A stretch of DNA of 64,000 bases from an uncultured Endomicrobiia bacterium (GCA_937936785.1 CALDDQ010000004.1:1-64000); one strand, 5' to 3'; positions 1 to 64,000 are shown, counted from the stretch's first letter. Notes: generated by a model from the sequence alone, not told the origin. Numbers and translations are program-made.

Positions 1-172
1 TACAGGGACAGCAAAATTGCCTCAGGGAGTAGAAATGGTTATGCCTGGGGACAATGTTACTATGGAGATAGAGTTAATAACACCGATAGCGTTAGAAAAA
101 CAGTTTAGGTTTGCAATAAGAGAAGGTGGGCATACTGTAGGTGCTGGTGTTGTAACTGAAGTTATTGAATAA
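1..172 (+). CDS. tuf: Elongation factor Tu, C-terminal fragment (5' end outside window)
   Basis: An open frame enters at base 2 and ends in TAA. It encodes the last 56 residues of EF-Tu, the GTPase that brings aminoacyl-tRNA to the ribosome. The segment is domain 3, recognisable from 'MVMPGDNV' and from the C-terminal '[19 protein letters not shown]' signature, which is nearly invariant in bacteria. The next genes are rpmG, a tRNA, secE and nusG, which is the classic bacterial tuf-secE-nusG order. Only the tail is present because the window edge cuts the gene. Identification is secure. Confidence 0.97.
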
Positions 173-208
173 GTAAAAAATTAAATTTATAAAACTAAGG
201 AAAATTTT

Positions 209-364
209 ATGGCAGAAAGAGTAATTAACATGTTGCAGTGTACAACGTGCAAAAGTAAAAATTATTATTTTGCATCTGGTAAGAAAAAAGAAAATAAGTT
301 AGAGATAAAAAAATTTTGTCCAAAATGTAAGAAGCGTACAGTTCATAAATCAGGAAAAGTATAA
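209..364 (+). CDS. rpmG: 50S ribosomal protein L33
   Basis: A 51-residue protein that is too short for the ORF track. It starts at ATG 209 behind the Shine-Dalgarno-like 'ctaaggaaaa'. It has the two CxxC pairs of zinc-ribbon L33 ('CTTC' and 'CPKC') and the typical 'KKFCPKCKKRTVHKS' end. L33 is a small basic protein of the large ribosomal subunit. The retained cysteines mark the zinc-binding form rather than the cysteine-free form. Its place between tuf and secE is the common one in many phyla. Confidence is high from motif, length and position. Confidence 0.95.
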   Translation: MAERVINMLQCTTCKSKNYYFASGKKKENKLEIKKFCPKCKKRTVHKSGKV

Positions 365-410
365 TTTAATTTAACATAGTAATCGTATTTTAACAAATTA
401 AGTATAAGGT

Positions 411-481
411 GGGAGCGTCGGTTAATGGCAAACCACCGGTCTCCAAAACCGGAACTGTAGGTTCAACTCCTGCCGCTCCCG
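411..481 (+). tRNA. trnW: tRNA-Trp (anticodon CCA)
   Basis: A 71-nt cloverleaf folds by eye. The acceptor stem is GGGAGCG/CGCTCCC, the anticodon stem is CCGGT/ACCGG with loop CTCCAAA, and the T arm is GTAGG-TTCAACT-CCTGC. The anticodon CCA is at 443-445, giving tRNA-Trp. The 3' CCA is not encoded. Its position between rpmG and secE is a widespread arrangement. Confidence 0.95.
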
Positions 482-522
482 TTTTGGCAGGAAAAAAGTG
501 AGAATAAATTTTAGGAGAAAAT

Positions 523-735
523 ATGTCCGGGACAAAAAATTTTTTAAGTCTTATAATAACTTTTGTTAAAGAATCATATGTGGAACTAAGAAAAGTTACA
601 TGGTTAAGTAGAAAAGAAGTAGTTGCTTCAACTATTGTGGTGATAATTTTAATAAGTATAGTTGCAGTATATGTTGGGATAGTAGATTTTCTATTATCAA
701 GATTGGTAGGGTTTTTGCTTGGAGGAAGAGTATGA
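523..735 (+). CDS. secE: Preprotein translocase subunit SecE
   Basis: A 70-residue single-pass SecE. It has an amphipathic N-terminal region with the hallmark 'ELRKVTWLSRKEV' followed by one transmembrane helix (about residues 34-65). SecE clamps SecY in the inner-membrane protein-export channel. 'aggag' lies just before the ATG. The stop overlaps the nusG start by four bases (ATGA), so the two genes are translationally coupled. Length and motif match the short bacterial form. Confidence 0.95.
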   Translation: MSGTKNFLSLIITFVKESYVELRKVTWLSRKEVVASTIVVIILISIVAVYVGIVDFLLSRLVGFLLGGRV

Positions 736-1334
736 TAGAAAACAACAATTCTGTTCAGAAAGAAATTGGTCCTACTACAGAACAGGTAGATGATGAGACA
801 TCAGCATGTGGGTGGTATATTGTTTATTGTCAAGTGGGTAAAGAAGTTATAATAAAAAATAGTTTGGAAGAAAAAATAAAAAATACTGTTGGTATGGAAC
901 AAAAAATTTTAGAAGTTTTGGTTCCTGAAGAAGAAGAAATACAAATTCGTAAAGGTAAAAAGTTAGTAGTAAAAAAAGCTCCATATAAAGGGTATATGTA
1001 CATTAAAATGGTAATGGAACCATCAACATATTGGTTTGTTAGAAGCACTGCTGGTATTAAAGGTTTTTTAGGTGGGCGTAATCCAGAACGTATGTCTGCC
1101 AAAGAAGTTTCTTCAATAAAATCTTTGTTAGAAAAATTGAAAGTAGCACAACCAAAGGTTGTTAAAAAATTTAATTTGGGAGATACCGTAAGAATTATTG
1201 AGGGACCGTTTAAACATTTTTCAGGTATGATAGAAGAAATTAACGATGAAAAGGCTAAAATAAAAATGGTAATAACAGTTTTTGGTCGTCCAACACCTGT
1301 CGAACTTGATTTTGGCCAGGTGGAAAAAATTTAA
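732..1334 (+). CDS. nusG: Transcription termination/antitermination factor NusG
   Basis: A 200-residue NusG. The NGN domain begins at 'GWYIVYCQVGKE' (about residue 27) and includes 'PYKGYMYIKM' and 'GFLGGRNPERMS'. A C-terminal KOW domain contains 'GDTVRIIEGPFKHFSG'. NusG binds RNA polymerase and modulates pausing, Rho-dependent termination and transcription-translation coupling. The first 25 or so residues are an acidic, low-complexity extension not found in compact NusG proteins. It overlaps secE by 4 bp and precedes rplK, as expected. Confidence 0.96.
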   Translation: MIENNNSVQKEIGPTTEQVDDETSACGWYIVYCQVGKEVIIKNSLEEKIKNTVGMEQKILEVLVPEEEEIQIRKGKKLVVKKAPYKGYMYIKMVMEPSTYWFVRSTAGIKGFLGGRNPERMSAKEVSSIKSLLEKLKVAQPKVVKKFNLGDTVRIIEGPFKHFSGMIEEINDEKAKIKMVITVFGRPTPVELDFGQVEKI

Positions 1335-1397
1335 TTATAATATTTTTATAGTAATAGTTAACTAAAATTTTAATTTTAAACGTGAGGACAAAAAATA

Positions 1398-1829
1398 ATG
1401 GCAAAAAAAGTTAAAGTACAGTTAAAATTACAAATTCCCGCTGGTGCAGCAAATCCTGCCCCTCCGGTAGGACCTGCGTTAGGTCAACATGGTGTTAACA
1501 TTATACAATTTTGTAACGATTTTAATGCAAAAACAAAAAATATGGAACAAGGGATGATAATACCTTTAGTAATGACTATTTATGAAGATAGAAGTTTTAC
1601 GTTTGTGCTAAAGACACCACCAGTTTCCGCATTGATAAAAAAAGTTGCTGGTATAGCAAAAGCTTCCGGGAAAGCTGGGAGTGAAACAATTGCTAAAATT
1701 ACAAAATCGCAAGTTACTGAAATTGCAAAAATGAAAATGGCGGACTTGAATACATCAACGTTAGATTCTGCAATAAAAATTGTTGAAGGCACAGCGCGTA
1801 GTATGGGAGTAGAAGTTGTAGAAAAATAA
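1398..1829 (+). CDS. rplK: 50S ribosomal protein L11
   Basis: A 143-residue L11, the usual length. It has the N-terminal '[23 protein letters not shown]' block and the RNA-binding C-terminal domain with '[20 protein letters not shown]'. L11 binds the GTPase-associated region of 23S rRNA and takes part in factor binding and the stringent response. The start is supported by 'gtgagga' upstream. It sits between nusG and rplA. Confidence 0.97.
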
Positions 1830-1869
1830 AATTGTGTTTTTTGTTTACATTGACTTGGAGGATAGGTAT

Positions 1870-2562
1870 ATGAGCAAAAGGATGCTTGAAGCAGAAAAAA
1901 AAGTTGAAAAGAATAGATTATATAAAGTTAAAGATGCTATTGAAATATTAAAAGAAGTTAAAAAAACTAAGTTTGATGAATCTATAGAATTACATGTCCA
2001 TTTAGGTATAGACCCGAAACAATCTACACAAATAGTTAGAAGTTCGTGTGTATTACCATATGGTACTGGAAAAACAAAAAAAGTTTGTGTATTAGCTAAA
2101 GGTGAAAAAGTCAAAGAAGCGGAATCCAGTGGAGCAGATTTTGTTGGTTCAGAAGATTTAATAGAAAAAATTTCAAAAGGGTGGTTAGATTTCGATATTT
2201 TAATTGCAACACCGGATATGATGAAAGATTTAGCAAAGTTAGGAAAAGTTTTAGGACCGAAAGGTTTGATGCCAAATCCTAAAGCTGGGACTGTAACTAA
2301 TGATTTAAAAAAAGTTGTTGAAGAAGTAAAAAAAGGTCGTATAGAATTTAGAAATGATGATTATGGTATAATTCATTGTGCAGTTGGAAAAATTTCTTTT
2401 GACACAGAAAAATTAGTTGAAAATATTAATGTTTTAATGGAAACAATAATTAAATTAAAACCTTCTCAAGCAAAGGGTGAATATCTCAAAAGTATTTTTA
2501 TAACTTCTACCATGGGTCCTAGCATAAAAATTGACCCGAGCGAATTTTTAAAAAAGAAATAA
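1870..2562 (+). CDS. rplA: 50S ribosomal protein L1
   Basis: Encodes 230 residues when started at ATG 1870, which has a good Shine-Dalgarno ('ttggagg') just upstream. The ORF track start at 1834 adds 12 residues without support. Family motifs include 'DESIELHVHLGIDPK', 'GTGKTKKVCVLAKG', 'KVLGPKGLMPNPKAGTV' and 'STMGPSIKID'. L1 forms the mobile L1 stalk and in many bacteria represses its own operon by binding the mRNA. The usual next gene, rplJ, is missing from this position. Confidence 0.96.
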   Translation: MSKRMLEAEKKVEKNRLYKVKDAIEILKEVKKTKFDESIELHVHLGIDPKQSTQIVRSSCVLPYGTGKTKKVCVLAKGEKVKEAESSGADFVGSEDLIEKISKGWLDFDILIATPDMMKDLAKLGKVLGPKGLMPNPKAGTVTNDLKKVVEEVKKGRIEFRNDDYGIIHCAVGKISFDTEKLVENINVLMETIIKLKPSQAKGEYLKSIFITSTMGPSIKIDPSEFLKKK

Positions 2563-2621
2563 TTTGTTCATCATTAGAATCCAGTATTTTTTTAACAAAT
2601 AGTGTTTTGAGGTAAATCAGT

Positions 2622-3200
2622 ATGAAAAAAGAACTTGAAAAATTATTACAACGTAGAACTTTTATTATAAAACCAGAAATACAGATAAAATATTTAATTA
2701 TAACAATAATTTTGATAGCATTGACAGGCATAGCAGTATTTTTTTATGTAAATCTTACGATAGCATCTTCTACAAAATTAGAAAATCTTACTTTGTCAGA
2801 TATTGCTATGATAAAAGATTTAATTTTTAAATCGATGGTATCAGTATTGAGTATAATAACTTTGATAGTTATTATTGAAGGAATTTTGTTTTTACACAAA
2901 CTCACCGGTCCACTTTTTGTAATAGAAAAGATGATGAAAATGATTTCAGAAGGAGACTTAACTTTACAGTTAAAGTTAAGAAAAGGAGATGAATTACATT
3001 CATTAGCAGAAGAGTTTCAAAATATGGTAAATAGTTTAAATAAAAACATACGAGAAGAAAAGATTGTTGTGGAAAACATTAAAAATCAGTTAAACGAAAT
3101 TATAGACGTATCAAAAAAAGGTCTTGATAAAGAATTTCAAGAAAAAATAGATTCTATACAACTTCAACTTTCTAAACTTTATTCTAAATATAAAATATGA
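2622..3200 (+). CDS. Membrane protein with two TM helices and a HAMP domain
   Basis: A 192-residue protein. A basic N-terminus leads to a first transmembrane helix (about residues 24-47), a short extracytoplasmic segment, a second helix (about 68-92) and a HAMP domain containing 'LTGPLFVIEKMMKMISEGDL'. It ends in a predicted coiled coil. It has no kinase, methyl-accepting or cyclase output domain, so it is a truncated or stand-alone HAMP transducer. It may pass a signal to a separate partner. The stop overlaps nadX by 4 bp (ATGA). Its placement directly after rplA is unusual. Exact function is unknown. Confidence 0.75.
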   Translation: MKKELEKLLQRRTFIIKPEIQIKYLIITIILIALTGIAVFFYVNLTIASSTKLENLTLSDIAMIKDLIFKSMVSVLSIITLIVIIEGILFLHKLTGPLFVIEKMMKMISEGDLTLQLKLRKGDELHSLAEEFQNMVNSLNKNIREEKIVVENIKNQLNEIIDVSKKGLDKEFQEKIDSIQLQLSKLYSKYKI

Positions 3201-3988
3201 AAAATGTAGGTATAGTAGGTTGTGGTAATGTTGCGTCAGAAATTTTAAAATCTAATCTTTATGGTATAGAAAAAATTTTTTTATACGATATTGATGTAGA
3301 AAAGATGCATTTAATTCCAGAAATTTTCACTAAATATAAATTTATTTTTTGTAACTCAATTGATGAATTGATAGAAAAATCTGACATAATTATAGAATCT
3401 GCAAGCATCATTGCAGCAGAGAAAATATTGTCCAGGATAAAATCATTCCCCAAAAAAGAATTTTTAATTCTTTCCGTTGGTGGATTGGTAAAAAAATTTA
3501 ATATGTATCAATACTTGATAAACAAAAATTATAAAATTCACGTACCATCTGGAGCGATAGCTGGGACAGATGCGTTAGAAGCAGTTAAAAATGTTGAAAT
3601 CAAAAGAATAAAGTTAAAAACTACAAAACCAACAAATTCATTATTATCTGCGACATATTTTAAAACAAACAAAAAATTGTATAATAAGATGTTAAAAGAA
3701 AAAACATTAAATATTTTTACGGGGAATGTCTTTGATGCAATAAAATTTTTTCCACAAAACATTAACGTAGCAGCAACTTTGGCAGTAATTTCCGGTAAAC
3801 CAAAAAAAGTGGAAGTAGAAATTTATGCAAAAAAAAATTTAAACAAGAATATTCATGAGATAGAAATCATATCTTCAGCAGGAAAAGTTTATACTAGAAC
3901 AGAAAACATTCCTTCATTAAACAATCCAAAGACAAGTTATCTTGCTGCGTTATCTTTGATATCAAGCTTAAAAAAAATTCTTCTATAA
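3197..3988 (+). CDS. nadX: L-aspartate dehydrogenase (NAD biosynthesis)
   Basis: A 263-residue NadX-type protein. The N-terminal Rossmann motif is 'VGIVGCGNVASEI'. The central 'HVPSGAIAGTDALEA' and the C-terminal 'NIPSLNNPKTSYLAALS' are family signatures. NadX oxidises L-aspartate to iminoaspartate using NAD(P)+, replacing the oxygen-dependent L-aspartate oxidase NadB. NadA (50285-51211 in this window) then makes quinolinate. The NAD(P)-dependent version suits an anaerobe. It is coupled to the upstream HAMP gene by a 4-bp overlap, though no functional link is obvious. Confidence 0.85.
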   Translation: MKNVGIVGCGNVASEILKSNLYGIEKIFLYDIDVEKMHLIPEIFTKYKFIFCNSIDELIEKSDIIIESASIIAAEKILSRIKSFPKKEFLILSVGGLVKKFNMYQYLINKNYKIHVPSGAIAGTDALEAVKNVEIKRIKLKTTKPTNSLLSATYFKTNKKLYNKMLKEKTLNIFTGNVFDAIKFFPQNINVAATLAVISGKPKKVEVEIYAKKNLNKNIHEIEIISSAGKVYTRTENIPSLNNPKTSYLAALSLISSLKKILL

Positions 3989-4016
3989 GAAATAATATAG
4001 TAATAGATTTAAAAAT

Positions 4017-4724
4017 TTATTTTTCTTCCAGATATGGTTTAAAAAAACGTTCAAGTTCTTCCCAAATATATTTATCAATAGAAAAAAGTACAGACTCTGC
4101 AAAACAGTTTAAAATAATTATCGCGTTAGTATTAGCATCATGTTGTACAATGGATGCTAAACGTTTACAAAAATATTCATTAACTTTTTTTATATCAGCA
4201 TAAATTTTTACAAGATTGTTCATATTCCAGTCAGGTTGTTTATTTTTAATATATAACAAATATTGTGCTAACAAATACATTGACATCATACGAAACTTAG
4301 TTTCTTCCAAAGTAGCAAAAGGTAGATGAAATCTAACCATAGGTTTTATTTTTTCCATTATAGGACAACCACTTGTTGTCATATAGATACCAATTAATGA
4401 ACTTAGCCCCTTCTGAAGAGAAGTTTTTTTGTGATAATTTCTTGTTTTTGTTTCCACATAAATATCTAATTCTTCATAAGAGAGAGAATTTTTAAAAAAA
4501 TCTATCGGTTCAACTAAATTTTTTGCAATTGGACAATATTGTACTACTTTTTCGTTTAAATAACAGTGAGGACATTTTTGGTTATTTAACAAAGTCCATT
4601 GTGGATAAGTATCTTTTTCTTCCTGGATTAAATATAATGTTTCTTCATCAATTGTAAGTTTAAAAATTTTTTCTAAACCTTTATTGAAACGAAATTTATA
4701 TATAAAATCTATTGTTTTTATCAT
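4017..4724 (-). CDS. Conserved cysteine-containing protein, possibly DUF6901-like
   Basis: A 235-residue soluble protein. From memory it resembles the uncharacterised DUF6901 group, and I hold that loosely. Visible features are an N-terminal beta-rich part, a 'CPHCYLNEKVVQYCPIAKNL' segment with a CxxC and a further Cys that could bind metal, 'TSGCPIMEKIKPMVRFHLPF' near the middle, and a helical C-terminal half. There is no signal peptide or transmembrane segment. It lies alone between convergent nadX and tRNA-Gln. The cysteine pattern suggests metal binding but I assign no function. Confidence 0.6.
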   Translation of the reverse strand: MIKTIDFIYKFRFNKGLEKIFKLTIDEETLYLIQEEKDTYPQWTLLNNQKCPHCYLNEKVVQYCPIAKNLVEPIDFFKNSLSYEELDIYVETKTRNYHKKTSLQKGLSSLIGIYMTTSGCPIMEKIKPMVRFHLPFATLEETKFRMMSMYLLAQYLLYIKNKQPDWNMNNLVKIYADIKKVNEYFCKRLASIVQHDANTNAIIILNCFAESVLFSIDKYIWEELERFFKPYLEEK

Positions 4725-4747
4725 TTTTTATAGATGACAAAAAAAAC

Positions 4748-4818
4748 CTGCCGGGCCTGGACTCGAACCAGGAACAGATGGTCCAGAGCCATCGGTGTTA
4801 CCATTACACTACCCGGCA
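4748..4818 (-). tRNA. trnQ: tRNA-Gln (anticodon CTG)
   Basis: On the minus strand the acceptor TGCCGGG pairs with CCCGGCA. The anticodon stem GATGG/CCATC holds loop CTCTGGA, giving anticodon CTG (reads CAG). The T loop is TTCGAGT. The gene is 71 nt long and CCA is not encoded. It sits immediately upstream of the DUF1844 gene's 3' end. A gatA gene in the window means this tRNA may be charged by the Glu-tRNA transamidation route. Confidence 0.94.
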
Positions 4819-4826
4819 ATATAAAA

Positions 4827-5087
4827 TCATTTTTTATTTTTTACTTCCTCGGCATAGTTTAATTCTAAATCTGATATTGTAGAAATTATTAATCTGTCTT
4901 CTTCATCAGAAAGATTATTTTGAGTTTTTTCTTTCAACATTCGTAACATTTCAATACCAAGTTTTGCTTCTTCAAGGTTCATTTCTGTTTTATTTGTTAT
5001 TGGATTAGGAATTTTTCCTAAATGTATCCAACAGTTTGATGCCAGGTAAGAAACTAATATTACAAAATTTTCATTTGTTTGTGGCAT
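4827..5087 (-). CDS. DUF1844 family small protein
   Basis: An 86-residue protein matching the DUF1844 pattern: 'FVILVSYLASNCWIHLGKIP' near the N-terminus, then 'AKLGIEMLRMLKEKTQNNLS' and a final helix. The family is widespread in diverse bacteria and has no established function; it is mostly helical and cytoplasmic. The gene starts three bases after the gltX stop on the same strand and is probably cotranscribed with gltX. Family assignment is from recognition of the conserved 'HLGKIP' region. Confidence 0.8.
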   Translation of the reverse strand: MPQTNENFVILVSYLASNCWIHLGKIPNPITNKTEMNLEEAKLGIEMLRMLKEKTQNNLSDEEDRLIISTISDLELNYAEEVKNKK

Positions 5088-5090
5088 AAA

Positions 5091-6584
5091 TTACTCCTTT
5101 AAAAATTTTTTTAATGAGATTTTAATTCTATTTAACACTTTATCTTTACCTAAAAGCACCAACAAATCAAACAATCCTGGTCCTTGAGTTCTGCCCGAGA
5201 CAGCAACTCTTAATGGATGAAAAACTTCAGAAGTTTTTAAATCATTTTTTTCACAAAAGTTTCTTATTATATTTTCCAAATTTAGTTTATCAAAATTTTG
5301 TTCGTTTTTTAATATTTCAAATAATTGAACTAAAATTTGTTTTTGTTTTTCTGTAGAAAGAAATTTTTTTATTGCTTGTTCATTATATTTTATATTATCA
5401 TCTGGATAGAAAAAATATTCTATAAGTTCAGGAATTTCTTTAAGCAGCTTAATTTTTTCTTGTTCTATGGCTATGAGTTGTTTTATGTAATCTTTATTTT
5501 GTAAACTAATTTTTGCACATTCTAAAAATGGTTTTGCATAAAAAAACAATTTTTCTAATTCGGATTTTCTTATATATTCTCCGTTCATCCATAAAAGTTT
5601 TTGTTTATCAAACACAGCAGGCGATTGTGAACAACGATTTAAAGTAAATTTTTCAATCAGTTCTTCTTTAGTAAAAAATTGTTGACTATTTTCAGTAGAC
5701 CAACCTAGTAGTGAAACATAATTTAATATTGCCTCAGGCAAGTATCCTTCTCGTTTATAATCTTCAACAGCAACATCACCACTACGTTTGCTGAGTTTAC
5801 TTTTGTCTGGATTTAGTAGTAGTGGTAGATGTGCAAACGTAGGTATTTCCCAGCCAAAATATTGATATAACAAAACATGTTTTGGTGTAGAAGACAGCCA
5901 TTCTTCACCGCGAATAACATGTGTTATTTCCATAAGATGGTCATCAACAACATTTGCAAGATGATATGTTGGAAACTTGTCAGTTTTTAACAAAATTTGG
6001 TCATCAATAAGTGTCCCCTGAAACACAACTTTTCCACGGACAATATCTTCAAACTTTATATCTTCATCTGGGATTTTCATCCTTACTGTGAAAGGTTTTT
6101 CTTTTGCTAAGATGTCTGATTCTTTTTTAGAAATATTTCTACAAAATCGGTCATATTTAGGAGGTTGTTTGTTTAACATTTGTTGTTTGCGGACAAAGTC
6201 TAACCGTTCTGCAGAACAAAAACATCTATATGCATAACCTTTCTCTAAAAGTTCATCAGTATATTTTTGATAAATTTCTAACCTTTGTGATTGTATATAA
6301 GGTGCAAAAGAACCTTTTTGAAAAATTTTTCCTGAATTATCCATAAAAGGTCCTTCATCATATTCTATCCCAACCCAGTTTAATATTGAGATTAAATTTT
6401 CAACCGCACCTTCAACATATCTTGTTCTGTCAGTATCTTCTATACGCAAGATAAAAGATCCATTATTATGTCGGGCAAATAAGTAGTTAAACAAAGCAGT
6501 TCTTAACCCCCCAATATGTAAATATCCTGTTGGCGATGGTGCAAATCTTACACGTATTGTGGTTTTTGAATTAATTGTGTTCAT
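5091..6584 (-). CDS. gltX: Glutamyl-tRNA synthetase
   Basis: A 497-residue class I synthetase of normal length. It has the HIGH-type motif in 'PSPTGYLHIGGLRTALFN', a cysteine-bearing insertion ('CFCSAERL'), 'IRGEEWLSSTPKHV' and the KMSKS-type 'KLSKRSGDVAVEDY'. It joins glutamate to tRNA-Glu. If it is non-discriminating it also charges tRNA-Gln for GatCAB amidation, consistent with gatA nearby; that part is inference. It follows hisG on the minus strand with a short gap and is followed by the DUF1844 gene. Confidence 0.97.
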   Translation of the reverse strand: MNTINSKTTIRVRFAPSPTGYLHIGGLRTALFNYLFARHNNGSFILRIEDTDRTRYVEGAVENLISILNWVGIEYDEGPFMDNSGKIFQKGSFAPYIQSQRLEIYQKYTDELLEKGYAYRCFCSAERLDFVRKQQMLNKQPPKYDRFCRNISKKESDILAKEKPFTVRMKIPDEDIKFEDIVRGKVVFQGTLIDDQILLKTDKFPTYHLANVVDDHLMEITHVIRGEEWLSSTPKHVLLYQYFGWEIPTFAHLPLLLNPDKSKLSKRSGDVAVEDYKREGYLPEAILNYVSLLGWSTENSQQFFTKEELIEKFTLNRCSQSPAVFDKQKLLWMNGEYIRKSELEKLFFYAKPFLECAKISLQNKDYIKQLIAIEQEKIKLLKEIPELIEYFFYPDDNIKYNEQAIKKFLSTEKQKQILVQLFEILKNEQNFDKLNLENIIRNFCEKNDLKTSEVFHPLRVAVSGRTQGPGLFDLLVLLGKDKVLNRIKISLKKFLKE

Positions 6585-6607
6585 TAAAGTTTACTCAGGT
6601 TATTTAA

Positions 6608-7540
6608 TTAATATACTACCTTGTTTAAAGGGTATTCTATGATACCTTCAGCACCAAACTTTTTTAATTTTGGAATAATTTGTTTAACCTTTTTTTCTTC
6701 TAAAATAACTTCTAATGCAACCCATTTTTTATCTGACAAAGTTGATATAGTAGGTTTTTTTAATGCAGGTAATAGTTGTTCAATTTTTGTTAAGTTATTT
6801 TTTAATATGTTCATTTTAAGCCCTACCATACCCTCTGCATTTAATGCTCCTTGTAGAAGTAAAGATATGTTTTCAATTTTTTCTTTTTTCCAAACATCTT
6901 GATAAGATTTTGTATTAGCGATAAATCTGGTAGTAGAGACTAGAATTTCATCAATAATTTTTAACTTATTTGCTCGTAGAGATCTGCCTGTTTCAGTTAG
7001 TTCAACAATTGCATCAACTAAATCAGGAACTTTAACTTCTGTTGCTCCCCAGGAAAATTCTACCTCAACATTAATCTTTTTTGACTTAAAAAATTTTTTT
7101 ACATAATTTACGAGTTCTGTTGCGATACGTTTTCCTTTCAGTTGTGATATAGAGTTAATTTTAGAGTTTTCATGGACTGCAACTACCCATTTTACAGGAC
7201 GAAAACCTGATTTTGAATAAAGAAGTTCACAAACCTGTTTAACTTTTGCGTTGTTTTCTAATATCCAGTCATAACCGGTAATTCCGCAATCAAAAGTTCC
7301 ATTTTCAACATATTTTGGCATTTCTTGTGCACGAACAAGTGTTATTTCCAATTCTTCATCATCACAATAGGGTTTATATTGTCTGTTTTCGGTATAAATC
7401 CGAAAACCAGCTTTTTTGAACAGTTCAAAAGTATTTTCTTGTAAACTACCTTTTGGTAGACCTAATTTAAGTTTTTTTAAAACTCGTTTTTCAGAAATTT
7501 GTTTTTCTAAAACTTGTTTTTTTACATTTTGTTTTTTCAT
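6608..7540 (-). CDS. hisG: ATP phosphoribosyltransferase, long form (HisG)
   Basis: A 310-residue HisG catalysing the first step of histidine synthesis (ATP + PRPP). The N-terminal 'LKLGLPKGSLQENTFELFKKAG', the 'FDCGITGYDWILE' region, and the PRPP-binding 'VPDLVDAIVELTETGRSLRAN' are clear. The C-terminal 70 residues form the ACT-like histidine-feedback domain of the long (HisZ-independent) type. About 22 extra residues at the N-terminus are encoded by a tandem 15-bp repeat and look like an acquired basic extension. No other his genes are nearby. Confidence 0.93.
   Translation of the reverse strand: MKKQNVKKQVLEKQISEKRVLKKLKLGLPKGSLQENTFELFKKAGFRIYTENRQYKPYCDDEELEITLVRAQEMPKYVENGTFDCGITGYDWILENNAKVKQVCELLYSKSGFRPVKWVVAVHENSKINSISQLKGKRIATELVNYVKKFFKSKKINVEVEFSWGATEVKVPDLVDAIVELTETGRSLRANKLKIIDEILVSTTRFIANTKSYQDVWKKEKIENISLLLQGALNAEGMVGLKMNILKNNLTKIEQLLPALKKPTISTLSDKKWVALEVILEEKKVKQIIPKLKKFGAEGIIEYPLNKVVY
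7478..7537 (-). repeat. Four imperfect 15-bp tandem repeats at the 5' end of hisG
   Basis: Right after the hisG start codon there are four consecutive 15-nt units of the form AAAAAACAAGTTTTA with small changes. They encode KKQNV-KKQVL-EKQIS-EKRVL. Because the unit is a multiple of three, copy-number change would lengthen or shorten the basic N-terminal tail without a frameshift. The catalytic domain begins just after the repeats. Confidence 0.8.
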
Positions 7541-7550
7541 TATTTTTTCT

Positions 7551-8003
7551 CTAATTATATTTAAAATTTAATTTAACAATATCTCCAACACAAATTTTTC
7601 CTCCGGATAAAACTTTTGCAAAAATTCCAAATTTTGGCATAATACAACTTCCGGCAATTTTTTTAATTTCACATTTAGAATGACATCTTTTACCAATAGC
7701 AATAATTTTTAGTTTTATTTTATTGTTAATAGTAAGAATGTTTCCTATGGTAACTTTTTTTAACGAAATATTTTTTAACGAAATATTTTCAGCAAAAATA
7801 CCATATTTAAGAACAATTTTAGTTTTAAGTTTTTTTTGCCATTTTTCAACATCATCCCAAGATAACAAACTCAAAGGACGTTTTGTTTTATAATGAACAT
7901 CACCAACAATTCCGCAGTTTTTTTTTAAAATAGCAGTTTTTATTGGTACTTTTTTTGTACCAGTATTTTTACTTATATTTATAGAAACAATTTTTCCTAT
8001 CAC
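7551..8003 (-). CDS. MOSC domain protein (molybdenum cofactor sulfurase-like)
   Basis: A 150-residue stand-alone MOSC domain. Supporting motifs are 'GIVGDVHY' near the N-terminus, 'LKYGIFAENI', the conserved cysteine region 'GKRCHSKCEI', and 'IMPKFGIFAKVLSGGKICVGD' at the C-terminus. MOSC domains carry or transfer sulfur/pterin ligands in molybdenum-cofactor and related biochemistry. A tandem 15-nt duplication encodes 'NISLKNISLK' in the middle. It is 10 bp upstream of hisG and probably shares a transcript with it. A moeA gene lies elsewhere in the window. The substrate is unknown. Confidence 0.85.
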   Translation of the reverse strand: MIGKIVSINISKNTGTKKVPIKTAILKKNCGIVGDVHYKTKRPLSLLSWDDVEKWQKKLKTKIVLKYGIFAENISLKNISLKKVTIGNILTINNKIKLKIIAIGKRCHSKCEIKKIAGSCIMPKFGIFAKVLSGGKICVGDIVKLNFKYN

Positions 8004-8010
8004 AATTCGT

Positions 8011-8039
8011 TATATACTAAAAAAAAAAAAATAATGCAA
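8011..8039 (-). promoter_or_regulatory. Candidate sigma-70 promoter with a T13 spacer, for the MOSC-hisG-gltX group
   Basis: Read on the minus strand, a -35 TTGCAT and a -10 TATATA are separated by exactly 17 nt, of which 13 are an unbroken T run (A run 8019-8031 on the plus strand). The predicted start site is only about 6-8 nt before the MOSC ATG, so the message would be nearly leaderless. It is a prediction from sequence only. Confidence 0.45.
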
Positions 8040-8200
8040 TTACTATCATATAAAATTGTATAAAAATAATGTTTTTTTGCATTCATGGGGGGGTAATATT
8101 TTGCCATTTTTTTTACTCAGGTTTTTATTAAAACGTACAATTTTTTCGTCGTGGTTAGATTCTTTATCTAATTTAGTAATTAATGGTTAAACTAAATAGG

Positions 8201-8229
8201 TTGACAAAAAGTTAAAATGTGTGTATAAT
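8201..8229 (+). promoter_or_regulatory. Consensus sigma-70 promoter for the pseudopilin cluster
   Basis: TTGACA at 8201-8206 and TATAAT at 8224-8229 are perfect consensus hexamers with an optimal 17-nt spacer. Transcription should start near 8236, giving an 85-nt leader before the first pilin ATG. This is one of the strongest-looking promoters in the window. Confidence 0.8.
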
Positions 8230-8320
8230 AATAAATAGATTAAGGATAAGTTATTTAATTTTAGGTTTAATGCTTAATCTGGTTTAATAAAAAACACAGA
8301 AGTTTTTTAATATAAAAACA

Positions 8321-10012
8321 ATGAAAAAAGAACCAGGATTTGGGTTAACTGAAGTAATTATTTCTTTAGTGGTAATATCAATTCTTATGATTTCTTTTAA
8401 TATGATATATAAATACATATCAACTAATAGTGTAATGATTCGCGAAAAAACAACTTCGTTTAGGATTGGAGATGAAATATTTTCAAAATTGAAAACTATA
8501 GAATATTACTATTTATTTGATTTTGATTCTTCTAAACCAATTTATGGTTTAGAAGGTAAAACTTTTGGTCCGGTGACGTTACAAACTTCAACATATCCAT
8601 ATTTATCAATTCTTAGAGAAATAACAACTTTAACAACAAATTATTCAATTGATAGATGGACAGTTGATATAAAATTTAAACTAAGAGATATTTCAGATGT
8701 TTCAGGAGATGGATATATTGGAGATTTAAGATATTTTATTGATGTAAATAATGATGGTATTGATGACTATGATCCGCAAATAAAATATTATAAAGCTAAT
8801 GCAGATAGTGATTATTATGATACATATTATTCAACTAGTTTATTAAAAACTTGTTCTGAATTACCGGATACTAATTTAAAAGAAGTAACTCTAAAATTAT
8901 ATAAAAAAGGAAAGTTAGTTTATACTAAAACAGAGTTAATTTCATATGAAATGTTTAGTGGGATAGAGAGTCGTGCCAGTGGAGCAGAACTAAAATTATT
9001 CATATCGCAACCAGCAAATAATACTTACTTATATAATTTATCTACCCAAGAAAGACAAGATTCGTTTGGTCTTGTAATTAGTAAACCATATCCAGCCGAA
9101 GTTATTGCTTATAGAGCAGATACAAGTAACCCCTTACGCTTAAAAGGTGAGACTGTAGCAAATGCTTTAGTAAAATTTTTTTTAAAAACGCCAATAACAG
9201 AGTTAGATTATATAACAGCAAATATGTTAGGCGAGTTTGACTGGCCAAGTATTCCAATGACAACAAATTTAACTGAAGGGAAAAACACAATTTTAGCTCA
9301 GGCAATAAAAGATTCTTTTTACTCACCATATGCTTCAAGAGAAGTAATTTATGATTTAAATCCTCCAAAAATTATAGATCCTGTACCTCAGGGGATAACA
9401 TATGATTTAATGCCATATATTGGTGCTAAAATTTTTGATACAGTTTTAACTACAGGAATAGCGAGTGGTATATGTAGTGAAGTTTTAGAGATGAAACACA
9501 ATGGAAATTCTGTATCATTTACTTATGACAGCACTAATGAAAAAATTTTTTGGAAAGACAATAATACAAATCTTCCTGTGAAACTTTCCACTGGTGTTTG
9601 GCATAACATATTAGTAGAAGGAGGAGATAACGCTTATTATAAAGTAAAATCAACCTGGAGTTTTATTATTATTCCGGTAGAAGTAGACCATTCAGCACCT
9701 ACTATTTCTAACAAACATCCTATAGGAACTACAAGTGATTCGCTTCCTACTATTAAATGTATGATTTTTGATAATCAAAGTGGAATAGATCCGTTTAGTA
9801 TAGAACTAAAATTTAATGGTCAAGTAGTAGTTTCAAGCACAAATGTCGGTCAATACTATAGTCCGGAAACTAACCAACTCGCATGGCCAGTTACAACACA
9901 TTTGATGAACGGAAGTATGCATACAGTAGAAGTAAAAGCGAGTCATTGGGCAAATATTCCCGAAGACAAAAAAATGTCTACAGACAGTTGGTGGTTTAAA
10001 GTTAGTTATTAG
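8321..10012 (+). CDS. Large PilV/GspI-like pseudopilin with Ig-like domains
   Basis: A 563-residue protein with a class III (prepilin) signal: short basic leader 'MKKEPG', cleavage before F, Glu at mature position 5 ('FGLTEV'), then a hydrophobic helix to about residue 30. The exported part has aspartate-rich stretches ('DVSGDGYIGD', 'DVNNDGIDDYDP') like calcium loops, and later beta-rich segments resembling bacterial Ig-like repeats ('HSAPTISNKHPIGTTSDSLP'). It is far larger than ordinary minor pilins (about 150-200 residues), so it probably places an adhesive or binding module at a pilus or pseudopilus tip. It is first of three pilin-type genes. Confidence 0.75.
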   Translation: MKKEPGFGLTEVIISLVVISILMISFNMIYKYISTNSVMIREKTTSFRIGDEIFSKLKTIEYYYLFDFDSSKPIYGLEGKTFGPVTLQTSTYPYLSILREITTLTTNYSIDRWTVDIKFKLRDISDVSGDGYIGDLRYFIDVNNDGIDDYDPQIKYYKANADSDYYDTYYSTSLLKTCSELPDTNLKEVTLKLYKKGKLVYTKTELISYEMFSGIESRASGAELKLFISQPANNTYLYNLSTQERQDSFGLVISKPYPAEVIAYRADTSNPLRLKGETVANALVKFFLKTPITELDYITANMLGEFDWPSIPMTTNLTEGKNTILAQAIKDSFYSPYASREVIYDLNPPKIIDPVPQGITYDLMPYIGAKIFDTVLTTGIASGICSEVLEMKHNGNSVSFTYDSTNEKIFWKDNNTNLPVKLSTGVWHNILVEGGDNAYYKVKSTWSFIIIPVEVDHSAPTISNKHPIGTTSDSLPTIKCMIFDNQSGIDPFSIELKFNGQVVVSSTNVGQYYSPETNQLAWPVTTHLMNGSMHTVEVKASHWANIPEDKKMSTDSWWFKVSY

Positions 10013-10020
10013 TTTATAAT

Positions 10021-10890
10021 ATGAATTTTACAATTGGACAAAGAATAGATTCCAAAACAGCAGGAGTTACTTTGGTTGAAGTTATGATGTATGTTGTATT
10101 GGTTAGTATAATAGGATTGTCTATAACGACATTTTTTCAAACTGCAGTTCGTGGTGCAAAAAAAACTGAATTACAAATGTTAGCATTATCTGATTTGCGA
10201 GACATTTTAACAAAATTTGAGATTGAAACTGACATATATCAAATTAATGAATTATTAGAAATATCTACAACATCTATAAAGTTTATTTCAGACATAACAA
10301 GAAGTCCGTTATACGATCCCAATGCAGATTATGATGGAGATGGTATAATTAACAAATATGATTCTGACATAGACAATGATGCACAAGAAAGATTTTTTTT
10401 ACCACAAGATCAACAGTGGAAGGTAGGATATAATTTAGAAGATGACGATGATGACAACGATGATAAGATTGATGTTATTATAAAAATATATTGGGATCCG
10501 TTAGATAAAAAAGTTTACCGTGAACTTTATATAAATGAAGGACTTTATAGCAATAAAGTTTTAGGTGAGGTCACAAAATTTGAATTTACATATTCAGGGT
10601 CAAAAAGAGAAGATTTAGGAAAATTCATAGATTTAGGTAATGATGGTGTTGCAGGGACAAAAGATTATGGTGAGAACGACGGCAAAATTTCATTACGTGA
10701 AATTGATTGGACATTACCACCGACAGGACATGGGAACAGGTCCGGGACTATTGATACTGGGCAGGAATTGAGATACATTACTACAATCGGATTAAAATTG
10801 GAATTGGATAGAAACAAAGATGGTCTGGTTGATGCAAAATTAGAAACCGAGCTTATGCCACCTATGTTGCCACTAAAATGGAGAAGATGA
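10021..10890 (+). CDS. PilW/GspJ-like pseudopilin with Ca-binding-type Asp repeats
   Basis: A 289-residue prepilin-type protein. The leader ends in Gly before 'VTLVEVMMYVVLVSIIGLS', with Glu5 present. The globular part is rich in Asp/Asn/Gly loops: 'NADYDGDGIINKYDSDIDND', a run of acidic residues ('EDDDDDNDDK'), 'DLGNDGVAGTKDYGENDGK' and 'DRNKDGLVDAK'. These resemble thrombospondin-3/EF-hand calcium sites. Position and size fit the GspJ/PilW subunit of a minor pseudopilin tip. The next gene overlaps its 3' end by 13 bp. Confidence 0.75.
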   Translation: MNFTIGQRIDSKTAGVTLVEVMMYVVLVSIIGLSITTFFQTAVRGAKKTELQMLALSDLRDILTKFEIETDIYQINELLEISTTSIKFISDITRSPLYDPNADYDGDGIINKYDSDIDNDAQERFFLPQDQQWKVGYNLEDDDDDNDDKIDVIIKIYWDPLDKKVYRELYINEGLYSNKVLGEVTKFEFTYSGSKREDLGKFIDLGNDGVAGTKDYGENDGKISLREIDWTLPPTGHGNRSGTIDTGQELRYITTIGLKLELDRNKDGLVDAKLETELMPPMLPLKWRR

Positions 10891-12182
10891 GAATGTTTAA
10901 AAAAGTTTGTGTTAAAAAAAATTCTGGTGTTGCACTTGTTACAACAATTTTTATGATGTTAATTTTAATCCCTGCTACTATATGGTTATTATCATTTTTA
11001 GACAATCAGTTACAGTTAGTTAACAAAGAAAAACAAATTAAGATTGCGACTGGAATTGCAAATGATGTCATTGTGGATTACATGCGCCAATTTTCGCAAA
11101 ATTATTATGAAGGACATTATGATCTATCTGTTCTTTCACGACCAGAATATTTTTATGATCAAGGATTTTCTTCAGTTACTGTTGTTCCTAATGCACAGCA
11201 ACATACAGTTTATATTGAATCAGTTGGTGCATATGCAAAAGATAAAAACAATATTTTGGTAGACAGAAAAGTTTCTGCGTTAATAAAATTTATTTCTGAT
11301 ATGACGGATTATGGGACATATATAAACGGTTCATTTACAATCTCTGCAAGTAATGTAACATATTATGGCAAATGGTGGATTACAGGAGATTTAAGTATCA
11401 CAGGTTCTAATGTTAATTTTATGGGTGGACCGGTTATTGTAGGAGGACGAATTTCTGGTGGAACTGGATGTAAAATTTATGGTAATTTATATTATGGTGG
11501 AAGTTCCAAAGGTAATGTGACAGTTTATGGTAACACGTACAACTTTTATCCATCGGGAATGGTTTATCCTACAATAAAAGAAACTTTTTATATTGCAAAT
11601 TCAAATTATAAGATTACTACTGATAGAACTTTAAAATTTGAAGCATATCCATCTTCATCTGCATTTCTTATAGTAGGAACAACAATTACAGTTCCAATAG
11701 TAGAATCTGGAATGATAATTTTAGGGGAAAATGTTAATTTAACAGTTTATGGCACAGTTAAAGGTAGAGTTACAGTAGTTACAACAAACACATCCTCAAC
11801 TAAAGGAAAAATTATTGTAGGTTTATATAATACGGAAGCAAATCTGCTTTATTACAATCCGCTTACAGGTGGAACAACTACTTATAGTTACTATGGAAAT
11901 TCGTTTGCAGGGATAGCAAGTAATGGAATAACATTTCAAGGAAAGACAACTTCTACTACAAAAGATTTGATTGCTTGTGGAGCATTTTTTGACAGGTCAA
12001 GTAGTAACATTAATGCAGTTGGTGCTTCGGGGAAAAAATTTGTCTTATATGGTTCACGAAATAAACCAATATCACTTTCTGGTTTTTCTTCAGTAGAATT
12101 AATTTATGACCAATATTTAAACGAATCACCACCCCATGGATTACCTGAACGGCCTATATTAGTTAATTTAGATGTAAGATAG
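10878..12182 (+). CDS. PilX/GspK-like pseudopilin, large
   Basis: A 434-residue protein with a prepilin-like N-terminus: 'KKNSG' then 'VALVTTIFMMLILIPATIWLL'. Threonine replaces Glu at mature position 5, which is characteristic of GspK/PilX tip subunits. The remainder is a glycine/threonine-rich beta-repeat region ('GDLSITGSNVNFMGGPVIVG') reminiscent of beta-helical or bactofilin-like folds. Start codons at 10878, 10887 or 10893 are all possible; the first overlaps the previous gene. It completes an I-J-K type minor pseudopilin set and probably caps a type II/IV-like filament. Confidence 0.7.
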   Translation: MEKMRMFKKVCVKKNSGVALVTTIFMMLILIPATIWLLSFLDNQLQLVNKEKQIKIATGIANDVIVDYMRQFSQNYYEGHYDLSVLSRPEYFYDQGFSSVTVVPNAQQHTVYIESVGAYAKDKNNILVDRKVSALIKFISDMTDYGTYINGSFTISASNVTYYGKWWITGDLSITGSNVNFMGGPVIVGGRISGGTGCKIYGNLYYGGSSKGNVTVYGNTYNFYPSGMVYPTIKETFYIANSNYKITTDRTLKFEAYPSSSAFLIVGTTITVPIVESGMIILGENVNLTVYGTVKGRVTVVTTNTSSTKGKIIVGLYNTEANLLYYNPLTGGTTTYSYYGNSFAGIASNGITFQGKTTSTTKDLIACGAFFDRSSSNINAVGASGKKFVLYGSRNKPISLSGFSSVELIYDQYLNESPPHGLPERPILVNLDVR

Positions 12183-12237
12183 AAAAACTATTCAATAAAA
12201 GTTGAATTTCAAAATCTTTTTTAATAAAAAACCTACT

Positions 12238-13752
12238 ATGAAATTATATTCTTTATCTGCAAAAGAGTTAATGTTGTTAATAAGAAAGAAAGAATTAACA
12301 AAGGAAGAAATTATAACTTCTTTTTTGGATAGGATTGCAGATGTAGACAAAGATTTAAATGCTTTTATAACAGTTTTTGACAAGGAAAAAATTATTAGTT
12401 TAATTAACGAAACTGTTGAGGAAGAAATTTCATTATTGAAGTATATTCCTTTTGCAATAAAAGATAACATTTGTATTCAAGGGACCAGAACATCCTGCGG
12501 TTCAAAAATGTTAGAAAACTACATTTCACCTTACGATGCTACAGTTATAAAATTGTTAAAACAATCTAAAGTATTATTTTTAGGTAAGACCAATATGGAC
12601 GAGTTTGCAATGGGTTCATCAACTGAGACATCGTATTTTGGTAAAGTGAAAAATCCACATAATTTAACAAAGATTCCCGGTGGTTCTTCAGGCGGTTCTG
12701 CAGTTGCGGTAGCGTCCGGAGAAACAATTTTTGCACTTGGTTCTGACACTGGTGGTTCAATAAGACAACCCGCAGCGTTATGTGGTGTGGTGGGAATAAA
12801 ACCTACTTATGGGAGAGTTTCAAGATATGGTCTGGTAGCATTTGCATCTTCTTTAGATCAGGTAGGTGTTTTTGCACGAAATGTTTATGATACATCTATG
12901 GCTATGGACATTATATGTGGTTATGATGAAAAAGATTCTACTTCTATAGATGTTAAAAAAGAAAAATATTCATCATCAATTGATACTTTGGATGAACAAT
13001 TTTTAAAAAGTATAAAAGTAGGTTTACCAAAAGAGTATTTTATTTCAGGTATACAAGATGAAGTTAAACAAAAAGTTTTATTTGCAGTAAAAATTTTAGA
13101 TAAATTAGGTGTTAAAGTGGAAGAAGTTTCTTTGCCGCATACAGAATACGCTGTTGCAACATATTATTTAATAGCTCCAGCAGAAGCATCATCTAATCTT
13201 GCGAGGTATGACGGGGTTAAATATGGATATAAAACAGATAGTGAAAAACTTAAAAAATTAAAGATAGACGAAAAAGATAACAATGAGTATTCGGCATTGA
13301 TTGATATGTATAGATATACTCGTAGAGAAGGTTTTGGTGATGAAGTTAAACGAAGAATTATGATAGGAACTTATGCATTATCTAAAGGATATTATGATGC
13401 TTACTATGGTAAGGCACAGAAAGTTAGAAATCTTATAACAAAAGATTTTTTGGATGTGTTTAAGAAAGTAGATTTTTTGATAACTCCGACAACTCCAACA
13501 ACAGCATTTGATCTTGGGTCAAAAATTGATAATCCGTTACAGATGTATTTGTCAGACATTTTTACAATACCGTGTAATTTAGCTGGTTTACCCGGGATAT
13601 CAATTCCATGTGGTTTTGATAATGACCAGTTGCCGATAGGACTACAAATTTTAGCGCCACATTTTAAAGAAAAACAAATGTTACAACTATCATATTGTAT
13701 TGAACAAGAGTTAAAAATAAAAAATTCTTCAGAAAACAAATATTTAGTATGA
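12238..13752 (+). CDS. gatA: Glutamyl/aspartyl-tRNA amidotransferase subunit A
   Basis: 504 residues from ATG 12238. The track start at TTG 12202 adds 12 residues that are not family-like. GatA is an amidase-signature enzyme releasing ammonia from glutamine to amidate Glu-tRNA-Gln or Asp-tRNA-Asn. The Ser-cisSer-Lys triad regions are seen: 'FAIKDNICIQGTRTSCGS' (Lys), 'GGSSGGSAVAVASG' and 'GSDTGGSIRQPAALCG' (serines). 'GIKPTYGRVSRYGL' follows. gatB and gatC are not in this window. It is followed with a 4-bp overlap by the next gene. Confidence 0.96.
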   Translation: MKLYSLSAKELMLLIRKKELTKEEIITSFLDRIADVDKDLNAFITVFDKEKIISLINETVEEEISLLKYIPFAIKDNICIQGTRTSCGSKMLENYISPYDATVIKLLKQSKVLFLGKTNMDEFAMGSSTETSYFGKVKNPHNLTKIPGGSSGGSAVAVASGETIFALGSDTGGSIRQPAALCGVVGIKPTYGRVSRYGLVAFASSLDQVGVFARNVYDTSMAMDIICGYDEKDSTSIDVKKEKYSSSIDTLDEQFLKSIKVGLPKEYFISGIQDEVKQKVLFAVKILDKLGVKVEEVSLPHTEYAVATYYLIAPAEASSNLARYDGVKYGYKTDSEKLKKLKIDEKDNNEYSALIDMYRYTRREGFGDEVKRRIMIGTYALSKGYYDAYYGKAQKVRNLITKDFLDVFKKVDFLITPTTPTTAFDLGSKIDNPLQMYLSDIFTIPCNLAGLPGISIPCGFDNDQLPIGLQILAPHFKEKQMLQLSYCIEQELKIKNSSENKYLV

Positions 13753-14648
13753 AAAAAATAAAAAAAAGTTTTTTAATTTTATCTGCATGTTTTGTTTTAG
13801 TGTTAGGTGGGAGATATTTTTTAACATCGGCAAAAAGTTTTAATGTAGAAGAAGATATTAAAAAGAGTCAGTTTCAACAGTTAAAAGAATCTATAGAATA
13901 TTATGTTAAAGATTATTCAGGAAATATTTCTGTTTACATTAAAGATTTAAAAACTGGCCAGACAGTTGCTATAAACGAAGAACATAAGATACCTGCTGCC
14001 AGCATAATAAAAATTCCTATAATGGCAGCGGTTTATCATTTACAAAATGAAGAAAAAGATTTGTTAGAAAAAAGTTTAGTTTACGAAAAAAGGCATAGAT
14101 GTGCAGGTTCTGGAAAATTAAAATTTTTTCCGTGCAAAACGAAATTTCAGATAAGTAATTTAATAGAATTAATGATTACCGAATCAGACAATATTGCTAC
14201 AAATATTATTACAGAATACATAGGATTAGATAAATTGAACCAGATATTTGTTTCAGAGTTAAATTTAAAAAACACAAATATGCAACGATATATAATGGAC
14301 TTAAAGTTAAGGGATAAAGGTATAGAAAACTATACTTCTGCAAAAGATATAGGTATAATGTTAGAAAGAATATATAATAGGAAACTAATTTCACAAACTG
14401 CATCTGAAGAAATGCTGGAAATTCTAATGAAACAAAAAATCTCTGATAGAATTCCTAAATATTTACCAAAAGAAATTGTTGTTGCACATAAGACTGGTCT
14501 TATGCGTGATAGTTGTCATGATGCAGGGATAGTTTTTACCAGTAAGGGAGATTTTATTGTGGTAGTTCTTACAGAACAAATTAATATTACTTTAGCAAAA
14601 AATGTTATTGCAGAAATTGCATATAAAACATATTCGGTATACCAATAG
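13749..14648 (+). CDS. Class A beta-lactamase-fold serine hydrolase, probably not a beta-lactamase
   Basis: A 299-residue exported protein with an N-terminal signal/anchor helix (about residues 7-24). Serine-hydrolase motifs are SxxK in 'AASIIKIP', an SDN motif in 'ESDNIATN', and a KTG box in 'HKTGLMRDSCHDAG'. The class A Glu166 omega-loop motif ExxLN is not seen; the corresponding stretch reads 'MDLKLRDKGIENYTS'. It therefore lacks the deacylating glutamate. A DD-peptidase, penicillin-interactive or other cell-wall role is more likely than resistance. It lies between gatA and uppP; the latter fits an envelope theme. Confidence 0.8.
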   Translation: MKKIKKSFLILSACFVLVLGGRYFLTSAKSFNVEEDIKKSQFQQLKESIEYYVKDYSGNISVYIKDLKTGQTVAINEEHKIPAASIIKIPIMAAVYHLQNEEKDLLEKSLVYEKRHRCAGSGKLKFFPCKTKFQISNLIELMITESDNIATNIITEYIGLDKLNQIFVSELNLKNTNMQRYIMDLKLRDKGIENYTSAKDIGIMLERIYNRKLISQTASEEMLEILMKQKISDRIPKYLPKEIVVAHKTGLMRDSCHDAGIVFTSKGDFIVVVLTEQINITLAKNVIAEIAYKTYSVYQ

Positions 14649-14675
14649 TAAATAGAATAATGTATTTTTAAGTTA

Positions 14676-15461
14676 ATGAATATTATAAATTCACTAATAC
14701 TAGGTATTGTGCAAGGAATTACAGAATTTTTGCCTATATCAAGTTCTGCACATTTAGTTTTTTTACAGACAATTTTTAAATTGAAAGAAAACGTATTGTT
14801 TTTTGATATTTTATTACATTTTTCTACTTTACTGGCAGTAATTTTTGTGTTTTACAAAGATATAATTACGTATTTAAAATCTAAAAAAATTTTATTTTAT
14901 ATTTTAATAGCAACAATTCCTACAGGTATAATAGGATTAATAATAAAAAAATATTTTGAATCTATTTTTTCAAATTCATTTTTTGCAGCAGGAAATTTAG
15001 TGATAACAGGATTTTTATTATTTTTTTCTGAGAAAAAATATATGAAATCTAAAGATATAAAAATAGAAATTTTAAACATAGGTTGGCTGAAAAGTTTAAT
15101 AATTGGGATTTTTCAATCAATAGCAGTGTTACCTGGTATTTCACGTTCAGGAGCGACTCTTGCAGCAACAATGTTTTTAGGTATAAAAAAAGAACAATCA
15201 GTAAAATTTATTTTTATAATGTCAATCCCAGCAATTCTTGCTGCTACAATGTTAGAAGTAAAAGAGTTAATTTTTGATATGGCAAGTAGAGCAACTTTTG
15301 CGCCTGTATACATTTGGGGTCTAACATTTGCATTTGTTTGTGGTATATTATCGTTAAAGTTTTTAGTTAATATTGTGCAGAATAGTAAGTTAAAATATTT
15401 TGCGTATTATTGTTGGTTTGTAGGAAGTTTTTTTATAGTGTTAAACTACTTGGTTAGATAA
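14676..15461 (+). CDS. uppP: Undecaprenyl-diphosphatase (UppP/BacA)
   Basis: A 261-residue integral membrane protein. The two catalytic blocks are present: 'GIVQGITEFLPISSSAHLV' at the N-terminus and 'LPGISRSGATLAATMFLGI' in the second half. Several hydrophobic helices run throughout. It dephosphorylates undecaprenyl pyrophosphate to recycle the lipid carrier used for peptidoglycan and other envelope polymers. Length is normal (about 265). It follows the serine hydrolase gene. Confidence 0.96.
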   Translation: MNIINSLILGIVQGITEFLPISSSAHLVFLQTIFKLKENVLFFDILLHFSTLLAVIFVFYKDIITYLKSKKILFYILIATIPTGIIGLIIKKYFESIFSNSFFAAGNLVITGFLLFFSEKKYMKSKDIKIEILNIGWLKSLIIGIFQSIAVLPGISRSGATLAATMFLGIKKEQSVKFIFIMSIPAILAATMLEVKELIFDMASRATFAPVYIWGLTFAFVCGILSLKFLVNIVQNSKLKYFAYYCWFVGSFFIVLNYLVR

Positions 15462-15579
15462 TTTTAGTGGTAAACTTTACAATAAACTAAGATGTGTTGA
15501 ATTATTGATTTGTAAGCAAAATTATTATAGACTTAAAATTGAAGAAATAAAACAAAAAGATTAATGGGGGATAAGTATT

Positions 15580-17670
15580 ATGGAAATGATATTAACAGAA
15601 ATAACTACAGTAGTGTGGTCGGTAGTATGTGGTCTTGCAGGATTAACTTTTGTTTGGTATTTGTCAAAAAAAGTTTTAAATGCAGATGCTGGCAATGAAG
15701 AGATGCAACGTATATCTGGTTTAGTGCGAAAAGGTGCAATAGCATTTTTGTCCAGGCAATATAAGACGATTTCATACTTTTTGTTTATAATTTTTATAAT
15801 AATGTTTTTCTTGATTGCTAAAAAGACTGCAGTAGCTTTTATAATAGGAGCAGGGTGTTCTATGTTGGCAGGGATAATTGGCATGAACATTTCTACATTA
15901 TCATCTTCCAGAACAGCAAAAAAATGTGAAGTATCATTTAACGAAGCGTTAGGGATAGCGTTTCCTGGTGGTGCAGTTATGGGTTTGTCAGTTGCAAGTT
16001 TAGGTATGGTAGGGTTAGGGTTAGTTTATATTATCTACATCTGGCATGGGAATGTTCAAGGTAAAGAATTGTTTACAAATATATTTGAAGCAACGAAGTT
16101 AATTGTAGGATTTTCTATGGGAGCAAGTTCTATAGCACTTTTTGCACGTGTTGGAGGAGGAATTTATACAAAAGCAGCAGATGTAGGAGCAGATCTTGTA
16201 GGAAAGGTTGAAAAAAACATTCCCGAAGATGATCCAAGAAATCCTGCAGTTATTGCAGATAATGTAGGAGACAACGTTGGAGATGTTGCAGGTATGGGAG
16301 CAGATTTGTATGAATCTTATGTTGGAGCAATAGTATCAGGTATGGTTATTGCAATGAGTAATTTAGCAAGTACAAAATCTGCATTTTTGTGTTTGATACT
16401 TTCTGCTGCAGGAATTATTAGTTCAATTATAGGAGTATTTTTTGTAAAAACGAAATCAGATGTAGATCCACAAGTAAGTTTGAATAAAAGTATGTTAGCA
16501 TCTGTGATAGCATTTATATTACTTTCTTTTGGGATAATAAATTTTTGGTATAAAGACATGAATGCTTTTTGGGCAATATTGTCAGGTTTAACTGCTGGAA
16601 TGGTGGTAGGGTTTACTGCACAGTATTATACCTCTGGAAAAGTAGTAGAAAAAATTGCACAAAAAGCAGTTACAGGTCCAGCAACTTTAGTTATTGAAGG
16701 GACAGCATATGCAATGATTTCTACTATAATTCCTTTAATAGCAATATCTTTAGCTACGATAATTTCGTACCAACTACAAGGAATTTATGGTATAGCATTG
16801 TCAGCAATAGGAATGTTAGCTTTAACTGGTACTACTGTTGCAATAGACGCTTATGGTCCCATAGCGGACAATGCGGCAGGAATTGCAGAGATGGCACATT
16901 TAGGTTCAGAAGTACGAAAACGTGCTGAACGGTTAGATGCTGTTGGAAATACTACAGCAGCAGTGGGTAAAGGGTTTGCGATAGGATCAGCCGCATTAAC
17001 TGCACTAGCGTTGTTTACTGCTTATGCTGAAACAGTAAACATAGGGATTTCAAGTGGGATAAATTTTTTTAAAGTATTAAATGCTTTAGATGCGAAAGTT
17101 GTTGCTGGGATGTTGATAGGAAGTGTAATGCCATTTTTTTTAGTTTCAAAAACGTTGCAAGCAGTTGGTAATGCAGCATATAGTATAGTGGAAGAAGTTA
17201 GACGACAATTTAAAGAAATCTCAGGTCTTATGGAAGGGACTGCACAACCGGATTCTGCGCGATGTGTTGATATAACAACGAAAGCTGCTTTACAACAAAT
17301 GATTCTTCCGGGCGTTTCTGCAGTAATAGTTCCTGCTTTTGTAGGAATATTTTTTGGTAAAAATTCATTATCAGGATTTTTAATAGGTTCGTTAATATCA
17401 GGAGTTCCTTTAGCAATATTTTTAGCTAATGCTGGTGGTGCATGGGATAATGCAAAAAAATATATTGAGGAAGGTAATCTTGGTGGTAAGGGTTCCGAAG
17501 CACACAAAGCAGCAGTTGTGGGAGACACAATCGGTGATCCGTTTAAAGATACTTCAGGACCGGCATTGAACATTTTGTTAAAATTAATGTCAGTTGTATC
17601 ATTGGTTTTTGGATTAGGGTTTGAAAAAATTTATAGTTGGATTTCAACAATAGTTCCTTTTTTGAGATAG
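15580..17670 (+). CDS. hppA: Membrane-bound pyrophosphatase ion pump (K+-dependent type)
   Basis: A 696-residue protein with about 16 transmembrane helices. It couples pyrophosphate hydrolysis to Na+ and/or H+ export. The PPi/Mg sites are visible in 'DVGADLVGKVEKNIPEDDPR', 'DNVGDNVGDVAGMGADLYES' and the C-terminal 'VVGDTIGDPFKDTSGP'. The K+-dependence position reads Ala in 'GNTTAAVGKG' (Lys marks K+-independent pumps). The Glu in 'DLYESYVGA' occupies the place typical of Na+-pumping enzymes. 'atggggga' serves as the ribosome site. The Na+ specificity is inference from these residues. Confidence 0.95.
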   Translation: MEMILTEITTVVWSVVCGLAGLTFVWYLSKKVLNADAGNEEMQRISGLVRKGAIAFLSRQYKTISYFLFIIFIIMFFLIAKKTAVAFIIGAGCSMLAGIIGMNISTLSSSRTAKKCEVSFNEALGIAFPGGAVMGLSVASLGMVGLGLVYIIYIWHGNVQGKELFTNIFEATKLIVGFSMGASSIALFARVGGGIYTKAADVGADLVGKVEKNIPEDDPRNPAVIADNVGDNVGDVAGMGADLYESYVGAIVSGMVIAMSNLASTKSAFLCLILSAAGIISSIIGVFFVKTKSDVDPQVSLNKSMLASVIAFILLSFGIINFWYKDMNAFWAILSGLTAGMVVGFTAQYYTSGKVVEKIAQKAVTGPATLVIEGTAYAMISTIIPLIAISLATIISYQLQGIYGIALSAIGMLALTGTTVAIDAYGPIADNAAGIAEMAHLGSEVRKRAERLDAVGNTTAAVGKGFAIGSAALTALALFTAYAETVNIGISSGINFFKVLNALDAKVVAGMLIGSVMPFFLVSKTLQAVGNAAYSIVEEVRRQFKEISGLMEGTAQPDSARCVDITTKAALQQMILPGVSAVIVPAFVGIFFGKNSLSGFLIGSLISGVPLAIFLANAGGAWDNAKKYIEEGNLGGKGSEAHKAAVVGDTIGDPFKDTSGPALNILLKLMSVVSLVFGLGFEKIYSWISTIVPFLR

Positions 17671-17674
17671 GATA

Positions 17675-18604
17675 ATGAAAATTTTAGTTACAGGCGGTGC
17701 AGGATTTATTGGGTCTCATATTGTTGATGAATACATTGAAATGGGACATAAAGTAGTTGTAATTGACAACTTATTAACTGGTAAAAAGCACAATATTAAT
17801 AAGAAAGCAAAATTTTATAAAGTTGATATTTGCAACAATGTTGCATTAGAAAAAATTTTTTATAAAGAAAAGTTCGAGATAATAAATCATCATGCAGCAC
17901 AACTTGATGTTAGAAAATCAGTTGAAGATCCAAAATTTGATGCTTCAGTAAATATTATTGGTACATTGAACCTTTTAGAATTATCTGTAAAATATAAAAT
18001 AAAAAAATTTATTTTTGCATCTTCTGGTGGGACAATTTATGGTGAATGTAAAACAAAAAAACCACCAAAAGAAACTTCAAAATTTCAACCAGAATCGCCT
18101 TATGGGTGTGCAAAATTGGCAGTGGAATATTATTTAGGCTACTACAATACTATTTATGAATTAAAAGTAGCAATTTTAAGATACGCAAACGTTTTTGGCC
18201 CGAGACAAGATCCGTTTGGTGAAGCAGGTGTAGTGGCTATTTTTGCTAAAAGAATGTTAAAAAATGAAGATGTATACATTTTTGGTAATGGGCAACAGAT
18301 GCGCGATTTTGTTTTTGTAAAAGATGTTGTTAGAGCAAATGTTTTATGCACTACAAAAAATTTTAGTAAAATAGTATTAAATATTGGCACTGGAAAACTT
18401 ATCAGTGTTAACCATTTGTTTTCTAATATGAAGAAAATTGTTGGATATACAAAAGAAGCAATTTATAAACCAGCAAGAAAGGGTGAATTGTTTAAAAGTT
18501 ATTTAGACATATCTTTAGCAAAAAAAGTTTTTTCTTGGTCGCCTAAAACAAGTTTTTATGATGGACTTTGTAACACAATAAGTTATTTTAAATCACAGAT
18601 CTAA
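17675..18604 (+). CDS. NAD-dependent epimerase/dehydratase, UDP-glucose 4-epimerase-like
   Basis: A 309-residue extended short-chain dehydrogenase. The glycine motif is 'TGGAGFIGSHIVDEY', the active-site serine region is 'FASSGGTIYGE', and the Tyr-Lys pair is in 'YGCAKLAVEYY'. 'LRYANVFGPRQDPFGEAG' is also typical. It probably interconverts UDP-sugars (UDP-glucose/galactose or N-acetyl forms) for envelope polysaccharide; the precise substrate cannot be told. It starts 4 bp after hppA and is followed at once by recR, suggesting cotranscription. Confidence 0.88.
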   Translation: MKILVTGGAGFIGSHIVDEYIEMGHKVVVIDNLLTGKKHNINKKAKFYKVDICNNVALEKIFYKEKFEIINHHAAQLDVRKSVEDPKFDASVNIIGTLNLLELSVKYKIKKFIFASSGGTIYGECKTKKPPKETSKFQPESPYGCAKLAVEYYLGYYNTIYELKVAILRYANVFGPRQDPFGEAGVVAIFAKRMLKNEDVYIFGNGQQMRDFVFVKDVVRANVLCTTKNFSKIVLNIGTGKLISVNHLFSNMKKIVGYTKEAIYKPARKGELFKSYLDISLAKKVFSWSPKTSFYDGLCNTISYFKSQI

Positions 18605-18615
18605 GTTGTTCTTAT

Positions 18616-19215
18616 ATGCAGAAAAAAATTGTTTCAGAAATTGTTAATCTATTAAAACAACTTCCAGGGATAGGACCAAAGACTGCAGAGAGGCTTGCTT
18701 ATTATATTTTAGAGAACGAAAGTTTGCTAGTTAACCTTGCAAAAGAGTTAGCCAGTGTAAAAGAAAAAGTTACAAAATGTTTTTTGTGCAACAATTTTTC
18801 TGATACGGATCCTTGTATAATTTGTTCGGATAAAAATAGGGATAAAAAAATTATTTGTATAGTAGAGCATTATCAAGAAATGTATGCTATAGAAGATACT
18901 GGTTCTTATAAAGGTTTATATTATATTTTAGGCACAGCAATAGAACCTCTCAAGGGTAAGTTCCCAAAAGATTTAAATTTAGACAGATTAATCAATAGAT
19001 TGAAGAATGAAGATGTTGAAGAAATAATTTTAGCAACAGATTTAGATACAGAAGGTGAAATTACAGCTGATTATATCAAAAACACTTTAAAAGAGAAAGG
19101 GTTTGATAAAATAAAGTTTTCCAGAATAGCGAAAGGATTACCATATGGTTTTGAGATAGAATATGCTGATGGTATGACTTTAAGCTATGCATTAAAAAAT
19201 AGAGTCCAAGTATAA
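18616..19215 (+). CDS. recR: Recombination mediator RecR
   Basis: A 199-residue RecR of standard size. The helix-hairpin-helix is 'LLKQLPGIGPKTAERLAYY', the zinc finger is 'CFLCNNFSDTDPCIIC', and the Toprim domain includes 'IICIVEHYQEMYAIEDTG' and 'EIILATDLDTEGE'. RecR, with RecO and RecF, loads RecA on single-stranded DNA gaps. The more usual dnaX-ybaB-recR arrangement is not seen here; it follows an epimerase gene instead. Confidence 0.96.
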   Translation: MQKKIVSEIVNLLKQLPGIGPKTAERLAYYILENESLLVNLAKELASVKEKVTKCFLCNNFSDTDPCIICSDKNRDKKIICIVEHYQEMYAIEDTGSYKGLYYILGTAIEPLKGKFPKDLNLDRLINRLKNEDVEEIILATDLDTEGEITADYIKNTLKEKGFDKIKFSRIAKGLPYGFEIEYADGMTLSYALKNRVQV

Positions 19216-19251
19216 ACTTTTACCAAAATAACACAAACTTTTTTTAACACC

Positions 19252-19281
19252 TTGACAACTAATAGAAAATTTGTGTATAAT
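19252..19281 (+). promoter_or_regulatory. Consensus sigma-70 promoter before the LytM peptidase/bactofilin pair
   Basis: TTGACA (19252-19257) and TATAAT (19276-19281) are perfect hexamers with an 18-nt spacer. The start site would be near 19288, followed by a 'ggaggag' ribosome site close to 19312. It probably drives both the peptidase and the bactofilin genes. Confidence 0.78.
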
Positions 19282-19325
19282 ATTTATGATATAAGTATTG
19301 TGAATAATTAAGGAGGAGAGTATTT

Positions 19326-20282
19326 GTGGTAAGGAGTAATCTATGGAGTTCAATTAAAAAAACTTGTTCACAAAAAATTACATTTCTTTGTATTTCTCAT
19401 ACTCCAAAAGGACCAATAAAATTTAATTTTTCGTTGATATTCTTACTTTTTATATTAGGATTATGGACTTTTATCACAGGACTTTCTGTATATCTTTCCA
19501 GCAGACACATAGATTATTGGAGTGCAAAAATTAAATCTATAATTTTAAGATCAAAATATGAATATGTTAACCAGCAACTATCAAAAAGTTGGGAGTTGTT
19601 ATCTCAGGTACAACAAAATGATGAACAATTAAGAAAGTTGCTTGATATGAAAACAAAAAAGGATATAATAATAAAATCTGAAGATAATTATAATCAAGGA
19701 GGACCATCTTTACAAGAATCGCAGTTTCTACAAAAGATCACTAACAATCCTGAGACAGTTAGTATCATAGAATATTCTAATCATTTGAATTTACTAAAAA
19801 AACAGTTAGAAGAACAAATTAACAGTTATAATGAAATAGTAAACAATATTAATTACCAGAAAGATTTATACAGGAACACTCCTATGATATGGCCTTGTTA
19901 TGGTCGTTTAACATCTCCTTTTGGCAATAGAATACATCCTATCTACAAAGTTCCTGATTTTCATAGTGGGTTGGACATAGCGAATTCTCCCGGAACACCA
20001 ATAGTTGTTACAGCAGATGGTGTTGTAAAATTTGCAGGTTGGCAAAATAGTTATGGTCAAGTGATTGTGGTAGAGCATAAGTATGGTTTTAAAACAGTTT
20101 ATGGTCATCTTTCTGCCATTAAAGTTAGACAAGGACAAAAAGTTAGTAGAGGTAATGTAATAGGTCTTATGGGTGAGACGGGTACTTCTACAGGTCCACA
20201 TTTACATTATGAAGTGTGGAAGGATGGAAATATCCAGAATCCTATACGATATGTAGATCCAGAAAAATTTTTCCGAGGATAA
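19326..20282 (+). CDS. Membrane-anchored M23 (LytM) peptidoglycan endopeptidase
   Basis: A 318-residue protein started at GTG 19326, placed about 8 nt after 'aaggaggag'. It has a short cytoplasmic part, one transmembrane helix (about residues 37-60), a coiled-coil linker to about residue 180, and a C-terminal M23 domain. Zinc ligands are visible in 'HSGLDIA' (HxxxD) and 'GPHLHYEVW' (HxH), with a further His in 'VYGHLSA'. It is thus likely to be an active endopeptidase in the periplasm. It is 14 bp upstream of a bactofilin gene, a pairing known to control cell shape in other bacteria. Confidence 0.93.
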   Translation: MVRSNLWSSIKKTCSQKITFLCISHTPKGPIKFNFSLIFLLFILGLWTFITGLSVYLSSRHIDYWSAKIKSIILRSKYEYVNQQLSKSWELLSQVQQNDEQLRKLLDMKTKKDIIIKSEDNYNQGGPSLQESQFLQKITNNPETVSIIEYSNHLNLLKKQLEEQINSYNEIVNNINYQKDLYRNTPMIWPCYGRLTSPFGNRIHPIYKVPDFHSGLDIANSPGTPIVVTADGVVKFAGWQNSYGQVIVVEHKYGFKTVYGHLSAIKVRQGQKVSRGNVIGLMGETGTSTGPHLHYEVWKDGNIQNPIRYVDPEKFFRG

Positions 20283-20296
20283 ATAAGGATAAAAAG

Positions 20297-20707
20297 ATGT
20301 TTGGAAATATTAAGAAAAATGATACAGCTAAAGAAATAGAAACATTAATCGGAGAAAATACAATTTTTCAAGGAACTATAAAATCAAAAGGGTCCGTTAG
20401 GATTGATGGCAGGTTGGAAGGAAGTATTCTTGAAGGGCATCAGGTTATTGTTGGGGTAAAAGGATATGTTCAAGGAGACATAAATGCAAATGCAGTTATT
20501 GTTGGTGGTAAGATTAATGGCAATGTTACAACAAAAGAAAATATAGAATTAAAACCTGGTGGGCAGTTGTTGGGAGATATACATACAGCGGTGCTTTCAA
20601 TTGGAGAAGGAGCAGTGTTTGAAGGACATTGTGTTATGACTTCAGAAAAAACTAAAGTTATTGGTGTTGATATAGAAAAAGAAATTTCCTCTTCTAAAAT
20701 AAGATGA
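20297..20707 (+). CDS. Bactofilin (polymer-forming cytoskeletal protein)
   Basis: 136 residues from ATG 20297, with 'ataagga' just upstream. The ORF track start at 20216 lies inside the peptidase gene and is not real. The bactofilin core is a right-handed beta-helix shown by repeating short hydrophobic units: 'GSVRIDGRLEGSIL', 'GVKGYVQGDINANAVIVGG', 'NVTTKENIELKPGGQLLGD'. Bactofilins polymerise without nucleotides and localise cell-wall enzymes. The neighbouring M23 peptidase is the probable partner. The 3' end overlaps the convergent permease gene by 14 bp. Confidence 0.93.
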   Translation: MFGNIKKNDTAKEIETLIGENTIFQGTIKSKGSVRIDGRLEGSILEGHQVIVGVKGYVQGDINANAVIVGGKINGNVTTKENIELKPGGQLLGDIHTAVLSIGEGAVFEGHCVMTSEKTKVIGVDIEKEISSSKIR

Positions 20708-21632
20708 GTATAAACAAGTCTAACAATTCGCTAATATAAGGCAATAAGAAAATAATCAAAACTGTGCCCCATAAAATTTGTCCTGAAGCAAAGTTTGTTT
20801 TTATATTAAACTTTTCTAAAATTATGTAATTAATAATGGCGGAGGGCAATACAGAGATTAATACAAAAGTTTTTACAAATTCAGGATTTATATTTGGGAA
20901 AAAAAATAATTTTAAAATAAAACAGTATGAAATACTAATTAACAAACCAATAAAAATTCTTGTAACTAATGTTGTTGCTATATGAAAGCGTACATTTTGA
21001 AAAAATTTACTCCATGGCATAGAATATCCCATAAAAAATAAAGTCATTGGAGATAAGATTGTTGATATAATATAATATAATTGTTCAAAAATTTGTATTA
21101 CAGGAGTGTTAGTTTTGTTTAATATTAATCCAATTATGGAACCATATATAATAGGAGATGTTAGTAATCCTGAAATATATTTTGGTGATAATAACGCAAG
21201 TCCGAGTGTAAATTGTATTATGGTAACAATTATTGAATAAAGTATTGTAAAATATACTGCATTTTTTGATACAAAAAATTCTGTTATTGGCAAACCTAAG
21301 TAAAGCGTGTTCATAAAAGTTATTGGAAAAAATATTTCAGAAAATTCAATTCCTGTCCATAGGGAAAGTTTTTTGCTTAAAAAAAATCCGCAGGTTAATA
21401 TTAATAAAAAACCGATTAGCACAATCCAGGAATAGTGTAAATCTAATCCAGATTTCCATATTAACATAAAAGTAAAAAATGGTACAATGCCAAAAACTAA
21501 TAAGGAACCGAACTTTTTTGATAAAAAATTTGACAGGGTGGTTAAATTAAACTTATAAAATACAAATTTTGTGATACTTCCGAGTAAAATCCAACCAAAA
21601 ATTTTTAAAGTAGAGATTACAAATTTTTCCAT
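20694..21632 (-). CDS. AEC (auxin efflux carrier) family permease
   Basis: A 312-residue membrane protein with about ten hydrophobic helices. The first half has 'FGIVPFFTFMLIWKSGL' and 'TFMNTLYLGLPITEFF'; the second half has 'FMGYSMPWSKF' and a final 'GQILWGTVLIIFLLPYISE', which together resemble the AEC transporter layout (two five-helix repeats). Bacterial members export or import small organic acids such as malate or malonate, so the substrate is not known. It is convergent with bactofilin, overlapping by 14 bp. Confidence 0.75.
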   Translation of the reverse strand: MEKFVISTLKIFGWILLGSITKFVFYKFNLTTLSNFLSKKFGSLLVFGIVPFFTFMLIWKSGLDLHYSWIVLIGFLLILTCGFFLSKKLSLWTGIEFSEIFFPITFMNTLYLGLPITEFFVSKNAVYFTILYSIIVTIIQFTLGLALLSPKYISGLLTSPIIYGSIIGLILNKTNTPVIQIFEQLYYIISTILSPMTLFFMGYSMPWSKFFQNVRFHIATTLVTRIFIGLLISISYCFILKLFFFPNINPEFVKTFVLISVLPSAIINYIILEKFNIKTNFASGQILWGTVLIIFLLPYISELLDLFILILF

Positions 21633-21681
21633 AGCAAAAAATTGTATACTAATTTTTTTTTAATAATACAACATATTTTAT

Positions 21682-21711
21682 TTGACAAATATGTGATATT
21701 AAAAATATTGT
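21682..21711 (+). promoter_or_regulatory. Candidate promoter for tRNA-Leu / tig
   Basis: TTGACA at 21682-21687 is perfect consensus. The best -10 match is TATTGT at 21706-21711 with an 18-nt spacer. It lies about 65 nt before tRNA-Leu and on the same strand as tig-clpP-lon. The weak -10 keeps confidence moderate. Confidence 0.5.
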
Positions 21712-21774
21712 TTTATAAAATTGAAGTTGATTTTGTAGCATAAAGTTTTATAAATAAGTAATAATCACAAATTC

Positions 21775-21857
21775 GGGCGCGTGGCGGAACTGGCAGACGC
21801 ATGGGACTTAGGATCCCAAGGATTTTTTCCGTGGAGGTTCAACTCCTCTCGCGCCCA
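21775..21857 (+). tRNA. trnL: tRNA-Leu (anticodon TAG)
   Basis: An 83-nt class II tRNA with a long variable arm. The acceptor GGGCGCG pairs with CGCGCCC, the anticodon stem TGGGA/TCCCA holds loop CTTAGGA, and the T arm has GTTCAACTC. The anticodon TAG gives leucine. CCA is not encoded. It lies 27 bp upstream of tig. Confidence 0.94.
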
Positions 21858-21884
21858 AAAAATATTTAAAAACAGGAGAATATT

Positions 21885-23201
21885 ATGGAAAATGTTAGCA
21901 CTGAAATTATAAAAATATCACCTTGTAGGTCAAGGATAAAGTTTACCATAGATAAATCTCTGGTAAAAAAGTTTTCTGATGAAGTTTATAAAGAGTTTCA
22001 AAAAGAAGCTAAAGTTGAAGGATTTAGAAAAGGAACTGTCCCAATTGAAATTATAAAAAAACGGTATTCTGAAAGTGCAAAAAAAGAGATCGTTAACAGA
22101 ACTTTGAATGAAACTTTGTTTAAAGTTTTAGAAGAAAAAAATATTAATTTTGTAGAAAATACCTTGGAGATAAAAAAAGTAGATTTTGTGCCGGAAAATA
22201 ATTGTGTTTATGAACTTGAGTTAGAGTTAGAACCAGAGTTTAAACTAAAAAATTATAAAGGACTAAAACTTAAGAAAGAGATAAAAAAAGTTTCTCAAAA
22301 AGATTTAGATAATGCAATTAAAGAGTTGTTAGAACGCAATGCAAGGTTGGTAGTTTCTACAAAAGAAAAATTGTCAATAGAAGATATAAAAGAGGACAGT
22401 ATGATATTTTGTGTAGTAGAATATAAGACATATCTTGAAAATAAAGAGATTAAAGATTTAGAAGGTAAGAATATTTTAATAGAACTTTCTTCTAACAGGT
22501 TACCAAAAGGATTAAAAGAAGGTTTAGTCGGTATGACAAAAAATGAACAGAAAAAAATAAAAGTTGTTTTACCGTCAAATTTTCCAAAACCAGAGTTAAT
22601 TTCTAAAGAAGTAGAGCTTGATTTGAAATTAGTTGAAATAAAAGAAAAACAACTTCCTAATTTAGATGATGATTTTGCAAAAGATTTAGGATATAAAAAT
22701 TTAGATGACCTAAAATCTATAATAAAACATAATATTCAAGCAGAATATGATTTGGAATCAGAAAACAAACTTAGAGAACAAATTTATGAAGAGTTAATCA
22801 AAGAACATCATTTTGAAGTTTCATCAGTGGAAACTAAGAATTATGAGAAAAACATTATTGATTCTGTAAAAAAAAATTATCTTGCACGTGGAGGTAAAGA
22901 ATCGGAATTTAAGTTAGCCGAAGAAGAGCAAAAAAAAATAGAACAAAAAGCAGAAAAAGAGATTAGGTTAAAATATATTCTAAAAAAAATTATTCAAGAA
23001 GAAAAAATTCAAGTTTCAGAACAAGAAATTGAAGAAGAAAAAAATAGGTACAAAACATTGTATCACGGAAAAGAAAAAGAAATTGAAGAATATTTTCTAA
23101 ACAATAAAGAACATATTGTGTCAGAGTTGTTAGAAAATAAAATTTTAGATCTTATTAAAACAAACGCAAAAATTAAAGAAGTTGATATTACATCAAAATA
23201 A
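21885..23201 (+). CDS. tig: Trigger factor (ribosome-bound chaperone, PPIase)
   Basis: A 438-residue trigger factor. The N-terminal ribosome-binding domain includes '[18 protein letters not shown]' with the ribosome-docking FRK signature. The middle FKBP-like domain is weakly conserved ('[15 protein letters not shown]' to '[16 protein letters not shown]'). The C-terminal half is helical and highly charged. It shields nascent chains at the exit tunnel. The gene starts a protease/chaperone group tig-clpP-lon; the spacing to clpP is 17 bp with 'aaggaggg' in between. Confidence 0.94.
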
Positions 23202-23218
23202 ATAAGGAGGGATTTTGT

Positions 23219-23836
23219 ATGCCAAGTATAGTTCCAACAATAATAGAACGGTGGAATCAAGGTGCTGCAGTAGGGTATGATATTTTTTCAAGGTTGCTAA
23301 AAGATAGGATAATTTTCATAGGAGGTTATGGTGGCGCTATCAATACTGACATTGCGGATATGGTAATTGCTCAATTGTTATATTTAGAAGGAGAAGATCA
23401 AGAAAAAGAAATTGTTTTATACATAAACTCGCCTGGAGGAATGGTTACTGCTGGATTAGCTGTTTATGATACAATACAATATATTCGCTGTCAGATAACA
23501 ACAGTTTGTGTTGGTATGGCGATGAGTTTTGGTGCGTTATTGTTAGCCAGTGGAACAAAAGGTAAGCGGTTTGCATTACCGCACTCACGAATAATGATTC
23601 ATCAACCGCTAATTTATGGGGAAGGTTTATCAGGGTCTGTAACTGATATTGATATAGAAAGCAAAGAATTGTTGCATACAAAACAAAAATTGATAGAAAT
23701 TCTTGCAAAACATACTGGACAACCAATAGAAAAAATTAAAGCAGATACTGAAAGAAATTATTATATGTCTGCAGAAGAAGCAAAAGCGTACGGAATTATT
23801 GATGATATAATAACAAGTAGGAAAAGTTTAAAATAA
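23219..23836 (+). CDS. clpP: ClpP-family protease subunit with Asn in place of the catalytic Asp
   Basis: A 205-residue ClpP. '[20 protein letters not shown]' and '[10 protein letters not shown]' are diagnostic. Ser103 ('[10 protein letters not shown]', where most ClpP proteins read AASMGA) and His128 are present. The third triad residue, normally the Asp in 'TERDxF', is Asn180 here ('[13 protein letters not shown]', codon aat at 23756-23758). The N-terminal loop region ('[14 protein letters not shown]') is also divergent. No clpX follows; lon does. It may be a weakly active, conditionally activated or structural paralogue. A second canonical ClpP may exist elsewhere. Confidence 0.92.
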
Positions 23837-23907
23837 AAATAATAAGAAACTTTAATTTAGTATGTTACATCTAATTAACAAAATGCTAAAAATTGGAGAA
23901 CAAATGT

Positions 23908-26268
23908 GTGAACAATTTTAAAGAACAAAAGGTACTACCGTTTATACCGTTAAGAGATACAGTAATATTCCCATTTTCAGTGGTGCCACTTAATTTGGGC
24001 AGGCCGGAATCTATTCGTGCAGCTGAGATGGCATTAAATAATAATGAAAAGTATATTGTGGTAAGTTGTCAAAAAAAATCTTCTATTGAATCTCCTACAA
24101 AAGAAGATGTTTATAAAACTGGTACTCTAGTAAAAATATTACAGTCATTAAAAGTTACGGATGGATCGTTAAAAATATTAGTTGAAGGAATTTCAAGAGT
24201 TGAGATTTTAGATTATAGAATTTCGCAAACAAATGATTTTATTGAGGTAGAATATGTTAAAATAGAAACACCATCTGTAGAACCAAATTCTGTAGAAATA
24301 GAAGCGTTACAACGTGAACTTAGGACAGGTTTTGAGGAATATATCAGACTTTATAGAAAATTACCTTCTGAATTATCCATAACGATACATAGTATTTTAG
24401 AAATTGATAAATTAGCAGATACAATTGCTTCCTACCTTCCTTCAAAAATACAGGATAAACAAGATTTACTTGAAACTATAGATATAAAACAACGGTTAGA
24501 AAAGTTAATAAAACTTATTGTTGCAGAAAAAGAAATTTCGAAGCTAGAAGAAAAGTTGCACACAAGAGTAAAATCGCAGATTGAAAAAACACAAAAAGAA
24601 TATTATCTTACTGAACAGATGAAAGCTATCCAGAAAGAACTTCGGCAAAAAGATGATTTTGCAAAAGAGATAGAATCTTTACAATCCAAAATTAAAGAAT
24701 CAAAAATGCCAAAAGAAGTTGAAGAAGTTGCGTTAAAAGAATTGCAGCGGTTAGAAAAAATGATGCCTTTTTCTCCTGAAGCTACAGTAGTTAGAACATA
24801 TTTGGACTGGTTAATTACTTTACCTTGGAGTGTAAAGACACAGGATAGTATTGATATTCACAAATCTAAACAGTTGTTGGATGAAGACCATTATGGATTA
24901 GAAAAAGTAAAAGATAGAATTTTAGAATATTTAGCTGTATTAAAAAGGGTAAAAAAAATTAAAGGTCCTATATTATGTTTTGTAGGACCTCCTGGAGTAG
25001 GTAAAACTTCAATTGCAAAATCTATTGCTCGCGCTTTGAATAGAAATTTTGTTTCAGTATCTTTAGGTGGAGTAAGAGACGAATCTGAAATTCGTGGACA
25101 CAGAAGAACTTATATCGGTTCACTACCAGGTCGGATAATACAATCTATTCGCAAAGCAAAATCAAAAAATCCGGTATTTTTATTAGATGAAATTGATAAA
25201 ATGGGTTCTGATTGGAGAGGCGATCCGTCTGCTGCATTGTTAGAAGTTTTAGATCCGGAACAAAATTATCGTTTTTCTGACCATTATTTAGATGTTGAGT
25301 TTGATTTGTCAGATGTAATGTTTATTTGTACTGCTAATACTACATATTCAATTTCGCCTACATTGTTAGATAGGTTAGAAATAATACAATTTTCCGGTTA
25401 TACTTGGGAAGAAAAGTTGCAAATTGCAAAAAAATATTTGATTCCAGAACAGATTAAAAATCATGGTTTGAAAGAAACAGAAATTGAAATTTCAGATGAA
25501 GCTGTTAAAGAAGTTATTGATGTTTATACAAAAGAAGCAGGAGTTAGAAACTTAAAACGAGAACTTGCAAACATTGCCAGAAAAGCAATGAAAGAAATTG
25601 TTTTAAAAGAAGAAAATGGTAAAAAAAATTCTGTAAAATTAACTATAACAAAAGATAATTTACACAAATATTTAGGTATACCAAAATTTGTTAAAGAAAA
25701 AGTTTCGCCAAACAATGTTGGTGTAGTAACAGGACTTGCATGGACAGAATATGGTGGCGAAACTTTAACAATAGAAGTTGCTATGTATAAAGGTAGTGGA
25801 AAACTTATTCTTACAGGAAAACTTGGGGAAGTGATGAAAGAATCTGCACAAACGGCATTATCTTATGTTAAATCAATTGCAAAAAAATTGAAAATAAACA
25901 ATGAAATTTTTAAAGAAAGTGATTTTCATATTCATATTCCCGAAGGGGCAATACCTAAAGATGGTCCTTCGGCTGGTGTGGCATTAACAACAGCTTTGGC
26001 TTCTATTGTTACTGGTAAAAAAGTAAAAAGTGGTGTTGCAATGACTGGAGAATTAACTTTACAAGGTCGTGTTTTACCTATTGGCGGATTAAAAGAAAAA
26101 CTGATTGCTGCGTATAGAGATGAAATTGAAGTTGTATTTTTTCCTAAAAAAAATGAAAAGGATTTAGAAGAAGTTCCACAATATGTTAAGAAAAAAATTA
26201 AACTTGTTCCAGTAGAAAATGTAAATGAAATTTTAATGAAAGTTTTAGAGTATAAAAATAAAAAATAA
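23908..26268 (+). CDS. lon: ATP-dependent protease Lon
   Basis: 786 residues from GTG 23908, about 9 nt after 'ttggag'. The track start at TTG 23893 overlaps that ribosome site. Domains in order: Lon N-terminal substrate domain ('LPFIPLRDTVIFPFSV'), helical region, AAA+ module with Walker A 'GPPGVGKTSIAKS' and Walker B 'VFLLDEIDKM', and a C-terminal Ser-Lys protease ('PKDGPSAGVALTTAL' with the Ser, 'GGLKEKLIAA' with the Lys). It degrades misfolded and regulatory proteins. It takes the slot usually held by clpX-lon after clpP. Confidence 0.97.
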   Translation: MNNFKEQKVLPFIPLRDTVIFPFSVVPLNLGRPESIRAAEMALNNNEKYIVVSCQKKSSIESPTKEDVYKTGTLVKILQSLKVTDGSLKILVEGISRVEILDYRISQTNDFIEVEYVKIETPSVEPNSVEIEALQRELRTGFEEYIRLYRKLPSELSITIHSILEIDKLADTIASYLPSKIQDKQDLLETIDIKQRLEKLIKLIVAEKEISKLEEKLHTRVKSQIEKTQKEYYLTEQMKAIQKELRQKDDFAKEIESLQSKIKESKMPKEVEEVALKELQRLEKMMPFSPEATVVRTYLDWLITLPWSVKTQDSIDIHKSKQLLDEDHYGLEKVKDRILEYLAVLKRVKKIKGPILCFVGPPGVGKTSIAKSIARALNRNFVSVSLGGVRDESEIRGHRRTYIGSLPGRIIQSIRKAKSKNPVFLLDEIDKMGSDWRGDPSAALLEVLDPEQNYRFSDHYLDVEFDLSDVMFICTANTTYSISPTLLDRLEIIQFSGYTWEEKLQIAKKYLIPEQIKNHGLKETEIEISDEAVKEVIDVYTKEAGVRNLKRELANIARKAMKEIVLKEENGKKNSVKLTITKDNLHKYLGIPKFVKEKVSPNNVGVVTGLAWTEYGGETLTIEVAMYKGSGKLILTGKLGEVMKESAQTALSYVKSIAKKLKINNEIFKESDFHIHIPEGAIPKDGPSAGVALTTALASIVTGKKVKSGVAMTGELTLQGRVLPIGGLKEKLIAAYRDEIEVVFFPKKNEKDLEEVPQYVKKKIKLVPVENVNEILMKVLEYKNKK

Positions 26269-26367
26269 TTTCAACAATTTTACTGTCCACTTAAAACGTT
26301 ACAAAGATAATTGTTCTAACAAAATTGCCAACAACTAAAATTTGAATTTTTTTTATTAAATAATATA

Positions 26368-26739
26368 TTACTTTTTTAATTTATTTTCTATAACTTTTTT
26401 TAAAACTTCCAAATTAAATGGTTTAAATATACAATCACAAACGCCATTTCTGAATGCTTGAACAATACGTTGTGGATCTCTATAGGCAGTAATTAGTATA
26501 ATTTTTGTATTAGGATTAATATCTTTTATTTTTTGTAAAATTTCATTTCCATCCATTTTTGGCAGAGCAAGATCAAGCAAAATTATGTCAAATGAGATTG
26601 TATTAAGAATTTCTATTGTTTCAAAAGCATTTTTTGCAGTAAGGACAGAATAATTGTATTGTAGTAAATAATTTTTTAGAAGTTGAGTAATCTCTTCTTC
26701 ATCATCAACAATTAAGATTTTATGTTTGTTTTTTTTCAT
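26368..26739 (-). CDS. Single-domain response regulator
   Basis: A 123-residue receiver domain with nothing after it. The acidic pair is 'IVDDEEE', the phospho-accepting Asp is in 'IILLDLALPKMDG', the switch Thr is in 'IILITAYRDP' and the Lys is in 'CIFKPFNLEVLK'. It has no DNA-binding or enzymatic output. It lies 4 bp downstream of the hybrid kinase gene on the same strand, so it probably acts in that phosphorelay. It is closely similar to the regulator at 31729-32112 (shared 'AYRD' and 'DCIFKPFNL'). Confidence 0.92.
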   Translation of the reverse strand: MKKNKHKILIVDDEEEITQLLKNYLLQYNYSVLTAKNAFETIEILNTISFDIILLDLALPKMDGNEILQKIKDINPNTKIILITAYRDPQRIVQAFRNGVCDCIFKPFNLEVLKKVIENKLKK

Positions 26740-26742
26740 AAG

Positions 26743-28335
26743 TTAACTTTTATATATTGGTAAATATAATATAAAAGTTGTTCCTTTGTTTGGTTGAGAT
26801 TTTAGTTCTATTATTCCGTTATGTGCCTCAACTAAAGATTTTACAACGGAAAGTCCTATACCAAATCCTGTGGGATTATCTATTTCAGAAGAAGCTTTGA
26901 AAAATTTTTCAAAAATCTTTGTCTGATATTCTTGTGGAATACCAATACCTGTATCAGAAATAGTAAATTTTATAGTTCCAAGAGAATCTTTTGCTTCAGG
27001 AAGATTTTTTTCATCGTAACTACACAAAATTGTTATTTTACCATTTTCTGGAGTAAACTTTATTGCGTTAGAGATTAGGTTTGATATAACTTGTTTTATA
27101 CGTTCTGGATCAAAATATGCATTAATATTTTCTTGAATATTTGTTTCAAAGATAATTTTTTTTGTTGATGCTAAGTATCTAAAATCTTCTATAGTGTCAA
27201 TTACTAGTTTTCCAAAATTAACTGTTCCTTTTTTAAGTTTAAATTCGCCAACTTCAATCCGTGAAAAATCAAGCAAATTTTGTACTAAATCGTTCATTCT
27301 GGTAATATTTCGTTGTATAACTTGAACTAATTGTTTTTTGTTTTCATCTGTTTCTAAATCTGATAACAATTCTATTGCACCACTAATGGACATTATTGGT
27401 GTTCTTAAATCATGAGATACTCTGCTGACAAATTCTGATTTAAGTTTGTTATATTCAACAAGTTTTTTTGTTGATGCATAATTAGACAAGGTAAAAGTTA
27501 AAATGTTAGCAAAAAATGATAATAATACGGAATCTGTATCTAACAACTTTTCATCTTTAACTTTAGGAATTATAATATATATTATACCATAAATTTTATC
27601 TTTTAAAATAATAGGAATTACTAACAAAGATTCATTTTCATTTTGTTCAATAAAATTTTTACAAAAATTAGTTTTTTGTTCAGATGCAATTATTTGTGGA
27701 TTTTTAAGATGTTCTAATCTTTCCAAAGAAATATTATCTAAAATAAATTTTTTTCCAAAGTCCACATTTAACCCTTTTTTTGCAAGTGGAACAATTGTAT
27801 TTTGATCTTTATCGAACCAAAATATTGCACCTTTTTGTGATTTGTTAAGTTTTAAAGAAATTTCTAAAATATTGTTTAAAAATGTTATTTCATTAATTTG
27901 GCCTAATACATATCCATTTAGTATAGGTATAATTTCTAAAATTGCTTCTTGTTGTTGTAAATAATTTTTTGATTTTGTGGACAATAAAACGTTTCTAATA
28001 GCACTTAATAAAAGTGTTTTATCAAATGGTTTTAACAAATAATTTTCTGCACCATATTTTATTGCTTCTACTGTAGTTTCAATAGTAGCATAAGCGGTCA
28101 TCATTATTACAGAAATATTTTTGTTAATTTGTTTAATTTGTTTTAACAATTCAAGCCCATTAATTTCCGGCATCATTATGTCAACAAAAACAATATCAAT
28201 ATCAGTTTTTTTTATAATATCAAGAGAATTTAATCCCGAAGAAGTAGTGACAACTTCATACCCTTCTTTAGACAACATTCGTGATAACATTCTTAAAATA
28301 GATTCTTCATCGTCTACTACTAATATTTTAACCAT
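26743..28335 (-). CDS. Receiver-GAF-histidine kinase hybrid protein
   Basis: 530 residues, cytoplasmic, no transmembrane segment. Domains in order: receiver (about 1-120, Asp in 'DIVFVDIMMPEING'), GAF-like sensor (about 150-295), HisKA with phospho-His in 'VSHDLRTPIMSISG', and HATPase with 'NLISNAIKFTPE', 'DTGIGIP' and 'GFGIGLSVVK'. An N-terminal receiver in front of a kinase suggests it accepts a phosphoryl group from another kinase and then signals onward. It lies between a membrane kinase gene and a single-domain regulator, all on one strand, forming a likely relay. Confidence 0.92.
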   Translation of the reverse strand: MVKILVVDDEESILRMLSRMLSKEGYEVVTTSSGLNSLDIIKKTDIDIVFVDIMMPEINGLELLKQIKQINKNISVIMMTAYATIETTVEAIKYGAENYLLKPFDKTLLLSAIRNVLLSTKSKNYLQQQEAILEIIPILNGYVLGQINEITFLNNILEISLKLNKSQKGAIFWFDKDQNTIVPLAKKGLNVDFGKKFILDNISLERLEHLKNPQIIASEQKTNFCKNFIEQNENESLLVIPIILKDKIYGIIYIIIPKVKDEKLLDTDSVLLSFFANILTFTLSNYASTKKLVEYNKLKSEFVSRVSHDLRTPIMSISGAIELLSDLETDENKKQLVQVIQRNITRMNDLVQNLLDFSRIEVGEFKLKKGTVNFGKLVIDTIEDFRYLASTKKIIFETNIQENINAYFDPERIKQVISNLISNAIKFTPENGKITILCSYDEKNLPEAKDSLGTIKFTISDTGIGIPQEYQTKIFEKFFKASSEIDNPTGFGIGLSVVKSLVEAHNGIIELKSQPNKGTTFILYLPIYKS

Positions 28336-28344
28336 ATATTTTTT

Positions 28345-30303
28345 CTATAAAACTTTTTTTGAATTTTGTATAATTGGCAAAACAATTTTTACTTCTGTTC
28401 CTTTATTTATACCATCACTAATTATTGAGAGTTCACCATTATGTTTTTTTATAATTTCATTTGATATAGAAAGTCCTAATCCAGTACCAGATTTTATGTC
28501 AGTTGTAAAAAAAGGTTCCATTACACGAGATAGATTTTCTTTTGAAATACCTATTCCAGTGTCTTTTATGGTTACAACAATATTAGAATTATTTTTTTCA
28601 GTTTTAATTATTAATTTACCACCTTTAAGCATAGCTTTTGACGAATTAGTAAATATGTTTACAAAAACTTGTTCCAGATGCACTTTGCTGGCAGAGATTG
28701 TTGGGTTGTCAAGATAATATTTTTTAATTTCAACATTGTTTTTTATCAGAACTTTTCCTACAAGTTCTAATGCAGTATCAATGATTGTGTTAATGTTGAT
28801 GTTTTCAAATAACAACTCTTTTTGTCTTGAAAATTCTAATAAGTTTAAGACAATTTTTTGCATTCGTTTTGCTGATTCTTCAATATCTTTAAGTTCAGTA
28901 GAAGGATTTTCTTCAATAAGCATTTGAGTATTACCTAAAATTGTAGTCAATGGATTATTTAATTCATGAGCAATTCCAGCTGCAAGTTGGCCAATGGAAG
29001 CAAGTTTTGATTGTTGGATAATTTTTGTTTCTAACTCTTTTTTTTCTTTTAATTCTATGTGTCGTTGAATTATTTCTGTCATTATTGGGGTAATAAATTT
29101 TAAGTTTTGTAATTCAAATTCAAAATTATCTTCTGGAATAAAAGAAATTTCTAAAACACCTAAAGCTTTTTTTTCGTATATCAATGGAATACAATAGTGA
29201 TAATGATACAAATCTGTTTTGTGTTTACAATTTTCAGCACTTTCATGTGTGTCAAAGATAACATCTTTTTTTATTACTGCTTTACCACAATAACATTCGC
29301 CAAACTTAACTTTAGTACAATGTGGTGAAGAATTTGTAGAATTTTTGTTATAAACAAGTTCTAAAGTTTCGTGTTCTGTTTCTGAAACTAAAAATAAGTT
29401 TATATCAAAATATTTTGAACTATTTATAAATTTAAGTTCAGATAAAACATCAACGAATTTTTTAGAAATAAATTTTAAATCTTGATTTATATAAGTAGTT
29501 AACAATATTTTTATAATTATTTGTTGAGTTTGGATTGTAGAACTGAGTATTTCTTTTGTTTTTTCATGGGATTGAATTTCATTCGTTAATTTATTGATTG
29601 ATACGGTGTTTTTTTGAATAATGTCAAGAAATTTATTAATGTAATCTGCAATTAAACTTGTTTCATCATTAGTGTTTAAATTTAGGCGTTCAGTAGTAGT
29701 AGTAGTAGTAGTAGTAATTTTTTTTAAAAAGTTAGAAATAATTTTTAATGAATAAGAAATTTTTTCAGACACAAGAAAAATCCATAACAATAAAATAAAA
29801 AATACTAATGTCATTGTTGATAACATATAAAAAGTCATTTGTTTAAAATAATCTATAAAATATGATAAATCATATCCTATCCATACAGTTGCAAGATTAT
29901 TATTCAAAATTTTTTTTAAGTTATAAATATAAATTTTGTTGTAAGAGAAAAAATTTTTTTTGATTAGTTTGTTTAAGACAAAATCTTCTTTTATGTTAGG
30001 AACTATTGAAAAGAAATTATATTTGTCTTTTTGTTTGTCATAAATAATAATGTATAAAATTTTGTTAATAAAATGTTTTTTTTCAGAGAAAAACATTTCT
30101 TTTGAAAAATCTTTTTTAGACAAGATTGTATTTTCTATTAAAATGTAGAGATCTTTTTCCCGTTCTTGTAATTGTCTTGAAATACTTTTTAGATAAATAC
30201 GATAGACAAGGTGATTTGTTATTCCAACTGAAACAATAATAGTAACTAATGCTGAAATAATAAAAACTAAGACAATTTTATTTTTTATAGTAGTAGTTTT
30301 CAT
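28345..30303 (-). CDS. Membrane sensor histidine kinase with GAF domain
   Basis: 652 residues. Two transmembrane helices (about 10-32 and 160-182) flank an extracytoplasmic sensor region. A HAMP-like linker follows with eight consecutive Thr residues, then a GAF-like domain with several Cys/His ('GECYCGKAVIKKDVIFD', 'CKHKTDLYHYHYC'), HisKA ('GIAHELNNPLTTILGN') and HATPase ('NIFTNSSKAML', 'DTGIGIS', 'GTGLGLSIS'). The GAF cysteines might bind metal or sense redox state; that is inference. Its start codon shares a base with the end of the DUF486 gene. Confidence 0.92.
   Translation of the reverse strand: MKTTTIKNKIVLVFIISALVTIIVSVGITNHLVYRIYLKSISRQLQEREKDLYILIENTILSKKDFSKEMFFSEKKHFINKILYIIIYDKQKDKYNFFSIVPNIKEDFVLNKLIKKNFFSYNKIYIYNLKKILNNNLATVWIGYDLSYFIDYFKQMTFYMLSTMTLVFFILLLWIFLVSEKISYSLKIISNFLKKITTTTTTTTERLNLNTNDETSLIADYINKFLDIIQKNTVSINKLTNEIQSHEKTKEILSSTIQTQQIIIKILLTTYINQDLKFISKKFVDVLSELKFINSSKYFDINLFLVSETEHETLELVYNKNSTNSSPHCTKVKFGECYCGKAVIKKDVIFDTHESAENCKHKTDLYHYHYCIPLIYEKKALGVLEISFIPEDNFEFELQNLKFITPIMTEIIQRHIELKEKKELETKIIQQSKLASIGQLAAGIAHELNNPLTTILGNTQMLIEENPSTELKDIEESAKRMQKIVLNLLEFSRQKELLFENININTIIDTALELVGKVLIKNNVEIKKYYLDNPTISASKVHLEQVFVNIFTNSSKAMLKGGKLIIKTEKNNSNIVVTIKDTGIGISKENLSRVMEPFFTTDIKSGTGLGLSISNEIIKKHNGELSIISDGINKGTEVKIVLPIIQNSKKVL
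29692..29715 (-). repeat. (AGT)8 microsatellite encoding poly-Thr in the kinase linker
   Basis: Eight perfect AGT units on the plus strand (ACT on the coding strand) encode Thr8 in the segment just after the second transmembrane helix of the sensor kinase. Being a trinucleotide repeat, slippage would change linker length without breaking the frame. Confidence 0.9.
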
Positions 30304-30629
30304 TATTTTTTAAAAATAAATATAGCAGCTAAAATTATTAGTAAAAAACCTATCATATAATTCCATTTAAAATCTTCTTTTAAATATAAAATTGAAAATA
30401 AAGTGAAAATTACTAAAGTAATAATTTCTTGGATAGTTTTTAATTGTGCAGCAGAAAATTGTGTATGTCCTATTCTGTTTGCAGGGACTTGAAAACAATA
30501 TTCAATAAAAGCGATTAACCAACTTATTATAACAACTTTCCACAGTGGCGAATTTTTATATTTTAGATGTCCATACCATGCTGTTGTCATAAAAATATTA
30601 GACATTATCAGCAAGAGAATAGTTTTCAT
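30303..30629 (-). CDS. DUF486 family (DMT-like) small membrane protein
   Basis: A 108-residue protein with four hydrophobic helices. The motifs 'SNIFMTTAWYGHLKYK', 'EYCFQVPANRIGH' and 'FSAAQLKTIQEIITLVIF' are highly characteristic of DUF486, a member of the drug/metabolite transporter superfamily whose substrate is unknown. It lies 6 bp after the methyltransferase gene and just before the sensor kinase gene, on the same strand. The family assignment is strong; the physiological role is not established. Confidence 0.92.
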   Translation of the reverse strand: MKTILLLIMSNIFMTTAWYGHLKYKNSPLWKVVIISWLIAFIEYCFQVPANRIGHTQFSAAQLKTIQEIITLVIFTLFSILYLKEDFKWNYMIGFLLIILAAIFIFKK

Positions 30630-30635
30630 TGGTGT

Positions 30636-31460
30636 TTAAAAACTATATTTTTGTAAAATTATAATTTTATATTGTATATTTTGTAAAAATTTTTCAGTGT
30701 CAAGTTTTTCTTTAGTATGTTGGTAAAGATAAATGTGTAACTTTTTAATTTTTTTAAAAAATAATAATTTAACAAAATTTAAAAGTATAGGAATTTTTTC
30801 AGACAGATAACCGTAAATAATTTCTAAAATAGGTAATACATATTGAACATAATAATTTTTTCCTAAGGTTAAAGTGGGTAAAGTATATTTTGTAATATCT
30901 TCTTCAAAGATAATTTTAAACCCGTTTTTAGAGATAGAATTAACAAAATTTTTCCATATATGTGTTGTTTTATAATATTGTACATTTTCTTTTCGGAAAT
31001 AGTCGCATATTAATACAAATCCATTTTTATTTAAAAATTTCTGACAATTTTTAAATGCTTGGTTTAGGTTTAGATATTGACAACTTTCAGCCATTAAGAT
31101 TAAATCAAATTTTTGATTTTCTGGCAAAGACAAATCTTCAAATTTTGTAAGATGAAACTTTACAGAAGGACATTTTTGTACAAAAATTTGTTGTTGATAT
31201 GAGTCAGGTGAGACAGATTCTACATAAAAATTTTGTTTTAAAAGTTCTTTTGCAACTTCACCAGTTCCTGCTCCAACATCTAAAACTTTTTTTACATTTT
31301 TAGGAATTAGCGAGATCAATTTTAGAATATAATTTTTTTGTGCTAATCTGAGATTGTCTAAAGTTATTTCCTGAATATTTTCCCAATAACCAAAATGTAA
31401 CGATTCTAACTTAAACACATCCCTAAAAAATTTTAATCCCCAATCAATTTTTTGTTTCAT
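30636..31460 (-). CDS. SAM-dependent methyltransferase (class I)
   Basis: A 274-residue protein with a class I methyltransferase fold: motif I 'VLDVGAGTGEVAKELLKQ', acidic region 'FDLILMAESCQYL', and 'LICDYFRKENVQYYKTTHIW'. The N-terminal 'LHFGYWENIQEITLDNLRLAQ' resembles small-molecule methyltransferases of the tocopherol/cyclopropane type. The C-terminal tail is long and basic. It is first in a minus-strand run with the DUF486 protein and the sensor kinase. The substrate is unknown; a lipid or quinone-like molecule is possible. Confidence 0.82.
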   Translation of the reverse strand: MKQKIDWGLKFFRDVFKLESLHFGYWENIQEITLDNLRLAQKNYILKLISLIPKNVKKVLDVGAGTGEVAKELLKQNFYVESVSPDSYQQQIFVQKCPSVKFHLTKFEDLSLPENQKFDLILMAESCQYLNLNQAFKNCQKFLNKNGFVLICDYFRKENVQYYKTTHIWKNFVNSISKNGFKIIFEEDITKYTLPTLTLGKNYYVQYVLPILEIIYGYLSEKIPILLNFVKLLFFKKIKKLHIYLYQHTKEKLDTEKFLQNIQYKIIILQKYSF

Positions 31461-31612
31461 TTAAAAATATAAAATATCCATTACATAATTAAAAATAAAT
31501 TTATTTTATAAATATCTAATCATTGAAATTCTAAACTAAATTTTTATAAAATAAAAATAATAAAAACAATCTTTATGACAACACATTTTTTGTGATTAAA
31601 TATTATCTTTAA

Positions 31613-31687
31613 GCCGCCATCGTCTAGCCTGGTTTAGGACGTAGCCCTCTCAAGGCTATGGCACGGGTTCAAATCCCGTTGGCGGTA
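31613..31687 (+). tRNA. trnE: tRNA-Glu (anticodon CTC)
   Basis: A 75-nt tRNA. The acceptor GCCGCCA pairs with TGGCGGT (one G-U), the anticodon stem TAGCC/GGCTA holds loop CTCTCAA giving anticodon CTC, and the T arm is CGGGTTCAAATCCCG. The 'CATCGTCTAGCCTGG' D-arm is typical of tRNA-Glu. CCA is not encoded. Confidence 0.94.
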
Positions 31688-31728
31688 GAATTATTTTTAT
31701 GATTTAAAAAAATGTTTTAGGAGTTTTT

Positions 31729-32112
31729 ATGTCAAATGAAAAAATTACTAAAAAAAGTAAAATTTTAATAGTAGATGATGATGCAGATATTGTGATAGTT
31801 TTATCAACATTTTTAGTTGGAGAAGGATTTAAAGTTTACACCAGTGCAAGACCATCACAAGCAATTGATATTTTAAAAAACTATCCTGTAGATCTCGCAA
31901 TTATAGATATTGCTATGCCTGAAATGGATGGTATAACATTGTTAAAGAAGATGAAAATAATTAATCCTAAACTTGAAGCAATAATGATAACTGCATATCG
32001 TGATGCAGAAAAGGTTGTAGAATCTTTTCGTGCTGGTGCATACGATTGTATTTTTAAACCATTTAACTTAAAATATTTGCGAACAGCTATAATGGGAAAA
32101 TTATTAGAATAA
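31729..32112 (+). CDS. Single-domain response regulator
   Basis: A 127-residue receiver domain only. It has the acidic patch 'LIVDDDAD', the phospho-Asp in 'DLAIIDIAMPEMDG', the Thr in 'IMITAYRD' and the Lys in 'CIFKPFNLKYL'. It has 'ttaggag' upstream. It is a paralogue of the regulator at 26368-26739, sharing the AYRD and DCIFKPFNL stretches. It precedes the giant Kelch/FN3 gene. No output domain is present, so it must act by protein contact or as a phosphate sink. Confidence 0.92.
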   Translation: MSNEKITKKSKILIVDDDADIVIVLSTFLVGEGFKVYTSARPSQAIDILKNYPVDLAIIDIAMPEMDGITLLKKMKIINPKLEAIMITAYRDAEKVVESFRAGAYDCIFKPFNLKYLRTAIMGKLLE

Positions 32113-32146
32113 AGTTTTTTAACATTATATTAAAGGAAAAACAAGT

Positions 32147-35100
32147 ATTAAACAAATAAAAAATATAATTATTTGTTTTTTATTGTTGTCTATAAAATTA
32201 TATTCAGCTTCTACTGCTACATTTAATAACGAATCACAGTTTATATATACAAACAATGTCTCAATAATAAGTTCTGGGACGACAAAAGTTTTACAATTAA
32301 ACAATCAATTTACAAAATTAAATTTATTATCTTTCCCGTCTAAAAGATTTTCTTACAGTATGTCATTCTCGTCAACAACCAATAGTATTTTTCTTTTTGC
32401 AGGTAAAGAAGGTTTAAATTATAAAAGTGATTCATGGAAATTTGATTGTGCAACTAATAACTGGACACAAGTTTTTCCTTCAACATTTCCTTCTGCTCGT
32501 GCTGGGCATTGTGTGGTTAATGTTGGAGGTGATAAATTTATAATTTTTGGTGGGGTCAATAATATAGATGGTTATTTAAATGACACATATTTTTATTCTT
32601 TAGTTCAGACAAGTTTTACTAAAATTATAACTTCAATTACACCGGATAAAAGAGCATATTTTGGTTCTTGTTATGCAAGTGATTATGATAGATTATACAT
32701 TTTTGGTGGTCAAGGTAGTGAAGGAAATTATTTTAACGATTTGTGGTATTTTGATGTAAAAAGTAGTTCATGGGTATGTGTAGGATCTACAACTACAGTT
32801 AATAAACTTTCAGAACATAAAATTGTTTATGTCCCAAATAAAAGAAGTATGTATTTATTTGGTGGAAAAATTGATGGGTCTAATATTAATTATAGTTCTG
32901 CTGTGTGGAAATATAATATTGAAGAGTCAAGTTTTAGTTTAGTAGGTTTTATGCCGTTTGGTGGAATAACTAATTTTGGGATAACATATTTTGAAAATTT
33001 AGATAAAATTTTAATTTTGTTTGGAGAAAAAAGGTATAGCCCTATTGAATTTTTAGAAGATTTATATTTTTATGATATAACAACAACTTCATTTACAAAG
33101 AATCTTCAACCATATTTAAATCTTCCATCAAAAAGAAAAAATTTTGATATTGTGTCTACAACATATTCTGTTATAATGTATGGTGGTTATGATGGTTTGG
33201 AATATTCAGACACATATATATACAAATATTCTTATTCGGGAGAGTTTATTACACAAAGTTATTATCCTTCAATTATAAATCCGACAAATTTTGGGTATAA
33301 AAAAATAAACTATTTTCCACCAGAGCAACTTTCTGGTGTAGATATCAAATTTCAAATTGCGTATTCTACAAGTCCATTTGGTCCTTTTAGTAATTTTTTA
33401 GGTCCTACAGATTCGCAGTCAAGTTATTATCAGTTTGATACTGCTATAAGTACAACCAATAATAACAAATATATTATGATCAAAGGATTTCTTTCTACTT
33501 CTAAAATTCCAAATAACCCATATTTTAACCCTTTAAATTTAATATACAATTTTGTACCATACAAACCTGCACTTATGTATCCTCAGAACACTTCTTCAAC
33601 AAATACTGTAACTGTAGAATTGTCATGGACAGCCGGGTCTGATCCAGAAATAAATGATACTGAATTTGTATATAAATTACAAATTTCTCGAACTACAGAT
33701 TTTAGTTTTTTAGTATATGAACAGGAAGTTAGCACTAATTATAAAAAAGTTCCTTCTCTTTCTACTGGCAAATATTATTGGCGAGTTGCTACAAAAGATT
33801 TTTATGATTATGGTGAATTTTCAAATTATTATGAGTTAGAGATTGATACTACAGCACCAAATAGACCATATAGTTTTTCTGCTAAAACTGGACCTAACAA
33901 TGGCGAAATTGTTGTTTCATTACGAATTTCAGGTGATGACGGTGATTTTGGTTTATTTAACGGGTTTGTTGTGGTAGGATTTTCTTCAACAACAATTATT
34001 GATACAGAAGAAAAGTTTAACAATGCAACTTTAGTTGAAATAGGTGTTGCAAACAAGAGTCCTTCTTCTGAATTTAGTACTATTGTAAGAGGATTACTTA
34101 ATGATACTACATATTATTTAAACATAAAACTAAAAGATGATGCAGGAAATTTGTCTGAAATTTCAACTTCAGCAGTTTCTGCTTTGACAAACTTTACTCC
34201 AAAGGTAAGTATGATATATCCAATTTCTTTCACTACATTGTCTGGTAATGTAACATTTAGTTGGATATATTCAGATTATAATGAAACAGATACACATAAT
34301 TTTTCATTAATGATTTCTTCTGATGATTTAGTTTATACTAACATTGTGTCAAACTTGCCAAATTTTACTACTACATATTTATGGAATTCGTTTTTGGTAA
34401 AAAACAGTACTTATTATATAAAAATAATTTGTCGTGATAATAAAGGGTTGGAAGGGTATGAGATAATAAATAATATAGAAATTAAAAATGACAATTTACC
34501 GCCACAAATAATTTCTTGGGTTTTTCCAAAACAGAATGATGTTTTATCAAAAAAAGTTACAATCTATTGGGAGATGTATGACCCAAATTTTCAAGATACT
34601 CACAAATACAAATTATATATTTCTACAGACAATAATGTGTTTAGTTTAGTAGAAGAAATTTTTTATGATACAACATTTTATATCCTTGACACTACTAAAT
34701 ATATGAATTCACCAAATTATAGACTAAAACTTTGGGTAACAGATGGTGAATATTATTCCGAACTTGTTTCAGAACAGTTTTCTATAATAAATCAAAATGT
34801 TGCTCCATCAAAACCTGAACTTGTTTTTCCAAAAAATAATTCGTTCATTTCTGTTCTTAAAATAAAATTTTTATGGGAAAAATCAATTGACGAAAACGAA
34901 GGTGATATAATAGTTTATGATTTTTATTTATCAACAGCACCTAACGGTGAACCATATTTTGTTTCAAAAACTTCTATTACAAAAACAGAGTATGAAATTT
35001 TTTATCCTGCAATATCTGAACGAAAAACATATTATTGGTATATAAAATCCAGGGATCAGTTCGGTTTAATAACACAATCTGAAATTTATAAATTTACAAC

Positions 35101-35884
35101 ATACGAAAAAAATAAAACTATTACATCAGATTATCAGGTATATGTAGAATTGTTAGATGGTTTGACTGAGAATGTTTTTATTTTTGCAGAAAAAATTTGT
35201 GATGATAAAAGACAATTAAAATCAATTTCTGTTGCAGATAGTAAGGATAAATTAAATAGATTGATAAAAATTATACCTTATGAAGTTTATAAAATAACTC
35301 TTTATGATGCAGATTTTAATGAGTTACAACAAGAGTTAAGATATAAATTAATATTTAGTGTTGATACTAAGAAATATACTAATATAGTTCCTATTAAAAC
35401 ACTAAAAATTTCACGGTTAGATGAAAAAAGAAATGAGTGGGTATTTACAGAATATTCTCAAAAATCAGAACAAAGACCTATACTAAATTTGGCCAATGAT
35501 TTTAATATCACAACACAATCAAACAAATTTGGTATTTATACAGTTTTAGCAAGAAATACAGTTGAACAACCAGTATCTAATATAAGAATATATCCTAATC
35601 CGTGCAACATAAATTTAGAACAGATAAAAATTGAGTATGTGTTGACTGAAAATGTAGATGTCAAAATACAAATTTTTACTCTTTCAGGTGGAATGGTTAA
35701 AGAGATGTTTTATTTTGCTGGTATTTCAGGGATATCTTCAGGAGTACCGGAGGGAAGTTTGAACGAAATTTTTTGGGATGGAAAAAATGATAAAGGTATG
35801 AAAGTTGCTAATGGGATGTATATATGTAAAATGTTTTTTGGTGATAAAGTTGAACAAAGATATATTGGAATTGTAAAAAAGTAA
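32147..35884 (+). CDS. Giant exported Kelch/FN3 surface protein with FlgD/T9SS-like C-terminal domain; likely ATT start
   Basis: 1245 residues if begun at ATT 32147; the track start (TTG 32183) cuts the signal peptide. From ATT the frame gives a basic n-region (KQIK), a hydrophobic core ('NIIICFLLLSI') and a cleavage-like 'LYSA', with 'aaagga' about 9 nt upstream. The protein then has about six Kelch-type repeats ('IIFGGVNN', 'LYIFGGQGS', 'MYLFGGK'; residues 60-360), four to five FN3-like domains (about 450-1030), and a C-terminal domain with 'IYPNPCN' and 'WDGKNDKGMKVANGMYICKM' typical of FlgD-like/T9SS sorting tails. It is a probable surface adhesin or sensor. Confidence 0.82.
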   Translation: MKQIKNIIICFLLLSIKLYSASTATFNNESQFIYTNNVSIISSGTTKVLQLNNQFTKLNLLSFPSKRFSYSMSFSSTTNSIFLFAGKEGLNYKSDSWKFDCATNNWTQVFPSTFPSARAGHCVVNVGGDKFIIFGGVNNIDGYLNDTYFYSLVQTSFTKIITSITPDKRAYFGSCYASDYDRLYIFGGQGSEGNYFNDLWYFDVKSSSWVCVGSTTTVNKLSEHKIVYVPNKRSMYLFGGKIDGSNINYSSAVWKYNIEESSFSLVGFMPFGGITNFGITYFENLDKILILFGEKRYSPIEFLEDLYFYDITTTSFTKNLQPYLNLPSKRKNFDIVSTTYSVIMYGGYDGLEYSDTYIYKYSYSGEFITQSYYPSIINPTNFGYKKINYFPPEQLSGVDIKFQIAYSTSPFGPFSNFLGPTDSQSSYYQFDTAISTTNNNKYIMIKGFLSTSKIPNNPYFNPLNLIYNFVPYKPALMYPQNTSSTNTVTVELSWTAGSDPEINDTEFVYKLQISRTTDFSFLVYEQEVSTNYKKVPSLSTGKYYWRVATKDFYDYGEFSNYYELEIDTTAPNRPYSFSAKTGPNNGEIVVSLRISGDDGDFGLFNGFVVVGFSSTTIIDTEEKFNNATLVEIGVANKSPSSEFSTIVRGLLNDTTYYLNIKLKDDAGNLSEISTSAVSALTNFTPKVSMIYPISFTTLSGNVTFSWIYSDYNETDTHNFSLMISSDDLVYTNIVSNLPNFTTTYLWNSFLVKNSTYYIKIICRDNKGLEGYEIINNIEIKNDNLPPQIISWVFPKQNDVLSKKVTIYWEMYDPNFQDTHKYKLYISTDNNVFSLVEEIFYDTTFYILDTTKYMNSPNYRLKLWVTDGEYYSELVSEQFSIINQNVAPSKPELVFPKNNSFISVLKIKFLWEKSIDENEGDIIVYDFYLSTAPNGEPYFVSKTSITKTEYEIFYPAISERKTYYWYIKSRDQFGLITQSEIYKFTTYEKNKTITSDYQVYVELLDGLTENVFIFAEKICDDKRQLKSISVADSKDKLNRLIKIIPYEVYKITLYDADFNELQQELRYKLIFSVDTKKYTNIVPIKTLKISRLDEKRNEWVFTEYSQKSEQRPILNLANDFNITTQSNKFGIYTVLARNTVEQPVSNIRIYPNPCNINLEQIKIEYVLTENVDVKIQIFTLSGGMVKEMFYFAGISGISSGVPEGSLNEIFWDGKNDKGMKVANGMYICKMFFGDKVEQRYIGIVKK

Positions 35885-35926
35885 ATAAAGTTAACAAAAC
35901 TAATGTAATTGGGAGGAGAACATAAA

Positions 35927-36295
35927 ATGAAAAAAATATTCATAGCTGATGACGACAAAGATTTGATAGAAGTTATATCATACAAATTACAACAAGAAGG
36001 GTTTTTGGTAGAATCATCTTTAGACGGAAATACTGTTTTGGATAAAATTAATAAAATTTTGCCAGATTTGATGATTTTAGATATTATGTTACCTGGAATT
36101 GATGGTGTTACTTTGAGTAATAAATTAAAAGAAAATGAAAAGACAAAAAATATTCCAATAATAGTTTTAACAGGAAAAATTGGTGTTAAAGATCTTTTTT
36201 TTACTGAAGACCAAACTACAGTATCTGCATATTTTCAAAAACCAGTTTCATTATCAACTTTGTTAACTAAAATTAAAGAATTGCTTAAAGTATAA
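35927..36295 (+). CDS. Single-domain response regulator
   Basis: 122 residues from ATG 35927, with 'gggagga' about 11 nt upstream. The longer track frame begins at a TTG inside the spacer. Receiver motifs: 'FIADDDKD', phospho-Asp in 'DLMILDIMLPGIDG', Thr in 'IIVLTGKIG', Lys in 'YFQKPVS'. It lacks an output domain. It lies between the giant surface protein and the PorV-like gene, suggesting the surface module is tied to phosphosignalling. Confidence 0.9.
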   Translation: MKKIFIADDDKDLIEVISYKLQQEGFLVESSLDGNTVLDKINKILPDLMILDIMLPGIDGVTLSNKLKENEKTKNIPIIVLTGKIGVKDLFFTEDQTTVSAYFQKPVSLSTLLTKIKELLKV

Positions 36296-36308
36296 AATTT
36301 TTTAAAAA

Positions 36309-37805
36309 ATGAAGTTTTTATTATATAAGATTATGATTTGTATGATGGTTTTAACAGTAACTGATAATATTTTAGGATTTATTTTTAATCAATCAGAGAG
36401 TGGTTATGTTTGGGAAAATATTTTTTCTTTTCCAACACAAATTGAAGATATAGGGTTAGGAAATGTTAACAACTCATTAAAAAATAATTTTAATTGTATA
36501 AACATAAATCCAGCTTTAGGGTATGATATTTATTATAAACAAATAAGTATTTTATATTCACCATTGAGTTTTGGAAGTGATTTTTCAATTGTGAATTATT
36601 CTATGCCGGTAGAACTAAATAAATTAAAATTTCCTTTAAGTTTTCAGGTAGGCAAGATCGTTTCTGGAGAAGCAGAACGTGTTAATATTTTTGGTGAAAG
36701 TTATGGATACAAGTTTAGAGAAAATTTTTTGTTTAATACAATTGCTTTTGGTTATTACTTGCAGAAATATGATATAAATTTAGGTTTTGGAATAAAAAAT
36801 GTTTATCAAAATTTAGATGAGTATAGTGCTTATGGTACAAACTTAGATTTAGGTTTTGTTGGTGCTTTAAAAGATAATTATGTTTATGGAATAAGTTGGC
36901 TAAATATTTTTCCAATAAATTTTGGTACAGAGAATACTGTTTCTTTAATACGTTCTGGTATAAATTTTGAAGTTATAAAAAATTGGTTTTCTAAGATAGA
37001 ATTAGGTTTAGGAATTGATTTTGTTAACATTTATGATTTTAAATATTTATCTTTTAGGTGGGGGATAGGAGGTAAAATTAGTTTTTTTGAATTGCCGATA
37101 TCAATTACAGGTTCAGCAGGATATTATGGATTAGGGTTCGGAATAAATTTTATAAAAGATAACATAAACTTTGGTTATGGTATAAATTATAATTTATTGG
37201 GATTAAATCATAAATTTGGTATAACATATAAGTTTAATTTTTATCCTGAAGAATATATTTCCCGTCTACAATTACAAAGAGATTATATGGAACAATCAAA
37301 GAAAGATTTTTTGTCTATATTTGAACAACAGAATGTTGAAGCAAAAAAAAGAAAAGAAGAAAGTTTATTACAACAAAAAATTTTGTTAAAACTAATTCAG
37401 GCAAAAGAATTTTATGAAAACAAAAATTATCTTGAGACGAAAAAGATCTTGTTAGAAATTTTAAAGTTAGATTCTAATAATGAAGTTGCAAAAGAAATGT
37501 TAAAATCAGTAAATTTTTATTTAGATTCTAATACAATAAATAATTTATATATAGAAGCAAAAATTTTGTATGAAAAAAACAAATATTTAGAGTCTATTAA
37601 CAAATTAAACAAAATCCTTGAACTTGATGAACAAAATGTTAATGCAAAAATTTTGTTAAGATTATGTTTAGCACAACAATGTATTAATTTAAAAAAGTTT
37701 AAAGAAGCAAAATCTGAACTTTTTGAAGTGTTAAAACTGGATTTGAACAACGAAATTGCAACTGAACTATTAAAAAAAGTGGAAACTTTATTAGAACTTG
37801 AATAA
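36309..37805 (+). CDS. PorV/UPF0164-like outer-membrane barrel protein with C-terminal TPR repeats
   Basis: A 498-residue protein with an N-terminal hydrophobic signal (about residues 1-24). Residues 30-315 alternate aromatic/glycine beta strands with an N-terminal 'FPTQIEDIGLGNVNNSL' and 'NINPALGY', which recall PorV/PorQ family proteins of type IX secretion. The last 150 residues are TPR-like helices with repeated 'LLEILKLDSNNEVAKEMLK' and 'LNKILELDEQNVNAKILL' units. No strong Shine-Dalgarno is seen. It probably forms an outer-membrane barrel with a periplasmic TPR arm. The family call is from pattern only. Confidence 0.68.
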   Translation: MKFLLYKIMICMMVLTVTDNILGFIFNQSESGYVWENIFSFPTQIEDIGLGNVNNSLKNNFNCININPALGYDIYYKQISILYSPLSFGSDFSIVNYSMPVELNKLKFPLSFQVGKIVSGEAERVNIFGESYGYKFRENFLFNTIAFGYYLQKYDINLGFGIKNVYQNLDEYSAYGTNLDLGFVGALKDNYVYGISWLNIFPINFGTENTVSLIRSGINFEVIKNWFSKIELGLGIDFVNIYDFKYLSFRWGIGGKISFFELPISITGSAGYYGLGFGINFIKDNINFGYGINYNLLGLNHKFGITYKFNFYPEEYISRLQLQRDYMEQSKKDFLSIFEQQNVEAKKRKEESLLQQKILLKLIQAKEFYENKNYLETKKILLEILKLDSNNEVAKEMLKSVNFYLDSNTINNLYIEAKILYEKNKYLESINKLNKILELDEQNVNAKILLRLCLAQQCINLKKFKEAKSELFEVLKLDLNNEIATELLKKVETLLELE

Positions 37806-37819
37806 CAAAGAATATATAA

Positions 37820-39121
37820 ATGAAAAAAATATTTTTATTATTTTTTATAATTTCAAATACAATTTTTGCAGATAATAATATTAAAAAGCAAGATATTGAG
37901 TTATATTATAATGTTGCAGTAGAAAAATATGTTCAGAACGATTATGAAAAAACTATTGAATATATGGAAAAAATTTATTTGATATCTCAAGAACAAAAGT
38001 ATAAAAATTTTATAGTAAAAGTTTTATATGAAGCAGCAAATAAAGAATATATGATACGAAATTATTCAAAAGCTTTTGAATACCTAGAAAAGTCAAAAAA
38101 ATATACTCAAACTGATGAAAGAATTAATCAATTAAAAGTTGTTTTACAAGATCTGTTATCAAAACAACAACAAGAGGTTAAAATGTTAAAATCAAAATTT
38201 GTTTCAGAGCAAAAACCTGAAGAAAAAGTTTCAGATGATATTAAGAAAGAAACTAAATCTTTAGAAAAAAAAGTTGTTGCTAATCCAATCTCAGAAAAAG
38301 TAAAACCAGAAGTTGTGCCAGAAAAAGAAGAAAAAAATTTTTCAGTAAAGAATAATAAAAATATTTATGTTTGGATTATAATTATACAATTATTAATATT
38401 TTTAATACTAAGCACAATTATATTTTTTATAAAATTAACCAATCAAAAACTAAATAATACAATAAAAAATTATGAGATAAAAATTTCGTTGCTTGAAAAA
38501 GAAAAGATAAAATTACAACAAACTAATTTAGATTTGTTATCTAAAGTTGAAAAATATAAAGAAAATGAAGATTTATATAAAAAAAATTTAGATGATTATA
38601 AAAATGAGATAAAAGAAAAAATGGAACAGATAAATTTGTTACAGAAACAGTTAATTGATCTTACCTCAAAACCAAAAATGGTTTCATATGGAATAGATAA
38701 TTTTCTACAAAAAAAACATAAAGAAATTATAGGGTATATTACTGAAAATCCAAAAGAAGAACAATCAGAGTTTGATATTGAAGCATCAAGAAGTAGAATT
38801 GCTTTAATGTTAAAAAATTTATACGAACTAAATCCTTCTAAAGCGTTAGAATCTATTGTTAATTTAGCTACAAACAAGAATCCTATGATTAGGATAAATA
38901 TTGTGCAAGGGCTAATAGAAATTGCTACGGAAGAAACATTTAATATATTGTTAAATTTGTATTCGGATCCGGATGAAAGGGTAAGAAGAGAAGTTATAAA
39001 ACGTTTATGGATATTGAAACAAAAAATTGATAATAATGCAATTGTTTTAAATGATAATATAAAAAGTAAAGTAATAGAAATTGTTCAATATGAAAAAAGA
39101 AAAGGTGAATGGATATTTTAG
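37820..39121 (+). CDS. Exported TPR / single-TM / coiled-coil / HEAT-repeat protein
   Basis: A 433-residue protein with a signal peptide ('FLLFFIISNTIFA'), TPR-like helices (about 30-120), a charged linker, a transmembrane helix (about 182-206, 'VWIIIIQLLIFLILS'), a long coiled coil (210-285), and a C-terminal HEAT-like pair ('NPMIRINIVQGLIEIATEE', 'DPDERVRREVIKRLWIL'). With a signal and one membrane span, its TPR part is likely periplasmic and its HEAT part cytoplasmic. It follows the PorV-like gene by 14 bp, so it may link the outer-membrane component to the cytoplasm. Function unknown. Confidence 0.7.
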   Translation: MKKIFLLFFIISNTIFADNNIKKQDIELYYNVAVEKYVQNDYEKTIEYMEKIYLISQEQKYKNFIVKVLYEAANKEYMIRNYSKAFEYLEKSKKYTQTDERINQLKVVLQDLLSKQQQEVKMLKSKFVSEQKPEEKVSDDIKKETKSLEKKVVANPISEKVKPEVVPEKEEKNFSVKNNKNIYVWIIIIQLLIFLILSTIIFFIKLTNQKLNNTIKNYEIKISLLEKEKIKLQQTNLDLLSKVEKYKENEDLYKKNLDDYKNEIKEKMEQINLLQKQLIDLTSKPKMVSYGIDNFLQKKHKEIIGYITENPKEEQSEFDIEASRSRIALMLKNLYELNPSKALESIVNLATNKNPMIRINIVQGLIEIATEETFNILLNLYSDPDERVRREVIKRLWILKQKIDNNAIVLNDNIKSKVIEIVQYEKRKGEWIF

Positions 39122-39143
39122 TTATTAAATTAGTTAATTATAC

Positions 39144-40643
39144 TTAATGTTCTTCAAAAGAAAACACAGTAAAGACGTACAATTCAGTTTTAGGATCTTT
39201 CCATGCATTAGGTCCAAGTCCTGCTTTCCCGTAACATAGTTCAGACAAAAATAACTCTTTTTTTGGTAGTTGTTGCCAAACTTGTGGTAAAAAAAGACCT
39301 GAATTAAATCCGCGTCTTACCACTACACCGTGAATATTTTCTTTAATTTCTTGTACAGAAGAAATTTTTTTCATAGGGGAAAGAATTGAGATTTCAATTC
39401 TTGTTTTTTCTAATTCTTGTTTTGTTAAAGGTGAAAATCTGGGATCTTCTGTTGCTGCTGCAATAGACATATTTATTACAGCCTGGTATAACGGTTCTTT
39501 AGATACTGTTGTGCCTATACAACCACGTAATTGATTATTTTTGTTTAAAGTAACAAAAACAGCTGCCGGTTGAAGAAGTTCTGGATCTGTAGTTTTAAAA
39601 TCTAAAATTTTTTTTGTAGTAAGATATTCATTAATTGTTTTTCGTGCTAAGTTTAGTAAAACTTTTTGGTTTTGTTCTGAAATTGTAAATTCATTTTTTT
39701 TAGTATCCATTTGTATGTTCTCCTTTGAAATATTTTTTTTAATTAAAGCAATAGACGCGTATCCTACTACACGCGATTTGTCGCCGTAAGTTGGTATATT
39801 ACCAGAGTTTGAATAATTTAAAAGTTTAACTTCGTTTCCAGACAAAAGTTGTGTTAACAATAAAGTTATTCCGACAGCAGTTTCTGCACATATAGCACAG
39901 GCAAAATTGTCAATAGGTTGTTTTTGTATTTTTGGTAATTCTTGGTAGAATTTTATCGGGTCAAAAGTTTTTATTAAATCAATTGTTTGATAATCAGCTT
40001 GTATCGCATCTGAATATTTTGGATAATGGGACAAATCCGTTGAACAAATTATTATTATAGGTCGTTTTGTAGGATAATTTTTTATTGTTTGGAAAAGATT
40101 TTGTGCAATTTGGTATGATTTTTTGTAATCGTAAGAACTGACCAAAATTGGTACAATGGTGAAATTAGAAAATATATGTTGCAAAAATGGTAGTTCAACT
40201 TCTAATGAATGTTCAGGAATATGAGGTTGAACTTCTGTAGTAAAAATATTTTTATAATTAGCAAGCTGGGAAATAAAATTTTTTTCTAATTCAACTTCAC
40301 CAAAAGGTGTTTTAAAATTACTTTTTGTATAAACAGAAGGTTTTTCTAAAAAATAATAATGTGATTGTCCAATTAAAATAATTATAGGATTATCTAAATT
40401 GTATAATGACAAATATTTAAATCCATAAGCAGCTACTTGCCCAGAAAACATATATCCTGCATGAGGAACTATTAATCCCAGTATTTGTCCTTCTACAGTT
40501 TGTTCTAAATTTACTCTGGATAAGTAAAAATCTATAACCTTAGATAACTCGTGCTTGTTAGAAGGATAAAACTGTCCTGAAACAGCAGGTTCTCTGCACA
40601 TAAGTTCACTTAAAAATAAAAAAATTAGTAAGATAAAATTCAT
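39144..40643 (-). CDS. MEMO1-AMMECR1 fusion (AmmeMemoRadiSam system proteins B and A)
   Basis: 499 residues from ATG 40643; the track start at 40667 is a TTG with no better support. After a hydrophobic leader ('MNFILLIFLFLSEL'), residues 25-300 match MEMO1: 'AVSGQFYPSN', 'IVPHAGYMFSGQVAAYG', 'EHSLEVELPFLQ', 'STDLSHYPKYSDA', 'CAICAET'. Residues 325-499 match AMMECR1: 'LRGCIGTT' and 'AAATEDPRFSPL'. Their radical SAM partner is at 44508-45512. The system is widespread in prokaryotes but has no settled function. The N-terminal hydrophobic leader is unusual and suggests export or anchoring. Confidence 0.92.
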   Translation of the reverse strand: MNFILLIFLFLSELMCREPAVSGQFYPSNKHELSKVIDFYLSRVNLEQTVEGQILGLIVPHAGYMFSGQVAAYGFKYLSLYNLDNPIIILIGQSHYYFLEKPSVYTKSNFKTPFGEVELEKNFISQLANYKNIFTTEVQPHIPEHSLEVELPFLQHIFSNFTIVPILVSSYDYKKSYQIAQNLFQTIKNYPTKRPIIIICSTDLSHYPKYSDAIQADYQTIDLIKTFDPIKFYQELPKIQKQPIDNFACAICAETAVGITLLLTQLLSGNEVKLLNYSNSGNIPTYGDKSRVVGYASIALIKKNISKENIQMDTKKNEFTISEQNQKVLLNLARKTINEYLTTKKILDFKTTDPELLQPAAVFVTLNKNNQLRGCIGTTVSKEPLYQAVINMSIAAATEDPRFSPLTKQELEKTRIEISILSPMKKISSVQEIKENIHGVVVRRGFNSGLFLPQVWQQLPKKELFLSELCYGKAGLGPNAWKDPKTELYVFTVFSFEEH

Positions 40644-40724
40644 TATTTTAGATATATAAAAAAACAATTAAAATTTCTATAATAAGTTTGAATTTTTATA
40701 AAAAAATGTAGTATAAAGAACATT

Positions 40725-41216
40725 ATGAATTTTATTTTTATGTTTACAAACTTTATTTTTACTATATTGTCAAGGATATGGTTTTTGTTATTTAACCATT
40801 TAATAAATGTTCCATTGACACTCATATTAGGAGTAGGAAAATATTTTGCCTTTGTTCTCGCAGTAATAATAAATCAGATACAGATATTTTTTTATTATAA
40901 AGTTTTAGAAGATACTAAGTTAGGCACAAAATTTAAATGGTTAATAAATAGAAAAATAAAGTTAAACAGTGAGAAAGTGTTTAAATTATCCACAGAAAAA
41001 CATTTTAGCAAATATTTTACAATTTCAATATTAGCTTTGTTGCCAATATATTTTGGTGGCATATTTTTTGCAGTTTTTTATGCGCATTCGTTAAAAGTTG
41101 AAAAAGTAAAATCGTATATATTTTTGTCAATAGGAAGTTTGTTAGGTTGTGCATTTTGGACTATAGGTTTGGTGAATATTGGCACTTATATTGGGCGAAT
41201 TTTTAAAATCTGGTAA
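40725..41216 (+). CDS. Small multi-pass membrane protein, possibly small multidrug export-like
   Basis: A 163-residue protein with about four hydrophobic helices. The C-terminal 'LALLPIYFGGIFFAVFYAHS' followed by 'KSYIFLSIGSLLGCAFWTIG' loosely resembles the small multidrug export family (PF06695). The middle is basic. It is divergent from the MEMO1-AMMECR1 gene; a TTGAAT-N18-TATAAA promoter-like sequence (40688-40717) lies just before its ATG. Function is unknown and the family call tentative. Confidence 0.55.
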   Translation: MNFIFMFTNFIFTILSRIWFLLFNHLINVPLTLILGVGKYFAFVLAVIINQIQIFFYYKVLEDTKLGTKFKWLINRKIKLNSEKVFKLSTEKHFSKYFTISILALLPIYFGGIFFAVFYAHSLKVEKVKSYIFLSIGSLLGCAFWTIGLVNIGTYIGRIFKIW

Positions 41217-41466
41217 TGTTAAAAAACAAGTTAAAGATATATTTTTCTAAAATATTATAAATTAAATGTTTCGATTATGTATTATATAAAGATAAAAGTT
41301 TCAAATTTAATTTTTGTCGGATATCTTAGATTAAAATGATTTAATTTTGTTAAAAAAACTTTCAATTATGTTTAATAAACAAAAATAGTGTTTTTATATG
41401 ACAAAACTAATGATGATTAGTTTGTGCAATTGGATAAATAGAAAAATTATAACAGTTTCTATTTTT

Positions 41467-41541
41467 TGGTCGGGGTGACAGGACTTGAACCTGCGACCAC
41501 TCGCACCCCAAACGAGTGCCCTACCCCTGGGCTACACCCCG
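41467..41541 (-). tRNA. trnP: tRNA-Pro (anticodon GGG), CCA encoded
   Basis: Minus strand. The acceptor CGGGGTG pairs with CACCCCG, the D arm is GCCC/GGGC, the anticodon stem CTCGT/GCGAG (one T-G pair) holds loop TTGGGGT so the anticodon reads GGG, and the T arm is GCAGG-TTCAAGT-CCTGT. The discriminator A is followed by an encoded CCA (41467-41469), unlike the other tRNAs here. The 253 bp upstream on the plus strand (41217-41466) are non-coding and AT-rich. Confidence 0.9.
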
Positions 41542-41599
41542 ACAAAAAATAAGTTGTGTATAAAAATGTAACTTTTAAAAATTTACAATAATATAAAAG

Positions 41600-42841
41600 T
41601 TAGTTCAATAATAATATTTTTACAATATTTCCTTTTTTTAATTCAACATCTTGTTCATTTAAAATAATTAAACAATTTGCTTTTACTACAGATTTTAAAA
41701 TGCTTGAGTCTTGGTTTTGTAATGGAGTTACAAAAAAAATATTTTTTTTAACAAAATATTTTCCACGTAAAAAATATTTAAATTGAGGTTCTTTTTTTAT
41801 ACTTTTAGTAAGAAAAGCAAAAAAAATATTTTTGTTGTCAAAATCTTTTCTTCCAGAAAGTTTTAATAAGAAAGGTTTTATTAAAACTTCAAATTGGACA
41901 AAATTAGCTACAGGGTTTCCCGGAATACCAAAAATGTATTTCTTTTTTTTATTAAAAATTTTTGTTCCAAAAAAAAGTGGTTTTCCTGGTCTACACCGTA
42001 TTTCCCAAAAGATAGGTTTTGTGCCAACATTTTTTAATACTGGTTTAACAAGGTCATATTCTCCGTGCGAAATTCCGCCTGAGATAAGTATTACATCGCA
42101 ATCTTTGATAGCTTTTAAAACAACACTTTTTATTTTATTAAAATTATCTTTAACTAAACCATAATTTATAAAATTAAAATTATATTTTTGTAATAAAGAT
42201 TGTAGTACATAAGAATTAGAATTTTTTACCTGACCAAATTTAGGTTTTTTGTCAATATTAACAATTTCATTTCCTGTAGTTATAATTCCAACAGTCGGTA
42301 TTTTATAAGTTAATATTTGATTAATTCCTGCAGAAATTAAAATTCCGATATGTTGTGGTTGTAAACGTGTCCCTTTGGGAAACAAGAATTCATTTTTTTT
42401 AAGTTGGTTACCTTTGAACCTAACATTAGAATATTTTTTTATTGGTTTAATAATTTTGATAAAACCATTTTTTTTAATAACTAATTCTTTTTCAATTACA
42501 GAATCAAAATTTTTTGGCAAAGGTGCTCCTGTCATAATTTTTATACAACTAAATTTTTTATCATATTTTTTATGAAATTTAGATTTTTTTCCTGAAGATG
42601 ATGTTCCAATTATTTTTAAATAGACAGGATTTTTTAACGAAGCGTTTTTTGTAGCCCAACTTTTTATTGCAAAACCGTCTTTGGCAGAGTTGTTATAATT
42701 TGGTACAGTGAGTTTAGAAAATAAATTTTTAGCTGTAATACGAAAAAGAGAATTTTTTATTGAAATCATTTCAGTTTTAAGTTTTTTGCAAGAATTTAAC
42801 ACCAATTTTTTTGCTTTGTTAAAAAATATAAGTTGTTTCAT
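41600..42841 (-). CDS. moeA: Molybdopterin molybdenumtransferase (MoeA)
   Basis: A 413-residue MoeA. Conserved blocks: 'NYNNSAKDGFAI', 'IKIMTGAPLPKNFDSVIEKE', 'GIITTGNEIV', 'VILISGGISHGEYDLVKPVL', 'RPGKPLFFGTKI' and 'FGIPGNPVANF'. MoeA inserts molybdate (or tungstate) into adenylylated molybdopterin. The 4-bp gap to the histidine kinase gene and same strand suggest it ends the long operon starting at nifS. No molybdoenzyme or moa genes occur in the window, apart from the MOSC protein. Confidence 0.93.
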   Translation of the reverse strand: MKQLIFFNKAKKLVLNSCKKLKTEMISIKNSLFRITAKNLFSKLTVPNYNNSAKDGFAIKSWATKNASLKNPVYLKIIGTSSSGKKSKFHKKYDKKFSCIKIMTGAPLPKNFDSVIEKELVIKKNGFIKIIKPIKKYSNVRFKGNQLKKNEFLFPKGTRLQPQHIGILISAGINQILTYKIPTVGIITTGNEIVNIDKKPKFGQVKNSNSYVLQSLLQKYNFNFINYGLVKDNFNKIKSVVLKAIKDCDVILISGGISHGEYDLVKPVLKNVGTKPIFWEIRCRPGKPLFFGTKIFNKKKKYIFGIPGNPVANFVQFEVLIKPFLLKLSGRKDFDNKNIFFAFLTKSIKKEPQFKYFLRGKYFVKKNIFFVTPLQNQDSSILKSVVKANCLIILNEQDVELKKGNIVKILLLN

Positions 42842-42844
42842 AAA

Positions 42845-44494
42845 CTAATTTTTAGGTAAATAAAATAGTATTTTTGTCCATTTTCCAAATTCAGATTCTG
42901 CCCAAATATTTCCGCCATGAGTTTCTATGATATTTTTAGAAATTGCAAGTCCAAGCCCAAATCCAGGTTTTTCTTTTGTGGTGATATTAGTTAATTGAAC
43001 AAAAGGATTAAAAATAGTTTTTAAACTTTTTTCTTCAATGCCCTGTCCATTATCTTCTATACAAAAATTAATTTTATTTAAAGTTTCGTTGGTACGAATT
43101 ATTATATGTTTTGATTTTTGTTCTATAGGCATAAATTTAATAGAGTTGTTTAACAAATTTGTTATAACTTGTTTAATTCTGTCTCTGTCAAAATAGAATT
43201 TATCAGTAGTATGGTTTAATTCGAGTTGTAAGTTTATGTTAGACGATTTTAAGTTTAGTGTATATTCTTCAACAATTTCGTTTATTAAATCAGAGATAGA
43301 ATTTTCTTTTTTTATAATAACAAACTTACCTTTATCCATTCTTGAAAAATCTAATAATTGTTCAATTAAACCATCAAGTCTTTTGATATTACGTTTTGCA
43401 AGATCGTATAATTGATTACTTAAATTCTTTTCTGCAAGTTCTATCGCTGCAGAGAGTACCATCAAAGGTGTTCGTAATTCATGATTTATTATTGAAATAA
43501 AATTCGATTTTAGTATGTCATATTCAATAATAATTCTGTTTTTAATAATGATGAAATATATGTAAGAAATCCATTTTGCAAACAAGTTCGAAATATGAAA
43601 CTCTTGTTTTGAAAACATTTTTTTGTTTGGAAATAATCTTGTAATACAAATTATTCCTAATACATTGTTATCAAAAGTTAAAGGTAGTATTATTGATGAA
43701 ATTATTTTATTTGATGATATAATATTTTTAGAATATAAGTTACGATATTTTTTTAACCCATCTTGTAACAAAAGACTTTTTTTAGCTTTTATAGCATAAT
43801 TTATTATTTTCCAATTATTTTGAACAGTAAGATTATCATCTAATGCTGTTTTAAATCCATAGGAAGAAACTAATTTATATTTTTCTGTGTTACTATCATA
43901 TAAAAAAATTGAAATTTTTTCAGGACAAAACATTTTTAACAATTTTTTTGTAATCAAATTAAAGATTTTTTTGATGAAATAATCAATATAATCTATGTTA
44001 CCATTCTTAGTTAAAAAAGTTTCTTTTTTGGACATAAAATATTGTTCGTATTTAACTAAAAATTCTTTGTTAATATCAAACAAATTTTTTAACAGTTCTC
44101 CTTGAAGCGTTATTTTATGTGTGTTAATTAGATTTTTAAATGTAGCAAGAAAAGAGTTATGATCAGTGTAGTTTATAAAAGTTGAAGCACATTTGTTTTT
44201 TTGTAATAATGAACAAGTTTTTATACTACAAGATTTTTTTAAGTCATGAACCAAAGTTACATAAAATAACATTGGAAAATTTTTAAACATAAACTTATGA
44301 ATTTCTGAACGTTTATAAGGATCGGTACAGGTGCTGGTAAGAACAATTTCATAATTTTTAGAATATAAAATATTTTTAAATTCAGTGAAACTAATTTTAT
44401 CTGAAATAACATCAACTTTGAACCCATTGTTTTGTAATAGTTTTGCAATTTTAAAATAAGAACCAGTAGATATAAACAAAATTTTTTTATACAT
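42845..44494 (-). CDS. Cytoplasmic histidine kinase with Cys-rich receiver-like N-terminus and GAF
   Basis: 549 residues, no transmembrane helix. Residues 1-130 have a receiver-like alternation ('ILFISTGSYFKIAKLLQNNG') but no proper phospho-Asp motif; instead they carry a Cys cluster ('CSIKTCSLLQKNKC'). A GAF-like domain follows (about 165-300). HisKA has 'INHELRTPLMVLSAA' and HATPase has 'NLLNNSIKFMP', 'EDNGQGI' and 'GFGLGLAIS'. It sits between the radical SAM gene and moeA with very short spacing, so it may sense something tied to those pathways. The Cys cluster could bind metal or Fe-S; that is inference. Confidence 0.85.
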   Translation of the reverse strand: MYKKILFISTGSYFKIAKLLQNNGFKVDVISDKISFTEFKNILYSKNYEIVLTSTCTDPYKRSEIHKFMFKNFPMLFYVTLVHDLKKSCSIKTCSLLQKNKCASTFINYTDHNSFLATFKNLINTHKITLQGELLKNLFDINKEFLVKYEQYFMSKKETFLTKNGNIDYIDYFIKKIFNLITKKLLKMFCPEKISIFLYDSNTEKYKLVSSYGFKTALDDNLTVQNNWKIINYAIKAKKSLLLQDGLKKYRNLYSKNIISSNKIISSIILPLTFDNNVLGIICITRLFPNKKMFSKQEFHISNLFAKWISYIYFIIIKNRIIIEYDILKSNFISIINHELRTPLMVLSAAIELAEKNLSNQLYDLAKRNIKRLDGLIEQLLDFSRMDKGKFVIIKKENSISDLINEIVEEYTLNLKSSNINLQLELNHTTDKFYFDRDRIKQVITNLLNNSIKFMPIEQKSKHIIIRTNETLNKINFCIEDNGQGIEEKSLKTIFNPFVQLTNITTKEKPGFGLGLAISKNIIETHGGNIWAESEFGKWTKILFYLPKN

Positions 44495-44507
44495 AAAAAT
44501 ATTATCT

Positions 44508-45512
44508 TTAATTTATAATTCTTAAATCACTACCACAAAAGTTACACTTGTTTTTTGTTAAATTTAAAACATTAATTTTATAACCCATTCTTGAAATAAC
44601 TTTTTTCTTACAATTAGGACAAAATGTTGAATTATAATTTTCATCTAATACATTTCCAAGATAAACATAATTTAATTTTTCTTTTGCTATGGAATAAAAT
44701 TCTATTAAAATAGATTCTGGTGTGGAGTGAATATTAAATTTATAATTTGGATGATATTTTGATATGTGAAAAGGTATGTCTTTAGATAAAGAAGATATAA
44801 AGTCTACTATTTTTATTATGTTTTGTTTATCATCATTAAAATCTGGAATTATTAATGTTGTAATTTCTATATGGATATTATGTTTGAACAAAGTCTCTAT
44901 AGTGTTTAAAACAAAAGAAATTTTTCCTTCACAATATTTCACATAAAAATCAGAATTGAAAGATTTCAAATCAATATTAGCAGCGTCGATATATGGTATT
45001 AAATCAAGCAATGGTTGTTTGTTAATATAACCGTTAGATACAATAATATTCTTAAAATTATTTTTATTAAATAGCTGTGCTGTTTCAATTAAAAATTCAA
45101 TATTTATTAAAGGTTCATTATATGTGTATGCTATTCCGATATTATTATGTGCTTTTTTTGCTAGATAAAATAATTTTTTTGAGGTTATGTTTTGTGAAAC
45201 AAAATGTTCTGAAAAATTTTGTGAAATTTCCCAGTTTTGACAAAACCCGCACTTAAAATTACATCCCCAACTACCAATAGATAAAACATTTTTTGAAGGA
45301 AAAAAGTGATATAACGGTTTTTTTTCAACAGGATCTAATGATATAGAAGATAGATTTTCATAGTTTAAAGCAAAAAGTTTTCCGTTAATATTTTTTCTGG
45401 AAAGACATATACCAACTTCTTTATCAAGAAGTATGCACGAATGTGGACACAAAGTACAATTTATTTTTTTAAAATTTTCTGATATTACTTTGTAATACAG
45501 GGCTTCTTTCAT
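44508..45512 (-). CDS. AmmeMemoRadiSam-system radical SAM enzyme
   Basis: A 334-residue PflA-like radical SAM protein. The [4Fe-4S] motif CxxxCxxC is in 'GSWGCNFKCGFCQNWEIS'. An N-terminal Cys set ('CTLCPHSC', 'GICLSR'), 'DPVEKKPLYHFFPS' and a C-terminal zinc-ribbon-like pair ('CPNCKKK', 'CNFCGSD') are typical of the AmmeMemoRadiSam group. It probably generates a 5'-deoxyadenosyl radical to modify an unknown substrate together with the MEMO1/AMMECR1 proteins encoded about 4 kb away. It is 9 bp from priA. Confidence 0.93.
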   Translation of the reverse strand: MKEALYYKVISENFKKINCTLCPHSCILLDKEVGICLSRKNINGKLFALNYENLSSISLDPVEKKPLYHFFPSKNVLSIGSWGCNFKCGFCQNWEISQNFSEHFVSQNITSKKLFYLAKKAHNNIGIAYTYNEPLINIEFLIETAQLFNKNNFKNIIVSNGYINKQPLLDLIPYIDAANIDLKSFNSDFYVKYCEGKISFVLNTIETLFKHNIHIEITTLIIPDFNDDKQNIIKIVDFISSLSKDIPFHISKYHPNYKFNIHSTPESILIEFYSIAKEKLNYVYLGNVLDENYNSTFCPNCKKKVISRMGYKINVLNLTKNKCNFCGSDLRIIN

Positions 45513-45521
45513 TATTAATAA

Positions 45522-47396
45522 TTATAAAAAATCTTTAGGATCATAATCAATATATAACTTGATATTTTTGTTCTTATAAGATTTTAGGATAGACAAAAAG
45601 TTGTTTGTGGAAAAATTTTTTTCAATAATTTTTATTAAAATAGAAAATTTAAATATAGTTTTTGTTTGTTTAATTTCATAAGTTGAAAAAACTAATATGT
45701 TTTTTATAGTATTTAATTCTTTAATAATATTATCAATTTTAGGTAGATGTTCTTTTCTGTCAGCGACAAAAGTTATTTGGATTAGTTCACAATATGGGGG
45801 ATAGCACAGATCTTGTCTTGTTTTTAGTTCGTTGATATAAAATTTTTTTTCATTAAAAGTTAATAAGTTGTAATTATCATCTTTTTTGTATAATTCTAAT
45901 ATTGTGTTAGAATTATTGGGAGTGAGTAGATTTAATAGATATATAAATTTATAACAATTTTCATAAGCAAGATAATTTGGATGATAAAGCATTGTGTCTA
46001 AATTTGAAAAATATATTAGAGAAACATTTTTAAAATTTATTCTATATATATAATTTAAAATTTCTTGTGTTACAACCAGAATATCAACTTTTTGAGAATT
46101 AAAATCTTGAACAATTTTAATTTTTAGGTCTTGGGATAAATCATTATCTAATCTTGCAACTTTTGCTTCTGGCAAATGATAAGTCAAGTAATTGGACATT
46201 CGTTGTATGCCAAAACCATACCCAGAATAAGATTTGCTTTTACAATATCTACAAATAAATTCAGATATTTTATTAGAACACAAGGAACATTTAAATTGAT
46301 TTTGTTCGTTATCGTATTTCATTATACTATTACAATTAGTGCATCTCATAATCTTAGAACATTTTTTACATGAAATAAATTTGTTATACCCTTTTTGTGG
46401 GTGAACAACAACAGATTGTTTTAACCTATAGATTTCTTTTTTTAAAATATGTTTTAGATTATATTGTTGTACAAAAATGATTTTTTTTGTAAGGATATTC
46501 TGATGATTTAAAAAATATATTTTTTTGTATTTATATTTAGTGTTTATTGAATGTAAAAATGAAGAATAAAATATTTTATAGAATTTTTTTATTTTATTTA
46601 AAACTTCAATAGTAGAAAATTGTGGATTTGAAAAGTTTTTATGTCCTAAATTATCTTGTTCATCTACTACAACAATAGTTTCAAATTTAAATGGTAAAAA
46701 GACACCAATTTTTGTTGATAAAATTATGTTAATAAAACTATTTTGTACAATGTTCCAGATGTTGTACCGGTCATTTATTGAAACATCACCTGTATAAGTT
46801 AAAATTTTATTCGCAATTTCAACCTTTGTTTCTATTAGGTATTGATAAAAATCTTCAATATAAAATCTTTCTGGGAAAACTATCAAACAATTTTTTGTTT
46901 CATTTAAAGAATACAAAATTACATTTTTATAAAATTCAAATTTTTCTTTTATAGAAGTATTTTTTATTAATATAGGCTGTTTTTTTATTTCAAGGATATT
47001 TTTAACATTTTCGTCAATAAAAAAATTATATTTTTTTTGTTTTTCTTGGATAATTGCTTTGTTAACACATAATTCGGTATCAAAAGGAAAAAAATGAAAC
47101 AAAACTTCTCCTATTGAAACCAAATATTGTTTAGCCAGGTTTTTTGCAAGTTGTATTTGCCAAGGTTGAAATAATGGTGTTGTGTCTAATATTTTGGTAA
47201 TATTTTTTATATTTTTATTATCAGAAATTTTTTTAGATGTAGATATTATTATTCCAACTTTTTCTTTTTGATTTCCGAAATTTACTACTACACGATGTCC
47301 AACCAAATTATTTTTATAAAGATTTTCAGGAATAGAATATGTATAAGCGATATCAATTGGTATTGCAAAAACAACTTCGCAATAAAAAATGTTCAT
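45522..47396 (-). CDS. priA: PriA-family primosomal protein N' lacking helicase motifs
   Basis: 624 residues. The N-terminal DNA-binding domain ('VVFAIPIDIAYTYSIPENL', 'GHRVVVNFG') and the C-terminal 'RQDLCYPPYCELIQI' identify PriA. All eight zinc cysteines are kept ('CKKCSKIMRCTNC', 'CSLCSNKISEFICRYC'). However, the Walker A GxTGSGKT is replaced by 'LIKNTSIKEKFEF', the DEEH box is 'VVDEQDN', and the C-terminal helicase motifs (KGhDF, QVAGRAGR) are absent. PriA restarts stalled forks by loading DnaB; here the motor is probably dead. Position in gmk-rpoZ-coaBC-priA context confirms orthology. It overlaps udg by 4 bp. Confidence 0.92.
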   Translation of the reverse strand: MNIFYCEVVFAIPIDIAYTYSIPENLYKNNLVGHRVVVNFGNQKEKVGIIISTSKKISDNKNIKNITKILDTTPLFQPWQIQLAKNLAKQYLVSIGEVLFHFFPFDTELCVNKAIIQEKQKKYNFFIDENVKNILEIKKQPILIKNTSIKEKFEFYKNVILYSLNETKNCLIVFPERFYIEDFYQYLIETKVEIANKILTYTGDVSINDRYNIWNIVQNSFINIILSTKIGVFLPFKFETIVVVDEQDNLGHKNFSNPQFSTIEVLNKIKKFYKIFYSSFLHSINTKYKYKKIYFLNHQNILTKKIIFVQQYNLKHILKKEIYRLKQSVVVHPQKGYNKFISCKKCSKIMRCTNCNSIMKYDNEQNQFKCSLCSNKISEFICRYCKSKSYSGYGFGIQRMSNYLTYHLPEAKVARLDNDLSQDLKIKIVQDFNSQKVDILVVTQEILNYIYRINFKNVSLIYFSNLDTMLYHPNYLAYENCYKFIYLLNLLTPNNSNTILELYKKDDNYNLLTFNEKKFYINELKTRQDLCYPPYCELIQITFVADRKEHLPKIDNIIKELNTIKNILVFSTYEIKQTKTIFKFSILIKIIEKNFSTNNFLSILKSYKNKNIKLYIDYDPKDFL

Positions 47397-48109
47397 TGTA
47401 TTAGATACTTTAAGATTAGTTTCATATCATTCCATGTATATTTTTTAAGTGCTGGATTTCGTAACAAAGCTGCAGGATGATATGTTGGAATAATTAATAT
47501 ATTTGGATTATGTGAATAATTAAATATTCTTCCACGCAATTGTGATATTGGAAGATCATTTTTTGTCATCACTTTTGCTGATACAGAACCAAGACAACAG
47601 ATAATTTTTGGTTTTATAATAGCAATTTGTTCGTATAAATAAGGAATACAAGTTTCAATTTCAGTTTCATTTGGTGGACGGTCATTGTTTTTTAATTTTG
47701 GATCGTTAATTTTCATAGGATGACATTTTACAATATTTGTTATATAAACATCTTGTCTTTTAAGGTTCATCGCTTCAATAATCTTGGTCAATAGTTCACC
47801 TGCTCTACCTACAAAAGGTTTTCCTTGTCTATCTTCATTATATCCAGGTCCTTCACCAATAAACATTAGTTTTGCTTGAATATTTCCTTCACCAAAAACT
47901 GCATTAATTCTGTGGTTACCTAAATCACATTTTGTGCACGAGTTAACTGTGGTTTTTAAGTCGTTTAGATGTTTTGTGTGTTTATCGGTGTATGTTATAT
48001 TTTTTTTAAATGAATTTTTATTTGTATTGTTAGGTAAATAGATACCATCTAAATAATATAACTCTTTTTGTTGTAAAATAAATTTTTTTATATTATTATT
48101 TTGTATCAT
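47393..48109 (-). CDS. Uracil-DNA glycosylase, family 4 (Fe-S)
   Basis: A 238-residue glycosylase. The Fe-S cysteines appear in 'SCTKCDLG', 'NIVKCHP' and 'EIETCIPYLY'. The active-site motif is 'GEGPGYNEDRQGKPFVGRAG', and the C-terminal 'TYHPAALLRNPALKK' completes the family pattern. It removes uracil from DNA after cytosine deamination. The first 65 residues are a lysine/asparagine-rich extension. It is coupled by 4-bp overlaps to coaB upstream and priA downstream. Confidence 0.93.
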   Translation of the reverse strand: MIQNNNIKKFILQQKELYYLDGIYLPNNTNKNSFKKNITYTDKHTKHLNDLKTTVNSCTKCDLGNHRINAVFGEGNIQAKLMFIGEGPGYNEDRQGKPFVGRAGELLTKIIEAMNLKRQDVYITNIVKCHPMKINDPKLKNNDRPPNETEIETCIPYLYEQIAIIKPKIICCLGSVSAKVMTKNDLPISQLRGRIFNYSHNPNILIIPTYHPAALLRNPALKKYTWNDMKLILKYLIQ

Positions 48110-48732
48110 AATTTTGGTAGCACATAATTTAACAAATATTTTGCAAAATATTTTTTTGTCATATTAGGTAGTTGTAAAATATTTTTTTTAGAGTCTATAA
48201 TTGTAGCTTTGATATTATCATTGTTAAAACTTTCCGTAGAATTTAATATTATAAAATCTAACTTTTTGTTTATTAACTTATTAATTGCATTTTTAATTTT
48301 ATTGTGTGTTTCAAGAGCAAAACCTATTATAGTTTGATTCTTATTTTTGTTTTTAGAACAGTAAGATAAAATATCTTTTGTAGGAACAAGTTGCAATATA
48401 AAAGGTTTATTAGATTTTTTAATTTTTTCACTACTAAAATTTTTAGGTTTATAATCTGTTACTGCAGCAGCAGAAATAAATATGTCACATTTTTTAAAAT
48501 ATTTTTTTACCACAAAAAACATTTGTTGTGCAGTTTCTACATAAACAACATTAACATTTTTTGGATAACTTATATTTGTTGGTCCAGAAATAACTGTTAC
48601 ATTGAATTTATTCTTAAAAACATTTGCTATTTCAAATCCAAGTTTTCCTGAAGATGGGTTTGAAATAAATCTTACTGGGTCTAAATATTCTCTTGTGGGT
48701 CCTGTTGTTATGAGCAAATTTTTTTTGTTCAT
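48106..48732 (-). CDS. coaB: Phosphopantothenate-cysteine ligase (stand-alone CoaB)
   Basis: A 208-residue protein equal to the C-terminal half of bacterial CoaBC: 'LLITTGPTREYLDPVRFISN' and 'SSGKLGFEIANVF' at the start, then 'ISAAAVTDYKP' and 'IIGFALET'. It joins cysteine to phosphopantothenate in coenzyme A synthesis. In most bacteria this domain is fused to CoaC; here a 49-bp gap and its own ATG separate them. It overlaps udg by 4 bp. Confidence 0.92.
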   Translation of the reverse strand: MNKKNLLITTGPTREYLDPVRFISNPSSGKLGFEIANVFKNKFNVTVISGPTNISYPKNVNVVYVETAQQMFFVVKKYFKKCDIFISAAAVTDYKPKNFSSEKIKKSNKPFILQLVPTKDILSYCSKNKNKNQTIIGFALETHNKIKNAINKLINKKLDFIILNSTESFNNDNIKATIIDSKKNILQLPNMTKKYFAKYLLNYVLPKL

Positions 48733-48781
48733 TAGATACGAGTAAAAAAAGACAAAAAATTTAATATAAATAAAAAAAGGT

Positions 48782-49339
48782 TTAAATATTTGTAGAAATA
48801 AAATCTAAAATATTTTGAACACTGGGTAATTTACCTTGTCCTTTTTTATCACATAAAAGTGTCCCTTCTTCAGGATAAAGAATTTTGTATCCAATCTTTT
48901 TTAAAGTAGCAACATTTTGTTGAGTGATTTTATGTTTCCACATATTTGTGTTCATTGAAGGACATAATAAAATTTTTTTATTTCTATCGCAGGCATAGAT
49001 TGTTGATGTTAACAAATCTTCTGTTTTAGCAGTGGCCAATTTTGATAAAGTATTACAACTACACGGTACTACAATAACAATATCTGCCCAGTCAGATAAA
49101 GAAATGTGTGTTGGCACATATTCATGCTCATCAAACATATCAACATAAACTTTATTTTTTGACAACTGTTCAAACAACATTGGTGACATAAATTTTGTTG
49201 CAGATTCTGTCATTATACATTTTATCTGTGAACTAAAAGCAATTAGTTTCCTTACTAAATCGCAGGTTTTATATATTGCAATACCTCCTGTTACACCTAT
49301 TAATATATTTTTATTTTTAAATTTGTTTACAATATTCAT
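48782..49339 (-). CDS. coaC: Phosphopantothenoylcysteine decarboxylase (stand-alone CoaC)
   Basis: A 185-residue flavoprotein. Motifs: 'ILIGVTGGIAIYKTCDLVRK', the catalytic His in 'PTHISLSDWADIVIVVPCS', and the substrate-binding 'PSMNTNMWKH' (usually PAMN). It decarboxylates phosphopantothenoylcysteine to phosphopantetheine. It corresponds to the N-terminal half of the usual fused CoaBC. Its start codon shares a base with the rpoZ stop, placing it in the gmk-rpoZ-coa operon. Confidence 0.93.
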   Translation of the reverse strand: MNIVNKFKNKNILIGVTGGIAIYKTCDLVRKLIAFSSQIKCIMTESATKFMSPMLFEQLSKNKVYVDMFDEHEYVPTHISLSDWADIVIVVPCSCNTLSKLATAKTEDLLTSTIYACDRNKKILLCPSMNTNMWKHKITQQNVATLKKIGYKILYPEEGTLLCDKKGQGKLPSVQNILDFISTNI

Positions 49340-49686
49340 TATTTTTTAGATTTTTTATCTTTTTTAATTTCTATAATTGAATCCAAAACATTTTTAGATT
49401 GTTGTTTTTGTGTAGTTGTTGTTTCTATTAAATTAAGTTTTTTCCTTAAACTCAATGGTGGTAAATTTTTTATATCTTCTATAGACACCTTACCAGTTAA
49501 AACGTCATGTAATGCTTTATTGATACGTTCGCTATCAAGCAAATCTTTAGTTTCTTCTTTATACTTTAATTCTGCAGCCCATCGTGCAATGTGTGGGACT
49601 ATTTTATACTTATCAAATTTTGTATCAAGCATAACACGCTCAATTTCTTGTTCAATTTTTTCTATATCTTCTTTATATTTTACCAT
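49339..49686 (-). CDS. rpoZ: RNA polymerase omega subunit
   Basis: A 115-residue protein. The core 'FDKYKIVPHIARWAAEL' and 'ALHDVLTGKVSIEDIKNLP' fits the omega pattern (NKYxLVxxxARRAREL...ALxEIxxGKI). The C-terminus is a basic, Thr/Gln-rich tail that is poorly conserved. The position between gmk and coaC is the standard one and supports the call. Omega helps assemble RNA polymerase and in some bacteria binds ppGpp. Confidence 0.87.
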   Translation of the reverse strand: MVKYKEDIEKIEQEIERVMLDTKFDKYKIVPHIARWAAELKYKEETKDLLDSERINKALHDVLTGKVSIEDIKNLPPLSLRKKLNLIETTTTQKQQSKNVLDSIIEIKKDKKSKK

Positions 49687-49713
49687 AGTGGTAATTCCTC
49701 CTAAAAAGAATTT

Positions 49714-50331
49714 TTAAGTAAATCGTGATCGTTTATGTTTTTCTGCAACAATTATAGATTCTATAATTTTAAATGTTTGATTTAAATTATCATTTACAAC
49801 TAAATAATCATAATACTTAATATAATGTAATTCTTTTTCTGCATTTTTCAATCTTATATTAATCTGTGATATAGAATCTTTTCCGCGGTTTATTAATCGT
49901 TTTTTTAATGCGGACCATGATGGTGGAAGTAAAAAAATATATATTCCTTGAGGAAAAAATTTACGAATATTTTTACCACCTTGAACATCAATATCTAATA
50001 AAACATCTTCACCAGAATTTATAATTTTCTCTAATTCTTTTTTTGGTGTGCCATAATAATTGTTGTACACACACGCCCATTCAACAAATTTTTTTTGTTT
50101 AATCATTTTTAAGAAAGTTTTTGTGTCTACAAAAAAATAATCTATGCCATTAATTTCTCCGGGCCTTTTTGCTCTTGTAGTGTAAGAAACTGAGAAAGCA
50201 AGGTTTGGCATATTTTTTAACAAATACTTGCAAACAGTAGTTTTTCCTGTTCCAGAAGGCGCAGAAAGAACTATTACAGACCCTTTATTCGATATTTTCG
50301 GTAATTTTATACATTTTTTTAATAGATTCAT
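49714..50331 (-). CDS. gmk: Guanylate kinase
   Basis: A 205-residue guanylate kinase of standard length. The P-loop is 'SAPSGTGKTTVCKYLL', the GMP-binding region is 'VSYTTRAKRPGEINGIDYFFV', and 'VLLDIDVQGGKNIR' follows. It phosphorylates GMP to GDP. The ATG at 50331 lies 47 bp inside the end of nadA, an unusually long overlap; no later ATG/GTG/TTG start precedes the P-loop, so the overlap seems real. Confidence 0.96.
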   Translation of the reverse strand: MNLLKKCIKLPKISNKGSVIVLSAPSGTGKTTVCKYLLKNMPNLAFSVSYTTRAKRPGEINGIDYFFVDTKTFLKMIKQKKFVEWACVYNNYYGTPKKELEKIINSGEDVLLDIDVQGGKNIRKFFPQGIYIFLLPPSWSALKKRLINRGKDSISQINIRLKNAEKELHYIKYYDYLVVNDNLNQTFKIIESIIVAEKHKRSRFT

Positions 50332-51211
50332 ATGCTTTAATTCGTATTTTTTCTTCTACAAAGATTTGTGGTTGTAAATCTTGTAGACACCACAAAATCT
50401 TTTCTAAACTATTTTTTTTCATATTAGGACATATTGCCAATTTTGATGCAGGGATAAACTTTTTTTCAGGGAACAATTTTGACAGACGATAACACATACC
50501 AACTTCAGTTCCTATTATAAAAACTTCTGTGTCTTGATTTTTTTGAACAAATTTTATCATACCTGCTGTACCTGCAATTTCATCCGCAACATTTTGTACT
50601 TCTATTGTGCATTCAGGATGAACAACAACTTTTGCTTTAGGATAAGATTGTCTTAATTTTGTGATATCTTTTTCTAAAATTTTCACATGTGTGGGACAAA
50701 ATCCGTTCCAAAGAATTAAATTTTTTTTAGTAACATTTTTTACATAAGCACCGAGATATTTATCTGGTATAAAAATTATATTTTCAGAACCAATGCTTTG
50801 AACAACATGTACTGCGTTAGCAGATGTGCAACAATAATCTATTTCAGATTTGATTTCAGCAGGGGTATTGATATAACCTACAACGGTAGATTTAGGATAC
50901 TTTTTTTTCAAGTCAAAGATATCTTTTTTTGTAATCATATTTGCAAGAGGACATCCTGAATTTATATCTGGCAGAAGGACAATTTTTTTTGGAGCAAGAA
51001 TTTTCGCAGTTTCTGCCATAAAATGTACTCCACAAAAAACTATAGTTTTTTGTGGAGCTTGAGCAGCTTTTTTTGACAGATCAAGAGAATCGCCTAAAAA
51101 ATCTGCAATATCTTGAACTTCTTCCAACTGATAATTATGCACAAGGATAAGTGCATCGTGTTGTTTTTTTAGTTCTAAAATTTTTTTAATTAATTCAGTT
51201 TTATTATTCAT
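50285..51211 (-). CDS. nadA: Quinolinate synthase
   Basis: A 308-residue NadA. Motifs: 'HNYQLEEVQDIADFLGDSL', 'FCGVHFMAETAKIL', 'DINSGCPLANM', 'WNGFCPTHVKI', 'HPECTIEVQNVAD' and 'ICPNMKKNSLEK', including the three Cys ligands of the [4Fe-4S] cluster. It condenses iminoaspartate with dihydroxyacetone phosphate to quinolinate. NadX at 3197-3988 can supply iminoaspartate. The nifS gene sits 4 bp upstream and could supply sulfur for its cluster. Confidence 0.96.
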   Translation of the reverse strand: MNNKTELIKKILELKKQHDALILVHNYQLEEVQDIADFLGDSLDLSKKAAQAPQKTIVFCGVHFMAETAKILAPKKIVLLPDINSGCPLANMITKKDIFDLKKKYPKSTVVGYINTPAEIKSEIDYCCTSANAVHVVQSIGSENIIFIPDKYLGAYVKNVTKKNLILWNGFCPTHVKILEKDITKLRQSYPKAKVVVHPECTIEVQNVADEIAGTAGMIKFVQKNQDTEVFIIGTEVGMCYRLSKLFPEKKFIPASKLAICPNMKKNSLEKILWCLQDLQPQIFVEEKIRIKAYESIKKMYKITENIE

Positions 51212-51215
51212 TATT

Positions 51216-52412
51216 TTATAGAGGTGATATTGTTCTAAATTTTTTTACCAATTTTGGCAAAATTTTTAATACTGTATCAACATCTTTTTCTGTTGAGAAT
51301 CTGCCCAGGGAGAACCTTATAGACCCGCGTGCTAAAATAGGGTCTGTTCCAATTGCTAAAAGAACATGTGATGGTTCTGTACTTGACGAACTACACGCAC
51401 TACCACTTGAAACTGCAATACCTTCATTATCAAGAGCTACTAGTAAAGATTCACTTTCTATTCCATAGAAACTTAAATTTAAATTATTTTCAAGCCGATT
51501 TTCCATAGAACCATTGATTACCACATCTTTGATATTGCTAACTATACCATCTAAAAGTTTATCCCGTAATTTTTTTATATTATACGCTTCTTCTTCCATA
51601 CACTCTTGGGCAATTTGTGCTGCTTTAAAAAGACCTGCTATTGCACTATGGTTAACAGTTGAAGAACGTTTATTGAATTCGTGTCCACCGCCATGTAAAA
51701 GAGGTTCAATACGAGTTCCTTTGCGAACATAAAGACAACCGATACCTTTTGGTGCATAAAATTTGTGTCCACTTAGAGATAACATATCTACACCAAGCGC
51801 TTCCACGTCCAAGTTAATGTGTCCAAAAGTTTGCACTGCATCAGTGTGAAAATATATTTGTGGTTTGTTTTTAGCTAATCTTTCAAAATTAATTTTTTTT
51901 AATCTATGAGCAATTTCTTTTATTGGTTGAATTGTGCCAATTTCATTATTTGCATGCATTATAGAAACTAAAACAGTATTATCGTTTATCAAATTAAATA
52001 GTTCATCAACTTTTACAATACCGTCTTTATTCGTTCCGACATATGATGCAGAACAAGTTTCAAATTTTTCTTCTAAAAATTTTATTGGTTCTAAGACAGC
52101 GTGATGTTCTATTTTAGATGTTATTATATGTATATTTTTTTTATAAAAATCCTTGTTGGCAAAAACAGTTCCTTTTATCGCAGTATTATTAGCTTCTGTT
52201 GCACCAGAAGTAAAGATAATTTCTTCAGAAGAACATTTTAACATTGAAGCAATAAAATTTCTACAGTTTTCTACAATTTGAAAACTTTCTTGCCCAAACG
52301 AGTGCATACTTTGACTATTACCGAACATGGAACTAAAATATGGTTCCATAAATTTTACAACATTTGGGTCAACAGGTGTTGTTGCAGCATAATCCATGTA
52401 TATTGATTTCAT
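51216..52412 (-). CDS. nifS: Cysteine desulfurase (NifS/IscS type)
   Basis: 398 residues from ATG 52412 ('MKSIYMDYAATTPVDP'). The track start 129 bp upstream adds an unrelated hydrophobic stretch. The PLP lysine is in 'SLSGHKFYAPKGIGCLYVR', and the active cysteine loop is 'SSGSACSSSSTEPSH'. It extracts sulfur from cysteine for Fe-S cluster and thio-cofactor assembly. It is 4 bp upstream of nadA and probably starts the long minus-strand operon. It is divergent from cimA across a 150-bp gap. Confidence 0.94.
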   Translation of the reverse strand: MKSIYMDYAATTPVDPNVVKFMEPYFSSMFGNSQSMHSFGQESFQIVENCRNFIASMLKCSSEEIIFTSGATEANNTAIKGTVFANKDFYKKNIHIITSKIEHHAVLEPIKFLEEKFETCSASYVGTNKDGIVKVDELFNLINDNTVLVSIMHANNEIGTIQPIKEIAHRLKKINFERLAKNKPQIYFHTDAVQTFGHINLDVEALGVDMLSLSGHKFYAPKGIGCLYVRKGTRIEPLLHGGGHEFNKRSSTVNHSAIAGLFKAAQIAQECMEEEAYNIKKLRDKLLDGIVSNIKDVVINGSMENRLENNLNLSFYGIESESLLVALDNEGIAVSSGSACSSSSTEPSHVLLAIGTDPILARGSIRFSLGRFSTEKDVDTVLKILPKLVKKFRTISPL

Positions 52413-52562
52413 AAGTTTTTTTATTCTACAAAAAAAAATTTTTAATGTCAACATAAGCATAATTGAAGTATAAAACGAAAAAAAACAAAACAACATTTTT
52501 ACCTTGTTCTTCTTTTGTTTAATGTTGACTTCAGAAAACAATTTTTGTAAACTTACAAAATT

Positions 52563-54152
52563 ATGAAACAGGATTTAAATATAGAAATTTTTGATACAAC
52601 ACTAAGAGATGGTACTCAAACACCAGGTATAAGTCTTTCTGTTGGTGATAAACTAAAAATTGCTCAAGTTTTAGATGATTTGGGTGTAACTTACATAGAG
52701 GGTGGTTGGCCTGGGAGTAATCCTAAAGATGTAGAATTTTTTAGGTTATCAAAAAGATTAAAACTTAAAAATGCACAAATCGTTGCTTTTGGTTCTACAA
52801 GAAAAAAATTTATAAATGCAAAAGACGATACTAACTTATTAAAAATTGTAGATTCAGGGGTAAAGGTTGCATGTATTTTTGGTAAAACCTGGACTTTGCA
52901 TGTTAAAAAAGCTTTAGAAACTACTTTAGAAGAAAATTTAAATATGATTTTTGATAGTATAACATTTTTACGCAATAAAAAAATTAAAGTAATTTATGAT
53001 GCAGAACATTTTTTTGATGGTTACAAAGAAGATAAGGATTATTCATTAAAATGTTTAGAACAATCTTTTTTAGCACAGGCAGATTGTTTAGTTTTGTGTG
53101 ATACAAATGGCGGATGTTTACCTTCAGAAATACAAAAAATTGTTCAAGAAGTTAATATTTTTTTTTCCAAGAAATATCCTTCTAAAAAGATAAAATTAGG
53201 TATTCATGCTCACAATGATAGTGGTTGTGCAGTAGCAAATTCTATTGTAGCTGTGGAAGAAGGTTGTGTTCATGTTCAAGGAACGATTAACGGATTAGGA
53301 GAACGTTGTGGCAATGCGAATCTGTGTTCAATAATTCCATTGTTGGAACTAAAAAAAAACATTAAAATTTTGCCAGAAGGTTATTTAAAGAAGTTAACTG
53401 AAGTATCTAGAGAAGTTGACGAAATTACAAATTCTGTACCAAACGAAAGACAGCCTTTTGTTGGAATGAACGCATTTGCACACAAGGGTGGTATTCACGC
53501 TTCTGCAGTATCAAAGATTACAAAAACTTACGAACATATCAATCCAAAACTTGTAGGTAACGAACGAAAAATTTTAATTTCAGAACTTGCTGGCAAATCA
53601 AACATTTTGTTTAAAAAATATGGTTTGTCAATTAATCTTAATGATGAAAATATTGCTAAAATTATTAAGGTAGTAAAACAGAAAGAGTATGAAGGATATT
53701 CATATGAAAATGCAGAAGGTTCTTTTATAGTTTTAGTTAATAAAATAATTGATTCATACAAACAATTTTTTAAAGTAATAAGTTTTCGTGTTATAACTGA
53801 ATATAGCCAGAGTAAACAATTGACAACGGAAGCAACTATTAGGATAGAAATAAATGATAAAGAAGAACATGTAGTTGCTGAAGGAGATGGACCGGTTAAT
53901 GCGTTAGATACTGCGTTAAGAAAAGCATTAGAAAAATATTATCCGCAACTAAAAGATGTGAAATTAACAGATTTTAAAGTAAGAGTAATAAATCCTGTTT
54001 TAGGGACTGCAGCAAAGGTGCGTGTGAACATTGAATCAATGGACAAAAAAGGTTCGTGGACAACTGTTGGAATTTCAGAAAATATTATTGAAGCATCGTG
54101 GGAAGCGTTGGTTGATGCTATAGAATATAAACTTTTGCAAAGTATAAAATGA
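52563..54152 (+). CDS. cimA: (R)-citramalate synthase (CimA/LeuA family)
   Basis: A 529-residue enzyme. The catalytic domain has 'FDTTLRDGTQTPGISLSVGD', 'YIEGGWPGSNPKD' (the Gly-Trp-Pro of CimA-type proteins), 'HAHNDSGCAVANSIVAVEEG' and 'GTINGLGERCGNANL'. The C-terminal LeuA dimer domain (about 385-525) normally binds the feedback inhibitor isoleucine. It makes citramalate from pyruvate and acetyl-CoA, the threonine-independent route to isoleucine. It is followed by ilvD, ilvB and ilvN. 2-Isopropylmalate synthase is a less likely alternative given the sequence style. Confidence 0.92.
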   Translation: MKQDLNIEIFDTTLRDGTQTPGISLSVGDKLKIAQVLDDLGVTYIEGGWPGSNPKDVEFFRLSKRLKLKNAQIVAFGSTRKKFINAKDDTNLLKIVDSGVKVACIFGKTWTLHVKKALETTLEENLNMIFDSITFLRNKKIKVIYDAEHFFDGYKEDKDYSLKCLEQSFLAQADCLVLCDTNGGCLPSEIQKIVQEVNIFFSKKYPSKKIKLGIHAHNDSGCAVANSIVAVEEGCVHVQGTINGLGERCGNANLCSIIPLLELKKNIKILPEGYLKKLTEVSREVDEITNSVPNERQPFVGMNAFAHKGGIHASAVSKITKTYEHINPKLVGNERKILISELAGKSNILFKKYGLSINLNDENIAKIIKVVKQKEYEGYSYENAEGSFIVLVNKIIDSYKQFFKVISFRVITEYSQSKQLTTEATIRIEINDKEEHVVAEGDGPVNALDTALRKALEKYYPQLKDVKLTDFKVRVINPVLGTAAKVRVNIESMDKKGSWTTVGISENIIEASWEALVDAIEYKLLQSIK

Positions 54153-54208
54153 TGTATTTATAAAGTTTCTTAAATTATGACTACACGCTTATAAGTATAA
54201 TTATTATT

Positions 54209-54304
54209 ATGAAAATATTGTTTGATTTTAACTTAACAAAAATTTTTATTTTATTATTAGAGATAATGATAATTGTAGTTGGTATTTTGATTCTGTTATC
54301 TTAA
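54209..54304 (+). CDS. Putative branched-chain-rich leader peptide upstream of ilvD
   Basis: A 31-codon ORF absent from the track. Of 31 residues, 18 are Ile, Leu or Val, densest in the second half ('LLLEIMIIVVGILILLS'). It lies between cimA and ilvD on the same strand, and its stop codon sits in one arm of a hairpin. This is the layout of ilv attenuator leader peptides, where stalling at Ile/Leu/Val codons changes RNA folding. There is no Shine-Dalgarno; a TATAAT (54196-54201) 8 nt before the ATG suggests a leaderless message. A small membrane peptide is the main alternative. Confidence 0.5.
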   Translation: MKILFDFNLTKIFILLLEIMIIVVGILILLS

Positions 54305-54328
54305 GAGAACAGGGTTAAAGTTAAGATA
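54293..54328 (+). promoter_or_regulatory. Competing hairpins at the end of the leader peptide
   Basis: Two mutually exclusive pairings share the same bases. CTGTT (54293-54297) can pair with AACAG (54308-54312), and TATCTTAA (54297-54304), which contains the leader stop codon, can pair perfectly with TTAAGATA (54321-54328). A ribosome stalled in the leader could decide which forms. No clear U-run terminator follows, so translation-level control of ilvD is also possible. Confidence 0.4.
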
Positions 54329-54361
54329 TATGGATTATACACAATTTTTTGGAGGGAAGAA

Positions 54362-56047
54362 ATGAAAGAAAAAAAAGATTTATTAAGTTATCAGATCAAA
54401 AAAGATCCGGATCGTGCGCCGCACAGAGCATTGTTATACGCGACTGGAATTTCTAAGTCAGATATGCAAAAACCTTTTATTGGTATAGCATCATCTTTTA
54501 GTGACATAGTTCCTGGCCATGTGAACATGCGAGAATTAGAACGTTGGATAGAACGTGGAATTTCAGAAGCAGGAGGAGTTCCTTTTGTATTTGGTATGCC
54601 AGCAATTTGTGATGGTATTGCTATGGGACACAATGGTATGCATTATTCACTTCCTTCAAGGGAACTTATTGCGGATAGCATAGAATCAATGGTTAAAGCA
54701 CACTGTTTTGATGGATTGGTTTTACTAACAAACTGTGATAAAATTACTCCAGGAATGTTAATGGGTTCAGTTCGTGTAAATGTTAATATTCCTACGATAG
54801 TAGTTACTGCAGGACCAATGCTGTCAGGATTTTATAATGGTAAACGCAGATCGTTGGTTAGAGATACTTTTGAATCTGTAGGTCTTTATCAAGCAAAAAA
54901 AATTTCTCAACAAGAATTGGAAGAGTTAGAATGTAAAGCATGTCCAGGGTCAGGGTCGTGTCAGGGATTATACACAGCGAACACTATGGCATGTTTGGTT
55001 GAAACTATGGGTTTATCTTTACCAAAATGTGCAACGACATTGTCTGTTTCAGCAGAAAAAAAACGTATTGCATATGAGTCAGGAAGAAGAATTGTTCAAA
55101 TGGTACTGGAAAATATTACACCGTTAAGAATCGTAAATTCTAATGCATTATACAATGCTATAGTAGTTGATATGGCTTTAGGTGGATCTACGAATACAGT
55201 TTTACACTTAAAAGCAATTGCTTATGAATCTGGGGTAAAATTAGACTTAAAACTTTTTGACGAGATTTCACGAAAAGTTGCTAATATTGTGAGATTAGAA
55301 CCTGCTGGTGATATGTATATGGAAGACTTAGATCGTGCAGGAGGGATTCCTGCAATTTTAAGTGTTTTGAAAAATACTTTGAAACCAAATTCTACTGTTT
55401 ATGGAAAAAATATTTTAGATATTGCAAAAGAAGGAAAAGTTTTGGATGAAGAAGTTATTAGAACAAAAAAACCGTATTCAGAAGAAGGTGGTATTGCGAT
55501 ACTGTTTGGCAATATTGCTCCTGAAGGTGCTGTGGTAAAACAGTCAGCAGTAGTACCAAAAATGCGTAAATTTGTAGGTCCGGCAAAAGTTTTTGATTCG
55601 GAACAAGATGCAATGAATGCTATTTTGAACAAAAAAATTAAAAAAGGTGAAGTTATAATTATTAGATATGAAGGACCAAAAGGTGGTCCTGGGATGAGAG
55701 AAATGTTAGGTCCAACAAGTGTTCTACAAGGCATGGGTATGACAGAAAGTGTTGCACTAATTACCGATGGACGGTTTTCTGGAGGAACTCGTGGTCCTTG
55801 TATAGGTCATGTATCGCCGGAAGCTGCTGCTGGTGGACCTATTGGTGTTTTAAAAGATGGGGATATTATAGAAATTGATATTCCAGCAAGAAAAATTAAT
55901 GTTAGATTGACAAACACAGAACTTGGTGCAAGATTAGTAAAATTTCAACCACAGTATAGAGAAAAAAAGTTTAAAACAGGTTGGTTGGCAAGGTATGCTG
56001 AAATGGTTACTTCGGCATCCGAAGGTGCTGTGTTAAAAGTTAAGTAG
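54362..56047 (+). CDS. ilvD: Dihydroxy-acid dehydratase
   Basis: A 561-residue IlvD. Fe-S cysteines and motifs: '[15 protein letters not shown]', '[19 protein letters not shown]', then '[14 protein letters not shown]' and '[20 protein letters not shown]'. It dehydrates dihydroxy-isovalerate and dihydroxy-methylvalerate in valine and isoleucine synthesis. 'ttggaggg' precedes the ATG. It is downstream of the leader-peptide candidate. ilvC, the intermediate step, is not in this window. Confidence 0.97.
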
Positions 56048-56261
56048 AAAAAAATTTTTTAGTGTTTTTAATGATTGTTATTATGGATATGTTCAATAAT
56101 TATGTTTTTGTGTTTTATAGAATTTATGGTTGATATTTTTATCTTAGATCTAATTTTTAGAATTACAAATTGCAATGATGCAAGAGATTGTAGATTAGTT
56201 ATTTTCGCAGGACTAAATTCTTCTGAGTTACGTTAATATAATTTTAAAAATAGGGAAATAT

Positions 56262-56321
56262 AGGTAATATTTAAGCAAAACAGATTACCTCCGTCCCAAT
56301 TTTCATCACTTTTATAGGAGG
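56262..56321 (+). promoter_or_regulatory. Candidate Shine-Dalgarno-sequestering switch before ilvB
   Basis: In the 280-bp gap before ilvB, AGGTAAT (56262-56268) pairs perfectly with ATTACCT (56284-56290), while the overlapping CCTCC (56288-56292) can instead pair with the ribosome site GGAGG (56317-56321). The two structures exclude one another and would expose or hide the ilvB ribosome site. The rest of the gap is AT-rich, with a weak 20-codon ORF at 56071-56133 and no T-box signature. Confidence 0.35.
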
Positions 56322-56327
56322 ATTTTT

Positions 56328-58061
56328 ATGTCTATGGAGAAAAATGATAAATCTTTGAACGAACTAACTGGATCAGAAATTTTTGTTAAAAGTTTAGAGA
56401 TGGAAGGTGTTGAAATAATGTTTGGAATACCTGGGGGTCAGGTGTTGCCAATTTTTGATAAACTTTATGATTCAAAGATAAGATTTATTTTAACTCGCCA
56501 TGAACAGGGTGCAGCACATATGGCTGAAGGTTATGCTCGTGCCACAGGTAAAGTTGGTGTTTGTTTATCAACTTCCGGTCCTGGTGCAACAAATTTGGTT
56601 ACAGGGATTGCGAATGCTTATATGGATTCAATACCAATAGTAGCATTCACAGGACAGGTTCCAACACATTTAATAGGTAACGATGCGTTTCAAGAAGCAG
56701 ATATAACTGGTATTACAAGACCTGTGACAAAACACAATTATTTAGTAAAAGATGTGAAAGATTTAGCAAGAACTATTCGGGAAGCATTTTACATTGCTAA
56801 AACTGGTCGTCCTGGACCTGTTTTAGTAGATATTCCTTCAGATGTACAACGTGCAAAAACAGAATTTATATGGCCACAAGAGGTTGAAATAATTTCTTAT
56901 AAGCCAAGTTATAAAGGTCATCCGGGACAAATTAAAAAGTTAGCACAGGTTATTAATGAATCTAATCAACCAGTTTTATATGTAGGGGGTGGGGTGGTGA
57001 GTTCAAACGCATCTGATGAATTAATAGAATTAGCTACGAAGTGTAATATCCCAGTTACAACAACACTGATGGCTTTAGGATCATTTCCTCCAGAGAACGA
57101 ATTGTCATTAGGGATGTTAGGAATGCATGGTAGTGCGTATGCTAACAAAGCTATTCAGCAGGCAGATTTAGTAATTTCTTTAGGTGCAAGATTTGACGAT
57201 AGATGTACGGGAAAATTATCTGCTTTTGCACCAAAAGCAAAACATATTGCACATGTTGATATAGATCCTACAAGTATTTCAAAAAATATTGTTGCAGATA
57301 TACCTGTTGTTGGTGATTGTAAATTAGTATTACAAGATTTATTAAAAGAAGTAAAACCAAAGAAACATACAGAATGGCTAAATCAGATTAAAAAGTTGAA
57401 GGAAGAGTTTCCATTGAAATATTCTAATGACGACAAGTTACGCCCGCAGTTTGTTGTTGAAGAAATTTCTAGGTTAACCAGAGGTGAGGCTATTGTAGTA
57501 ACTGAGGTTGGACAACATCAAATGTGGTCAGCACAATTTTATAAACCTGCTCGTGCAAGAAAATTTATCTCCTCAGGTGGTTTAGGTACAATGGGATTTG
57601 GTTTTCCAGCAGGTATTGGTGCAAAGTTTGGAAAACAAAAAGAAAAAGTTATAGTTATTGCAGGAGATGGATCATTTCAAATGAACATCCAAGAACTTGC
57701 TACTGCATCAATTAACAAAGTGAATGTAATTGTTTGTATTTTAAACAACTCATTTTTGGGCATGGTACGGCAGTGGCAACAGTTGTTTTATAATAAAAGA
57801 TATTCTCAAGTGCAACTATGTAGCCATTCGCATGATCCAAAAAAATGTCCAATACCAGATTTTGTAAAAATTACACAAGCGTATGGAGGAGAAGGGTTCA
57901 GAGTTACAGAAAAAAATGAAGTTGCAAGTGTATTAAAGGAAGCGTTTAAGATAAAAAATAAACCTGTTGTAATAGATTTTATAGTTGAAGACGAAGAAAA
58001 TGTTTTTCCGATGGTTCCTGCGGGAGCATCTTTGGATGAAATAATGATAAATTTGGCATAA
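56328..58061 (+). CDS. ilvB: Acetolactate synthase, large (catalytic) subunit
   Basis: A 577-residue ThDP enzyme. The catalytic Glu is in 'LTRHEQGAAHMAEGYARATG', the Gly-rich 'STSGPGATNLVTGIANAYMD' follows, FAD-region motifs lie in the middle, and the ThDP/Mg motif is 'VIAGDGSFQMNIQELATA' with 'CILNNSFLGMVRQWQQ'. It makes acetolactate or acetohydroxybutyrate for valine and isoleucine. 'taggagga' precedes the ATG. It is followed by the regulatory subunit gene. Confidence 0.97.
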   Translation: MSMEKNDKSLNELTGSEIFVKSLEMEGVEIMFGIPGGQVLPIFDKLYDSKIRFILTRHEQGAAHMAEGYARATGKVGVCLSTSGPGATNLVTGIANAYMDSIPIVAFTGQVPTHLIGNDAFQEADITGITRPVTKHNYLVKDVKDLARTIREAFYIAKTGRPGPVLVDIPSDVQRAKTEFIWPQEVEIISYKPSYKGHPGQIKKLAQVINESNQPVLYVGGGVVSSNASDELIELATKCNIPVTTTLMALGSFPPENELSLGMLGMHGSAYANKAIQQADLVISLGARFDDRCTGKLSAFAPKAKHIAHVDIDPTSISKNIVADIPVVGDCKLVLQDLLKEVKPKKHTEWLNQIKKLKEEFPLKYSNDDKLRPQFVVEEISRLTRGEAIVVTEVGQHQMWSAQFYKPARARKFISSGGLGTMGFGFPAGIGAKFGKQKEKVIVIAGDGSFQMNIQELATASINKVNVIVCILNNSFLGMVRQWQQLFYNKRYSQVQLCSHSHDPKKCPIPDFVKITQAYGGEGFRVTEKNEVASVLKEAFKIKNKPVVIDFIVEDEENVFPMVPAGASLDEIMINLA

Positions 58062-58136
58062 AGTTGTGTACATAATTTTTAAAATTAGTTTTTGTTATAT
58101 CAAGACAAGGCATATTATCATAACAGGAGAAAAAAT

Positions 58137-58622
58137 ATGAACGAGAGAAAGCATACAATTTCTGCTTTGGTTTATAACAAATCAGGTGTATTAGCACGTA
58201 TTTCAACTTTATTTGCAGCACGCGGGTATAATATAGATTCTTTAGCAGTTGGCGAAACTGAGAATCCGGAAATTTCGCGTATGACAATTATTGTTCGTGG
58301 TGATGAAAAGATTTTAGAACAGGTTGAAAAACAATTAAACAAACTTATTGATGTTATAAAAGTTTATGAATATAGTAAAACAGAACACATAGAACGTGAT
58401 TTGATGTTGATAAAAGTTAGTGCTAACAAAAATAATCGTTCTGAAATTATTGAAATTGTAGAAGTTTTTAGAGCTGATATTGTAGATTTTTATCATGATA
58501 GTTTGATTATAGAAATTACAGGAGATGAGGACAAACTTACTGCATTTATTAACCTATTGAAACCTTATGGAATTAAAGAAGTTGTAAGGACAGGTATTGT
58601 TGCTATTGCAAGAGGAAAATAA
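58137..58622 (+). CDS. ilvN: Acetolactate synthase, small (regulatory) subunit
   Basis: 161 residues from ATG 58137, with 'aggag' just upstream; the track start at 58092 is not supported. The N-terminal ACT domain has 'ISALVYNKSGVLARISTLF' and 'GYNIDSLAVG', then 'SRMTIIVRGDE' and the C-terminal 'ALS small subunit' part with 'DIVDFYHDSLIIEITGDEDK'. It activates IlvB and confers valine feedback inhibition. It directly follows ilvB. Confidence 0.96.
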   Translation: MNERKHTISALVYNKSGVLARISTLFAARGYNIDSLAVGETENPEISRMTIIVRGDEKILEQVEKQLNKLIDVIKVYEYSKTEHIERDLMLIKVSANKNNRSEIIEIVEVFRADIVDFYHDSLIIEITGDEDKLTAFINLLKPYGIKEVVRTGIVAIARGK

Positions 58623-58688
58623 TTTTTTTGTAAAATACAAAATTTTAATTATTTACTACCTATATTTCTCAATATTACAATAAAAGTT

Positions 58689-59522
58689 ATGAGACAAATA
58701 AGTTGTGAGTTGTTCAGTAACACTTTAAAAAGTTTACTTTTTGAGACGCAATATTTTATCCCAGAAGATGTCCTAGAAAATATTAAAGAATGTTATATAA
58801 ACGAATCAGACAGTATTTCAAGAGATGTTTTGAACAACATTTTACAAAATGCCAAATTGTCTGCAGCAACAAAACTTCCTTTGTGCCAGGATACTGGTAT
58901 ACCACAAATATTTTTAGAATTAGGATCATATGTGTATCTTAATTTTAATTTAGAAAAAACAGTGAAAAATGTTGTGAACATAGTTTATAATGAAGAAAAG
59001 TTGCGTAGTTCATGTGTTAGTGATCCATTGATAAGAAAAAATAATTTACACTGTTATTCTTTGCATGTAGATATTGTTGATAATGAAAGTTTAAAAGTCT
59101 CAGTTTTAATTCGTGGTGGTGGGTCGGAAAATATGTCAAAAACAGAGATGTTGTTACCGGGAACAACTGCTGATGAAATAAAAAATTTTATAGTAGATAA
59201 TGTTATAAATATGTTACCATACACATGTGCACCGGTAATTGTTGGGGTAGGTATTGGAGGAACATTTGAACAAAGTTCGTTGTTGGCAAAAAAAGCACTT
59301 CTTAGAAATATAGGACAACGTAACCAAGAAAAATTTTATTCTATGTTAGAAGATATGATAAAACAAAATGTTAATTTGAAAGGTTGTGGTGCGCTGGGTT
59401 TAGGAGGAAGAGTAAGTGTTTTAGATGTTTTTATAGAAACTAAACCGACGCATATTGCAACATTGCCTGTGAGTATAGTTTTGCAGTGTCATTCTGTAAG
59501 AAAAGCAAGTAAAGTAATATAG
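58689..59522 (+). CDS. Class I fumarate hydratase, alpha (N-terminal) subunit
   Basis: A 277-residue protein. Fe-S cysteines are in 'KLPLCQDTGIPQIFLELG', 'YTCAPVIVGVGIGGT' and 'LKGCGALGLGG'. 'RGGGSENMSKTEMLLPG' is typical of class I fumarase alpha subunits. With the beta subunit it forms the oxygen-sensitive [4Fe-4S] enzyme interconverting fumarate and malate; tartrate dehydratase is the close alternative. The subunit-split form is common in anaerobes. The beta gene is 57 bp downstream. Confidence 0.9.
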   Translation: MRQISCELFSNTLKSLLFETQYFIPEDVLENIKECYINESDSISRDVLNNILQNAKLSAATKLPLCQDTGIPQIFLELGSYVYLNFNLEKTVKNVVNIVYNEEKLRSSCVSDPLIRKNNLHCYSLHVDIVDNESLKVSVLIRGGGSENMSKTEMLLPGTTADEIKNFIVDNVINMLPYTCAPVIVGVGIGGTFEQSSLLAKKALLRNIGQRNQEKFYSMLEDMIKQNVNLKGCGALGLGGRVSVLDVFIETKPTHIATLPVSIVLQCHSVRKASKVI

Positions 59523-59578
59523 ATAATAATATTGTAGATAAAATATTGCATATATACTAAATCTTTAGGATTAAAAAA

Positions 59579-60103
59579 ATGGATATAGCAATAAGTTTAC
59601 CAATAAAAGATGAAACTTTGTTACCAAAATTAACTATTGGTGATAAGATAAGAGTTAATGGAGAACTATTTTTATTTCGTGATCAGGTTCATAAAAAAAT
59701 TGCAGAAAATGACACTGATCAGTTAGATAGTATAAATTTTTTAGGTTCTGGTGTATACTACTGTGCTCCAACACCGGTTAAGGAAGGTTTTTTAATAGGT
59801 TCTTTTGGTCCAACTTCATCTTACCGCATGGATAAATATACAGAGTATGTTTTAAAATTAGGATTTAAAGTAATGATTGGTAAAGGATACAGAAGTGACG
59901 ATATTGCATTATTATGTAAAAAATATAATGCAATATATGTGATAACATATGGAGGTTGTGGTGCATTGTTAAACCAATATGTTAAAGAAGTAAAACTATT
60001 GGCATATCAAAATCTTGGTACAGAAGCAATGCAGCGTGTTTTAGTGAAAGATTTCCCTGGTTATGTCGCGATTGATACTTTTGGAAACAAGTTGTGGAAA
60101 TAA
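59579..60103 (+). CDS. Class I fumarate hydratase, beta (C-terminal) subunit
   Basis: A 174-residue protein: 'LTIGDKIRVNGELFLFRDQVHK' at the N-terminus, 'GVYYCAPTPVKEGFLIGSFG', 'PTSSYRMDKYTEYVLKLG' and 'GYGGCGALL'-like 'ITYGGCGALLN'. It pairs with the alpha subunit encoded just upstream to give active fumarase. 'aggat' precedes the ATG. Cotranscription with the alpha gene is likely. Confidence 0.9.
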   Translation: MDIAISLPIKDETLLPKLTIGDKIRVNGELFLFRDQVHKKIAENDTDQLDSINFLGSGVYYCAPTPVKEGFLIGSFGPTSSYRMDKYTEYVLKLGFKVMIGKGYRSDDIALLCKKYNAIYVITYGGCGALLNQYVKEVKLLAYQNLGTEAMQRVLVKDFPGYVAIDTFGNKLWK

Positions 60104-60125
60104 TAATTTGAAATTGGAGAGGTTG

Positions 60126-60797
60126 ATGAAAAAACAAAAAATACAAGAAGAAATTTCTTATTTCAATTCGCAATTATCTAACATGGAACAAGAAGTATTT
60201 AATTTTTCAAAATTGAGAGTGTATTCTAAATATTTTAATTTCGACAATATGAAAGATATTGAAATTTTAGAGATTGGTGGTGGATTAGGAAAATTTAGTT
60301 TTTGGTTAGCAGACAGGTTTCCAAAAATTAAAATTATTTCTACTGATATAAACGATACACTTATTAAAAAAGCTAATGATATTAACAAATATAAAAATTT
60401 AAAATTTCAGTGTGCCAACTGTGAAAAATTACCTTTTCCAGACAAATGTTTTGATATAGTTTTTGGAGTAGGGATTTTACATCATTTACCCAGTATTGAA
60501 AAAACAGTTTCAGAGATTAAAAGAGTTCTTAGGACAAACAAACAAACAAACAAACAAACAAAAACAACCTATATTGGCATAGAACCTAATTTTTATAATT
60601 TGTATAATTTATTTAGAATAAAATTTTGGCCAAAAGAAAAAACTGTAAATGAAAGACCAATTTTTATTTCGGAAATAAGAAATATATTTCAAAAAAATGA
60701 TTTTAAAGTTAATTTTGAATTTCTTTTCCCAAGATTTCCTTCAATAAAAAACAAAATATTATCTTCGTGTGTTAATATAGTTGCTGAGATAGAATAA
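60126..60797 (+). CDS. SAM-dependent methyltransferase with an in-frame (ACAA)7 repeat
   Basis: 223 residues from ATG 60126 ('ttggagag' about 8 nt upstream); the track start at 60063 lies inside the fumarase gene. Class I motifs: 'ILEIGGGLGKFSFWLADRF', 'IISTDIND', 'LPFPDKCFDIVFGVGILHHL'. After the SAM domain (to about residue 136) the tetranucleotide repeat encodes 'TNKQTNKQT', then about 75 more residues. Loss or gain of one repeat unit would lead to a stop within about ten codons. The substrate is unknown. This is the hallmark of a phase-variable gene. Confidence 0.85.
   Translation: MKKQKIQEEISYFNSQLSNMEQEVFNFSKLRVYSKYFNFDNMKDIEILEIGGGLGKFSFWLADRFPKIKIISTDINDTLIKKANDINKYKNLKFQCANCEKLPFPDKCFDIVFGVGILHHLPSIEKTVSEIKRVLRTNKQTNKQTKTTYIGIEPNFYNLYNLFRIKFWPKEKTVNERPIFISEIRNIFQKNDFKVNFEFLFPRFPSIKNKILSSCVNIVAEIE
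60535..60562 (+). repeat. (ACAA)7 tetranucleotide repeat inside a methyltransferase gene
   Basis: Seven uninterrupted ACAA units followed by AAAC lie within the coding region. At seven units the frame is open. At six units the frame runs into TAG, and at eight into TAA, each within about ten codons after the tract. The repeat is therefore placed as an on/off switch by slipped-strand mispairing. Confidence 0.92.
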
Positions 60798-60867
60798 ATT
60801 CTTATGCACAAATATAAATTAGCACTTATGTTCTTTTTTATATATAAAAAAACTTTATTGTAAAATA

Positions 60868-60896
60868 TTGACAATTGTCTTTAGGTTTGTTATATT
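60868..60896 (+). promoter_or_regulatory. Sigma-70 promoter for ppdK
   Basis: TTGACA at 60868-60873 and TATATT at 60891-60896 are separated by 17 nt. The predicted start site near 60903 leaves an AT-rich leader of about 118 nt before ppdK. The gap 60798-61020 holds nothing else that I can recognise. Confidence 0.7.
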
Positions 60897-61020
60897 TTTA
60901 ATAACTTCATTAAAAAAATCTAAATATAGTAAAAGTTTTAGTAAAATTTTGTTAAGCACATAGTTTTCTAACAATTTGAATTTAAAAAAAACAATTTTTT
61001 AAAACAGGAGATAAAATAGT

Positions 61021-63789
61021 ATGAGAAAATCACAGGAAGTTAAAAAAAGTTTAACAAAAAATCGTAAGTACGTATATTTTTTTGGTGGAGGGAAAGCTGA
61101 TGGTAATGAAAAAATGAAAGAATTACTTGGTGGCAAAGGTGCTAACTTAGCAGAGATGGCTGGGCATCCAAAGTTAAGATTACCTGTTCCACCAGGGTTT
61201 ACAATTACAACTGAAGTGTGCACTTATTATTATCAAAATAAGAAAAAATATCCAAAAGAATTAGAAGAACAAGTAAATACAGCGTTGAGAAAAATAGAAC
61301 TTTTAATGAACAAAAAGTTTGGTGATCCAGAAAATCCGTTGTTAGTATCAGTTCGTTCCGGAGCAAGAAAGTCAATGCCAGGAATGATGGAAACAGTTCT
61401 TAACATAGGCCTTACTTCAAAAACCATTCCAGGAATGATCAAACAAACAGGTGGAAATACAAGGTTTGTTTATGATGCTTACCGAAGGTTGATTATGATG
61501 TATTCTGATGTAGTAATGGAAAAAGCTGCTGGTATAGAACCGGAAGATGAAATGGGTATTAGAAGACAACTTGAAAGGTTAATGGACGAAATGAAAGAAC
61601 GTAAAGGGGTAAAAAATGATACTGACTTAGACGCAGATGATTTAAAGGTTTTGTGTGAAGAATTTAAGTCTAAAATTAAAGAAGTTTTAAAAAAAGAATT
61701 TCCTGATGATCATATGGAACAGTTGTGGGGCGGGATAGGGGCAGTGTTTGCTTCTTGGAATGGAAAACGAGCAGTAGCTTATAGAAAAATTGAAGGTATT
61801 CCAGACGATTGGGGGACTGCAGTGAATGTGCAGACAATGGTTTTTGGTAATATGGGGAACGATTCTGCAACAGGGGTAGCTTTTACAAGAAATCCTGGCA
61901 ATGGTGATAATAATTTTTATGGTGAATATTTGGTCAATGCTCAAGGAGAAGATGTAGTTGCCGGGATAAGAACACCGGCACCAATTAATGATTATAGTGC
62001 AAGTGAACACAACAAAAATTTAGTAACTTTAGAAAAAAGTATGCCTGAAATATACAAGCAACTTTTTATAATTCAAAAAAAATTAGAAAAACATTATCGT
62101 GATATGCAAGATATTGAGTTTACAATTGAAAAAGGTAAGTTATATATGTTGCAATGCAGAGTTGGAAAACGTAACGGTCCGGCAGCAGTAAAAATGGCAG
62201 TTGATATGGTAAAAGAAAAATTAATTACAAAAGAAGAAGCAATTATGAGAGTAACTCCTTCACAGCTTGATGAACTTTTACATCCAATAGTAGACCCAAA
62301 AGCAGAGAAAGAAAATAAACCCATTACTAAAGGTTTACCAGCGGGTCCGGGAGGTGCTGCTGGAATGATAGTTTTTTCAGCAAATGATGCAGTAGAGTGG
62401 AGCAAACAGGGAAAAAAAGTTATACTTGTTAGAGAAGAAACTAATCCAGAAGATGTAGAAGGTATGAGAGTTGCACAAGCAATTTTAACTGCGCGTGGTG
62501 GTATGACATCTCATGCAGCACTAGTAGCACGTGGTTGGGGAAAATGTTGTATAGTAGGTTGTGATGAATTAGAAATTGACTATTCAAACAAAAAATTAGT
62601 TGTTGGAGAAAAAGTTTTAAAAGAAGGTGATTGGATAACTTTAAACGGTACAAAAGGTTTGGTTTATGAAGGACAGTTGCCAATGTTTGACGCTACCGAA
62701 GAATCAACTTTGTTAAACGAATTTTTGTCTTTGTGTGACAAAATTCGTAAGTTAAAAATTAGGACAAACGCTGATACACCAAAAGATGCTAAAAAAGCAA
62801 GGTTTTTTGGTGCTGAAGGTATTGGTCTTTTCAGGATAGAACATATGTTTTATGGGGAAGGTTCTGACGAGCCATTATTTAAGTTACGTAAAATGATAAT
62901 GTCTAAGACAGAACAAGAACGTAGATCTGCATTAAACGAACTTTTTCCTTATATGAAAAAAGATATAAAGGCAACTTTGGAAGCAATGGATGGATATCCT
63001 GTTACAATAAGGTTAATAGATCCACCTTTACACGAGTTTGTCCCGCATGAAGAATCAAAGTTGTTAGAACTTGCAAAAAGTTTAAACATTGATATATCTA
63101 ACTTAGAAAAACGGGCAAATAGCTTAAGAGAGTCCAATCCTATGATGGGGCATCGTGGTGTGCGGTTGGGTGTTACATATCCAGAAATTACCGAGACACA
63201 AGCAAAAGCAATTTATGAAGCAACAGCAGAGTTGTTAAAGAATGGAAAGAAAGTTTTTCCTGAGATTATGATACCTGTTGTATGTAAAGAAACAGAAATT
63301 TTTGATCAAATAAAAATAATTAAGAAGGTTTATGAAGAAACTCTAAAAAAGTATGCAATGAAAAAAATTCCTCATTTGGTTGGTACGATGATAGAAATTC
63401 CGCGTGCTGCATTGGTAGCAAACAAAATTGCCGAAGTGGCAGAATTTTTTTCTTTTGGGACAAACGATTTGACACAGATGAGTTTTGGTTTTTCCAGAGA
63501 CGATATTGGCGGATTTTTGGCAGATTATCTGGACAAAAAGATTCTTAAAGAAGATCCGTTCCAAAGTATTGACCAGGAAGGTGTTGGCGAGTTGATAAAA
63601 ATTGCTATAGATCGCGGTCGTAAGATTAGAAAAGATTTAAAAGTTGGGATTTGTGGAGAACATGGTGGAGATCCTGCTTCAATAATTTTTTGCCACAAGG
63701 TAGGAATGAATTATGTAAGTTGTTCACCATTTAGAGTTCCAATTGCGAGGTTGTCAGCGGCAAGAGCTGTGCTTGAGTTGAAAAAATAG
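61021..63789 (+). CDS. ppdK: Pyruvate, phosphate dikinase
   Basis: A 922-residue PPDK. The N-terminal ATP-grasp domain has 'LLGGKGANLAEMAG', 'PVPPGFTITTEVC' and 'VSVRSGARKSMPGMMETVLN'. The phospho-His is in 'GGMTSHAALVARGWGKCCIVG'. The C-terminal PEP-binding domain ends with 'VGICGEHGGDPASI'. It interconverts pyruvate + ATP + Pi with PEP + AMP + PPi and often works in the ATP-forming direction in glycolysis of anaerobes, using PPi. 'caggag' lies upstream. A membrane pyrophosphatase in the window matches this PPi economy. Confidence 0.97.
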   Translation: MRKSQEVKKSLTKNRKYVYFFGGGKADGNEKMKELLGGKGANLAEMAGHPKLRLPVPPGFTITTEVCTYYYQNKKKYPKELEEQVNTALRKIELLMNKKFGDPENPLLVSVRSGARKSMPGMMETVLNIGLTSKTIPGMIKQTGGNTRFVYDAYRRLIMMYSDVVMEKAAGIEPEDEMGIRRQLERLMDEMKERKGVKNDTDLDADDLKVLCEEFKSKIKEVLKKEFPDDHMEQLWGGIGAVFASWNGKRAVAYRKIEGIPDDWGTAVNVQTMVFGNMGNDSATGVAFTRNPGNGDNNFYGEYLVNAQGEDVVAGIRTPAPINDYSASEHNKNLVTLEKSMPEIYKQLFIIQKKLEKHYRDMQDIEFTIEKGKLYMLQCRVGKRNGPAAVKMAVDMVKEKLITKEEAIMRVTPSQLDELLHPIVDPKAEKENKPITKGLPAGPGGAAGMIVFSANDAVEWSKQGKKVILVREETNPEDVEGMRVAQAILTARGGMTSHAALVARGWGKCCIVGCDELEIDYSNKKLVVGEKVLKEGDWITLNGTKGLVYEGQLPMFDATEESTLLNEFLSLCDKIRKLKIRTNADTPKDAKKARFFGAEGIGLFRIEHMFYGEGSDEPLFKLRKMIMSKTEQERRSALNELFPYMKKDIKATLEAMDGYPVTIRLIDPPLHEFVPHEESKLLELAKSLNIDISNLEKRANSLRESNPMMGHRGVRLGVTYPEITETQAKAIYEATAELLKNGKKVFPEIMIPVVCKETEIFDQIKIIKKVYEETLKKYAMKKIPHLVGTMIEIPRAALVANKIAEVAEFFSFGTNDLTQMSFGFSRDDIGGFLADYLDKKILKEDPFQSIDQEGVGELIKIAIDRGRKIRKDLKVGICGEHGGDPASIIFCHKVGMNYVSCSPFRVPIARLSAARAVLELKK

Positions 63790-63899
63790 TTATTATTGGA
63801 AAATTTAACATTAGTGTGTTAGTTTATATATTTTGCGAGAATTGATAATAAAATTTTTTCTTTGGGTTTATTTTATATCCAAATTTGGAGTGTAAAAAT

Positions 63900-64000
63900 A
63901 TGATAAAAATTGACCAGTTAAAAGAATATGTAGATTTTTTAAAAACTACCGATATTGAAGAGTTGGAAATTGAAACTGTAGATGGAGAAAAAATTCATTT
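63900..64000 (+). CDS. accB: Biotin carboxyl carrier protein of acetyl-CoA carboxylase, N-terminal fragment
   Basis: An ATG at 63900, preceded by 'ttggag', opens a frame that runs out of the window. The 33 visible residues ('IDQLKEYVDFLKTTDIEELE', then 'IETVDGEKIH') match the conserved N-terminus of AccB, where a helix followed by 'ELEIE' leads into the linker before the biotinyl domain. The biotin site is outside the window, so the call rests on the N-terminus only. Confidence 0.7.
   Translation, partial: MIKIDQLKEYVDFLKTTDIEELEIETVDGEKIH

Follow-up and report, generated by a model that had tools for sequence, protein, structure and literature searches.

A five-gene module in an Endomicrobiia genome

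We analyzed a window of 64,000 nt from an uncultured Endomicrobiia bacterium (GCA_937936785.1 CALDDQ010000004.1:1-64000), whose own genome (G000) comprises 1.56 Mb in 25 contigs, and found five consecutive genes at positions 31729-39121. Gene calls and Pfam matches placed them co-directionally on one strand in the order RR1, giant, RR2, barrel-TPR and bridge (Table 1), in agreement with a sequence-only reading of the same DNA. That reading had described the module as framed by response regulators; the receivers are present, but the framing is slightly off, with RR1 preceding the giant and RR2 lying between the giant and the barrel. The host belongs to the little-studied phylum Elusimicrobiota, its named relatives being Endomicrobia and Elusimicrobia bacteria, and is placed outside Bacteroidota as had been supposed. 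A promoter and terminator scan at the locus gave scores no better than those of shuffled sequences. The gene directly downstream of the module, on the minus strand at 39144-40667, looks like a MEMO1-AMMECR1 fusion when read from its sequence.

Table 1. Features of the module and associated genes, with positions in the window unless a locus or contig is given
Feature	Position	Strand	Basis or content
RR1, stand-alone CheY-like receiver, 127 aa	31729..32112	+	PF00072 4.6e-28
Giant surface protein	32147..35884	+	Signal peptide, Kelch, FN3/Ig-like, linker domain, sorting-domain-like tail; ATT start
Sorting-domain-like tail of giant	35582..35881	+	Motifs YPNP ... WDGKN ... NGMY ... K
RR2, stand-alone CheY-like receiver, 128 aa	35909..36295 (ATG at 35927)	+	PF00072 4.3e-19
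PorV/PorQ-like outer-membrane barrel with TPRs	36309..37805	+	AF2 model, Foldseek, PorQ/PorV_fam profiles
Bridge protein	37820..39121	+	Signal peptide, TPR, K/P/E-rich linker, TM, coiled coil, HEAT, C-terminal GEWIF
HK549, GAF-HisKA-HATPase kinase	42845..44494	-	Pfam; kinase tree; position of orthologue
Receiver-HisKA-HATPase hybrid kinase	26743..28335	-	Same broad family as module-adjacent kinases
Divergent SprA-type translocon, 1736 aa	L053:984-6194; G000:C3:64986-69887	-	TIGR04189, SprA profile; beside LptF/LptG-like genes

Predicted structures of the three large proteins

The giant had been read as a protein of 1245 residues, a length that requires the ATT at 32147 as start codon; with only ATG, GTG and TTG starts, the product has 1233 residues and its signal peptide is cut. 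The ATT is preceded by AAGGAAA and restores the full signal peptide, and it represents either a rare start codon in real use or a base error in the sequence. The protein consists of a Kelch propeller (residues ~60-400; Pfam, 1.4e-41), FN3/Ig-like domains (~470-985), a linker domain (985-1145) and the tail (1146-1245), and its full-length orthologues share 28-39% identity.

A tail similar to those of type IX secretion substrates had been proposed for the giant, and both structure and sequence comparisons bear this out. Structures were predicted from shallow alignments of 10 and 16 sequences; the model of the last 261 residues (pLDDT 88.9, pTM 0.80) showed a sorting-domain-like fold, and a Foldseek comparison against the PDB ranked PorU first and PorZ 12th, the other matches being mostly generic beta-sandwich enzymes. 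The tail also aligned to positions 994-1078 of the PorU sortase profile (E 1.1e-8), a region that is PorU's own C-terminal sorting domain, and the same end of the profile was matched by the giants of G004, G024, G042, G049, G065 and G077. Pfam matched FlgD_ig with E values of 0.018 over the whole protein and 0.0011 for the isolated tail, while the window tail fell below the curated cut-off of PF18962 (18.9 bits vs 27). Among 16 giant tails, matches at E≤0.1 were found to FlgD_ig in all 16, Por_Secre_tail in 13 and CHU_C in eight, and this split among families does not settle their assignment to type A or type B.

The next large gene had been described as a PorV/UPF0164-like barrel fused to TPRs. 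The PorV-like fold was recovered in the AlphaFold2 model, a barrel (pLDDT 79, pTM 0.54) whose best PDB matches by Foldseek, 8gl6_F (4.4e-10) and 6h3i_F (4.6e-9), are both PorV of the SprA-PorV complex. The UPF0164 identity was rejected, as PF03687 does not match the barrel gene and its three matches in the genome are other genes. The barrel (residues ~35-310) is followed by a long helix (313-370) and the TPRs (374-497). A sequence profile of ten barrels also matched PorV among the PDB sequences (E 0.018), the sole barrel in that list, and the NCBIfam matches included no PorP/SprF-type model, the nearest being PorQ and PorV. The window barrel itself matched PorQ weakly (9.7e-6, 24.8 bits vs the curated cut-off of 220), and at E≤0.01 PorQ was matched by all ten members of the barrel family and PorV_fam by eight. 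A search of the barrel against viral contigs found nothing.

For the third large gene, the signal-TPR-TM-coiled coil-HEAT architecture first suggested was supported by a HEAT_2 match (1.1e-7 in the window; matches in 10/10 bridge members) and by hydropathy, which in most members indicated a signal at the N terminus plus a single additional TM. The TPRs occupy residues 20-112, the TM 186-204 and the HEAT repeats 300-433, and the extreme C terminus reads GEWIF. Because positive residues follow the TM, the HEAT side is suggested to face the cytoplasm. A C-terminal W[ILV][FILM] motif (hereafter the W motif) was present in all 27 bridge homologues from RR2-type loci.

Receivers and candidate kinases

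Both receivers score far above the PF00072 cut-off, keep the phospho-acceptor Asp, the Ser/Thr and the Lys in alignments, and consist of the receiver domain only, with no DNA-binding, output or PglZ domain. Among 89 receivers, the RR2s from 25 module loci formed a single clade of 25 with a support of 1.0, and a profile built for RR2 gave them 143-198 bits, whereas no other receiver exceeded 104; by sequence comparison, RR2 is specific to the module. RR1 was present in seven Endomicrobiia-type loci, where orthologues are 59-73% identical, and additionally in a reduced locus (L189). In the tree it formed a clade of seven (support 0.98), and on phylogenetic grounds it is an Endomicrobiia-type addition to the module. 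Another stand-alone receiver like RR1 (132 bits), on the minus strand at 26368-26739 and downstream of the hybrid kinase, falls outside the RR1 clade.

The hybrid kinase was our initial candidate for the cognate kinase of the module and was superseded by HK549 on the kinase tree. As HK549 groups with the kinases adjoining the module in relatives and its orthologue in G004 (L039) lies immediately next to the bridge gene, we infer that it is the likely partner of the module receivers, with the hybrid kinase as a possible second one. The N-terminal part of HK549 resembles a degenerate receiver, and relatives have an intact receiver in that place.

Conservation and natural rearrangements

The linkage of these genes was originally proposed from the gene order of one genome. 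We found the complete order RR1-giant-RR2-barrel-bridge in seven genomes (the window, L039, L040, L042, L044, L045 and L046; the receivers of L040, L044 and L046 were located by tblastn) and linked subsets of the module in about 30 genomes reaching Firestonebacteria, most of the genomes compared being metagenome assemblies. More distant Elusimicrobiota families have giant-RR2-barrel-bridge or RR2-giant-barrel-bridge, and Firestonebacteria show RR2-barrel-bridge-giant (L068, L183). The evidence for linkage is accordingly wider than before, RR2 forming a single clade despite the shuffled order at some loci. The sequence-only reading had named the lack of a barrel or C-terminal-domain fold, or of a conserved order, as grounds for its rejection; both folds are predicted and the order is conserved in relatives.

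The barrel and bridge genes were adjacent in nearly all bridge loci, and 4-bp overlaps were seen among the RR2, barrel and bridge genes in several genomes. Full-length orthologues of the barrel-TPR protein were found in 9/60 class relatives. At E 1e-10, the bridge profile matched 29 of the 295 genomes of the phylum and no listed member of family f3. The f3 genomes are small and probably host-associated, and many of them keep SprA though they are without the bridge.

Rearranged loci support a division of the module into two parts. At L189 (G038:C2) and L190 (G058:C38), RR2 lies beside a TPR-less TM-coiled coil-HEAT protein carrying the W motif, and barrel and giant are absent at the locus, which leaves room for copies elsewhere in G038 and G058; L189 additionally keeps RR1 and the flanking kinases. 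The opposite pattern was found at L184 and L197, which are second copies, each in a Firestonebacteria-group genome with an RR2-type copy as well: these loci retain the tail protein, the barrel and TPR-TM, their HEAT scores are weak (27-30 bits), the W motif is absent, and no receiver was found within 14-18 kb around the locus. Judged from these sequences, the receivers appear to go with the HEAT part, and barrel and TPR to persist where HEAT decays. The rearrangements represent few independent events, the HEAT loss in L184 and L197 being probably one and the L189/L190 form probably one or two, and we claim no statistics for them.

We had also considered that the W motif tracks any receiver. 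This was dropped on finding L185-L187, Firestonebacteria-group loci in which the barrel and a TPR-TM-HEAT protein lacking the motif are followed directly downstream by a different, overlapping stand-alone receiver; the motif is therefore linked to the RR2 clade only and is not required for receiver linkage.

A putative type IX-like system in Elusimicrobiota

Type IX secretion has been described as confined to Bacteroidota or to the Fibrobacteres-Bacteroidetes-Chlorobi group (PMC5445135, PMC11205867). A search for an SprA homologue, as had been advised for this locus, found a divergent one in the host's own genome. The SprA_N model (PF14349) gave no SprA match there, though a profile of divergent Elusimicrobiota SprAs later did; this profile was built from two sister-genome sequences of 1733 and 1764 aa, each with LptF/LptG-like genes next to it. 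The own-genome protein matches TIGR04189 at 2e-20 (71.6 bits, under the curated cut-off of 200), and a three-sequence SprA profile matched in the PDB only F. johnsoniae SprA (9e-14). The two-sequence profile also recovered SprA from Marinifilum (2e-88) and one from Firestonebacteria (7e-151), and found SprA in 257 of the 295 sampled Elusimicrobiota genomes (87%), the host's included. All 29 bridge-bearing genomes were SprA-positive, which is weak evidence given this base rate.

Among the matches listed for the PorU profile, those from Elusimicrobiota were tail-length only and none was a full-length sortase; full-length matches were seen for Ignavibacteriales (1e-297) and for Krumholzibacteriota (8.5e-146). 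As probes for the PorLM motor and the PorKN ring, profiles of GldM and GldN matched no SprA-bearing genome, comparison genomes included, and are hence uninformative about absence. Substrates with a C-terminal sorting domain and PorV-family carriers do occur among other proteins of the host genome, which scored above the cut-offs of TIGR04183 and NF033709, and other tail-bearing proteins (L049:9229-12791, L051:8920-12315, L052:11036-13752) are each followed by a PorV_fam barrel of their own. These own carrier barrels, the SprA homologue and the lack of a listed full-length PorU together suggest a type IX-like system in which each substrate retains a carrier of its own, in the manner of type B substrates (PMC12635249). 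We found no report linking type IX secretion with Elusimicrobiota in a literature search whose coverage, short of most subscription journals and bioRxiv, does not establish priority.

A candidate trans-envelope device

Starting from the domains, predicted folds, conserved linkage and SprA homologue observed above, we consider it somewhat more probable than its negation that the five genes encode one trans-envelope surface device under inside-out control, whose contacts, topology and direction we infer. In this model, the cell's divergent SprA-type translocon would export the giant, whose C-terminal sorting domain would bind the co-encoded PorV-like barrel as its dedicated carrier. The giant would then remain attached, since no PorU-type sortase was found. 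The TPRs after the barrel would lie in the periplasm and meet those of the bridge, which would span the inner membrane once, leaving the coiled coil, the HEAT repeats and the conserved W motif on the cytoplasmic side. RR2, having no output domain, would dock at this cytoplasmic part under the control of a hybrid kinase that is soluble, and some lineages would use RR1 as an additional receiver; phosphorylation would alter bridge and carrier and, through them, how the giant is attached, exposed or moved. The more specific claim, that the receivers directly switch a type IX-exported giant across both membranes through the HEAT-TM-TPR bridge and the TPR-fused PorV-like carrier, we advance tentatively, at a little under even chances.

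The direction of signaling could be reversed, the giant binding a ligand and acting through barrel and bridge so that the HEAT repeats tune hybrid kinases and thereby RR1 and RR2. Kelch propellers and FN3 domains, both present in the giant, typically serve in binding, relatives have several PAS/GAF kinases next to the module, and a two-component partner beside a surface protein could equally mean sensing. The receivers, however, lack an output domain and are not accompanied by any conserved dedicated output gene, and the module-adjacent kinases look soluble and have a GAF sensor of their own, so that we regard outside-in sensing as unlikely, at perhaps one chance in four. Inside-out control is favored because no DNA-binding domain occurs in the receivers, which also lie next to their presumed target, and by our assessment it would be roughly twice as probable as sensing.

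The same domain composition bears on a minimal reading, an ordinary substrate-carrier pair with neighboring two-component genes that merely regulate its expression. Plain pairs of a tail protein and a PorV_fam barrel are common in the host genome, but neither receiver could bind DNA through a recognizable domain and RR2 remains beside the HEAT protein at loci that lack both barrel and giant, leaving this reading very improbable. If the device were an adhesin of the gliding type with its carrier, and CheY-like receivers moved or switched it, this would account for a large adhesin-like giant encoded with a dedicated carrier and CheY-like proteins, a combination recalling SprB-SprF and PorX-GldL (PMC12635249, PMC10951265). 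The carrier resembles PorV/PorQ and not PorP/SprF, however, and no track or motor homologue was identified, though the GldM and GldN profiles are silent in SprA-bearing comparison genomes as well; we consider a drive for motility or adhesion improbable, less so than the ordinary pair.

Relation to known systems

The inside-out device would be a new arrangement of known parts. With the SprA-PorV system of F. johnsoniae and P. gingivalis it shares the PorV-like fold, the PorU-like tail and an SprA homologue in the genome, but its carrier is TPR-fused and encoded with the substrate, no full-length PorU was found, and motor and ring were not identified. Type B substrates such as SprB have dedicated carriers, linked by a disulfide to GldK (PMC12635249); here, too, there is one giant per carrier, presumably anchored permanently, and a carrier tied to a periplasmic structure, whereas the carrier is PorV/PorQ-like, the link runs through TPRs to an inner-membrane bridge, and receivers are built into the operon. 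In the PorXY two-component system, PorX contacts the cytoplasmic domain of GldL through its receiver domain once this is phosphorylated (PMC10951265), and the module resembles this system in placing a CheY-like domain beside a type IX component and a target with a cytoplasmic domain; it differs in that RR1 and RR2 consist of the receiver alone, with no PglZ domain, and that a HEAT protein takes the place of GldL as the candidate target. Lone receivers next to a membrane target also recall CheY at the flagellar switch. The Lap system (LapD-LapA) controls a surface adhesin across the envelope from the inside out, using c-di-GMP and a periplasmic protease; the direction of control would be shared, but the protein families differ, as do the messenger and the protease. 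If the model is true, cytoplasmic phosphorylation would control a protein outside a two-membrane cell through links that are each separately testable, and would do so in a phylum so far not recognized as having type IX secretion. The presence of SprA homologues in most of the sampled Elusimicrobiota would alter the picture of type IX distribution and bear on the age of the system.
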